DNA from: a virus | Length of the DNA: 38,116 nt | IMG/VR virus record: IMGVR_UViG_3300027861_000080 | Span: 1-38,116 of that record | Reading direction: 5' to 3' (one strand) | Shown: positions 1 to 38,116 of the stretch, piece after piece | Numbering within the stretch: the first letter of the stretch is position 1 | How the letters are laid out: every line of letters starts with the position of its first letter | Notes under the pieces: generated by a model | Database searches by the model: none | Seen by the model: the letters and a program-made list of their open reading frames with translations, nothing else | What the model was told of the DNA's origin: nothing | Made by a program: the position numbers and the translations under genes

Positions 1-144
1 ATCAAACACGTTGTTCAAAAACCGCAACGCAATCCAACCGGTGATTTTTTTTCCTTTCTTACGTTCGACGACTGACTCGATTTCATTAATCAATTCAGTA
101 TGCCACAACACAACCTTTTTAAGATTCTCAATTCCCTTTTTCAT
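1..144 (-). CDS. Unknown protein, first 48 codons only (cut by window edge)
   Basis: This is the start of the same gene that is complete at 37438-37785. The start codon is at 144-142 and the reading frame runs off the left edge. All six base differences from the other copy that fall inside this fragment are silent (for example Arg CGG versus CGT, Leu TTG versus CTG, Gly GGT versus GGA). That pattern fits a strain variant of one gene rather than a decaying duplicate. See the complete copy for the description. Confidence 0.75.
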   Translation of the reverse strand, partial: MKKGIENLKKVVLWHTELINEIESVVERKKGKKITGWIALRFLNNVFD

Positions 145-188
145 GTTTTAATTTTTTATTGAATAGTAAATTTTTAGGAAAATAATAA

Positions 189-196
189 TAATTTTG
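189..196 (+). promoter_or_regulatory. Possible -7 box of the rightward late operon
   Basis: TAATTTTG matches the Bacteroidota -7 consensus TAnnTTTG in the 79-base gap between the leftward gene (start at 144) and the rightward gene (start at 224). No TTG lies 20 bases upstream; the nearest, at 159-161, is 27 bases away. This is therefore at best half a consensus promoter, or one needing an activator, which would suit a late promoter. The box is conserved in the right-hand copy. Confidence 0.35.
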
Positions 197-223
197 TTAT
201 TTTTGAAACGAATCCGTGAAAAA

Positions 224-670
224 ATGCTATTTTATTTAATATCTGATAAAGAACTCCCTGAAGGTTGCACGATAGCAATTCCGCGAAACATGGTTTTGTT
301 TCAAGAATTCGAATCCGCAAACAAAGAGAAACACGAATCAGGATATTCGACGATTTACAAAGTAATTATTGACATAAAGATTCACGATCCGTTGATGATG
401 TCGCAGACCGAACACGTCTACACACCGGACGAATCAGGACGGTTTCCTGACCATTCAACAGATGACGGACTGTTCAGATTCGAATTGATGGACAAAATCA
501 CGAACATCGAAGAATCACGCGACATATTTTCAACGGTCGCACTATTGGAACAAATCAGACAATTCGGTTTTGATGCCGTCTTTGTCTTTAGTAATTTTAA
601 GCGAGAAATAATTGTAATCAATAAATGTTCAGCGAAAGTAATAGGAACAACAACAGAAGAAAAGTCGTAA
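224..670 (+). CDS. Unknown protein, first gene of the rightward operon
   Basis: This is a 148-residue acidic, soluble-looking protein that I do not recognise. I chose the ATG at 224 over a TTG at 194, because the TTG would put the start inside the -7-like box. Residues 10-18 differ strongly from the second copy at the right end of the window (for example ELPEGCTIA versus VLPDGCSIE), while the rest is nearly identical. This local change points to recombination or selection at one surface. The gene overlaps the next one by 46 bases. Its position ahead of the methyltransferase and terminase genes says nothing firm about its role. Confidence 0.7.
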   Translation: MLFYLISDKELPEGCTIAIPRNMVLFQEFESANKEKHESGYSTIYKVIIDIKIHDPLMMSQTEHVYTPDESGRFPDHSTDDGLFRFELMDKITNIEESRDIFSTVALLEQIRQFGFDAVFVFSNFKREIIVINKCSAKVIGTTTEEKS

Positions 671-1005
671 CATTGACGAAACGAGTCAAAGGTCTGTTTC
701 GTCTCGGACTGTTCCGCAAACCAAACAAGACACAGACGAACATCCTGACAGACGTCGGAGACATGACTCTCGGAATGATAGAGTTCTTAATTCGCGACGA
801 ATGGACGTCAACAAAACAGTATTTTGATAGCATCGAATCATTTTTATCGTTCGAAAGCAAAACATTTAATTATGTTCCTCCGTTAAAATATGAGATAGGA
901 CACATGATTGAAGTATCAAACATGATTTATTTACAACATCAAATCGTTGACCTGAGAAAGACATTCAAGTTTAAGGAAGACAGACAGACATCAACAAATG
1001 ACTAA
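625..1005 (+). CDS. Unknown basic protein
   Basis: The product is 126 residues. The first 35 are rich in Arg and Lys (RNNNRRKVVTLTKRVKG and following), which suggests nucleic-acid contact; the remainder is mixed helix with no motif I can name. The start lies inside the end of the preceding gene, and the stop overlaps the start of the methyltransferase gene, so the three genes are translationally packed. An in-frame ATG at 763 is a less likely internal start. Function unknown. Confidence 0.6.
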   Translation: MFSESNRNNNRRKVVTLTKRVKGLFRLGLFRKPNKTQTNILTDVGDMTLGMIEFLIRDEWTSTKQYFDSIESFLSFESKTFNYVPPLKYEIGHMIEVSNMIYLQHQIVDLRKTFKFKEDRQTSTND

Positions 1006-2140
1006 TAAAATTAAAATATCATCAATTAAACCGAATCCTGACAATCCGCGAATTGTCAAAGATGATAAATTTTATAAATTAGTTGAGAGCATCAAACAAT
1101 TCGGTGAAAAAATGTTTCCTTTGCGTCCGATTGTCGTCGATGAAAATAATATAATTTTAGGCGGGAATATGCGATATAAAGCATTAAAACACTTAAAATA
1201 CATAACAATTCCGGACACGTGGATAAAACAGACGACAAACCTGACAGACGACGAAAAAAAGGAATTCATAATAAAAGACAATGTTGGCTTCGGTTTGTGG
1301 GATTGGGACTTGTTGTCGTCAGATTGGGACGCGGACTTATTAGATTCTTGGGGAATGGACATTCCGGAATTTGAATTTCAGGAAATTGAAGCACAGGAGG
1401 ACAACTACGAAGAACCTGAACAAATTCAAGTCGATGTTGTTCATGGCGATTTGATAGAATTTGTTTGTCAAGACGGACGCGTTCACAGGCTTGTTTGTGG
1501 GGATTCAACGTGTATTGATACGGTAGAAAAATTAATGAAAGGAATCAAACCTGACTTAATTCATACTGATCCTCCCTATGGAATGAATGCCGTCAGCAAA
1601 AGCGGAGTGTTAAGCAAAAATTATACTTCAGATATTATTGGAGACGACAATAATGAAACTGCAAAAAAATCATTCAATTTAATTTTTTCTTTATATAAAG
1701 AATCTTTTCAGGTTTGGTGGGGAGCGAATTACTACTCTTCAATACTTCCTGATAGTGAATGTTGGTTAGTATGGGATAAAAACAACGGACAAAGCGACCA
1801 AACGGACTGCGAGGTTGCTTGGACAAATTTTAGAAGTGTAATTAGACAATTTACGAAAGCAAGCGAAAAGACAAACAGAGTTCATCCGACACAGAAACCG
1901 ATTGATTTGTTTAATTGGGTTTATTATAAGTTTAATTTAAAAATAGAAACGGTCGCAGATTTTTTCGGTGGTAGTGGTATGTCTTTAATAGCATCACACC
2001 AATTGAAACTTACTTGTTTTTTAATGGAATTTGATCCTTATTATTGTCAAATAATAATAGACAGAATGAGAAAATTTGATTCAAACATAAAAGTCAAAAT
2101 CAACAAAAAAGAATATAAAACAGAAGAAGTATTTTTTTAA
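998..2140 (+). CDS. ParB-like domain fused to an N6-adenine/N4-cytosine DNA methyltransferase
   Basis: The N-terminal ~110 residues form a ParB/sulfiredoxin-like fold, with NPDNPR near residue 13 and ILGGNMRYKAL near residue 53 (the ParB box). The C-terminal part is an amino-methyltransferase: DPPY at 191-194 (catalytic motif IV), HPTQKP at 296-301, and FFGGSGM at 322-328 (SAM-binding motif I). Motif IV before motif I is the beta-class order. Such fusions are common in phages next to terminase, where they modify phage DNA against host restriction. The specific target base and recognition site cannot be read from the sequence. The second half is richer in A/T-ending codons than the neighbours, suggesting separate acquisition. 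It lies 18 bases before the small terminase. Confidence 0.92.
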   Translation: MTNKIKISSIKPNPDNPRIVKDDKFYKLVESIKQFGEKMFPLRPIVVDENNIILGGNMRYKALKHLKYITIPDTWIKQTTNLTDDEKKEFIIKDNVGFGLWDWDLLSSDWDADLLDSWGMDIPEFEFQEIEAQEDNYEEPEQIQVDVVHGDLIEFVCQDGRVHRLVCGDSTCIDTVEKLMKGIKPDLIHTDPPYGMNAVSKSGVLSKNYTSDIIGDDNNETAKKSFNLIFSLYKESFQVWWGANYYSSILPDSECWLVWDKNNGQSDQTDCEVAWTNFRSVIRQFTKASEKTNRVHPTQKPIDLFNWVYYKFNLKIETVADFFGGSGMSLIASHQLKLTCFLMEFDPYYCQIIIDRMRKFDSNIKVKINKKEYKTEEVFF

Positions 2141-2158
2141 TCATAGATAGAGACGTTT

Positions 2159-2560
2159 ATGAAAGATAAAAAGAAATCAAAATCAGGGAGAAAGAAAATA
2201 ATTATTGATTGGGACAAAATTGATAATTATCTGATGTCAGGTTCAAACGGCATTCAGGTTGCCGCGATGATTGGCATTCATTACAACACATTAGTCAACA
2301 AGTGCAAAGAAGAAAAAAAATGTGATTTTAGTGATTATTTGCAACAAAAGAAAGAGAAAGGAAACAACCTATTGAAAGCGATGCAATATAAACTTGCTAT
2401 GAACGGCGACAGAGGGATGTTGATTTGGCTCGGAAAGAACAGACTCGACCAATCCGACAAGAAAGAGATAAAACAACATAATACAGGCAGTCTAATAAAA
2501 ATAAACATGACCGGAGGAAGTGATGAACCAATCCGGACAGAGAACGACATAAAAGAATGA
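2159..2560 (+). CDS. terS: Terminase small subunit (probable)
   Basis: This 133-residue protein has a basic N-terminus (KDKKKSKSGRKK), then a helix-turn-helix-like stretch around residues 28-50 (GIQVAAMIGIHYNTLVNKC), typical of small terminases that recognise the packaging start site. The mid-protein MQYKLAMNGDRGMLIWLGKN resembles the segment seen in many TerS proteins before an acidic or polar tail. Its stop overlaps the ATG of the large terminase (ATGA), the normal gene order. The family match is by motif and position rather than by a measured alignment. Confidence 0.8.
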   Translation: MKDKKKSKSGRKKIIIDWDKIDNYLMSGSNGIQVAAMIGIHYNTLVNKCKEEKKCDFSDYLQQKKEKGNNLLKAMQYKLAMNGDRGMLIWLGKNRLDQSDKKEIKQHNTGSLIKINMTGGSDEPIRTENDIKE

Positions 2561-3738
2561 CGTTCAATTTTGAAATGTCGTCCGTCTTTCGATGGAATTA
2601 CGAAAGCAAAAAACCGATTGTTGTAAATCAGGGAGGAACATCGTCCGGAAAGACTTATTCAATCTTACAATTGTTAATCGTGAAATGTTTGCAAGAAAGC
2701 AATGTGATTGTGACAGTAGTCGGTCAGGACGTTCCAAACTTAAAAAGTGGAGCAATCCGCGACTTTGAGACGATAATCGACACAACTCCGTTTTTCTCGC
2801 AATTTCTCGAATCTGTCAACAGAACAGACAAATCGTATAAATTTGTTAACGGTTCAATCGTTGAATTCAAGTCATATGAGAACGAACAGGACGCGAAGTC
2901 AGGTAAAAGGACATATCTATTCGTCAACGAAGCAAACGGAATCCCTTTCAGCATTTATGACCAATTGCAAATCAGGACGGAAAGACAGATTTTCATCGAT
3001 TACAATCCGACGTTTTCCTTTTGGGTTCATGATGAATTAATCGGACGTGAAGATGTCGACGTGTTCATTTCGAACTACAAACACAATCCGTTCATCAGTC
3101 CTGACATCGTCCGGAAGATTGAACAACTGAAGGAAACCAATCCGAACAAATGGAAAGTTTACGGATTAGGCAAAACGGGAGTTCTTGAAAATGTCGTGTT
3201 CGATTGCGTTCAATGGGTTCCGCGATTACCGACGGAGAACGTCAAACGTGTTTCGTACGGAGTAGATTTTGGATTTAGTCAGGATCCGACGACAATCGTC
3301 AAAACAGTATTGTCACAAGGAAAACTATATTCTGAATTGTTACTATATCAGACCGGACTGACGAATCAAGAAATCAGTCAGGAGTTCGAAAGATTAGGAA
3401 TCAGGAGAGGAAGACGAACCGGTGATTTGATAATGTGCGATTCCGCTGAACCGAAAAGTATAAAAGAATTGAAGGTTTTGCAATGGAACGCGAAACCATG
3501 CAAAAAGGGAGCGGATTCCATCAGACACGGAATCAATTCGATAAAATCATATGGTGTTTTGCATTTGGTTAATTCGAAAATATGGAAACATGAACAGATT
3601 TCGTATATTTGGCAGATAAACAAGAAAGACGGTCGGACGGTAAATAAACCATTGGACAAACACAACCATTGTTTTGATGCACTTAGATATTCAGAACAAG
3701 GAATTCGAAAAAATACTTATAACACAGAATACACATAA
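2557..3738 (+). CDS. terL: Terminase large subunit (ATPase and nuclease)
   Basis: This is the 393-residue packaging motor. The ATPase domain has a Walker A-like GGTSSGKT at residues 26-33 and a Walker B YLFVNE ending in Glu125. The nuclease domain has the three expected acidic residues: Asp237 in YGVDFGFSQDPT, Asp295 in LIMCDSAEP, and Asp374 in HCFDALRY near the C-terminus. It would pump phage DNA into the procapsid docked on the portal and cut the concatemer. Its length is normal for the compact PBSX/Terminase_3-like group. The start overlaps terS by four bases, and the next gene begins immediately after the stop. Confidence 0.96.
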   Translation: MTFNFEMSSVFRWNYESKKPIVVNQGGTSSGKTYSILQLLIVKCLQESNVIVTVVGQDVPNLKSGAIRDFETIIDTTPFFSQFLESVNRTDKSYKFVNGSIVEFKSYENEQDAKSGKRTYLFVNEANGIPFSIYDQLQIRTERQIFIDYNPTFSFWVHDELIGREDVDVFISNYKHNPFISPDIVRKIEQLKETNPNKWKVYGLGKTGVLENVVFDCVQWVPRLPTENVKRVSYGVDFGFSQDPTTIVKTVLSQGKLYSELLLYQTGLTNQEISQEFERLGIRRGRRTGDLIMCDSAEPKSIKELKVLQWNAKPCKKGADSIRHGINSIKSYGVLHLVNSKIWKHEQISYIWQINKKDGRTVNKPLDKHNHCFDALRYSEQGIRKNTYNTEYT

Positions 3739-4371
3739 ATGGCGTACGTATTAACAACATCACAGTTCAATTCAGGTTTACAACAGAACAGTTGTAAATT
3801 GTTGAATTCACTTCGATATATCTCTCAGGTGAGTCCGTTCAACATTCCTGACGTTCGGATTCAACTCGAATTAAATCAAATACAACCGTTCACAGACGAC
3901 GCGTTCAGAGATTTCCTAACGGAATTATACAATCTTGAACTTGATTACACGTCACTTTCTGCGTCAGAAATCACCGTCATGAACGTCATCCGTGAATTTA
4001 TTTCACCGTTGCCGTCGTCGGCTTGTTGTGGTGCAGACGTTCCGACATTACTGAACACGACGCAAGTATACAACGACCGTGTCGGTTCATTGTCTTTTGA
4101 GAAAGAGGCAAGAATTGAATTTGATGACACCGTGACGTGTGACGTGTTCGATATAGAAACGGCATGGACTCCGGTCGGACTCGCGCCGGCATTAATTTCG
4201 TCGGTCAACGTCCTGAATCAACTCGGTTGTGTGAGTAATAAAAATGTATTTTCTTTTTTGTGGCTTGATTTCGTCGCGGATCCGTCAGGTTTCACGTATA
4301 ATGTAGACATGAACATTCGCGATGATGTCGCCGGAACGATTGTCGTCCTGAATCAAAATTTCACATTTTAA
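3739..4371 (+). CDS. Unknown, probable virion protein
   Basis: This 210-residue protein sits directly after terL with no gap. The first half is predicted helical; the second half is beta-rich with a polar, Asn/Asp-rich end (TYNVDMNIRDDVAGTIVVLN). The adjacent Cys pair SSACCGAD lies near residue 95. I do not recognise a family. Its place between terminase and portal, and its codon use (GTC, GAC, TTC preferred), match the structural genes, so a head, neck or tail component is likely. Confidence 0.7.
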   Translation: MAYVLTTSQFNSGLQQNSCKLLNSLRYISQVSPFNIPDVRIQLELNQIQPFTDDAFRDFLTELYNLELDYTSLSASEITVMNVIREFISPLPSSACCGADVPTLLNTTQVYNDRVGSLSFEKEARIEFDDTVTCDVFDIETAWTPVGLAPALISSVNVLNQLGCVSNKNVFSFLWLDFVADPSGFTYNVDMNIRDDVAGTIVVLNQNFTF

Positions 4372-4402
4372 ATTGTAATTAATTAATTGTTATATATATA
4401 TA

Positions 4403-4414
4403 AATAGTACTATT
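4403..4414. promoter_or_regulatory. 12-base perfect palindrome abutting a start codon
   Basis: AATAGTACTATT reads the same on both strands and ends exactly one base before the ATG at 4415. It follows an alternating TATATATATA run in the 43-base gap between two structural genes. It could be a binding site, or a weak hairpin that covers the start. No TAnnTTTG box is nearby. Confidence 0.4.
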
Positions 4415-5083
4415 ATGAACTTATTAAATTCTTTTCTTTTGGATTGTTGTCCGTTGGCGACATCGCTGACAGACATTCCGTCATCATCATGTCCTGAGAA
4501 CATCGGACAGATTCAAAGATATTGGTTTGTACGCAAAGGCGTTGTTGTCCTTGACACACTTGCACCGGCTTACGCAAATTCAACTCCGGCAACATTAGTC
4601 GGTTTAGACCCGTTGGAACTCGCAACATGGAACATTTTGTTTTCAGCAGTCGATGACAGTCATGTCGTTTTGACTCCATTAATCGGAGGCGATTCAACTG
4701 TAACTGCCGGAAGTCCGGTCACATTCGGCGGCGGAGACAATTCGACATTGAACGGTGAGCAGTTCGTCACGGCAATCAATCCGTCCGACGTATCTGTCAG
4801 ATTCGACTCCCTGACTGCCGCACAAATTTCCGCGTTCAGAACATTAACGTGTGAAGGAAACGGACTCGAAGTCTTTTTGGTATCTCAGGAGGGCAAAATT
4901 TGGGGTTCTCAGACAGGCGATTTATTCAAAGGATTCGATTGCACAAACGTCGTTCTTGGTTCACTAACGAATAGCGGATTCGGAACACGTGATTCAAACA
5001 CAATGACGTTTCAATTATCTTTCGATTGGGACGAAACAAAGGCGTTTTTGACTCCGTCGGATTTCAACGCATTAACTGTATAA
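4415..5083 (+). CDS. Unknown, probable virion protein (tail tube candidate)
   Basis: The product is 222 residues. It has a Cys-containing N-terminus (LLDCCPLATSLT) and a beta-rich, Gly/Thr/Asp-rich body with a Gly-rich turn (FGGGDN) near residue 105. It ends in a beta strand and short tail (LSFDWDETKAFLTPSDFNAL). Tail tube proteins often show such a beta-sandwich build, but position before the portal is unusual for one, so the name is only a candidate. A 12-base palindrome touches its start codon. Confidence 0.65.
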   Translation: MNLLNSFLLDCCPLATSLTDIPSSSCPENIGQIQRYWFVRKGVVVLDTLAPAYANSTPATLVGLDPLELATWNILFSAVDDSHVVLTPLIGGDSTVTAGSPVTFGGGDNSTLNGEQFVTAINPSDVSVRFDSLTAAQISAFRTLTCEGNGLEVFLVSQEGKIWGSQTGDLFKGFDCTNVVLGSLTNSGFGTRDSNTMTFQLSFDWDETKAFLTPSDFNALTV

Positions 5084-5084
5084 G

Positions 5085-5288
5085 ATGGCAAAGATGCCGA
5101 AAAATATCAGGATTATTTCAAAAGTTGGAGTTGTGGCAGAACTTTCGTTCCGTCATGCTCTTAACTTTTTGAGATTGCAACAATCACAAGGACGTGACGA
5201 TTGTCGAATTGACTCAACAACATTAGAATTCAAAAATAATGAGATTGTCAGAATCAAATCTAATAAAAAAGATAAGAAAGAAACCTAA
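5085..5288 (+). CDS. Small unknown protein between structural genes
   Basis: This is a 67-residue basic protein starting one base after the previous stop. The C-terminal 15 residues are mostly Lys and Asn (SNKKDKKET). The N-terminal half (IRIISKVGVVAELSFRHALNFLRL) is hydrophobic and could form a strand-helix unit. Its size, position and character suit a small virion or assembly factor, but no family is recognised. Confidence 0.6.
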   Translation: MAKMPKNIRIISKVGVVAELSFRHALNFLRLQQSQGRDDCRIDSTTLEFKNNEIVRIKSNKKDKKET

Positions 5289-5307
5289 TCACGGAAGGAT
5301 TTCGGAC

Positions 5308-6987
5308 ATGATGCGATATCAATCACGTTTGAAAGTAATGTCTGAACCGTTGTTTTTCTTCGAAATCGAACAAGAAACAGGTTGGTCTGAAGTCAAACAG
5401 GCGATTCGCAACTCTGTGACGGGCGAAAAGTACAACCGTGTGATGAACTTTTTTTCCTTTCCTTTGCCGATTGTGTCAATTGCGAACGATATATCTGAAG
5501 ATTTGAATCGTGTGTTCAACGGAAGGAATGCGAATTTCTCGGTTCAATATCCTAACAAGCGAGCGGAACAACAAACCACAGAATTGTTGATGATGCTGAA
5601 AACTCGCGAATGGATTGAAAAACACGGACGTCGTGTTTTCAAATGTCAACCGCAAACGATTGTCGTCATCGACAAAGATGTGTCCGGAATTCCGTTTTAT
5701 CTGTCCGTCGGTCTTGACAAGTTAATCGGTTATGATGTCGACGAACACGATGAATTCAAATACATTATTTTCGACCATTCATCAGGAGAGGACGAACGCG
5801 GAAAGTACAAAAAGATTGCGTTCTATGACGATGAATTTTATCGTGTTGTTGAGGAACGTTCCGGAGTCATGACGTTAATCGTCGAGAATCCGCACAATCT
5901 CGGATTCTGTCCGTGTCGTTGGTTTGTCGACGAATCGCTGAACAGTCAAGACAAAGCGAAGCGATTCAGTCCGTTGTCTCCTGTTCTCGGTACAATGTCG
6001 GAATGGTCGCAGTTTTACGCATATTCATATTATGCTGAACATTACGGTGTCTTTCCTGTCGTTGAATTCGCTGCGGCAGTATGCGAAGACGAACATTGTA
6101 TCAACGGTTATGTGTCTTATCCTTTAGAGAACGGAGGAATGTCTGTTCCGTCGACGTGTCCGTCATGTTCAAAAAACAAATTCAACGGTGCCGGAACATC
6201 AATCAAAATCAATCCGCGAATCGACAATGATGAAAACGATTCATCAGGATATTTTCGTTTTATCAGTCCACCGACGCAGAATCTTGAATTCGAACAGACG
6301 AAACAAGACCATCGCGAAAACTTCATCAAGGTCAACACGACAGGATTCAACGATGTGATTTCTCGCGATGCCGTCAATGTGGATCAGGTTCGTTCATTGA
6401 TGGAGGACAGAAAGAAACCGTTGTTGAAATTAGCGGGTTTTTTGAATCGTCTGCATACGTGGATGATTGAGACATCTGTCAAATTAGCAATCAACACAGA
6501 CGTCAAGGTTCATGCAAATTATGGGACGGAATGGTTTCTGTTGACAGAGAAACAACTTCAGGAATTGTTCAAAGGGGCGAAAGATTCCGGTCTTCCTGAG
6601 TCAGAAATTGACCAAATTTACAACCTCCTGATTGAAACGAAGTACAAAGGACAACCGCAAACAGTCAGGAAATTGTTGATTGAAAACAACCTGAATCCGC
6701 AACCATATCAATCAATCTCTGAATGTTTCGAACTTGCAAAAAACGGAGTTATGACACATTCAGATTTGTATTTGAAAGCAAATTTGATTAAATTTATAAA
6801 ACGTTTCGAGAGAGAGAACGGTTCGATTGTCGAATTCGGTTCAGACATCACTTTCGAGCAAAAGATTAACATTATTTTAAACACATTCAAAAATTATGCA
6901 AACGATGAAAACGAGAACACGAACGAAGAAAGTCAAGACGATGAACGGCAATCTGTCGACCAACAAGGAGATTCTGAATCTGATTAA
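5308..6987 (+). CDS. Portal protein with an embedded zinc ribbon
   Basis: Identified as portal from its place after terminase, its length (559 residues) and its clip/stem-like helical C-terminal half ending in an acidic, disordered tail (ENTNEESQDDERQSVDQQ). The portal ring forms the DNA channel at one capsid vertex. An unusual insertion has four cysteines, C259 and C264 then C284 and C287, the pattern of a structural zinc ribbon. I chose ATG 5308; a longer frame back to 5239 overlaps the preceding gene and is less likely. The end overlaps the next gene by 47 bases. Confidence 0.82.
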   Translation: MMRYQSRLKVMSEPLFFFEIEQETGWSEVKQAIRNSVTGEKYNRVMNFFSFPLPIVSIANDISEDLNRVFNGRNANFSVQYPNKRAEQQTTELLMMLKTREWIEKHGRRVFKCQPQTIVVIDKDVSGIPFYLSVGLDKLIGYDVDEHDEFKYIIFDHSSGEDERGKYKKIAFYDDEFYRVVEERSGVMTLIVENPHNLGFCPCRWFVDESLNSQDKAKRFSPLSPVLGTMSEWSQFYAYSYYAEHYGVFPVVEFAAAVCEDEHCINGYVSYPLENGGMSVPSTCPSCSKNKFNGAGTSIKINPRIDNDENDSSGYFRFISPPTQNLEFEQTKQDHRENFIKVNTTGFNDVISRDAVNVDQVRSLMEDRKKPLLKLAGFLNRLHTWMIETSVKLAINTDVKVHANYGTEWFLLTEKQLQELFKGAKDSGLPESEIDQIYNLLIETKYKGQPQTVRKLLIENNLNPQPYQSISECFELAKNGVMTHSDLYLKANLIKFIKRFERENGSIVEFGSDITFEQKINIILNTFKNYANDENENTNEESQDDERQSVDQQGDSESD

Positions 6988-7396
6988 TAGATATCCTGAC
7001 GCGAATATCTCGACACAAATCTCTGTTAACAATTCACATTGTTTTTGTTTCTTAGGATTTAATGTCAAGAAAGGAACAGGAATTAATGTATCACTTCGCG
7101 TTCGACAATTTACAAAGACCGTCGAATTGTGGGAAGCGATGACAGATTATCAGAAACGTCCTGAAATTATTGGAGCATTTGAGACGGTCATCATGATACA
7201 CAATCCGTACATTGAACCTGAAGAAACCGAGTTCGAAGAAAACACGACGGACGGACGGATGACGAAAGCAAAGAAAACCAAAATCAATAAGATGATGGAA
7301 AACGGAGACGGCACAGACGACGAAGGAATCAACGACATCGCGGAACGTGTCGGTCTTTCTTTCCGTCAGGTGAAAGATTACATTGATTCATTTTAA
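6941..7396 (+). CDS. Unknown protein in the head gene cluster
   Basis: This 151-residue protein starts inside the last 47 bases of the portal gene; the ATG at 6941 is preferred over one at 6896 that would lie deeper in it. Its tail (GINDIAERVGLSFRQVKDYIDSF) looks like a short helix-turn-helix, preceded by a charged linker rich in Lys, Glu and Asp. It sits between portal and scaffold. It may be a head assembly factor; no family is recognised. Confidence 0.65.
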   Translation: MNGNLSTNKEILNLINRYPDANISTQISVNNSHCFCFLGFNVKKGTGINVSLRVRQFTKTVELWEAMTDYQKRPEIIGAFETVIMIHNPYIEPEETEFEENTTDGRMTKAKKTKINKMMENGDGTDDEGINDIAERVGLSFRQVKDYIDSF

Positions 7397-7429
7397 ACAC
7401 TATTTAATAACTTTTAAACATCAGGGACG

Positions 7430-8320
7430 ATGGAACAGGAATTCAAAGATAAATTAACAACAGACGCAACACTTCAGGCGAAGGTTCTCGACATTCTCAA
7501 AGGGACGGACGTCGGCAAAGCTTACACGGAAACGGTTGCAAAGAATTATTTCGAGCAAAATGTCGGTTCAGAACATCGAAAGATATACGACTTTGTTGAC
7601 AATGCAATGAAATCGGAAGGACTCGACAAACCTGAAGGTGTGAAAACATCCGAATGGGTTAACATGATTGCAAAACAGAACAAAGAACTTTCCGACAAGA
7701 TTTCAACGATGTCCGCGAATCCTGACAAACTCGCGGAACAAATCGACGCATTGACACAGAAGCATAAAAAAGAAAAACAGAATTTTAATAAGGTTGCACA
7801 GGACGAAATTGCAATCAGAGACGCGGAGATTAAGCAATTGAAACAAGTTCAGACGGACGTGATGAAACAGTCAGAGATTCAGAAATCCGTCGCAAAATTA
7901 GAGTTCAACAAAGGACTCGACGAGAAATTGATAAATGATATCATTCAAGTCAAAACACAGATATTGATTCACAACTCTAAAATCGAGGACGGTGTTGTTG
8001 TTTGGTGCAAACCTGACGGAACACCAATCAAGGACGGCATCCTGAACGCAGGACTTGATTCGATTATCAGAAGTGAATTCGAATCTGTTCTCCATAAATC
8101 GGTCGGTGGTGGAAACGCAGGGACGCAACCAACACAGACCGGACAATTCAACGGTCAACAGGTAATTGTTGACACAACAAGGTTCAAAACACAAGAGGAG
8201 TTTTTGACCGAATTTAATAAAATTGCTCAAAGCAAAGGGATTGCAAAGGGCGAACAATACGATTCTTTATATTGGGACGCATTCGAAAGATATGACGTCA
8301 AACAATTGAGAGAAATTTAA
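7430..8320 (+). CDS. Capsid scaffolding protein (candidate)
   Basis: This 296-residue protein is Lys-, Glu- and Gln-rich. A long predicted coiled coil spans about residues 75-165 (WVNMIAKQNKELSDKIS through VMKQSEIQKSV), followed by a flexible Gly/Gln/Thr region near 225-245. It lies directly before the major capsid gene, where scaffold genes normally are. Scaffolds fill the procapsid core and leave or are cut before packaging; no protease domain or protease gene is seen next to it. The assignment rests on position and composition. Confidence 0.75.
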   Translation: MEQEFKDKLTTDATLQAKVLDILKGTDVGKAYTETVAKNYFEQNVGSEHRKIYDFVDNAMKSEGLDKPEGVKTSEWVNMIAKQNKELSDKISTMSANPDKLAEQIDALTQKHKKEKQNFNKVAQDEIAIRDAEIKQLKQVQTDVMKQSEIQKSVAKLEFNKGLDEKLINDIIQVKTQILIHNSKIEDGVVVWCKPDGTPIKDGILNAGLDSIIRSEFESVLHKSVGGGNAGTQPTQTGQFNGQQVIVDTTRFKTQEEFLTEFNKIAQSKGIAKGEQYDSLYWDAFERYDVKQLREI

Positions 8321-8342
8321 AACAAACTTAAACTAATTTAAA

Positions 8343-9392
8343 ATGTCAATAGTAAATTTAAAAAGACAGAACGCGCGCGGAGTATATCCGTCGGAAACAG
8401 ACCGTCAACAGTTGCGTCAACAAGAATATGGTTATATCAATATGGCGTCCGCGTCGACTCCGTTGCTTATCAATTCCATCAATCAGGGAATTATTCAGCA
8501 AAGTTGGGGCGCACCGGCTACACAGATTCCCGTGTTTAGTAAGAACGTAGGAACGGCAACCGCGACAACAATGACTTGCGCATTTCCGGACGATGATGCG
8601 GATGCGGCATTGATGAACGTGACGTTCATTTCTGCTCATGCGGGTTTTCAAATCATTCCGAGAATGTCAGACCAATCTGATATAGTTACGGAAGCACAGG
8701 AGTTTATGAGAATGTTTTCTGATAAAGAGGAAGCACTTGCGGATTTTCTTGAAGGTGCATTATATACGGCACTTGATACTGCTGCCGCATCGACTTCGAA
8801 TAGTGCGTTCATTGGTGTCGGTGCAAAATATGGAGCATTGGTCGGTGATGCAATTCAAGTGTCCGCAGTTCAATCAGAATTCTTTTTCAATGACGTGAAA
8901 TCAATCATGCAAGCGGATAACTTCAGACGTAACGGTCTCGATGTAATCGGTGACGCACAACTTCCGTCATATGTGAATCAATATGTCAACCAAGGATCCG
9001 GAAACAACACGAATTCCGCATTCCAATTTAATGGTTTTGCGTTCCAATATTCGAACAGTACGGTGACGACTGCGTTGTCAACATCAACGGGTTTTGTAAT
9101 GCCACAAGGAAGTGTTGCGATTATTTCAAAAGTTTCTCCTGATGCGAGAAACAATCGCGTTTCACAATCTTCAGGAGTTCGTTGGTCAGTTGAAACGTCT
9201 GATTTGCTCGGTGGATTGGAGATTGAAATGATGGTCACAGACTCATGTGAAGACGTTTCCGCAATCACATTGAACGCGGACGATACAAACGCATTAGTGA
9301 AAAACTATCAGCTTGGTTTGAACGTCGCAATCGTTACTCCTTACAACTTAGGAACAAACGGAGGAATCAAGAAATTCGACATTCTTCCTTAA
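8343..9392 (+). CDS. Major capsid protein (HK97-fold, probable)
   Basis: The product is 349 residues, following the scaffold gene by 22 bases. The N-terminal arm is polar and charged, then comes a helix-rich stretch (DIVTEAQEFMRMFSDKEEALADFLEGAL, about residues 112-140) like the HK97 spine helix. A long beta-rich Ala/Ser/Asn-rich body follows and ends in a strand plus loop (NLGTNGGIKKFDILP). Length, composition and position all suit a major capsid protein. A hairpin directly downstream may lower read-through into the next genes and so raise capsid dosage. Confidence 0.85.
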   Translation: MSIVNLKRQNARGVYPSETDRQQLRQQEYGYINMASASTPLLINSINQGIIQQSWGAPATQIPVFSKNVGTATATTMTCAFPDDDADAALMNVTFISAHAGFQIIPRMSDQSDIVTEAQEFMRMFSDKEEALADFLEGALYTALDTAAASTSNSAFIGVGAKYGALVGDAIQVSAVQSEFFFNDVKSIMQADNFRRNGLDVIGDAQLPSYVNQYVNQGSGNNTNSAFQFNGFAFQYSNSTVTTALSTSTGFVMPQGSVAIISKVSPDARNNRVSQSSGVRWSVETSDLLGGLEIEMMVTDSCEDVSAITLNADDTNALVKNYQLGLNVAIVTPYNLGTNGGIKKFDILP

Positions 9393-9422
9393 GACGTGTT
9401 TAATTTTTGAATAGTGTTTCAT

Positions 9423-9450
9423 AGGGGGACACATTTCGGTGTGTTCCCTT
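9423..9450 (+). terminator. Hairpin after the capsid gene (attenuating terminator candidate)
   Basis: AGGGGGACACA pairs with TGTGTTCCCTT (11 pairs, two of them G-T) around the loop TTTCGG. It stands 30 bases after the capsid stop codon and 19 bases before the next gene. The following bases are A/T-rich (ATTTAAAATATATAATTT) without a clean T run. I therefore expect partial termination or mRNA 3'-end protection rather than a full stop, which would give more capsid transcript than downstream transcript. Confidence 0.65.
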
Positions 9451-9468
9451 ATTTAAAATATATAATTT

Positions 9469-10611
9469 ATGTTTGATTTGCGCGCAATCACAGAGTTAAA
9501 GAAAGTCGTCGGTTTCCGCGACCATTGGAATACGACGGACGTTCCTGTTCTTCCGGTCATATTATCAGATTCGGAGTCCGGACAGTATTATCAGGATTTT
9601 CATCCGATGGTTCGACTCGATTACATTTCCGCGTTGTTGCCGTCAGACTATCCTATCGACACATTTCTCGACGACATCGAAACGTCTGCAATCAAACAGA
9701 TGTTGAACAAAATGCAAATGTTTAAGAAGTTGAACAATTCCGGTCAGGATTTAGCGCGTAATAATTTGATTTATGACAACGTCCTGAAGAACAAACCAAT
9801 CATCAACGAAAGTAGATTCGTCGGTGTGGAGTTCGCATTGAACGACACATCTGTCGGAATCCGTGCGATTATCAATCGAGTCGGTTTGTATCTTACAACG
9901 GCACAACCTTCACTTACTTTGTATCTGTTTAATTCTCTTCAGGAGGACGCAGTCAACACATACACATTCACGTCTGTGAACGCGAATTCTTTCACTTGGT
10001 TGGAGACGCAAATCAATATTGATTATCAGGATTCGAGTGGAACAGACGGAGGAATTTGGTGGCTTGGATATTATCAGAATGACCTTGTCGGACAAGCAAT
10101 TTCCTATGACGTTTTAAATTGGCGGAACGGATATTGTCAGAAGTGCGACGGAGGAACACGTTCATCAAAGTTCAATTCAATTTCAAAATACGTTAATATG
10201 TCACCGTTTTATGTGTCAGGTTCATCACTTCCGGCAGTCGGAAAGTTGTTCGACGCGGATGATGTTGTGTATAATTATACTTGCAATTTTGGAATGAATT
10301 TTAATGTGTCCGTAGTGTGTAACTTGTCGCAGTTTTGGATTGATAATCGTCTGACGATGGTCAACGCAATCGGGAAAACGGTCGTCTTGAAAATCCTTCA
10401 AATGATGAAGGCGTCGAGTCAGATTTCAGCAATCGAACAGAACGTTCAGTTCAATATTATCAGAGATTTGGAAGGAGACAGAGAAACACAATCCGTTCCT
10501 TTTTGGCAACAAGCAGAACGTTCAATCAAATCTACTAATTTCGACCAATCGAATATTAATTCAACGTGTGTTCCATGTGCGCGGAAAGGGGCAATTTATG
10601 GAGCAGTATAA
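9469..10611 (+). CDS. Unknown virion protein downstream of the capsid gene
   Basis: This 380-residue protein starts with a helical region (residues 1-110), followed by a beta-rich middle section around 115-220 and a Cys-containing patch (GYCQKCDGGTRSSKF) near 223. The C-terminus also has a Cys pair (STCVPCARKGAIYGAV). Four cysteines in CxxC pairs could bind zinc. Position suggests a head-completion or connector role. I do not recognise a family. Confidence 0.7.
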   Translation: MFDLRAITELKKVVGFRDHWNTTDVPVLPVILSDSESGQYYQDFHPMVRLDYISALLPSDYPIDTFLDDIETSAIKQMLNKMQMFKKLNNSGQDLARNNLIYDNVLKNKPIINESRFVGVEFALNDTSVGIRAIINRVGLYLTTAQPSLTLYLFNSLQEDAVNTYTFTSVNANSFTWLETQINIDYQDSSGTDGGIWWLGYYQNDLVGQAISYDVLNWRNGYCQKCDGGTRSSKFNSISKYVNMSPFYVSGSSLPAVGKLFDADDVVYNYTCNFGMNFNVSVVCNLSQFWIDNRLTMVNAIGKTVVLKILQMMKASSQISAIEQNVQFNIIRDLEGDRETQSVPFWQQAERSIKSTNFDQSNINSTCVPCARKGAIYGAV

Positions 10612-10620
10612 TATTTTATT

Positions 10621-11076
10621 ATGGCATTTGATGACACAATCCTGAACGATTTTAATGTGACAGTTGAACGACTGAGAACGTCAATCAACGAGTCAATCAG
10701 GACGTCCGTCGACAACAACAAAACCGTCATCAAGACGATGCAAACGGACGAACAAATGTATCAAGGAATCAACGCGTCAGGAAATGCAATCACTCCTTTC
10801 CCGTATGCAACAAGTACTATTAACTATAAAAAAAGGAATGGACAACCGACCGACAGAATAACGTTGAAAGATAGCGGAGATTTTTATGACAGTATTCAAA
10901 TCGAAGCGAGAACGGACAATTTTGTCATCTCGACACAAATCACTTACTCAATATATTTAGTTACAAAATACGCTGAAATTTTAGGAATCACGGACACGAA
11001 TCTTCAAACGTTCGTCAATACTTACACGTTACCAATTATAAAACAGAATTTCAATGATATTATTGCAGAATCCTAA
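10621..11076 (+). CDS. Head-tail connector or tail completion candidate
   Basis: The product is 151 residues. It has an alpha-helical N-terminus (DTILNDFNVTVERLRTSINE) and a middle section (RITLKDSGDFYDSIQIEA followed by strands) reminiscent of HK97 gp10/tail-completion proteins, in which an LxxSG segment precedes beta strands. It starts nine bases after the previous stop and overlaps the next gene by 23 bases, which also fits the connector block. The family assignment is an inference from this motif and location. Confidence 0.6.
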   Translation: MAFDDTILNDFNVTVERLRTSINESIRTSVDNNKTVIKTMQTDEQMYQGINASGNAITPFPYATSTINYKKRNGQPTDRITLKDSGDFYDSIQIEARTDNFVISTQITYSIYLVTKYAEILGITDTNLQTFVNTYTLPIIKQNFNDIIAES

Positions 11077-12373
11077 CATTCCGACGTCCGTCAATCCTGT
11101 TGAAATTGATTCGGCAATCATTGACATCAAAACAGAACTCGAAGTTTTGCCGTGGTTAACTCACGGTTACGGTCGTGCGTTCAAGAACTTAGACATCACG
11201 AACGGAGAACGTGTCTATTTTCCTGAAATCTATCTCGGAAAACAGAACGGATCATACAGATATACAAACATCAGTCCGGACAACGACAAACAAGGACAAT
11301 GTTTTTTCTATGTCCGTCGTGAAACTATTTCCGAATATCAGACGGGAATGTATTCCTTTTTGAACTATGATGTTGCCGTCATTTTTTCCGTCAATATGGA
11401 ATTAATCAACGCGACATTGACAGAGACGGACGTCTTTCAACAAGTTCTCGTTGCTCAGGTTCGCGACGTGTTGACGCGTCAGATTCTCGGAAAGTCTTAT
11501 GTCCTGAAGGTGAACACGGTCGAATTTTTGTTCGAGGATGTTTTCAGGGAGTTCAATCTGACGGAACAGTCGACGATGGAAAAAAGTCCGTTGTCACATT
11601 TTCGTTTCAACTTGTCTGTGAAGATGCCGGAAACGTGTCCGACTCCTGAAATAACATCCGTCAGTCCTCCGGACGTCGGTTCAATGTCTTTGTGGTTGAA
11701 AGGTGATTCAGGCGTGAATGGTGGCGGCGCATCTGATGGTGATTCTGTCTTTTTGTGGGAGGATCAGAGTGGGAGTAGCAATCATTTTTCTCAACTTGTC
11801 GCAGTCAATCAACCTGAATACAAAACAAATTTAATTAACGGACAGTCAGGAATATTTGTAAACGGTAGCGAGTGGATGCAATTATTAAGTACCTCTCTAT
11901 TCACAAATATCACAGAGGGTAGTGTTTGGATTGTTGCACAACAAACAACATCACCTCCTGTTCCTTTAAATGGTGGTACTTTTTGGAGTTGTGACGATGG
12001 TAGTCTACCTCCTTTTATGACAATGTACTCGGAGCGAGTGGTTCCTTTTGGGAATAATATTTATTTATATGGTGGTGGTGGGAATTACAAAAATCAATCT
12101 ATAAATACACAAGACAATCAGCCACATTATATAGGGATTAATAAAGATATTTTAGGAGTGTCTTATTATGTAGATTCTGATATATTAATAAATACAAACT
12201 TAGGCGCAGAAAATTGGAACGTATATCAAAATTATTATATAGCTGACCAATTAGGAAACACGAACGCGACAATGATAGGATATATTTTCGAATTTATTGT
12301 TTATAATAAAGAATTGACACCGTCAGAAATCACAGAATTGACAATTTATTTTAACTCAAAATACGGTATATAA
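11054..12373 (+). CDS. Neck/tail-terminator-like protein fused to a LamG-like lectin domain
   Basis: There are two parts in 439 residues. Residues 1 to about 200 resemble a compact neck or tail-terminator protein and use the phage's usual GTC/GAC/TTC-rich codons. From about residue 208 (SMSLWLKGDSGVNGG, then VFLWEDQSGSSNHF) to the end is a concanavalin-like/LamG domain. Such WLKaD...W.DqSG..n modules occur on many Bacteroidota surface and phage proteins and bind sugars. The second part is visibly more A/T-rich and uses TTA, AAT and TAT codons, as if the domain was added later. It could decorate the neck and help capture glycans near the host. The stop overlaps the next start. Confidence 0.75.
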   Translation: MILLQNPNIPTSVNPVEIDSAIIDIKTELEVLPWLTHGYGRAFKNLDITNGERVYFPEIYLGKQNGSYRYTNISPDNDKQGQCFFYVRRETISEYQTGMYSFLNYDVAVIFSVNMELINATLTETDVFQQVLVAQVRDVLTRQILGKSYVLKVNTVEFLFEDVFREFNLTEQSTMEKSPLSHFRFNLSVKMPETCPTPEITSVSPPDVGSMSLWLKGDSGVNGGGASDGDSVFLWEDQSGSSNHFSQLVAVNQPEYKTNLINGQSGIFVNGSEWMQLLSTSLFTNITEGSVWIVAQQTTSPPVPLNGGTFWSCDDGSLPPFMTMYSERVVPFGNNIYLYGGGGNYKNQSINTQDNQPHYIGINKDILGVSYYVDSDILINTNLGAENWNVYQNYYIADQLGNTNATMIGYIFEFIVYNKELTPSEITELTIYFNSKYGI

Positions 12374-12630
12374 TGAACGGAATTGTCAACACAAACAAAG
12401 ATTTTTTGTCAGAACTTTCGTCAAGGTTACATTTGACATTAAACTCTGAGAAAATTAAATATGTCGCGCAAATTTACGCAAAAATTTTGCAACATCCTGA
12501 GGAATTAAAATTCGCTTTGTTGATTTCTGAAAATAAAATATATAATAATATTATTATGCAGACATTGACAGAGGACGAAAAGGAAATGATTCAAACGATT
12601 GGTTCAGATTGGTTTCCTGAAATAGAATAA
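12373..12630 (+). CDS. Small unknown tail-region protein
   Basis: This is an 85-residue, mostly helical protein without cysteines or membrane segments. Its start codon shares a base with the preceding stop (TAATG), suggesting coupled translation. The final residues (TIGSDWFPEIE) are acidic. Nothing points to a specific function beyond its position between the neck fusion protein and the tail chaperones. Confidence 0.6.
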   Translation: MNGIVNTNKDFLSELSSRLHLTLNSEKIKYVAQIYAKILQHPEELKFALLISENKIYNNIIMQTLTEDEKEMIQTIGSDWFPEIE

Positions 12631-12632
12631 AC

Positions 12633-12884
12633 ATGACTATTTTTATAATGTTCTTTTTGTTGTTTTGGTGGTTTATGCTTATATTTTATAAGATGAACAT
12701 TCCGGTCAGATTTTACAATCGTTTTCCGTCGTCCTTTGCCGACCGTCTGACGAATTGCGAGTTCTGTCAGGAGTCACACATCGGAACATTATTCGCGTTG
12801 TTGTTGTTTCTGTATTGTGGCGATTACATTGTTTTGACTTTCGGATTCATGTCCGCGTCATTATCAAACCTATTAAAAAGATGA
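12633..12884 (+). CDS. Small membrane protein with two hydrophobic segments
   Basis: The product is 83 residues. Residues 2-20 (IFIMFFLLFWWFMLIFYK) and about 50-72 (GTLFALLLFLYCGDYIVLTF) are strongly hydrophobic and probably cross the inner membrane. The loop between them has CEFCQESH, a CxxC plus His that may bind metal. A membrane protein inside the tail operon is unusual. It could be a lysis or superinfection-exclusion factor, but the sequence does not decide. Its TGA overlaps the ATG of the chaperone gene (ATGA). Confidence 0.65.
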   Translation: MTIFIMFFLLFWWFMLIFYKMNIPVRFYNRFPSSFADRLTNCEFCQESHIGTLFALLLFLYCGDYIVLTFGFMSASLSNLLKR

Positions 12885-13360
12885 TTAACTTTTTTAAGAA
12901 AAAAATCACCGTTGAGTTTTACGATAGCATTGAAGAAATGCCACATAGGAGATATATGAAATTCAATAAGGAAATGATGCGACAGAACGAAGTCGGTAAC
13001 GACATGACGGACGTGATGAAACGCATTGAAAGGGCGATGTCGTTCATCAACGCGGACAGTTCAGACAAGGCGTTCAAAGAACTATCAAACGCACGAATGA
13101 CGTTCAACTATGCAAACGCACAATTGCAACCGAAAGGACTCGCACTTGCGTCTATGGTCAAATCTGTGAACGGTATCGAACAGAATGACCTGACATCTGA
13201 CGGTCTGCGTCGCGTCCTGAAGATGTTGCAAGATTTAGGAATCACAAAGAACGAAGTCGACACCGTGACGGAAGACATAAAAAAAAAGTTGAAACCGAAC
13301 TCAAAATCTTCTTTCCTCTCGAATTTGAAGGAAAGAATATCATTTATAACACGGCATTAA
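12881..13360 (+). CDS. Tail assembly chaperone, zero-frame product (lambda G-like)
   Basis: The product is 159 residues, starting at the ATGA overlap with the membrane protein gene. A longer frame back to 12755 exists but is a shadow of that gene. The middle is helical and polar (DVMKRIERAMSFINADSSDKAFKELS). Near its end, codon 136 lies in a slippery A-run at 13279-13288, from which a -1 shift would give a longer product. Two proteins from one gene, just before the tape measure gene, is the hallmark of the lambda G/GT system, in which the ratio of short to long form guides tail assembly on the tape measure protein. Confidence 0.8.
   Translation: MINFFKKKITVEFYDSIEEMPHRRYMKFNKEMMRQNEVGNDMTDVMKRIERAMSFINADSSDKAFKELSNARMTFNYANAQLQPKGLALASMVKSVNGIEQNDLTSDGLRRVLKMLQDLGITKNEVDTVTEDIKKKLKPNSKSSFLSNLKERISFITRH
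13279..13288 (+). promoter_or_regulatory. -1 programmed ribosomal frameshift site
   Basis: Nine A residues followed by G are read in the zero frame as AAA AAA AAG at residues 134-136, containing the canonical heptamer A AAA AAG. A one-base slip back puts the next codon at 13288 (GTT GAA ACC GAA) in a frame that is open until 13632. AAA/AAG slippery runs need little or no downstream structure in bacteria. I did not find a strong hairpin just downstream. Confidence 0.82.
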
Positions 13361-13632
13361 TTAATAAATTAAAGGCGCGGATTTCGTGGATATTGGAGGA
13401 AGACGACAACGTCGAGAAAGAACAGAAAGCAACAAAGGAATTGTTGAAATTAATTAAACCGAATTTTTGGAATCTGAACCGTGAAGGGAACGCGGACGTT
13501 GACATTGAAGTCGGTTTTGAGGAATTCATGATGTCGGTCGGAGAACACACAAAGGAAGACCTGAACACAATCACAACGTTCAAATTTTACACGTTGTTAA
13601 AACATATAAATAAAAAACATAAAGATGGCTGA
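13288..13632 (+). CDS. Frameshift extension of the tail assembly chaperone (lambda T-like part)
   Basis: This region encodes 114 residues read only after the -1 slip, giving a fused product of about 250 residues. The segment between the slip and 13393 (IFFPLEFEGKNIIYNTAL) looks like real protein, not shadow, although no start codon opens it. An ATG at 13393 would yield only the last 79 residues and would leave that conserved-looking part untranslated. The stop at 13630-13632 overlaps the tape measure start. The tape-measure-binding T part normally has such a C-terminal, acidic helical region. Confidence 0.78.
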   Translation, partial: VETELKIFFPLEFEGKNIIYNTALINKLKARISWILEEDDNVEKEQKATKELLKLIKPNFWNLNREGNADVDIEVGFEEFMMSVGEHTKEDLNTITTFKFYTLLKHINKKHKDG

Positions 13633-16405
13633 TTCGATTATATATTATCAGGATTTGATTGGTGAAGATGACACGTTTGACAACATTTTCGAGAACATCG
13701 AAGAGTTGAAAAAAGAACTTTTTAGTCTGACGAAAATCATGCAAAAAGACCTTTCTGTTCTGAATCCTAACGAAGAAAAGAAAATCGACAGAATCACGAC
13801 AAAGATTGACAAGTTAATCAAAGCAAAAAAAGAACTTGACAGACAGGAGAAAAAAGCAACACAAACAAAAAAGAAATTAAACAACCTGACGGACAAAGAA
13901 TTGATTGCGCGCGAAAAACTGAAAATTGCAAATCGTGAACGCGTTCAGAAGATGAAACAAATCGCAATTCTGACAGATAAAGAATCCGGACATATTGAAA
14001 AACTTCGCGCTGAACTTTCTCTGACAACAATTGCATGGAAAAAACTCAGTAAGGAGGAATTAAAAAGTTCGAAGATTGGCAAAAGTCTGACAAAGGATAA
14101 ATTAAGATTAACCAATCAATTAAAGAAATTAGAGAAACAGACCGGAGACACACGTCGGAATGTCGGAAATTATAATTCAGCATTAGGAAAGACCGGAAAA
14201 CTCGCTGCGCGTCTGTTCGTCGGTCGGTCACTCTTCGACGGTCTGCGTCGTGTCGGTTCAGCATTCAAAAACATATTTGAAGAAAACGAGAAAGGAAACA
14301 AAGATTTCGAAAAGTTCCGCAACACAATTTCATCCGTCACAGAAGGATTGAAAGGAATCGGTTTGTCAATCATTCAGTTCATCGTTCCAATTGTTCAGGG
14401 AGTCATCCGACGATTTCAGTTCTTCAGTCAAAAAATCGCGGAAGCATCAGGAGAGGGAACAGTTCTCGGTTCTGTTTTCGAAGGGATCAAATGGGTGATT
14501 AAAGGAGTGATTGACGTCCTTCTCGATTTCCCTTTCATTTTCTCAGGACTAAAGGCAGTATTTTCTGCATTTGGCGACCATGTCAGCGCAACATTCACAC
14601 GGATGTCACTCGACGCGGAAAAATTGACGTTGGTAATGCAAGAGGCGTTTTTGCGTGCGACAGGAGTGAACACGACCGTCATGCAGAAACAAATCGCAGA
14701 GATTCAAAAAAAGATTGACGCGAACAGTAAAAAGATGATATTTACTGCCGCACAAGTCGGTGACATATACAAAAAAGCATCTGACGAAGCACGTGAAGAA
14801 TTCGCAAAGTTCGAAGCGGAACAGGACGAAATCGACAGAAAAGCACAGGAAGCCGCGAAACGTCGCGAAGGTGCAACAGAACGCGAAAACAAACTTTTGA
14901 ATGTTCAGATTCAACTCCGTAATGATTTGTTGATCCGCGTTCAGGCAATCGAAAACCTACAAAAACAACTGTCAAAATTAGAGGCGTCAAACATAAAAAA
15001 CGCAAAACAACGAGCGCGAAGATTAGAGGAATTAAGATTCGAAGCAGAAAAGGAAGTCAGAGAGAAAGCAATTCAGGACGTTGTTGAAATGCGAGAAAAA
15101 CAAGAGGAATTAATTCTTGCAAACTATGAAAAAAGTAGTGAGAAATATAAGGAGTTTATCATCATGCGCGACGCGGAAATTCTGAAATTGACAGAAATCA
15201 ACGACGGACTCGAAACCGAACAGTTGAAGGTTCACGAACAAAATAAACTAAATATCAAAATTGATTTTGCAGAAAAGACAAAAAAGGAATTTGAAAAAAT
15301 AAGAAAAGAAGAGATTGACGAAACAGATGCAGAATTAAAAGAACAGGACGAAAAAGAATTTGAAGATTTTGAAAATTCATTAAAGAAAAAACTCGGATTT
15401 TTAACGAAAGCAGAAAAGGAAACAAGGAAATTTGAGAGACAATTAGCTGACCTGAAGATTCAAAATATAAAATCAGACACAGAGAGAGAAATCGCAATTC
15501 AAAAAGAAAAGTTTAAACGAATGCGCGAAGACATAAAAGCAAATGAAAAACTGACCATCGCACAAAAGAAACAACTTTTAAAAGAAGTCGAAAAACTTGA
15601 AAAAACATCACAACAAAAAATCAATAAAGAACGAACTGATGAATTGCTCGACGGAATCATCGAGTCAAGCAAAAAAATAGGACAGGCAATTGTCGACGTC
15701 TTTGAAAAACAATCCGACCTTGCAACGTCTTTAGTAGAAGAACAGGCGGACGCAGTTGAGACGCAACAACAACGAGCGGAGGACGGACTGTCGAACACAT
15801 TGAAATTCGAAAAGGACGAACTCGCAAAACGTGAAGGTGAACGAATTCGCGCGGAGCAGAAAGCAAAAAATGCCGCGAAAATTCTTGCGTTGTTCAATCT
15901 TGTTTCTGCCTATGCCGGTTCAGGAGATGCAAACGCATTGCAACGCGGACTTGTCGATTTTGCTTTGTTAACTGCTTTAGAATCTGCGTTCACCGGATTC
16001 GAAGAGGGAGGATTCACGGGTTCAGATTCATCGAACAAAAAAGTGAAAGGAGTTGTTCATGCGAATGAATATGTTGTAACACAATCCGACGTCGACAAGT
16101 TCGGACTCCGTGACAAATCAGGTTCACAATTCGGTGAAGCAATGTCCGATTATTTCAATCAAAGTCCTTTATTGCTCAACACATACGACGAACAGAACAC
16201 ACAATTTTCAAACGGCATAAAACACACAAATCAGGTCGATTTCTCGCGTCTTGAACACGAAGTTCGCGCGATGCGTCAGGCGTTCCAAAATCAGCAAAAG
16301 AATGACTTTGACATCGAACACATGACAGACTATTTTGTCGACATTGCGAAACGTGTAACACAGAACAGAATGACGACCGTCACAAAGGTCAGAAAACGAC
16401 TATAA
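13625..16405 (+). CDS. Tape measure protein
   Basis: At 926 residues this is the longest gene of the window. The first ~190 residues are Lys/Glu-rich coiled coil. A hydrophobic section follows at about 240-315 (IGLSIIQFIVPIVQGVI and VIKGVIDVLLDFPFIFSGL), probably membrane-inserting during DNA entry. A second long coiled coil runs from about 380 to 720. The C-terminus is Gly/Ser/Ala-rich then polar. The protein sets tail length and may form the exit channel; by the usual ~1.5 angstrom per residue the tail would be around 140 nm. It is preceded by the G/GT-type chaperones and followed by tail-tip genes. Confidence 0.92.
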   Translation: MADSIIYYQDLIGEDDTFDNIFENIEELKKELFSLTKIMQKDLSVLNPNEEKKIDRITTKIDKLIKAKKELDRQEKKATQTKKKLNNLTDKELIAREKLKIANRERVQKMKQIAILTDKESGHIEKLRAELSLTTIAWKKLSKEELKSSKIGKSLTKDKLRLTNQLKKLEKQTGDTRRNVGNYNSALGKTGKLAARLFVGRSLFDGLRRVGSAFKNIFEENEKGNKDFEKFRNTISSVTEGLKGIGLSIIQFIVPIVQGVIRRFQFFSQKIAEASGEGTVLGSVFEGIKWVIKGVIDVLLDFPFIFSGLKAVFSAFGDHVSATFTRMSLDAEKLTLVMQEAFLRATGVNTTVMQKQIAEIQKKIDANSKKMIFTAAQVGDIYKKASDEAREEFAKFEAEQDEIDRKAQEAAKRREGATERENKLLNVQIQLRNDLLIRVQAIENLQKQLSKLEASNIKNAKQRARRLEELRFEAEKEVREKAIQDVVEMREKQEELILANYEKSSEKYKEFIIMRDAEILKLTEINDGLETEQLKVHEQNKLNIKIDFAEKTKKEFEKIRKEEIDETDAELKEQDEKEFEDFENSLKKKLGFLTKAEKETRKFERQLADLKIQNIKSDTEREIAIQKEKFKRMREDIKANEKLTIAQKKQLLKEVEKLEKTSQQKINKERTDELLDGIIESSKKIGQAIVDVFEKQSDLATSLVEEQADAVETQQQRAEDGLSNTLKFEKDELAKREGERIRAEQKAKNAAKILALFNLVSAYAGSGDANALQRGLVDFALLTALESAFTGFEEGGFTGSDSSNKKVKGVVHANEYVVTQSDVDKFGLRDKSGSQFGEAMSDYFNQSPLLLNTYDEQNTQFSNGIKHTNQVDFSRLEHEVRAMRQAFQNQQKNDFDIEHMTDYFVDIAKRVTQNRMTTVTKVRKRL

Positions 16406-16408
16406 TAA

Positions 16409-18199
16409 ATGACTGATATAAGACATTACAGAAACGGAACAATTGTCAATCCGCGCAATTTTGAGAATGCTAAAATTGTGATGGATTGGAAAGGAACGAA
16501 AGAATCCGCGAACATCACAATCGACTCGATTGAACTTGTCGGTCAGGAAGGTCAACAACTTCGCGACAGAATCCTTTCCGGTCTGTCCGGTGGTGTCGGT
16601 TTCTTCGAAGGTGAACCATATCAGATACAAATCGGTCAGCAATCCAATCCTGACGGAACATTCAACGGATATCTTGATTTCAGTTCAGGCGTTGAATTTA
16701 TCGGTGATTGTGATGTCCGTTGTTCGTTGAAACGAGAACAGGGGAGTGATTGGTTGAACGATGTCGCGGACGGTTTTTCATATAGGTATCTCGAAAGTAT
16801 TGGAGTTGTAAAATTTTCGGATTTCGACGGTGTTCCTTATTGTATTAATTACATTCCAAGAGGCGCAATCCTCCTGATTTTGTCGCTCAGTTTATACAGT
16901 ATGACGAAGGAATTAATCGAGTCAATTAAAGCGATTGGAGAACGGACTGCCGACCTGACAGATGCCGCGATTCCTGTGACGGGAACATCTGCCGGTTTTG
17001 GTGGTGGTGCCGTGACGGCGGTTGACATTGGAAACATTATTCTTGCGGCGCTCAAATTAGTTCTTCAGGTTGCGTATACTGTCGCGATAATTGTCGCAAT
17101 CGTTAAACTGATTGAACAGATAATTGAGGAATTGATGCCTCCGAAACGCATTCATTTAGGAATGTCTATCAAAAAACTATTCGAGAAAGGTTGTGAACAT
17201 TTGAATCTGACTTTGTCGTCATCATTGCTCGACAGTATTGACATCGGTCAACGTTGGGTTTTGATTCCGTCAAAGAATCATCGAGGCGGAGAGAAACCGA
17301 CGAATGCATCCGCGTCGTGGAGAGAAACAGGCGTTCCATCGCAACAGGACGCAACCGACACATTTGGCGGAGTGATCCGAACGTTCAAAAGAATGTTCAA
17401 CGCAGACTTTCAGATTCGTGACGGTGTTTTCATTTTCGAACGTGTCGATTTCTTCAGGAATCAATCGAACTATGTCATTCCGGACACGTTCATCGAACAA
17501 GACAGATTCATCGACATCAACACATTCAACACCGATGAAATAAAATCAAATTATGTAATTTCTTACGCGTTCGATTCGCAAGATATGAACACACTTGACG
17601 TTCCTGATGGACGTGTCTTTCAGGCGCAACTCAGTCCGAATGTGACGGTGAACGAAAATCTCAGGACAATGAAAGGACTCGAAGAAATTGCGATTCCGTT
17701 CTCGTTACCGGTAAGAAAGAATAAATTGACAATTATTGAGGAGGCGGTTAAATTTTTGGTATCTGTCGCGGACGCATTGACGGGACAACTCGGAAGTCCG
17801 CAAAGTTTATCCGGACAGATAGCAAATCGAATCGGTGCGATGCACTTGTCAAGTCATTTTTTGAGTCTTCCGAAATTGGTGTCGATGTCAGGAGGACAGT
17901 TATCAATGGAACAACGTCAGATTTTAGGTTCTCCGAATTTGTGGAACAACTATCATTTTTTGAATAGTTTTAAACCTATTGACGGACAACACAATCAGTA
18001 TTATCTGTTCCGTCAGCAAAAAATTCCTTTTTGTTTTGCGGATTTCTTATCTTTACTCAACAACAACAAGGTGACGACACCGTCCGGAGAGAACGCAGAG
18101 ATTGAATCCGTTGAATGGAATGTATGGAATGATTTCGCAACAATTGACTATCGTGTGAATCGATTATATGACAATAATCTCAAAATATCATATCTATGA
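16409..18199 (+). CDS. Tail-tip protein with central hydrophobic segments (distal tail or hub candidate)
   Basis: This 596-residue protein starts three bases after the tape measure stop. Residues 1-145 are beta-rich, as in distal-tail proteins. Hydrophobic stretches lie near 151-165 (AILLILSLSLYSM) and 206-240 (IILAALKLVLQVAYTVAIIVAIVKLI), separated by a Gly/Ala-rich linker. The C-terminal 350 residues are mixed alpha/beta. In phages of this group the gene after the tape measure makes the baseplate hub; the two membrane-like segments suggest it may enter the inner membrane during injection. Exact family not recognised. Confidence 0.65.
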   Translation: MTDIRHYRNGTIVNPRNFENAKIVMDWKGTKESANITIDSIELVGQEGQQLRDRILSGLSGGVGFFEGEPYQIQIGQQSNPDGTFNGYLDFSSGVEFIGDCDVRCSLKREQGSDWLNDVADGFSYRYLESIGVVKFSDFDGVPYCINYIPRGAILLILSLSLYSMTKELIESIKAIGERTADLTDAAIPVTGTSAGFGGGAVTAVDIGNIILAALKLVLQVAYTVAIIVAIVKLIEQIIEELMPPKRIHLGMSIKKLFEKGCEHLNLTLSSSLLDSIDIGQRWVLIPSKNHRGGEKPTNASASWRETGVPSQQDATDTFGGVIRTFKRMFNADFQIRDGVFIFERVDFFRNQSNYVIPDTFIEQDRFIDINTFNTDEIKSNYVISYAFDSQDMNTLDVPDGRVFQAQLSPNVTVNENLRTMKGLEEIAIPFSLPVRKNKLTIIEEAVKFLVSVADALTGQLGSPQSLSGQIANRIGAMHLSSHFLSLPKLVSMSGGQLSMEQRQILGSPNLWNNYHFLNSFKPIDGQHNQYYLFRQQKIPFCFADFLSLLNNNKVTTPSGENAEIESVEWNVWNDFATIDYRVNRLYDNNLKISYL

Positions 18200-18465
18200 C
18201 AAACGAGAAATTGAACGAACAATTAAAACAATTGAATGATTTTGTCGTAAAATCAAACAGACAACTTGAAGTTGCGGAGAAATCAATCAATCTGTCGATG
18301 GATGCCGTCATGAACAACGCAGACTCGACGGAGTTGAAACAGATGCAAAGTCATGTCGCAAAGGTTAAAATCTTACTGAACAAAGCAAAGAAAGGAAAGG
18401 ACGTCGAGAAAGAAATCAAACAGTTTTCAAAAAACCTGAAGAATGCCGGTACAAATAAAAGATAG
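18196..18465 (+). CDS. Small helical protein (unknown)
   Basis: This 89-residue protein is almost entirely predicted helix with heptad-like Leu/Val spacing and many Lys residues (AKVKILLNKAKKGKDVEKEIKQFSKNLKN). It overlaps the preceding gene by four bases (ATGA) and the following one by 23 bases. It may be a small coiled-coil factor in tail-tip assembly. Confidence 0.6.
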   Translation: MTNEKLNEQLKQLNDFVVKSNRQLEVAEKSINLSMDAVMNNADSTELKQMQSHVAKVKILLNKAKKGKDVEKEIKQFSKNLKNAGTNKR

Positions 18466-20959
18466 GACTTACGAATCGATATTTCGACCTTTAGATTTAA
18501 ATGTCAATTGGCTACTCGGAAACGTCGGTGTTTGGCAAAAATTGACCGTAAAATGTGAATTTGCCGTTCGTGTCGAATTCGATTCAACGAATCAGTTGTT
18601 CGTCGACAGTCCGAACGTCCTGACGCTGACATCAGGCGATTCATGGAACGATTTCGGATTCGCGGAAGGTGATTCAATTCTGTTTCAATGGAATCACGTC
18701 GACACATCAGGAAGTCAACCGGTGAAGTGGTACAATGTCATCGGTTCATTTACTGTTCCGGCAGATGCTTTGCTTATCGACAGAATTGAAAACGAAAAGG
18801 CGTTCGTTGTTGACGTGAACGGAAATCCGATAAATTTCAATCTATGGTCGAACATATATCCGGCATCATTCGGAGATTTTGCCGTCGCTGATTGTTCCGT
18901 TGTCACGATATCACGTCCGCAAGGAATCCGTTTTGTATATGGACACATGGAAAACGCACAATTTCAGAACGGTGATTTGTCGTCCTTCATTGACGGAAGT
19001 CTGACCGAATTTCTTGCGGAGGACACCGACCTGATGCCGACCGGATTCTCGAAACCGATGACGGCAATCGGACATCAGTCAGGAATGTCTGTCGCATTCT
19101 GTAATCTCAAATATATATCAAGTCAGGCAGAACGTTCAATATATGAAATAGAAATATCTTTCATGATTTCGTCGTTCTTCGATAACATCACGACGTTTCA
19201 AAATGACGTCAGTCCTCCGGTCACGTTTTCCGCTAATAGTCTGACAGACAATTTTCACATTGTCGGATTCCCTGTTTACAATAATCCGAATATTAAGATA
19301 CAAACAGACTTATCAGATACGGCAAAACTCGGGAACACCGGATGGTTTGACGAGAATTTCAACGGTCTGACGAATCCGTTCACGGTCAAATCTGTGACAT
19401 ATCAAAACGGAGCATTGACGACGGTGTCATCTTTGGATTACGCGAATACCATCAGAATGACGGCAATCATCGAAGGAGTTCAGAATCTAACCGGACAAAC
19501 ACAATGCGCGTTCGGTTTTGCGTGGATTCCGGTCGATGATACGGAATACAAAAACAATGATTTCGGATTTTATCAGAATTGCAAGATGAACACAGGAGGA
19601 AACGCGGATTCATTTTCTGACGTGTTCACGGTTCAACTCGGTTCAACTCCTGACGTCACACTTCGGTCAGGATACGGTGTCGACAACGCAATCATGAACG
19701 TTCAGAATGTTTTATTTGAAAGGACTGCATTGAATGAAATCACGTTTTCTTTGCAATTTCTTCCGTCTCCTGAATTTTTTGCGTTCATGGACGCGAAGGA
19801 CATCACAGAACGAAATTATATTTTGTGGATGTCTGTCGCAGACCAAAATGAAATCACAAACAAGTCCGACCGTGTTTCTTTGTTATTGGATTTTAATCAA
19901 CTCGACACGTTCATCGAACCAATCGGAGAGTATGACGGAATGACAATTGAATTCTTAGACCATACACAGGACGAGGATTCTGTTTCTGTTCCGTGCGGAA
20001 ATGATAACCGAATTGAGGACGACATTCTTGCAAGGATATTTTTTCAAATCGACACGGATTCCGGTGCAGATATTCCGGACGTGACATCTGTGACATATGG
20101 AATAATCGCTGAACGACAGTCCGATGAATTTGCTTATTCTCTCGACAATTTTCAGATTGATGTGACACAATTTCCGAATCCGTCACAGTTCAATTTCTCT
20201 GATTCACGTGGTTTCAAATTAGGTGCCGGAAATAATAAGAACTTTATAAAATTAGAATATTGGTCACCGTTGGACGTCGGAACATTGCAAGGTGTTCGCG
20301 GATTGTATGCTTTTAAGATACGTTGGGAGGATTGGATAAAACGGTTGAACATTCCGGACACCGTCAAAAATGACATCTTTGACAACACACAAAAACAGGA
20401 CGGTCTTTCAAATGATTGGTATCATTATTTGACGACTTCAGGATATAATTTGTATTTTGTTGTTTATACGAATGCAATCCTGAACGGTCAGGTCGTGCGA
20501 TATGAGAACAAAAAACAATTGACGTTTGTTGATTACGACGCGAATGCAGACATCACAACAGAATTGAGATATTACCGACAGAGTGACAACACACTTTTGA
20601 ACGGTGGCATTGATCCGATTACAGGCGGACAGTTAGGTGTGATTCTGAACAACGAGGATGTCAGACTTGAAATTGAATACACACGAACGACCGGAACATG
20701 GACGACATTAACGACTGTTTACGGTCTGAATTGCATCGAAGTTGATGAAGGTATCGGACAGATGGAGTTCAGGCAATTGTCGTCTATTTGGTTGCCTGAA
20801 ATCGACAATCCTTTGACACCGTTAGCCGGTGACACACTTCTGAATGTTCAGATTATCAGTCCGACTGTGTTGCGATGTACGTGTTTAATCAATCCGAATA
20901 AATTAATCGAAGCGAACAGATATAAAATCACAGGACGCGAAGGTTGTAAACTACCATAA
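18443..20959 (+). CDS. Large tail-tip or baseplate protein
   Basis: The product is 838 residues and mostly beta-rich, with repeated blocks of similar texture (several segments with DNxxFGF/GFxxGD, FQNxx and DNAIMNVQN-type strands), suggesting tandem beta-sandwich domains. No catalytic motif is apparent. It lies after the hub candidate and before the Cys-rich tail-tip gene, so it is likely a structural part of the adsorption apparatus. I cannot name a family. Confidence 0.7.
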   Translation: MPVQIKDRTYESIFRPLDLNVNWLLGNVGVWQKLTVKCEFAVRVEFDSTNQLFVDSPNVLTLTSGDSWNDFGFAEGDSILFQWNHVDTSGSQPVKWYNVIGSFTVPADALLIDRIENEKAFVVDVNGNPINFNLWSNIYPASFGDFAVADCSVVTISRPQGIRFVYGHMENAQFQNGDLSSFIDGSLTEFLAEDTDLMPTGFSKPMTAIGHQSGMSVAFCNLKYISSQAERSIYEIEISFMISSFFDNITTFQNDVSPPVTFSANSLTDNFHIVGFPVYNNPNIKIQTDLSDTAKLGNTGWFDENFNGLTNPFTVKSVTYQNGALTTVSSLDYANTIRMTAIIEGVQNLTGQTQCAFGFAWIPVDDTEYKNNDFGFYQNCKMNTGGNADSFSDVFTVQLGSTPDVTLRSGYGVDNAIMNVQNVLFERTALNEITFSLQFLPSPEFFAFMDAKDITERNYILWMSVADQNEITNKSDRVSLLLDFNQLDTFIEPIGEYDGMTIEFLDHTQDEDSVSVPCGNDNRIEDDILARIFFQIDTDSGADIPDVTSVTYGIIAERQSDEFAYSLDNFQIDVTQFPNPSQFNFSDSRGFKLGAGNNKNFIKLEYWSPLDVGTLQGVRGLYAFKIRWEDWIKRLNIPDTVKNDIFDNTQKQDGLSNDWYHYLTTSGYNLYFVVYTNAILNGQVVRYENKKQLTFVDYDANADITTELRYYRQSDNTLLNGGIDPITGGQLGVILNNEDVRLEIEYTRTTGTWTTLTTVYGLNCIEVDEGIGQMEFRQLSSIWLPEIDNPLTPLAGDTLLNVQIISPTVLRCTCLINPNKLIEANRYKITGREGCKLP

Positions 20960-20960
20960 A

Positions 20961-22280
20961 ATGTTTTATTGTTATAATTTAATATCGTGCAATCCTTTAG
21001 ACTATCCGGACATCACAAATTTATGTCGGAAGGCTCCACATCCGTTTGACGGTAAGGTTGTGTATTTGTTGGTTGCTCCAATAAATCCGTTACAAACCTA
21101 CACGTTGACATTCATCGGAATTAATACGTGTTTTTGTGACGGATGGATTCCGCGAATGAGAGTTACGACTGAAAACCTTTGTACTCCGTCTTATGGAATC
21201 TTTCAATATCGCAATTGTGAAGACCCGTCCATCGTCAGGACGTTCGGGTTTCCTGTCGCGGACCCAACAAACAACACACTAAGGAAAGACGGAGATTGTG
21301 ATTGTTGGACGTTTCTCGGAGAGGAAGCGGTTGCGGACGAAATTCTCGGAGGATATTCTGAATATGACGATTGTAATGAATGCCTATCAACAAGGGAGTC
21401 AGAATTGTGTCCGCAAGGTGAGAGAACAATCGGTTTCGCCGTCCGTGTCAATCTTCCTGAAAGTCCTCCACCTGACAGAGATTTTTCAAAATGTTGTTAT
21501 ACAAATTTAGTTCTTGCGGACGTGTCGGACGATGACGGATACAAAAACGATTTTTCAGGTGTGTTTTTCAAACGTGAAACACCATCGTCGACCGTCGTGT
21601 TCAAACTTGTCGACACGGTGACGTTGACGGAGTATTTTTTGAACTCTGATACTTATGGAACGTTTGTCGATTTCGGAGGAATACAACCTGATTTAAGTTA
21701 TTACGTTGTAGATTGGCGGAAGGTATTGACATTGCTCGGTTCAGGTTCATATCAGATAAAAAAAGAACTTGACATCGTCGGAATTTCAATTGATATTCTT
21801 TCGAACACGTTCACATTGAAACCGTTTTCCATCGACAACGCAGACAACACGGTCAGAATTGACTCGGTGATGAACGGAAAACTTATCAACATTGACACAG
21901 ATTTCAAAGGTTCATTATATAAGACATCTGTCAGACTTCGCGGATATTTCGGAAGGAATGAACGGACATTCGAACAGGACAACATCGCGCAAAGGGATTA
22001 CAATCTGATACAAAACACGATGTCATCAAAATCGTCCTATCAATTTCAAGGTCTGCAAATTCCGGAATGCATCACGGTCGATTTGTGGAATTTTATCCTT
22101 TTTGGTAATGAGTTGATTATATCAGATTACAACAAAAATAATCATTCGTACAAATATGAATTGATTCCGGTCGTATTGGAGGACAACACAGGAACGGAGT
22201 TTTTCGTTCAGGATCGAGCCGTGAACGTTAACCTGAAATTCACGGACAAAAAACAAAATAATCGCAAAATAAATTGTTGA
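20961..22280 (+). CDS. Cysteine-rich tail-tip protein (unknown)
   Basis: This 439-residue protein starts one base after the previous stop. The first ~185 residues hold most of the cysteines (for example [43 protein letters not shown]). In a particle exposed to the outside these could make disulphides, or bind metal before assembly. The remaining part is beta-rich with no cysteine until the last residue. Probable adsorption-apparatus protein; receptor specificity cannot be read from it. Confidence 0.68.
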
Positions 22281-22284
22281 TATT

Positions 22285-23091
22285 ATGGCAATGAAAGTTT
22301 ATAAGACAGGCGAAAAGGTCGCAATCGAAAAGGACGCGAATCCGATTTTTTTCATTCCGGTTTCGTTCGCATCTGTTCGAATCGTGAACGAAAATGTGAC
22401 GGTCTTGTCTATATTGGACGCGACGGTTTCGGAGTTCGACACGGTTGCAAACATTCAGGATTCAGGAGGAACACCAATCGGAAACCTGACGGACGTCGTG
22501 AAGTATCTGAACGGTTTTATTTTCTCAGGTTCAACGACGACACAAACAGAATCAACTCCGTCCGGTGGTGGTGAGGCGAACACGGGTTCAAATGTCGGAC
22601 TCGGTGACGGAGTTTTCAAACAGAAAACAGGCGTCGATTTAGAGTTTAAAACGTTGATAGGAGGAACGAACGTAACCATCACGAACAACGCGAACGACCT
22701 GACGATTAATTCGTCCGGTGGTGGTGGTGCATACTTCAAAGACTCGGTTGTGATAACGTCGAATTCAAATAATTTTAATAGTGGTTCACCGACCGACATT
22801 CCTTTGATGACGTATACAATAACACAAGACGGTGATTATATTTTATATGCAATTGTGAACACGAATCCGGATTCTGACGAAGGTTTTAATCTATATTACG
22901 CAATTAACGGAACGACAGTCAACGATTCGATTGTCTGCAATGAATTCAAAAAAAACAAAGACGTCAGTATTCAAGGGACATGGGACGTTGATGGTCTTTT
23001 GATTGGCGACATTATCACAATACAGGCGGACACAATGAACGACAATCAGGATTTATTAACACGACGAATAATTATTCAATCATGGACATAA
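22285..23091 (+). CDS. Tail fibre or tip protein with a C-terminal jelly-roll-like head
   Basis: The product is 268 residues. The N-terminal 90 residues are beta-rich with a short helix ([13 protein letters not shown]). A Gly/Ser/Thr-rich linker (about 92-115) follows, then a repeat-like segment [20 protein letters not shown] typical of phage fibres. The last ~120 residues (from [14 protein letters not shown] to IIIQSWT) have the strand pattern of C1q/TNF-like trimeric tips. Such heads often contact the receptor. It is the last large virion gene, a good position for the variable receptor-binding protein. Confidence 0.7.
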
Positions 23092-23429
23092 ACAAATGTC
23101 TTTCTTGTCGCGCGAATTGTTGCAAATTGTTTGTTGATGTCAGCAAAAAGGAATATCAGATTTTTAAAAACAAAGGAATGTCGGACAGTTTTTTGAAGCA
23201 TTCGGAGAAATTCATTCAAGACAATCCGCAACACAGAGACAAGATTGACAAAATTGATAGTTTATATTTTGAAACATATGCAGTATTAAAAAAAGACGAT
23301 TCCGGAAAGTGTGTCTTTCTGAACAAAAAAACATTGTTGTGTTCAATATATTCCGACCGTCCGCAAGCCTGCAAAGATTTTGAAATTGATTCGAACAAAT
23401 GCAAAAAATTATATAAATGTATACGTTAA
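23082..23429 (+). CDS. YkgJ-like cysteine cluster protein
   Basis: The product is 115 residues. The N-terminal CLSCRANCC gives C6, C9, C13, C14 (CxxCxxxCC), and later come GKCVFL, LLCSIY and [10 protein letters not shown], the full pattern of the YkgJ zinc- or iron-chelating family. Residues between are Lys-rich. Family members are small metal-binding proteins of uncertain activity; some work with modification or assembly enzymes. Here it overlaps the fibre gene by ten bases and the next gene by thirteen, so it is made with the tail-tip proteins and could supply or sense metal for their Cys-rich neighbour. Confidence 0.82.
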
Positions 23430-23938
23430 AAATAACACCAATTAATCAGGACGCAGTCGGATCATATTTCAATCAATGGTTGCGCGACAATTACACGTTT
23501 GACGGAATCGGATATTTTCCTGACAATGTTTCTGTGACATTTGAAGATGAACCGACGACGGCAACAAAGACGGAAATTGTTGACAAATATCAATCTTTGA
23601 CATCTTCAGATATCATTCCGACGTATGAAATAAAAAAAATATACACACAACGGACACAGGACGGAGTTGATTTCTTTGATGACGTGCGTTCAGGTGTCGC
23701 ACTTGAATACATTAATTTGACGTTAACACAAGCGCAATGCAATTACATCGAAAACAAATTAAAGATTGTCAAATCAATGGTTTTGACAGGCGATTGGATT
23801 ACCGGACAGTTTGAAATTACAAACAATGTTGTTGTTGACGGTGTCGTCAGTCCTGAAGATATTGAAAACGAATATACACAACAACGACACGACAAAATAA
23901 AATCAGATATTGATTTGTATGTCTCAGAACATTATTAA
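23417..23938 (+). CDS. Unknown protein at the end of the tail block
   Basis: The product is 173 residues, without cysteine clusters or membrane segments. The first half (YFNQWLRDNYTFDGIGYF) and second half (LEYINLTLTQAQCNYIENKLKIVKSMVLTGDW) are mixed alpha/beta, with an acidic end (VSPEDIENEYTQQRHDK). Its position suggests a minor tail or fibre-assembly protein. No family is recognised. Confidence 0.62.
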   Translation: MYTLKITPINQDAVGSYFNQWLRDNYTFDGIGYFPDNVSVTFEDEPTTATKTEIVDKYQSLTSSDIIPTYEIKKIYTQRTQDGVDFFDDVRSGVALEYINLTLTQAQCNYIENKLKIVKSMVLTGDWITGQFEITNNVVVDGVVSPEDIENEYTQQRHDKIKSDIDLYVSEHY

Positions 23939-23947
23939 ACATCAAAC

Positions 23948-24214
23948 ATGGATTTTACAATATTATTTCAGCGTTTCGCGGAGCAGAGTCCTTTGATTCT
24001 CGGTTGTGGTCTTGTCATTTGGCAGTTGTTAAAGATGTATAAAGAAGAAAAACAACTCGTCATTTCCGAGCGAAAAGAACGTGCGATTGAAATCAAAGAA
24101 TTGAACGAATATGTCAGGGAACGCGAATCTGAACACATCGAAACGTTGAACAATCTGTCCGTCATTTTGAACAGTATTGACGACAAGATGAACAATTTAA
24201 ATAAAATGTTATGA
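23948..24214 (+). CDS. Holin-like single-span membrane protein
   Basis: The product is 88 residues: a short polar N-terminus, one hydrophobic helix (about residues 12-28, PLILGCGLVIWQLLKM), then a strongly charged coiled coil (KEEKQLVISERKERAIEIKELNEYV). This build matches BhlA/BlyA-type phage holins and similar lysis-control proteins. It stands at the end of the late operon, though the wall hydrolases are elsewhere (27695 and 31821). Alternative: a spanin-like or tail-associated membrane protein. Confidence 0.6.
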   Translation: MDFTILFQRFAEQSPLILGCGLVIWQLLKMYKEEKQLVISERKERAIEIKELNEYVRERESEHIETLNNLSVILNSIDDKMNNLNKML

Positions 24215-24318
24215 AAAAAGACATCAAAGAAATCACGACGACATTGAAAGGAATCCGCAAAGCTATCAAAGACAAGGCTGACGCAATAAAAGAAAAGCAA
24301 AAAGAAAACGCATCATGA
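24211..24318 (+). CDS. Small charged helical peptide
   Basis: This is a 35-residue peptide with an alternating Lys/Glu/Asp composition (KDIKEITTTLKGIRKAIKDK), predicted as one amphipathic helix. Its ATG overlaps the stop of the holin-like gene (ATGA), the usual coupling in this phage, which supports it being translated. It is the last gene of the rightward late operon and might modulate lysis timing. Confidence 0.5.
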   Translation: MKKDIKEITTTLKGIRKAIKDKADAIKEKQKENAS

Positions 24319-24365
24319 TAATATATCACAATGCGCTTAATCTTTGATTTGTTTGTGTTTTTAGC

Positions 24366-24710
24366 TTAGAACGGCAAATCTGAGTCCATATCTTCCGGAC
24401 TGATTCCGTCGTCCATCTCAGGGACGAAATCGTCGTCATCAAATGCAATCTTCCATCCTGTGATATTGTTGAAATATTTGTCAGGATTCGACGCGGACGG
24501 TCGTGAATATACGTCGACGAAGACGGTGACGGTCTGTCCGGTCTTGATAGGTTTCAACAACTCCATTCGTGTATTGATGAAGTCAATCGACACGTGCGGA
24601 TTGTATTGTTCTTTTGTCTCGATGACGATTGTCCTTTTGCTGAACTTGTCGCTGAATTTCTCGGATGAATATTTTTTGAATACCTTTCCGGTGACTGATG
24701 TTTTAATCAT
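24366..24710 (-). CDS. ssb: Single-strand DNA-binding protein (DUF3127-like)
   Basis: The product is 114 residues. Its N-terminus (MIKTSVTGKVFKK) and OB-fold-like strands (RTIVIETKEQYNPHVSIDFIN, then TVTVFVDVYSRPSA) fit the DUF3127 family of Bacteroidota SSB-like proteins. The C-terminal tail is acidic and ends DSDLPF, the classic SSB tip that recruits partners. I start it at 24710, right after an AAACACTATTCAAA leader; an extension to 24785 reads through a terminator hairpin. It is the last gene of the leftward recombination operon and would coat single strands for the ERF protein. Confidence 0.82.
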   Translation of the reverse strand: MIKTSVTGKVFKKYSSEKFSDKFSKRTIVIETKEQYNPHVSIDFINTRMELLKPIKTGQTVTVFVDVYSRPSASNPDKYFNNITGWKIAFDDDDFVPEMDDGISPEDMDSDLPF

Positions 24711-24743
24711 TTTGAATAGTGTTTTGTGTTGTTGATTTAAAAA

Positions 24744-24808
24744 AAAGGACAGGAAACAACGACGGAAATCAAACAACAACATCAAAAAACCGTCTAAACC
24801 TGTCCTTT
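24744..24808 (-). terminator. Leftward terminator with two-part stem
   Basis: AAAGGACAGG (24744-24753) pairs perfectly with CCTGTCCTTT (24799-24808). Inside it, GACGG pairs with CCGTC around a loop that contains CAACAACATC. Read leftward, the hairpin is followed by a run of T, so it should end transcription of the ParB-like gene before the SSB gene. The SSB gene would then depend on read-through, or on a promoter I did not find. Confidence 0.75.
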
Positions 24809-24825
24809 ATAGTGTAAAAATAGTA

Positions 24826-25614
24826 CTAAAATCTTAAATTAACTTTCTTTTGTCTCCTATAATTATAAATCTGTTCAATTATTTCCTTGTATTGTTGACG
24901 AGTTGAGCATTGAATCAATTTTGTCGGTTGCAATTTTAGTTTATTTATAAATTCTTTGAACTTGAATTCGTCAGGTTTGTCGAGGAACAGACCAATCAAC
25001 GCGGACGCAAATTTGATATCTTTGTATCTGTTGAAAAACGGTTCAATCTGTTTTAATTTGATTGCGTATATTTCCGCGATTTTCAAATCTCCTATTTTAT
25101 ACAATCCTTTTTTGAATGTTGATATTTTACTACTATTGTTCCGGAGTTGGTCGTCTGAACGCGTCTGACTGCATAATAAAATACAGATTGAAATTCCGAA
25201 AACTTCGTGTTTATTCATAAACTTCCGAATCAAAACATAGTCTTTCATTCCGTCATTTGCGAAAGAATTCAGGTAATCGAGTGACGTCCATTTCTGACCG
25301 ACAATATTCAACGCTTTGACATTCTCTAAATCATAACCTGAAACGATGATATAATATACAAATGTTTTCAAACGTTTTGATGCAGAAAGACGATGTTGTC
25401 CGTCGATTACTTCCATATTTTCGTTGACAATAATCGGATTGCACAACATTCCGAACGCTTTGATGTTTGTCTCAACTCTCGACACGTGTGAAGGATTCAA
25501 AGGACGGTTTTGTTTCATGATGTTGAAAATGTCTAAATCATACGTTTTAAAAACTTTGAATTCAGATTCTTTGTGATTGATTGGTGTTGTCATTTTGAAA
25601 TTTAATGTTGTCAT
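24826..25614 (-). CDS. ParB-like DNA-binding/nuclease-family protein
   Basis: The product is 262 residues. IIVNENMEVIDGQHRLSASK (about residues 80-99) is the ParB_N signature, with the DGQHR box; a helical, basic C-terminal half follows. ParB_N proteins bind DNA and nucleotides, and some phage forms act as nucleases or regulators. Two starts are possible (25614 and 25593), each preceded by the same CAAAATGACAACA sequence, as if the start had been duplicated; I give the longer. This is the second ParB-type protein of the phage and stands in the recombination operon. Confidence 0.8.
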   Translation of the reverse strand: MTTLNFKMTTPINHKESEFKVFKTYDLDIFNIMKQNRPLNPSHVSRVETNIKAFGMLCNPIIVNENMEVIDGQHRLSASKRLKTFVYYIIVSGYDLENVKALNIVGQKWTSLDYLNSFANDGMKDYVLIRKFMNKHEVFGISICILLCSQTRSDDQLRNNSSKISTFKKGLYKIGDLKIAEIYAIKLKQIEPFFNRYKDIKFASALIGLFLDKPDEFKFKEFINKLKLQPTKLIQCSTRQQYKEIIEQIYNYRRQKKVNLRF

Positions 25615-25633
25615 TTTGATGTTGTTTTAATTA

Positions 25634-26062
25634 TTATAAATATTGTTTAATCTTCGACTGTTCGACGGCTATCTTTCGCAACGTCTCCGTTTCATCAGGT
25701 TCAGGAAGATAATAACCGTTTTTTGCTGACCAATTGCGGAAACGGTCGATTGCTATTGTCATTTCTTCCTTTGTCAGCGATGCCGAACTCCGGAGAGTGA
25801 TTTCTGTTCCGAGAATGCCGTCAACAGTCTGCACGAAAATATTCTCATTGCACTTCATTTTAAAAAAGTTTTGTTTCACACATTCGACGGAATATCCTGT
25901 TTCAATTGCGAATGCCGTCAGGATTAAATGAAGGTAGTTGTTCTGACGGAGTGAACGCGTCGTGATTTCTCTGAGTTCGACGGTTTTCTGTCTGTCGATT
26001 AATTTATTCGCACGACATGAAAATCTGTTCACGTCGTGCGGATCATTCAGGTCGTATATCAT
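25634..26062 (-). CDS. NinB/Orf-like recombination mediator (candidate)
   Basis: The product is 142 residues. Features shared with lambda NinB (Orf): the segment RSLRQNNYLHLILTAFAIETGY near residue 37 (lambda has a similar SLDQNrkLW stretch), a middle region with threonine or serine before SLTKEEMTIAIDRFRNWSAKNGYYLPEP near 95-125, and a short basic tail. Orf helps load annealing proteins on SSB-coated DNA. The flanking ERF and SSB genes support this. The match is visual and distant. The stop/start overlap with the ERF gene is four bases. Confidence 0.5.
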   Translation of the reverse strand: MIYDLNDPHDVNRFSCRANKLIDRQKTVELREITTRSLRQNNYLHLILTAFAIETGYSVECVKQNFFKMKCNENIFVQTVDGILGTEITLRSSASLTKEEMTIAIDRFRNWSAKNGYYLPEPDETETLRKIAVEQSKIKQYL

Positions 26063-26706
26063 GCCGGAACGTTTTCAACAAGTCCGTCAATTACTTTTTT
26101 TGCATTCGCTGAGATGCTGTATTTTGTTTTGATTGTCGTCCATCTGTCAGATTCTGCGATGATAACACCATCACGTCCGATTCCGTTCTGAATGAATTTC
26201 GCGACATCTGAATATTTTGCCGTCGGTAGTGATGGCAATTTCTTTGCTTTGGTTTTTTGCGGAACAGGAATGTTGTCTGAATGTTCCGCGTCTGTGTCGT
26301 CGACCTTTCCGACCGGAGTCAGGAACGTGTTGATAAGACAATTTTTTAATGCGTATGTCAATGCCTTTCCGGATGCTTTGTCTTGACTGTCGACACCGTG
26401 ACCGTATGACATTAATTCAATTGATTCTCCTGACGTGTGTAATAAAAGATACTTAACTTTTACGGAGCAAAAAATCGACTGTCGTGTCCTTCCGTTTTCC
26501 TCCCATCGTTCGATTTTGAGTTCGTCCTGAACGTCGGTTGTAAGGATTGACAGACCGTTGTCTGACATGATTTGATTAAATGCAATCATGACGTCGAACA
26601 TTTTCGTTCCGTCGTATGAATTGCGACCGAATCCGACGGTTGCGTTCTTTTCTAATGTCTTGACGGATTGCGTCACCTTAATAATAGCTTTTGAAATTGC
26701 TTTCAT
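26059..26706 (-). CDS. erf: ERF-family single-strand annealing protein
   Basis: The product is 215 residues. It has an N-terminal helical pack (ISKAIIKVTQSVKTLEKNAT), then strands ending in IELMSYGHGVDSQDKASGKA at about residues 101-120, followed by LTYALKNCLINTF. This is the ERF signature in which GxGxDxxDKAxxKAxTxAxK forms the core. A Lys-rich linker with PVPQKTKAKKLP follows, then a small C-terminal domain. ERF anneals complementary single strands in phage recombination and concatemer formation. It is the first gene of the leftward operon, transcribed from the promoter at 26753-26783, and carries the ACAACAACATCATG leader. Confidence 0.9.
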   Translation of the reverse strand: MKAISKAIIKVTQSVKTLEKNATVGFGRNSYDGTKMFDVMIAFNQIMSDNGLSILTTDVQDELKIERWEENGRTRQSIFCSVKVKYLLLHTSGESIELMSYGHGVDSQDKASGKALTYALKNCLINTFLTPVGKVDDTDAEHSDNIPVPQKTKAKKLPSLPTAKYSDVAKFIQNGIGRDGVIIAESDRWTTIKTKYSISANAKKVIDGLVENVPA

Positions 26707-26749
26707 GATGTTGTTGTTTAAATTAATAAAAAAATAAATGTGTTGTTAT

Positions 26750-26780
26750 TTGCAAATATACAATATTTACTTTAATTTCG
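26750..26780 (+). promoter_or_regulatory. Rightward promoter, interlocked with a leftward promoter
   Basis: TTG (26750-26752), 20 bases, then TAATTTCG (26773-26780), one base off the consensus TAnnTTTG. Transcription would start near 26787, about 30 bases before the small DNA-binding candidate at 26818. The -33 box of this promoter directly touches the -7 box of the leftward promoter, and the reverse holds at the other end. Confidence 0.7.
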
Positions 26781-26783
26781 CAA
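26753..26783 (-). promoter_or_regulatory. Leftward promoter of the recombination operon
   Basis: On the reverse strand: TTG (26783-26781), 20 bases, then TATATTTG (26760-26753), an exact TAnnTTTG match with the ideal spacer. It would start transcription near 26746, about 40 bases before the ERF gene. This is the best promoter match in the window and shares almost every base with the rightward promoter. Confidence 0.8.
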
Positions 26784-26817
26784 TATACTTACGAACAAAA
26801 ATAAAAATAATTTTTTA

Positions 26818-27045
26818 ATGAGACAACAAACAAGGCGATTGATAGCTGATTTGATTCGTCAGCACATGGACGACAACGGCATCACGTTCACGGATGAATG
26901 TCCGTTTCCGGTTTCGTGGCGGACGATTTGGTCAATTCGCGACATCAGGACACAGAGAAATTTCACGACAAAAACACAGATTTGTCTTTGTGAGTTCTTC
27001 GGATTGAAGTATGAACAGGACGGTCATGACCTTATTATATTATAA
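26818..27045 (+). CDS. Small Cro-sized DNA-binding protein candidate
   Basis: The product is 75 residues. The layout is: a helix with IRQHMDDNGI (residues 14-23), a short loop PFPVSWRTIWSIRDIRTQRN (about 29-48), then TKTQICLCEFFGLKYEQDGH. The last part recalls the final helix and hairpin of phage Cro/XRE-type regulators. It shares its pattern with the protein at 30316: H..DN, a V..R motif, then TK..L/C.EFFGL. It is the first gene after the interlocked promoters, exactly where a switch protein would sit. DNA binding is an inference. Confidence 0.5.
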   Translation: MRQQTRRLIADLIRQHMDDNGITFTDECPFPVSWRTIWSIRDIRTQRNFTTKTQICLCEFFGLKYEQDGHDLIIL

Positions 27046-27401
27046 TGGAAACAATTATTCAGATTGACGGAGTTGTGAACGGACTGAACGGAAAGAACGG
27101 ACTGATTCGTCAACACTTTCATCAGGCGAAACAAACGCGAGAAAAATATCGTTTAATTATCATGTCACAGACGCGGAACAGACACAAAGGAAAGGTTGTT
27201 GTCGAGTACATCGGATATAAAATCAGGTTAATGGATTGGGACAATTTCAGCGCGTCGTTTAAACATATCGGTGACGCACTTGTGAAGGCGAACGTCCTGA
27301 AGGACGACAATCCCAAAATCATCGTTCAATTTCTTCCTGAACAAATAAAGGTATCAAAAAGAATAGAGCAGAAAGTCATTATAAAAATAAAAGATATATA
27401 A
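27045..27401 (+). CDS. rusA: RusA-like Holliday junction resolvase
   Basis: The product is 118 residues, the usual RusA size. Key acidic residues: MDWDNF gives Asp64 and Asp66, and LKDDNPKI gives Asp87 and Asp88, with KHIGDALVKANV between them. This is the RusA pattern LDxDNxxKxxxDAL...DDxxI. The enzyme cuts four-way junctions in phage recombination intermediates, in line with the ERF, NinB-like and SSB genes across the promoter. Its start overlaps the preceding stop (TAATG). Confidence 0.88.
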   Translation: METIIQIDGVVNGLNGKNGLIRQHFHQAKQTREKYRLIIMSQTRNRHKGKVVVEYIGYKIRLMDWDNFSASFKHIGDALVKANVLKDDNPKIIVQFLPEQIKVSKRIEQKVIIKIKDI

Positions 27402-27403
27402 TC

Positions 27404-27550
27404 ATGTTTGTAATATTTTACGAATACAACGGTCAGGAGAAAACCTATCAATCCGAAAATTATCACGATGCCGTCCGGATGTATTGGTCAATGTTGAAAC
27501 ATAAAACACTATATAAGAATGTCAAAAAGAACTTTCAAATTCCGGTCTGA
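27404..27550 (+). CDS. Small unknown protein
   Basis: This is a 48-residue protein starting two bases after the RusA stop. The sequence has an aromatic N-terminus (MFVIFYEYNG), then a His/Tyr-containing helix (SENYHDAVRMYWSMLKH) and a basic tail. It overlaps the next small gene by 32 bases. No family is seen; tight packing suggests it is translated. Confidence 0.5.
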   Translation: MFVIFYEYNGQEKTYQSENYHDAVRMYWSMLKHKTLYKNVKKNFQIPV

Positions 27551-27662
27551 AGAATGGACGAACTATCTGACGTTTTGCGATTTCTTCGGTGTGAAACCGT
27601 CGAACGCGAAGAACATAAAACTGTTTGTTCAACTCCGGAAACCTAAAATTGTATATAATTAA
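27519..27662 (+). CDS. Small basic unknown protein
   Basis: This is a 47-residue protein overlapping the preceding gene. It begins SKRTFKFRSEEWTNYLTF and is rich in Lys and Arg, with the sequence CDFFGVKPSNAKNIKLFV, which faintly recalls the FFGL segment of the two Cro-sized proteins nearby. It could be a short nucleic-acid-binding factor; the evidence is thin. Confidence 0.45.
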   Translation: MSKRTFKFRSEEWTNYLTFCDFFGVKPSNAKNIKLFVQLRKPKIVYN

Positions 27663-27694
27663 TTTTTTACTTAATATATTTAAACAACAACATC

Positions 27695-28450
27695 ATGAAA
27701 TTATTCAAAATTTTAACCGTTTTATCAATTTATTTGTTTTCTCTGTCAATCATATCGTCGAACGTTAAACAGTTCAAGGACGACGATTCTATCAAAGAAA
27801 TCTTTGCCGGACGACACGACAAGAAACCGACGAAAACAAAATACAATCTTTCCGGTCTTCCGGTCGGTCGGAAGTGGTTAACGGCTCGCGAATGGAAAGG
27901 ACGTCACATCAGGAACAACGACGTTGTCACACGTTCGCGTTTCAAGTCTTGGAAACAGATTCACATCGAGACGTTCGTCAGGTTCTTCGGTCAGGAGATA
28001 CAGAAGGAAGTGAACGACAATTTTCCTGATTTGTGTGCGTCGGTCATCATTGCTCAGGCAATAATCGAGTCGAATTTCGGATTGTCGCGTTTGGCAGTCG
28101 AAGGAAATGCGATTTTCGGACACAAGCATAAAAGCAAAAAAGGAAAATTTATTGTTGCACATGACGACAGTCCGACGGACAGATTTTCAGTTTATCCGTC
28201 TCAATGGTTCAGCATTCGCGCACATTCGCACCTGATGAACGACAAATACAAAAAGAGAATTGTCGGAAATTACAATCAAAAAAATTGGTTGATTGCTTTG
28301 TGTGGCGCGATGACTCCGAAAGCATCGCGGAAATATCACGAATCCGGTCACTTCCTTTATGCGACGTCGTGCATGACTCCGGTGTGTTATTCGGAGAAAT
28401 TGAGACGGATCATTAATCAGTATGATTTGACACGTTTTGATAAGAAATAG
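27695..28450 (+). CDS. Glucosaminidase-family peptidoglycan hydrolase
   Basis: The product is 251 residues. A signal or anchor segment occupies residues 2-22 (KLFKILTVLSIYLFSLSII). The enzyme core (about 105-225) contains ASVIIAQAIIESNFGLSRLA, with catalytic Glu125, and later NAIFGHKH and the segment RFSVYPSQWFSIRAHSHLM; these are features of the glucosaminidase (FlgJ/AcmA-like) fold. It should cleave the sugar backbone of the cell wall. It could serve in lysis, being exported without a holin, or in wall entry. It carries the CAACAACATCATG leader and is followed by a strong terminator. Confidence 0.85.
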   Translation: MKLFKILTVLSIYLFSLSIISSNVKQFKDDDSIKEIFAGRHDKKPTKTKYNLSGLPVGRKWLTAREWKGRHIRNNDVVTRSRFKSWKQIHIETFVRFFGQEIQKEVNDNFPDLCASVIIAQAIIESNFGLSRLAVEGNAIFGHKHKSKKGKFIVAHDDSPTDRFSVYPSQWFSIRAHSHLMNDKYKKRIVGNYNQKNWLIALCGAMTPKASRKYHESGHFLYATSCMTPVCYSEKLRRIINQYDLTRFDKK

Positions 28451-28486
28451 CGCGAAACATCAAAAAATCTCCTGAACTACAAAATT

Positions 28487-28522
28487 CCTAAATCGTTGAA
28501 ATGTAACGGTTTAGGGTTTTTT
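28487..28522 (+). terminator. Rho-independent terminator
   Basis: CCTAAATCGTT pairs with AACGGTTTAGG (11 pairs, one G-T) around a seven-base loop, followed by G and six T. It ends the RusA-to-glucosaminidase transcript and insulates the following cassette. The rest of the 197-base gap holds the operator and promoter of that cassette. Confidence 0.88.
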
Positions 28523-28552
28523 GTTGAAAAAAGATTAAAAAAAGATTGAAAA

Positions 28553-28597
28553 ATTCGTGTGAAATGTTGCACGAATGAAAAACATTTTGTAGATTGC
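28553..28597 (+). promoter_or_regulatory. Operator-promoter of cassette A
   Basis: Inverted repeat ATTCGTG (28553-28559), ten bases TGAAATGTTG, CACGAAT (28570-28576). The TTG that ends the spacer (28567-28569) is also a -33 box, with 20 bases to TAGATTGC (28590-28597), a near match to TAnnTTTG. A regulator bound to the repeat would cover the -33 box. The same operator and spacing recur at 35960-36004. Confidence 0.75.
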
Positions 28598-28647
28598 ATT
28601 ATCAAACAACAACAAATAATAATTAAAACGTTTAAAACTTATCAATT

Positions 28648-28905
28648 ATGGAAACTTTAAGAAATGAATTTATCGAAATAGTAGAAAAAACAAAAAATTT
28701 TAGAACGATAACTAAAATTAATCATTTACAATTTTCTAATGGTTCTGTTTTTTATAAGACAATAACAAAAAAAAGAGTTGAAAAATTAAATTTAGGTAAA
28801 TTACTCGGATTAAGAGTGTATGACATAATTAGTGAGCAATCTTATAATAATGGTCAAATTACAACAATAACCGCATGGGTTTTTGAGAATGGAGAATCAC
28901 AATAA
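28648..28905 (+). CDS. Unknown small protein, cargo of cassette A
   Basis: This is an 85-residue, Lys-rich protein. Codon use is far more A/T-rich than in its neighbours (TTA for Leu, AAT, AAA), which marks it as a recent arrival. The segment YKTITKKRVEKLNLGKLLGLRVYDIIS is amphipathic and basic; the end has an acidic turn. It stands alone between its own operator-promoter and a GGAGGA hairpin terminator, a moron-like arrangement. I do not recognise a function. Anti-defence, host take-over or superinfection roles are all possible guesses. Confidence 0.7.
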   Translation: METLRNEFIEIVEKTKNFRTITKINHLQFSNGSVFYKTITKKRVEKLNLGKLLGLRVYDIISEQSYNNGQITTITAWVFENGESQ

Positions 28906-28926
28906 AATAAACATTCACCAATCAAA

Positions 28927-28956
28927 CCGGAGGATGTCAGTCCTCCGGATTCTTTC
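28927..28956 (+). terminator. GGAGGA hairpin terminator of cassette A
   Basis: CCGGAGGA pairs with TCCTCCGG around TGTCAG, followed by ATTCTTTC. It begins 22 bases after the cargo stop. The core GGAGGA/TCCTCC stem is shared with the hairpins at 29626 and 36306. Confidence 0.75.
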
Positions 28957-28975
28957 AAACATCAACAACAACATC

Positions 28976-29203
28976 ATGACATCAACACAGGAATACATCG
29001 AAATATCTGACGAATGGAACGACGGCAATCTGTTCAGACTTGTCGCAACACGTCTCGGACACATCAACAACGCAGGACTCGAAACGATGACGGAAGACGG
29101 CAGTCGTTACTACTGCGACGACCTTCAGGACGTCAAAGACCTGACAGACATTTGTAAAGTATTAAACATATCATTCACAACCGGAACGGAAGTTCTGACA
29201 TAA
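28976..29203 (+). CDS. Unknown small acidic protein
   Basis: The product is 75 residues. The start at 28976 is fixed by the CAACAACATCATG leader; a longer frame back to 28883 would read through the hairpin terminator. The product is acidic (DEWNDGN, TEDGSRYYCDDLQDVKDLTD) and ends with TTGTEVLT. Acidic small phage proteins often mimic DNA or bind host enzymes, but that is only a general remark. Function unknown. Confidence 0.65.
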   Translation: MTSTQEYIEISDEWNDGNLFRLVATRLGHINNAGLETMTEDGSRYYCDDLQDVKDLTDICKVLNISFTTGTEVLT

Positions 29204-29217
29204 ACAACAACACTATC

Positions 29218-29616
29218 ATGAAAAATTCAAAAGAGAAAACAATCGAAATTATCAAAGACATTGAACTTCAAATCATCGGAACAATCTTCGCGAACGTGTC
29301 ATACAATCATGACGGTTTCGGTCGTCCGACAAGTCATAAATATCTTTCAGAGATTCACAAAAAACTCTGTTCTTTGCCGTCGATGGTCAAAGCATCCGAA
29401 AAGCATAACGAGAAAGAAAAATTCTTATCTGAAGAATTCGGATTTCAATTCACTCCATTGTTCAGGACGATTGAACAGATGGAAATTCGCGGACAGATAT
29501 TATTTGACGAAGACCTGAAGAGACAGGAAGAACGCGACAATCAACACGACGCGGACAGTCAACCGACAATCGCGGACGACGAAAACAGTAAGTACTTTAA
29601 TTTCGGCAAAAAATAA
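29218..29616 (+). CDS. Unknown protein
   Basis: The product is 132 residues. The start follows an AACAACAACACTATCATG leader. It is mostly helical and charged: the first half has KTIEIIKDIELQIIGTIF; the C-terminal third is very acidic (DEDLKRQEERDNQHDADSQ). It is followed by the GGAGGA hairpin at 29626. No family is recognised. Confidence 0.62.
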   Translation: MKNSKEKTIEIIKDIELQIIGTIFANVSYNHDGFGRPTSHKYLSEIHKKLCSLPSMVKASEKHNEKEKFLSEEFGFQFTPLFRTIEQMEIRGQILFDEDLKRQEERDNQHDADSQPTIADDENSKYFNFGKK

Positions 29617-29625
29617 ATCATTCAC

Positions 29626-29652
29626 GGAGGACATTCCGGTGTCCTCCATTTT
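29626..29652 (+). terminator. GGAGGACA hairpin terminator
   Basis: GGAGGACA (29626-29633) pairs perfectly with TGTCCTCC (29640-29647) around TTCCGG, followed by ATTTTC. It separates the unknown gene before it from the Gp157-like gene after it. A leader element AAACACTATTCAAAA (29654-29668) follows directly. Confidence 0.78.
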
Positions 29653-29679
29653 CAAACACTATTCAAAAATTTTATTATT

Positions 29680-30207
29680 ATGAAATCATTATTCAGCATC
29701 AACGAAGATATATTGACAACGTTCGACTTGATTGAACAATTTTGCACAGAGAACGGAACAGACGAAATTCCGGAGCATCTCGCGGATCAACTATCAATTT
29801 CCGAATCTGATATGTCGGAGAAAATTGAAAATTATTGGTTTGTCCTGAAAGAATTGAACGGTCAGGTTGACACGATAAAGGAACACGTCAAACAGATGAA
29901 CGCAAAACGCAAAGCAATCGAGAACAGAATCGAATCGTTGAAATCATATGTCGGACATTCGGTTCAGATGTTCGGTCAGGAAAACAAGTCAGGAAACAAG
30001 TTTTTCAAAAGTGATTTGTTCAAAGTGACGGCATCACGTTCGTCGCGATTGGTAATCACGGACTCGGAATCTGTTCCTGATGAATTCAAACGTCAAGTAT
30101 ATTCTGAGAAAATCGACAATGCCGGAATCAAAAAAGCAATTCAGAACGGTCAGACCGTTGACGGTGCAATCATCGACGACAGTAAAATCAATGTAACATT
30201 CAGATAA
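29680..30207 (+). CDS. Siphovirus Gp157-like protein
   Basis: The product is 175 residues. It is helical through residues 1-95, with the typical ENYWFVLKELNGQVDTIKEH and AKRKAIENRIESLKSYVG segments of Gp157 proteins, then beta-rich (FFKSDLFKVTASRSSRLVIT) and ending with INVTFR. Gp157 was named from a Streptococcus phage, where it was linked to phage resistance; its biochemical role is unclear. In many phages it lies near recombination genes, as here. Confidence 0.8.
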   Translation: MKSLFSINEDILTTFDLIEQFCTENGTDEIPEHLADQLSISESDMSEKIENYWFVLKELNGQVDTIKEHVKQMNAKRKAIENRIESLKSYVGHSVQMFGQENKSGNKFFKSDLFKVTASRSSRLVITDSESVPDEFKRQVYSEKIDNAGIKKAIQNGQTVDGAIIDDSKINVTFR

Positions 30208-30213
30208 AAACAT

Positions 30214-30300
30214 CAAGGACGGTTTTGTTTTAATTGGCATTAAATACATTTTATTAATTCTATTCATTAACGAAAACTTAATAAATGCCGTCCTTGTTTT
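30214..30300 (+). terminator. Long-loop inverted repeat with T run
   Basis: CAAGGACGG (30214-30222) pairs with CCGTCCTTG (30288-30296), followed by TTTT. A second stem, CATTTTATTAA with TTAATAAATG (one bulged base), lies directly inside the right arm. The 65-base interior has no usable reading frame. An alternative pairing, GGCATT (30236-30241) with AATGCC (30284-30289), competes with the outer stem, which could allow switching. Confidence 0.6.
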
Positions 30301-30315
30301 AAAATTAGCTATATT

Positions 30316-30570
30316 ATGAAAGATAAAGAAACAACAATCAGATTGTCAACGACAGAGATAAAACTGTCTAAAATGATACAAAAACACTTATCAGACAACA
30401 ACCTGATTCTCGACAAGGTCAGAACAGGAGAACAGACGTCAGACATTCCGGTCGGTGGTCGGTCTTTGTTCATGATTGTGAAACAACGTGAACGGATTTC
30501 TCTGAATCTTCAGACAAAACTGATTGAATTTTTCGGTCTTGATTGGGAGTTGAAAATCAAAAAATCATGA
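30316..30570 (+). CDS. Second Cro-sized DNA-binding protein candidate
   Basis: The product is 84 residues. It shares its pattern with the protein at 26818: IQKHLSDNNL, then IPVGGRSLFMIVKQRERISL, then LQTKLIEFFGLDWELK. The match includes spacing as well as residues, so the two look like paralogues. Such paired small proteins are often regulator and antagonist. No helix-turn-helix is certain. The TGA overlaps the next start (ATGA). Confidence 0.5.
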   Translation: MKDKETTIRLSTTEIKLSKMIQKHLSDNNLILDKVRTGEQTSDIPVGGRSLFMIVKQRERISLNLQTKLIEFFGLDWELKIKKS

Positions 30571-30818
30571 TTGAAAAAATATTGAACGCATATAAGGACG
30601 GAAACGTCACAATGTCAGAATTGACTTTGTTGCTGAACATCCGACGACGTTCCGAGAATCTTCACGTTGTCAAAATCAACGACGACAGTTTTCAGGTGTG
30701 GACGTCGGACAACAACATCGTCCTGATTGCAGACAAACAAGAATCTGACAGATTTGTGTCTCAACACAGAGAATTGATTGAACGAATTCAAAAACTTTAC
30801 GGAGAAAAAATTGACTAA
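30567..30818 (+). CDS. Unknown small protein
   Basis: This is an 83-residue protein; the ATG at 30567 overlaps the preceding stop. Residues 34-70 look like a strand pair and a helix (LHVVKINDDSFQVWTSDNN, then SDRFVSQHRELIERIQKLYG). It sits directly before the cytosine methyltransferase gene, with two bases between them. No family is recognised. Confidence 0.6.
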   Translation: MIEKILNAYKDGNVTMSELTLLLNIRRRSENLHVVKINDDSFQVWTSDNNIVLIADKQESDRFVSQHRELIERIQKLYGEKID

Positions 30819-30820
30819 TT

Positions 30821-31588
30821 ATGAAAAACAACAACATCATCAAAGTCGGAACAGATTTCTCAGGCATCGGTTCACCTGAACAAGCGTTGACGAATCTCGG
30901 AATCAATTATGAATCTGTTTTCGCTTGCGAGATTGACAAATTCGCACGTCAGTCTTATTCAGCAATTCACAAAAAACCTAAAACATTTTATACAGATATC
31001 ACGAAACGCAATCATTCAGAAGTTGAACAACTTGATTTGTACATCGCAGGATTTCCGTGTCAAACGTTCTCACTTGCCGGGAATCGGAAAGGATTCGACG
31101 ACGTCAGAGGAACATTGTTTTTCGATGTCGCGGATTTCATCAGGACGAACAGACCGAAAGCGTTCATTTTTGAGAACGTTCGCGGACTCGTTTCGCATGA
31201 CAACGGTTCAACATTTCAGACTATTATTTCACTCCTGACAGATAACGGAGGAACATCAAACGGACAGATTTCAATTCCTTATTTTGTCGATGGACTCGGA
31301 TATCATGTCTATTATTATTTAGGATTCCCAAATTCAAAGACACGACGCGGACGGATTGGTCGAGGAATTGCGCGGACGTTGGACACGGAATCAAATCAGG
31401 CGGTTCTCAGTCAGAACAGGATCCGACGATTGACTCCGTTGGAATGTTGGAGATTGCAATCGTTTCCTGACGAACAGTTCAAAAAAGCGGAATCCGTTTG
31501 TTCTGATACACAACTTTACAAACAAGCCGGAAACAGTATCACGGTCGCAGTAATTCAAAAACTAATAAAAAAGATATTATGTCTATAA
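30821..31588 (+). CDS. DNA C5-cytosine methyltransferase, short form
   Basis: The product is 255 residues, shorter than the usual 310-400. Visible motifs: I (GTDFSGIGSPEQAL), IV with catalytic Cys80 in GFPCQTFS, VI with Glu118 in FENVRGL, IX (RIRRLTPLECWRLQSFP) and X (AGNSITVAVIQKL). Between VI and IX only about 110 residues remain; the QxRxR motif VIII is replaced by a variant (NSKTRRGRIG) and little room remains for a target-recognition domain. It may be active with a minimal specificity region or may have lost activity. It would add 5-methylcytosine to phage DNA, complementing the other methyltransferase. Confidence 0.9.
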   Translation: MKNNNIIKVGTDFSGIGSPEQALTNLGINYESVFACEIDKFARQSYSAIHKKPKTFYTDITKRNHSEVEQLDLYIAGFPCQTFSLAGNRKGFDDVRGTLFFDVADFIRTNRPKAFIFENVRGLVSHDNGSTFQTIISLLTDNGGTSNGQISIPYFVDGLGYHVYYYLGFPNSKTRRGRIGRGIARTLDTESNQAVLSQNRIRRLTPLECWRLQSFPDEQFKKAESVCSDTQLYKQAGNSITVAVIQKLIKKILCL

Positions 31589-31824
31589 TTAAAGAATTAA
31601 GAGAGTATAACGACAAGGCGTTGATACTCGACGGTTATGACGATGCAATTGTCGGAATCTTTGAACGTAGTGTTTTTGTTTACGATTTCAATAAAGTAAT
31701 TGAGATTTTGATGATTCGTGATAATATGTCACAGACTGACGCACTTGAATTCTTTCGTTTCAACATTGAACAACCATTCGCAAAACATTATCCAATCTTT
31801 ATAGAAAAACAAATCTTATTATGA
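31579..31824 (+). CDS. Unknown small protein
   Basis: The product is 81 residues, starting ten bases before the methyltransferase stop and overlapping the amidase start (ATGA). Sequence character: SIIKELREYNDKALILDGYD followed by an acidic, aromatic part ending FIEKQILL. It could act with the methyltransferase or the amidase. No family is recognised. Confidence 0.6.
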   Translation: MSIIKELREYNDKALILDGYDDAIVGIFERSVFVYDFNKVIEILMIRDNMSQTDALEFFRFNIEQPFAKHYPIFIEKQILL

Positions 31825-32741
31825 AAAAAGGCGACAAAGGAAACAAGGTAAAAAACCTACAAAGGAAATTGAACAAAATCATGTCCGTCGCGCTCGTCGT
31901 TGATGGACATTTCGGTCAGGACACACATCTGATTGTTCTCCGTTTTCAGGAAGTGAACAACCTGAAGATGGACGGAATTGTCGGACGTGTGACGATGTCC
32001 GCGATTAACAATCAATATTTGCAGATGATGGAATCGTCGAACCTGATGACGTTCGGAAAGAATCGTTTTGTTGTCTTCGTCGATGCCGGTCACGGTGGAA
32101 TAGATGACTCCGGTCGTTATACGACATCAGGAAAACGAGCATATCACGACGGAGTTGATTTGCACGATAACGGCAATTATTACGAAGGACATGAAAACAG
32201 GATCATCGCGGAACAGTTCATTCAGGAATTGACATCTGAAGGAATTCAGTCCGTCCGCGTTTATCATCCGTATGTTGACACGTCTCTGTCTGTCCGGACT
32301 CGATTGGTGAATGATTATCTGAATCGCGATTATTTTGGCTATTTAATAAGCTTTCATTCGAACGCAATCAGTTCGTCCAATAGTCCGGACAAACTCGAAC
32401 AGACGCGCGGATTTTGTGTCTACACGACGAAAGGCGACACACTTTCCGATAAGATTGCAGAGATACATTTCAAAAACGTGTTTGACAATTTCACCGATTG
32501 GAATCTCAGGACACAACGGTCTGATGATTCAGATTCAGATTTCGAAGCGAATTTCCAAGTTCTGAGACAGACGGACACAGAACAGAATTCCGGTCGATTC
32601 GGTGCAATTCTCGAAGAGTTCGGATTTCACACATCGAAAAAAGACACGGAGTTCATAATTGCGAACCGTGACAAACGTGTGAAGTGTGCCGTCCTGACTG
32701 CGAAAAAAGTCAGAGAAATGATGAAAAAAACACAAAAGTGA
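31821..32741 (+). CDS. N-acetylmuramoyl-L-alanine amidase with N-terminal wall-binding domain
   Basis: The product is 306 residues. Residues 1-68 are a peptidoglycan-binding (PG_binding_1) domain: KKGDKGNKVKNLQRKLN, VVDGHFGQDTHLIVLRFQ and MDGIVGRVT. The catalytic Amidase_3 domain has zinc ligands His91 (DAGHGG), Glu122 or Glu125 (YEGHEN) and His179 (SFHSNA), with the catalytic Glu265/266 in ILEEFGF. It cuts the bond between the sugar backbone and the peptide. No signal peptide is visible, so it needs a holin; it is the best endolysin candidate. Confidence 0.93.
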   Translation: MKKGDKGNKVKNLQRKLNKIMSVALVVDGHFGQDTHLIVLRFQEVNNLKMDGIVGRVTMSAINNQYLQMMESSNLMTFGKNRFVVFVDAGHGGIDDSGRYTTSGKRAYHDGVDLHDNGNYYEGHENRIIAEQFIQELTSEGIQSVRVYHPYVDTSLSVRTRLVNDYLNRDYFGYLISFHSNAISSSNSPDKLEQTRGFCVYTTKGDTLSDKIAEIHFKNVFDNFTDWNLRTQRSDDSDSDFEANFQVLRQTDTEQNSGRFGAILEEFGFHTSKKDTEFIIANRDKRVKCAVLTAKKVREMMKKTQK

Positions 32742-32855
32742 ATGATTGAAAACAATTGGTTTTTCAATTCAAAATTGACAAAGTCAAAGACTGAACGCGG
32801 AATGACAAGATTCCTGAACAGTCAATTTTCAAACACTAAACTGAAATCGTTTTAA
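32742..32855 (+). CDS. Small basic peptide after the amidase
   Basis: This is a 37-residue peptide whose ATG directly touches the amidase stop. Composition is Asn-, Ser- and Lys-rich (FNSKLTKSKTERGMTRFLNS). No membrane segment, so it is not a spanin. Its exact junction suggests translational coupling; otherwise support is weak. Confidence 0.35.
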   Translation: MIENNWFFNSKLTKSKTERGMTRFLNSQFSNTKLKSF

Positions 32856-32874
32856 CAATCACAACAACAACATC

Positions 32875-33096
32875 ATGAACAGAAACACAAAAAAACTACA
32901 AAAACAAATTTCAAAAAAATTAGCTGAATCCGATTCGTGGATTGTTCTCCGAACAGACAAAAACGGAAATTTTCATGTTCATTGTCCGGATTTCTCACAT
33001 TTGCATTTGATACCTTTGTTTCTTTATTCAAACGACGAAATCAAGAAACAAGTTTTTGAAACACTTGACGCACTTGACAAAACAACAACGACATGA
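32875..33096 (+). CDS. Unknown small protein
   Basis: The product is 73 residues. It follows a full ACAACAACAACATCATG leader. A basic N-terminus (RNTKKLQKQISKKLAESDSW) leads to a strand-like middle (FHVHCPDFSHLHLIPLF) with several His and one Cys, then a helix. A role in metal or nucleic-acid binding is possible. The stop overlaps the next start. Confidence 0.6.
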   Translation: MNRNTKKLQKQISKKLAESDSWIVLRTDKNGNFHVHCPDFSHLHLIPLFLYSNDEIKKQVFETLDALDKTTTT

Positions 33097-33419
33097 AATC
33101 AGGTTCATCAGGAAAACCATTCACAAAATCCGGATTCGCATCAAACGGTTATGATGATTTTAAGATTTGGAGAGACGACATTTTCGACCGTGACAAGTTT
33201 ATCACCTACAAGAAACACAACGACGTCCTGACGGCATTATGTCGCGACGGTTACGGTGTTGAGATTGACGCGGACGTGTTCATTGTCCGGTCTGTCGTTC
33301 GATGTCCTGAGACGCACAGATGTCGGACTGTCGTCGGTCGCGTTCGGATCACAGACGGATTTCTGAAGATGTCGACAGTCAGGAAGAAAGAAAGAATTTT
33401 GAAAACACTTAAAAAATAA
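33093..33419 (+). CDS. Unknown basic protein
   Basis: The product is 108 residues, basic overall, with YDDFKIWRDDIFDRDKFITY near residue 20 and a Cys/Arg-rich middle (VVRCPETHRCRTVVGRVRI). The end is very basic (TVRKKERILKTLKK). It may bind nucleic acid. Codon use is typical for the phage. No family is recognised. Confidence 0.6.
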   Translation: MKSGSSGKPFTKSGFASNGYDDFKIWRDDIFDRDKFITYKKHNDVLTALCRDGYGVEIDADVFIVRSVVRCPETHRCRTVVGRVRITDGFLKMSTVRKKERILKTLKK

Positions 33420-33423
33420 CAAC

Positions 33424-33639
33424 ATGATTATTCAGTTAACAGAAGACGAAGCATTGACAATTGCGGACTTCCTTGTCAAGTCCATCGGAGCAATCAAGAC
33501 ACGACCGAAGACTCCGGAAGTCGGTCAATTCCTCGACGCGTCTCATGAGTTCATTGTTCAGACTTGGACGCAGTCGTCTGACGAGTTCAAACAGATAATA
33601 ATTGAAGAACAACAGAAGAAATTGAAAGATATTGAATAA
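33424..33639 (+). CDS. Unknown small acidic protein
   Basis: The product is 71 residues, mainly helical, acidic, with LTEDEALTIADFLVKSIGAI at its start and FKQIIIEEQQKKLKDIE at its end. It starts after a short AACAACATG leader. It is the last gene before the structured intergenic region at 33640-33812. Confidence 0.6.
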   Translation: MIIQLTEDEALTIADFLVKSIGAIKTRPKTPEVGQFLDASHEFIVQTWTQSSDEFKQIIIEEQQKKLKDIE

Positions 33640-33654
33640 TTTTTTGTATATTTG
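33622..33654 (+). promoter_or_regulatory. Promoter candidate ahead of the structured region
   Basis: TATATTTG (33647-33654) matches the -7 consensus exactly; TTG at 33622-33624 lies 22 bases upstream, two more than in the better promoters. It overlaps the end of the preceding gene. Transcription would begin near 33661 and run into the long hairpin at 33725-33796. Confidence 0.55.
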
Positions 33655-33724
33655 TCAGGACGGACGGATTCGAACACGTGCGTCGAAGTTGAGCAAAAAA
33701 AGACATTATTAAATATTTGTAGCG

Positions 33725-33799
33725 AAAGCCACAAAAAGGAAACAGTCGTGTTTTTAATGTCAACACGTTCGAAACTGTTATCCTTTTTGTGGCTTTTTT
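33725..33799 (+). ncRNA. Strong long hairpin with T run: terminator, small RNA or leader attenuator
   Basis: AAAGCCACAAAAAGGA (33725-33740) pairs perfectly with TCCTTTTTGTGGCTTT (33781-33796). Stacked inside are AACAGT/ACTGTT (33741-33746 with 33774-33779) and CGTGTT/AACACG (33747-33752 with 33762-33767), with a one-base and a six-base (TTCGAA) bulge. Twenty-eight pairs in 72 bases is far more than a simple terminator needs. A T run closes it. With the promoter candidate at 33622, a transcript of about 140 bases is possible. It ends 14 bases before the initiator gene, whose expression it may control. Confidence 0.6.
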
Positions 33800-33812
33800 A
33801 ATTTATAATATT

Positions 33813-34688
33813 ATGAAAAGAGATTTTAAAGGAATTTGGATTCCGGCACAAATTTGGCTAAATAAAGACCTTAATTTGATTGAAAAGTGTTTCCTCGTTG
33901 AGATTGATTCACTTGATAATTCAGACGGTTGTTTCGCGTCAAACGGATATTTCGCGGAGTTCTTCGGAGTATCAAAATCAAGATGTTCGCAGATAATAAA
34001 AAGCATTGAATCCAAAAAACTGATATCAATACAATATCATTACGAAGGTAAACAGATTATTAAACGGGTATTAAGAATATTAAAGGGGGGTATTAAATTT
34101 TCTAAAGGGGGGTATTTAGAAAATGCGGAAGATAATAATACAAAAGTTAATAATACATTATTAATAAATAATAAAAAAACTATAAAAAGAAATTCAGATT
34201 CTGATTCTGTTCCTGTCTCCTGTTCTGATTCTGCTCCATTAAAAACCGAACAGAAAAAAGAGAAAGAAAAAATTCCGCAAAAAAGAAAGAAGTTTTCAGT
34301 ACATGATTGTAAATTTCCGGAAGTGTTCGAAAACAATCCAATCCTGAAACAGACCTTTCTCGACTTTGCCGAAATGCGGACGCAGATGAAAAAAGGATAT
34401 AAGACGAAGAAAGGAACAGAGACAAAACTGAATTCACTCGCGAAGGATTGCGTCAGGTACGGAATCGAGAACGTCATCGGTGCAATCGCGTTCAGTTTAG
34501 AATCTGAATATTTAGGTATATTTACACACGACTATTGTAAAAAACAACAAAAACAACAAAATGAAAAACGAAATTACAACAACAACACACAACAGAACAC
34601 CGGAATACATGAAGATTTTGCGAGACGTGTCCAACGAGACCTTGCTGAAGAACTCCGAACTATCCGAAATAATAAGATGCAAAAATAA
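33813..34688 (+). CDS. Replication initiator, lambda O-like (winged helix)
   Basis: The product is 291 residues. Residues 1-90 form a winged-helix domain of the HTH_36/phage replication type: WIPAQIWLNKDLNLIEKCFL, SNGYFAEFFGVSKSRCSQII (recognition helix) and the wing ISIQYHYEGKQIIK. A low-complexity linker follows (about 95-150), encoded by iteron-like repeats and an AT-rich stretch, then a helical C-terminal domain (about 160-285), the probable partner-binding part. The start at 33813 is chosen over 33789, which is inside the hairpin T run. It overlaps the next gene by 128 bases. Confidence 0.75.
   Translation: MKRDFKGIWIPAQIWLNKDLNLIEKCFLVEIDSLDNSDGCFASNGYFAEFFGVSKSRCSQIIKSIESKKLISIQYHYEGKQIIKRVLRILKGGIKFSKGGYLENAEDNNTKVNNTLLINNKKTIKRNSDSDSVPVSCSDSAPLKTEQKKEKEKIPQKRKKFSVHDCKFPEVFENNPILKQTFLDFAEMRTQMKKGYKTKKGTETKLNSLAKDCVRYGIENVIGAIAFSLESEYLGIFTHDYCKKQQKQQNEKRNYNNNTQQNTGIHEDFARRVQRDLAEELRTIRNNKMQK
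34061..34190. other. Candidate replication origin inside the initiator gene
   Basis: Two exact copies of TAAAGGGGGGTATT start at 34081 and 34103, with a shorter variant TAAACGGGTATT at 34061: spacings of 20 and 22 bases, about two helical turns. A stretch of almost only A and T follows at 34130-34190. Iterons followed by an AT-rich unwinding element inside the initiator gene, in the linker between its two domains, is the lambda ori plan. Runs of six G are very unusual in this genome. Confidence 0.65.
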
Positions 34689-35445
34689 TTCCATCAGGAA
34701 GGAATTGCAATCTGAAGATTCTGAACGGATCGCAATCTGTCGCGCTCACGTCAAACAGATGATTCACACCGTCGTCGTTCTGTATACGTCCGCAAATTTC
34801 GACAAACAAGACAAGACAACGACAAACATCCTGATGACTGAATCCGCGAATTTCGTCCTGAAGAACTATCCGATGTTCAATCCGTCAGAAATCAAAACGG
34901 CATTCGAATTCGCGGCATCACATAAAACGAATGCAGACATTTCGACATATTACGGCAAATTTACAATTCAAATGCTCGGTGACGTCCTGAATGCCTATTT
35001 CAGATTAAGACAGAACGCAATCGCACGAATCGACAAGAAAGTCGAAATTGAACACAACCGACAAAGGAAAGCAGACGCAGACGAAAAGAACAGACAAGCA
35101 ATTCAGGACGTCGTCGATTTATATGGAGCATTGAAAACCGAATATCAGAACACCGGAGAGTTCGACGAACAGAAAGTGAAATCATTTCAGGGAAAGATTT
35201 TAGTCGATGCCGGACTGATAACATTCTCACGCAATGAGAAAGTCGAGATATACAACGAAGCAAAGGAAACCGTCACGAAGCAAATCAGAACAGGAGTTCA
35301 GGACATGACATTGAAGTCGACAGAAAGAAGGACATTAAAATCAATGCTGACCGACATCGTGAACGGAGACGAAAAGGACGATTTTAAATCTCGCGTCAAT
35401 TCTCAGTATTCAATTTTATTAATCAAAAAATCAATCATCGCATGA
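34561..35445 (+). CDS. Helicase-loader candidate (lambda P-like position)
   Basis: This is a 294-residue, mainly helical protein. It starts within the last 128 bases of the initiator gene, in another frame, after an AAACAACAAAAACAACAAA leader. Central parts: VLKNYPMFNPSEIKTAFEFA and ISTYYGKFTIQMLGDVLNAYFRLRQ, then a long charged helix (NRQRKADADEKNRQAIQDVV). No Walker motif, so it is not a DnaC-type ATPase. Its place directly after the O-like gene suggests a partner that brings host helicase to the origin, but that is inference. Confidence 0.5.
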   Translation: MKNEITTTTHNRTPEYMKILRDVSNETLLKNSELSEIIRCKNNSIRKELQSEDSERIAICRAHVKQMIHTVVVLYTSANFDKQDKTTTNILMTESANFVLKNYPMFNPSEIKTAFEFAASHKTNADISTYYGKFTIQMLGDVLNAYFRLRQNAIARIDKKVEIEHNRQRKADADEKNRQAIQDVVDLYGALKTEYQNTGEFDEQKVKSFQGKILVDAGLITFSRNEKVEIYNEAKETVTKQIRTGVQDMTLKSTERRTLKSMLTDIVNGDEKDDFKSRVNSQYSILLIKKSIIA

Positions 35446-35891
35446 TATTCGAAACACAGACAGACATCGACAGAGAGGACGCGACCGTTCTCCGATTCGT
35501 CCATCACATGACCGACCAATATAATCAATTCGAAAATTGCACGTTCGTCAAACTCGGACGTTTCGAACTTGACTATCTGATACAACTCCGGAACGGTAAA
35601 CGAATCACAATCGAAGTGAAAGGAGTGAACGGTCATTCTGTCGATTCAAATCATGTTCCGGTCGTGTCGGTCATGAAAGTCGAGAAAATGCAAAAATCAG
35701 TAAATCAGAACGGATTCAATGCGTCCTATATTCTGTTTGCATATCACGACGGCATCAGGTTCGAAGAACTCCGCAACCTGAAAGGTCGGTTTTGTTGGTC
35801 AGGACGGAAGGAACCGAGAAACGGAAGTACTAACGACAGGGAGATGATTTTGATATTCGACACGACGGAGTTCAAAAAAATCACTTTTTGA
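35442..35891 (+). CDS. PD-(D/E)XK-family nuclease
   Basis: The product is 149 residues. Catalytic pattern: Asp44 in FELDYLIQL, then Glu58 and Lys60 in ITIEVKG, i.e. D-X13-E-X-K in strand context, typical of PD-(D/E)XK enzymes. A C-terminal part with CWSGRKEPRN may help DNA binding. It may process recombination intermediates or degrade host DNA. The start overlaps the preceding stop (ATGA). It ends the replication transcript before cassette B. Confidence 0.75.
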   Translation: MIFETQTDIDREDATVLRFVHHMTDQYNQFENCTFVKLGRFELDYLIQLRNGKRITIEVKGVNGHSVDSNHVPVVSVMKVEKMQKSVNQNGFNASYILFAYHDGIRFEELRNLKGRFCWSGRKEPRNGSTNDREMILIFDTTEFKKITF

Positions 35892-35907
35892 GCAAAAAAA
35901 CGACGTC

Positions 35908-35927
35908 AAATGTTAAGGAAATGTTAA
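35908..35927. repeat. Short tandem direct repeat upstream of cassette B
   Basis: AAATGTTAA occurs twice with start positions 11 bases apart (35908 and 35919), one helical turn. It lies 33 bases upstream of the operator of cassette B and could be a second regulator site. No such repeat stands before cassette A. Confidence 0.4.
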
Positions 35928-35959
35928 AAAGTAGCTGATTTTGATGTTTTTTTATCTTT

Positions 35960-36004
35960 ATTCGTGTGAAAGCTTGCACGAATGAGAAAGAAAAGTGATA
36001 TTTG
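35960..36004 (+). promoter_or_regulatory. Operator-promoter of cassette B
   Basis: Inverted repeat ATTCGTG (35960-35966), ten bases TGAAAGCTTG, CACGAAT (35977-35983). The TTG at 35974-35976 is the -33 box, followed by 20 bases and GATATTTG (35997-36004), one base off TAnnTTTG. Arms, spacing, the TGAAA..TTG spacer pattern and box positions equal those of cassette A. Confidence 0.8.
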
Positions 36005-36057
36005 AATTGTCAACAACGAAGTAATTAAATAATTTTTAATCAAACAACAACACCGAC

Positions 36058-36294
36058 ATGAAAACATTAACATTCAAATCAGCAATTCCAAGAAAAGACA
36101 GAAAATCAAATCAATATGTTTATGATATAATAACACTTTACAATGTAGAATTTATATCTGTTTCCGATGGGAAAGATTGGTTTTGCGAGAAAGGACAGGA
36201 TGTCAATTCATACAGAGGAACAACAACGAAAAACGGCAAAAAAATTGCTTATTGTATGCCGAAACAAGTCATCGAATTAAATACAATAAAATAA
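36058..36294 (+). CDS. Unknown small protein, cargo of cassette B
   Basis: The product is 78 residues, basic, with two Cys. Beta-rich middle (YVYDIITLYNVEFISVSDGK) and a loop-rich part (QDVNSYRGTTTKNGKKIAY). It is not detectably similar to the cargo of cassette A, apart from the start METL/MKTL. The leader has CAAACAACAACACCGACATG. It lies between its own operator-promoter and a GGAGGAC terminator. Function unknown. Confidence 0.68.
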   Translation: MKTLTFKSAIPRKDRKSNQYVYDIITLYNVEFISVSDGKDWFCEKGQDVNSYRGTTTKNGKKIAYCMPKQVIELNTIK

Positions 36295-36305
36295 ACCAAT
36301 CACAA

Positions 36306-36330
36306 GGAGGACGCGAGTCCTCCGATTTTT
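36306..36330 (+). terminator. GGAGGAC hairpin terminator of cassette B
   Basis: GGAGGAC pairs perfectly with GTCCTCC around the tetraloop GCGA, followed by GATTTTT. It begins 11 bases after the cargo stop and has the same core as the terminator of cassette A. Confidence 0.82.
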
Positions 36331-36349
36331 AACTTTCAACAACAACATC

Positions 36350-36562
36350 ATGATTTCATACATTCACAAAGGAAAGGAACACACCGGAAACGTTCACACC
36401 GGATTCAAAGATTTCTTATATTTTTACGACAGAAGTATAAAATTGTGGACAGTTTATCCTATCGACGCGGACGAATATCAAATTGATGTCGCGGAGTATT
36501 ATCAGAACAAACAACAAATTCAAGAACAATATAATTTCACATTTAAAACAACAACATCATGA
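36350..36562 (+). CDS. Unknown small protein
   Basis: The product is 70 residues, following a full CAACAACAACATCATG leader. The first half looks like a small beta barrel (MISYIHKGKEHTGNVHTGF, FLYFYDRSIKLWTVYPI), as in KTSC/SH3-like folds; the second is a helical tail rich in Gln and Asn. The stop overlaps the next start. No family is certain. Confidence 0.6.
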   Translation: MISYIHKGKEHTGNVHTGFKDFLYFYDRSIKLWTVYPIDADEYQIDVAEYYQNKQQIQEQYNFTFKTTTS

Positions 36563-36810
36563 AAATTATCAAAACAGAAACAGACACAGAATTCAAACCT
36601 TTCGCTTTAGTAATCGCAAAAGACGAATCAGATGCAGAAATATATGCACAGGAAAACGCGTATCTGATTGATGAATATTTCGAAGGAATGGAAACAGGAT
36701 CCGCGACAGAACTCGACAAATCAGATTTTCAAACCGAAATCGAGAACACGAATTCAATCCGTCCGTGGCGTATAAATAGCTTTAAAGTATTTCGCGTTCC
36801 ATTCAATTAA
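36559..36810 (+). CDS. Unknown small acidic protein
   Basis: The product is 83 residues, starting with an ATGA overlap and an ACAACAACATCATG leader that lies inside the preceding gene. Acidic middle (AKDESDAEIYAQENAYLIDE) and a basic end (NSIRPWRINSFKVFRVPFN). It ends before a strong terminator. Function unknown. Confidence 0.6.
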   Translation: MKIIKTETDTEFKPFALVIAKDESDAEIYAQENAYLIDEYFEGMETGSATELDKSDFQTEIENTNSIRPWRINSFKVFRVPFN

Positions 36811-36831
36811 TAACGACAGACAAATCAATCA

Positions 36832-36862
36832 GGCAATCATTCACGTGATTGTCTTTTTTTTT
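36832..36862 (+). terminator. Rho-independent terminator
   Basis: GGCAATCA pairs with TGATTGTC (one G-T) around TTCACG, followed by nine T. This is one of the clearest terminators of the window and ends the transcript from cassette B and the small genes after it. Confidence 0.88.
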
Positions 36863-36875
36863 GTATATTACACAC

Positions 36876-36968
36876 AAAGACGGGAATTCATTTATTTTCA
36901 TTTTATAAACTTAACAGTTAAAAATGTTTAGATGTGACTAAATCAGATATATCTCCCGTCTTTTTTTT
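36876..36968 (+). terminator. Long-loop inverted repeat with T run
   Basis: AAAGACGGGA (36876-36885) pairs perfectly with TCCCGTCTTT (36954-36963), and the T run continues for five more bases. The 68-base interior has no start in a useful frame. It stands immediately after another terminator, so the inner 68 bases may be a small RNA or a leader element for the gene at 36991. It resembles the element at 30214-30300 in plan. Confidence 0.55.
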
Positions 36969-36990
36969 CTGCTCCATTAAAAACAACAAC

Positions 36991-37185
36991 ATGAGACACG
37001 AAATCAAACCGTCCAAAATCAACAACACAAAACAACTGAATCCTGACAACGACGTCAGACTGTCCGCATTGAAACAACTCCGGAATGATAGGACTGCGAT
37101 AAATAGCGAATTAAGGAAGTTCTTAAGATTAGACAACGAAACACACGACAACATCATAAAGATGTCTAAAATCGGCAAAATATGA
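36991..37185 (+). CDS. Unknown small basic protein
   Basis: The product is 64 residues. The ATG at 36991 follows the AAACAACAAC leader and is preferred over 36934, which lies inside the long-loop hairpin. It is basic and helical (RLSALKQLRNDRTAINSELR). The stop overlaps the next start (ATGA). Confidence 0.58.
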   Translation: MRHEIKPSKINNTKQLNPDNDVRLSALKQLRNDRTAINSELRKFLRLDNETHDNIIKMSKIGKI

Positions 37186-37367
37186 CGAATGAAGAGATAA
37201 ACAACGGACTCGACGAAATGCAAAGGAAGATAAAACAACAATCTGAACGCATCGAACTATTGAACAACGCAATCGACGAATTCAAAAAACAATGTGACAA
37301 CATCGTCAAACTGACAAAATCAACACAGGACGAATTCAACGCGTCCGTTCCTGATGATGACCTATAG
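37182..37367 (+). CDS. Small coiled-coil protein
   Basis: The product is 61 residues with a clear heptad pattern through residues 6-45 (LDEMQRKIKQQSERIELLNN), then an acidic end (SVPDDDL). It is the last rightward gene and faces the leftward gene at 37438. Function unknown. Confidence 0.55.
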   Translation: MTNEEINNGLDEMQRKIKQQSERIELLNNAIDEFKKQCDNIVKLTKSTQDEFNASVPDDDL

Positions 37368-37376
37368 ACAAAAAAG

Positions 37377-37404
37377 AATCCGCGACAATCACGACGCGGA
37401 TTCA
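37377..37404 (-). terminator. Terminator of the leftward gene
   Basis: GAATCCGCG pairs perfectly with CGCGGATTC around a ten-base loop. Read leftward it is followed by six T; read rightward by five A. It stands 33 bases after the stop of the leftward gene and ten bases after the stop of the rightward one. It acts mainly leftward, though the hairpin could slow both. Confidence 0.82.
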
Positions 37405-37437
37405 AAAATCCCAAAACCACAAATAAATAGTTGAATG

Positions 37438-37785
37438 CTATTTCTTTCCTTGAATGTAAAAGTCAATTGTGTCTCCAATCTCGATAATAAGATAAAAAAT
37501 CCTTTCGACAAATTCCTCGGTGACGTCGTCCTTCAGGTTCATGTTTGACTTAATCAACAGATTCAACTCCTGTTTTTCTGAATCGTCCAAGTCTTCGAAT
37601 TCCTTTCCTACCTCTTGATAGTTCATAATAATCGGAACGGCATCAAACACGTTGTTCAGAAAACGCAACGCAATCCATCCGGTGATTTTTTTTCCTTTCT
37701 TACGTTCGACGACTGACTCGATTTCATTAATCAATTCAGTATGCCACAACACAACCTTTTTTAAGTTCTCAATTCCCTTTTTCAT
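37438..37785 (-). CDS. Unknown protein, single leftward gene
   Basis: The product is 115 residues. It is helical, with a basic first third (ENLKKVVLW, ERKKGKKITGWIALRFLNN) and an acidic middle (GKEFEDLDDSEKQELN). The end is hydrophobic (ERIFYLIIEIGDTIDFYIQG), perhaps an amphipathic helix. It has its own terminator and is divergent to the late operon; single divergent genes at this place often regulate the operon, but no DNA-binding motif is visible. Its 5' part is repeated at 1-144. Confidence 0.7.
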   Translation of the reverse strand: MKKGIENLKKVVLWHTELINEIESVVERKKGKKITGWIALRFLNNVFDAVPIIMNYQEVGKEFEDLDDSEKQELNLLIKSNMNLKDDVTEEFVERIFYLIIEIGDTIDFYIQGKK

Positions 37786-38116
37786 GTTTTAATTTTTTAT
37801 TGAATAGTAAATTTTTAGGAAAATAATAATAATTTTGTTATTTTTGAAACGAATCCGTGAAAAAATGCTATTTTATTTAATATCTGATAAAGTTCTTCCT
37901 GATGGTTGTTCAATCGAGATTCCGCGAAACATGGTTCTGTTTCAAGAATTCGAATCCGCAAACAAAGAGAAACACGAATCAGGATATTCGACGATTTACA
38001 AAGTAATTATTGACATAAAGATTCATGATCCGTTGATGATGTCGCAGACTGAACACGTCTACACACCTGACGAATCAGGACGGTTTCCTGACCATTCAAC
38101 AGATGACGGACTGTTC
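37642..38116. repeat. Right copy of the imperfect terminal direct repeat
   Basis: This matches bases 1-475 with about 20 mismatches and no net length difference. The mismatches in the leftward gene are silent. Those in the rightward gene cluster in one short stretch (37895-37920) and change several residues. See the left copy. Confidence 0.9.
37865..38116 (+). CDS. Unknown protein, 5' part (second copy of the gene at 224)
   Basis: This is the first 84 codons of the same gene as 224-670, cut by the right edge. Residues 10-18 differ (VLPDGCSIE versus ELPEGCTIA); later differences are silent. It is counted as the wrap-around copy rather than a separate gene. Confidence 0.72.
   Translation, partial: MLFYLISDKVLPDGCSIEIPRNMVLFQEFESANKEKHESGYSTIYKVIIDIKIHDPLMMSQTEHVYTPDESGRFPDHSTDDGLF

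What the first reader, a model, noticed from the sequence alone, without database searches (positions are those of the whole stretch)
35960..36330. Cassette B: same regulatory parts, unrelated cargo
Seen: operator-promoter as in cassette A, leader with CAAACAACAACA, 78-residue gene, then a GGAGGAC hairpin terminator. The two cargo proteins do not align beyond METL/MKTL. Inference: this is a repeated slot architecture with interchangeable contents, like known anti-CRISPR loci, where a shared regulator controls varied small genes. The pair gives a way to find further cargo genes by guilt by association: search for the operator, then read the next small gene.
Basis: partly seen in the sequence, partly recalled or inferred. 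Interest (0 to 1): 0.82.

Follow-up and report, generated by a model that had tools for sequence, protein, structure and literature searches.

The report
Twin-operator accessory genes in a phage
A Bacteroidota-type phage carries the same 24-base control palindrome in front of two unrelated, unusually AT-rich small genes of unknown function, and in two related phages the second of these positions holds other genes, so it is a swappable accessory slot whose cargo is worth testing but is not shown to be anti-CRISPR.

Summary
The operator, promoter spacing, 78-residue gene and hairpin are all at the stated coordinates. The operator pair is real: ATTCGTG-N10-CACGAAT occurs perfectly only at 28553 and 35960. 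It is better read as two half-sites, ATTCGTGCAA-N4-TTGCACGAAT, with 2 mismatches at each window site; no shuffled sequence had even one site within 3 mismatches. Both copies bury the TTG of a Bacteroidota-type -33 element, 20 bases before a degenerate -7 element. The 3' hairpin flanks are also homologous, but a third such hairpin has no operator. CAACAACA is a genome-wide leader motif and is not cassette-specific. The two cargos are unrelated to each other and to anything searched, and they have the lowest GC3 of the 53 genes tabulated. Neither cassette is a closed one-gene unit: only 26 nt separate hairpin and next start codon, so each cargo is probably the first cistron of an operon. Locus B varies between relatives. 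Contig L043 keeps a diverged operator and promoter but carries a 279-residue gene. Contig L044 carries a 159-residue nuclease-like gene and no operator. Most likely reading: two co-repressed accessory (moron-like) operons. The anti-CRISPR analogy is untested, and the regulator is unidentified.

The parts
28553..28576 (+). operator A: ATTCGTGTGA-AATG-TTGCACGAAT (two half-sites)
28567..28597 (+). inferred promoter A: TTG(-33) - 20 nt - TAGATTGC(-7)
   Evidence: sequence and pattern hit; consensus TTTG/TANNTTTG from PMC6847099
28648..28905 (+). cargo A, 85 aa, GC 0.24, GC3 0.128; no homologue found
28927..28948 (+). GGAGGA hairpin after cargo A, weak T-tail
28976..29203 (+). 75-aa gene, second cistron of unit A
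29626..29647 (+). third GGAGGA hairpin, no operator of its own
35960..35983 (+). operator B: ATTCGTGTGA-AAGC-TTGCACGAAT
35974..36004 (+). inferred promoter B: TTG(-33) - 20 nt - GATATTTG(-7)
36058..36294 (+). cargo B, 78 aa, GC 0.295, GC3 0.241; no homologue found
36306..36323 (+). GGAGGAC hairpin after cargo B; flank homologous to that of A (0/2000 shuffles)
36350..36562 (+). 70-aa gene, second cistron of unit B
36559..36810 (+). 83-aa gene, third cistron of unit B
36831..36862 (+). strong intrinsic terminator ending unit B (10-bp stem plus run of T)
35442..35891 (+). conserved upstream flank of locus B, PDDEXK_14-type nuclease; 60% homologue in L044
36991..37185 (+). conserved downstream flank of locus B; homologues in L043 and L044
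30316..30570 (+). small protein, candidate regulator (paralogue of 26818-27045); HTH nature not confirmed
26818..27045 (+). small protein, candidate regulator (paralogue of 30316-30570)

Best explanation
Locus B (35960-36862) and unit A (from 28553) are two separately placed phage operons under one regulator. The regulator, probably a dimer, binds a 24-bp palindrome (ideal half-site TTGCACGAAT) that covers the -33 element of a Bacteroidota-type promoter and represses it at some stage of infection. The first cistron of each operon is an AT-rich accessory gene of separate origin (moron-like). A GGAGGA hairpin behind it partly terminates transcription or protects the 3' end, so the first gene is made in excess over those downstream. 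Locus B is an accessory position whose contents are exchanged between related phages. Shown by sequence: the operator pair, its overlap with the TTG, the hairpin-flank homology, the composition, and different genes at locus B in two relatives. Inferred: promoter activity, repression rather than activation, partial termination, and cargo function (most likely host takeover or counter-defence).
For: Two sites and no chance sites; random-model sequences of the window gave none below 4 mismatches in 60 runs. L043, the contig with 79% terminase identity, has ATTCATGCAAAAAGTTGCACGGAA at 62-85, with TATATTGC 20 nt after its TTG. It lies directly before its locus-B gene: 5 of 22 positions differ from the A/B consensus, and 0 of 1000 shuffles of that 141-nt region do as well. 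Locus-B content: window 78+70+83 aa, L043 279 aa, L044 159 aa (PDDEXK_14, E 5.9e-06), between homologous flanks. Cargo GC3 0.128 and 0.241 are the two lowest of 53 genes. Hairpin-flank homology scores 66 against a shuffle maximum of 39. Only 26-27 nt separate hairpin and next ATG in both units, which leaves no room for a further promoter there.
Against: No regulator was identified: the two candidate proteins match no HTH profile or solved structure. The -7 elements are degenerate, and promoter-like matches are only modestly above shuffles (34 on the + strand against about 20), so promoter activity is unproven and an activator role for the palindrome is possible. Only two relatives cover locus B; L044 lacks the operator, and L043's contig starts 61 nt before it, so its upstream flank is only partly seen. 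The atypical composition could reflect selection on expression instead of origin.
Confidence: 0.6

Rival explanations
1. Ordinary early-operon control, as with lambda pL/pR: one repressor binds the same operator at two early promoters, and the cargos are simply the first genes of two core early operons. There is no slot and no moron.
For: Only two operators exist in the genome. Unit A continues towards replication/recombination-type genes (Gp157, a C5 methylase). The phage looks complete: the ends overlap by 475 nt.
Against: The first genes are compositional outliers, are not found in the relatives searched, and locus B is filled differently in L043 and L044. No integrase or CI-like repressor was seen.
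Confidence: 0.25
2. Anti-CRISPR or general anti-defence locus in the strict sense: cargos A and B inhibit host immunity and are regulated by an Aca-like protein.
For: Layout only: small orphan genes, palindrome over the promoter, variable content. Aca1 and Aca2 bind inverted repeats over their promoters (PMC8434428). Shared early regulatory sequences have led to anti-defence genes in archaeal viruses (PMC11065993).
Against: No homology to any profile in the libraries searched, including PADLOC. No aca gene recognised in either cassette. L044 carries a nuclease-like gene at the same place.
Confidence: 0.2
3. The palindrome is an activator site (phage or host regulator) that compensates for weak -7 elements, so the two units are switched on together instead of being repressed.
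For: Both -7 elements depart from positions reported as nearly invariant (TANNTTTG, revised to TAHHTTTG).
Against: The site covers the -33 element completely, with its centre near -37.5 by the inferred promoter, which fits blocking of RNA polymerase better.
Confidence: 0.2

Closest known systems
acr-aca operons (e.g. acrIF8-aca2 of phage ZF40)
   Same: Small genes behind a promoter overlapped by an inverted repeat
   Different: No HTH gene recognised in the cassette; no homology to a described defence or counter-defence family; two distant loci share the operator; cargo function unknown
Early-gene regulatory sequences of archaeal viruses used to find anti-defence genes (PMC11065993)
   Same: A shared regulatory sequence precedes dissimilar small genes
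   Different: Only two sites here; bacterial phage; the common part is a palindrome over a -33 element, not a TATA/BRE promoter
Phage morons
   Same: Extra gene with promoter-like and terminator-like elements and atypical base composition, not found in relatives
   Different: Followed by further genes probably read from the same promoter; hairpin has a weak T-tail; shares an operator with a second locus
Lambda pL/pR with oL/oR
   Same: One regulator site repeated at two promoters with unrelated first genes
   Different: Single site per promoter, both on the same strand, no integrase or CI-like gene recognised

Membership tests
anti-CRISPR locus (acr-aca) | inhibits CRISPR-Cas | not testable with these tools
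   needs a plating or interference assay
anti-CRISPR locus (acr-aca) | HTH aca gene in the same operon | tested here: inconclusive
   none adjacent; 30316-30570 lies downstream of unit A but matches no HTH profile
anti-CRISPR locus (acr-aca) | inverted repeat overlapping the promoter | tested here: met
   (promoter inferred from consensus)
anti-CRISPR locus (acr-aca) | homology to a described defence or counter-defence family (not strictly required of new Acrs) | tested here: not met
   PADLOC, Pfam, NCBIfam: none
moron | atypical base composition | tested here: met
   lowest and second-lowest GC3 of 53 genes
moron | own promoter and terminator | tested here: inconclusive
   promoter-like and hairpin elements present, T-tails weak, downstream genes probably co-transcribed
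moron | present or absent between related phages | tested here: met
   locus B contents differ in L043 and L044; two relatives only
lambda-type two-operator early control | same operator at two early promoters, bound by a phage repressor | tested here: inconclusive
   operator pair met; repressor not found; expression time unknown

The most novel reading that the evidence does not exclude
A phage-wide regulon in an undescribed Bacteroidota phage group in which one regulator controls dispersed, exchangeable gene slots (operator-promoter, cargo, GGAGGA hairpin), the cargos being new counter-defence proteins without known relatives.
Probability: 0.2. Interest if true: 0.7.

Novelty: new member of a known kind. 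Interest (0 to 1): 0.42.

Why it matters
To my knowledge few early regulators or counter-defence genes have been characterised in Bacteroidota phages. A defined 24-bp operator plus an exchangeable position gives a concrete handle for collecting candidate host-takeover genes in this group, and two genes without recognisable relatives are ready to be tested. If the cargos turn out to be ordinary early genes, the result is a routine repressor regulon.

Tried and rejected
Exact operator patterns in IMG/VR and GTDB genomes: no hit. Looser 16-base matches in L048, L050 and L052 lie inside the same conserved coding gene and were rejected. Cargo homology in IMG/VR, phage records and plasmids: none. 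AlphaFold models of both cargos from single sequences have mean pLDDT 53 and 55 and were not used for fold searches. Rfam: no family in the window or in L043, L044, L046. Blastn of the L043 operator region in phage records: chance-level hits only. Common leader of A and B as a cassette part: rejected, no better than shuffles. Profile of the two small paralogous proteins and a relative against solved structures: no HTH match. Genome-collection scan with the gene upstream of the locus-B flank (34561): no relative, so no host or prophage context was obtained.

Full report
What the window is. It is a virus record of 38,116 bases whose ends overlap: bases 1-475 match 37642-38116 at 455 of 475 positions, so a circular map of about 37.6 kb is likely. 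Terminase relatives are environmental contigs and, more distantly, Bacteroides, Parabacteroides and Phocaeicola phages. Many start codons are preceded by A-rich AACAACAACATC leaders without an evident Shine-Dalgarno sequence, in keeping with what is described for Bacteroidetes (PMC6847099). No integrase was recognised among the proteins scanned.

The observation. The perfect palindrome lies at 28553 and 35960 only. Allowing for the inner bases, the site is two half-sites of TTGCACGAAT separated by four bases. Both window sites have a perfect right half and two mismatches in the left half, and no shuffled sequence had a match within three mismatches. The TTG of the right half sits 20 bases before TAGATTGC (A) or GATATTTG (B), which fits the -33/-7 spacing of the Bacteroidetes consensus TTTG/TANNTTTG. 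The -7 elements are imperfect, so the promoters are inferred.

What is and is not part of the cassette. Downstream flanks of A and B are truly homologous: hairpin, short T-tail and the next gene's leader score 66 against a shuffle maximum of 39. A third hairpin of this type follows the gene at 29218-29616 without any operator. The leader motif CAACAACA is genome-wide (31 copies, 3.4 expected), and the A and B leaders are not more alike than shuffles. Only 26-27 bases separate the hairpin from the next ATG in both units, so the downstream genes are probably read from the same promoter. Unit B ends at the strong terminator at 36831-36862. The unit is therefore best read as an operon with a favoured first gene, not a sealed one-gene cassette.

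The cargos. Cargo A (85 aa) and cargo B (78 aa) do not align significantly. They have no relatives in IMG/VR by peptide scan, in phage or plasmid records by tblastn, or in Pfam, PHROGs, NCBIfam or PADLOC at a meaningful score. They have the lowest and second-lowest GC3 of the 53 genes tabulated (0.128 and 0.241). Predicted structures are of low confidence and were not interpreted.

Relatives at locus B. In contig L044 (82% terminase identity) the homologues of 33813, 34561 and 35442 are followed by a 159-residue PDDEXK_14-like gene, then by the homologue of 36991; there is no operator. Contig L043 (79% terminase identity) begins just upstream of a diverged operator, ATTCATGCAAAAAGTTGCACGGAA, with TATATTGC exactly 20 bases after its TTG. 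A 279-residue gene follows, then a strong terminator and the homologue of 36991. Five of 22 positions differ from the A/B consensus; none of 1000 shuffles of that 141-base region comes as close. The 279-residue protein has relatives of unknown function in Tenacibaculum and Cellulophaga phages, mostly over its N-terminal part. The locus is thus variable between flanks that persist, and in L043 the operator-promoter persisted while the cargo changed. More distant relatives (L060-L069) have no operator.

Mechanism. The best-supported reading is a regulator dimer occluding the -33 element at two promoters. The operator centre is near -37.5 by the inferred promoter. Candidate regulators are two small paralogous proteins (26818-27045 and 30316-30570), but no helix-turn-helix match was found for them. 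Activation instead of repression is not excluded. Counter-defence or host-takeover function of the cargos is inference from position and composition only.

Comparison with known systems. It works like a repressor regulon over accessory genes. It resembles acr-aca operons in having an inverted repeat over the promoter (PMC8434428), and resembles the archaeal-virus case in which a shared early regulatory sequence precedes dissimilar genes (PMC11065993). Membership in the anti-CRISPR class is not established, since its defining activity is untested and no aca gene was recognised. Two of three moron features are met and the third is inconclusive.

Noticed in passing
window 36857-36968 and 33640-33800; L043 1009-1180 (two in tandem); L044 2475-2557: Short units without an obvious gene: a TTTTTTTGTATATT promoter-like sequence followed by 70-150 nt that fold into an end-to-end stem and mostly finish in a T-run (z about -1.8 to -4.1). 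They look like small RNAs conserved in position but not in sequence; no Rfam match in the window, L043 or L044.
   Followed up: partly
window 1-475 and 37642-38116: The contig ends overlap but are only 95.8% identical, with half of the differences clustered at 252-277, suggesting strain mixture or recombination in the population.
   Followed up: partly
L044 3065-3340: A 91-aa gene with GC3 0.185, another AT-rich gene near locus B; the window has no gene between 36991-37185 and 37182-37367, the homologues on either side of this stretch.
   Followed up: no
window 998-2140: ParB-like domain joined to a DNA methylase; the homologue in the otherwise closely related contig L042 (97% terminase identity) is only 62% identical, suggesting replacement.
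   Followed up: no
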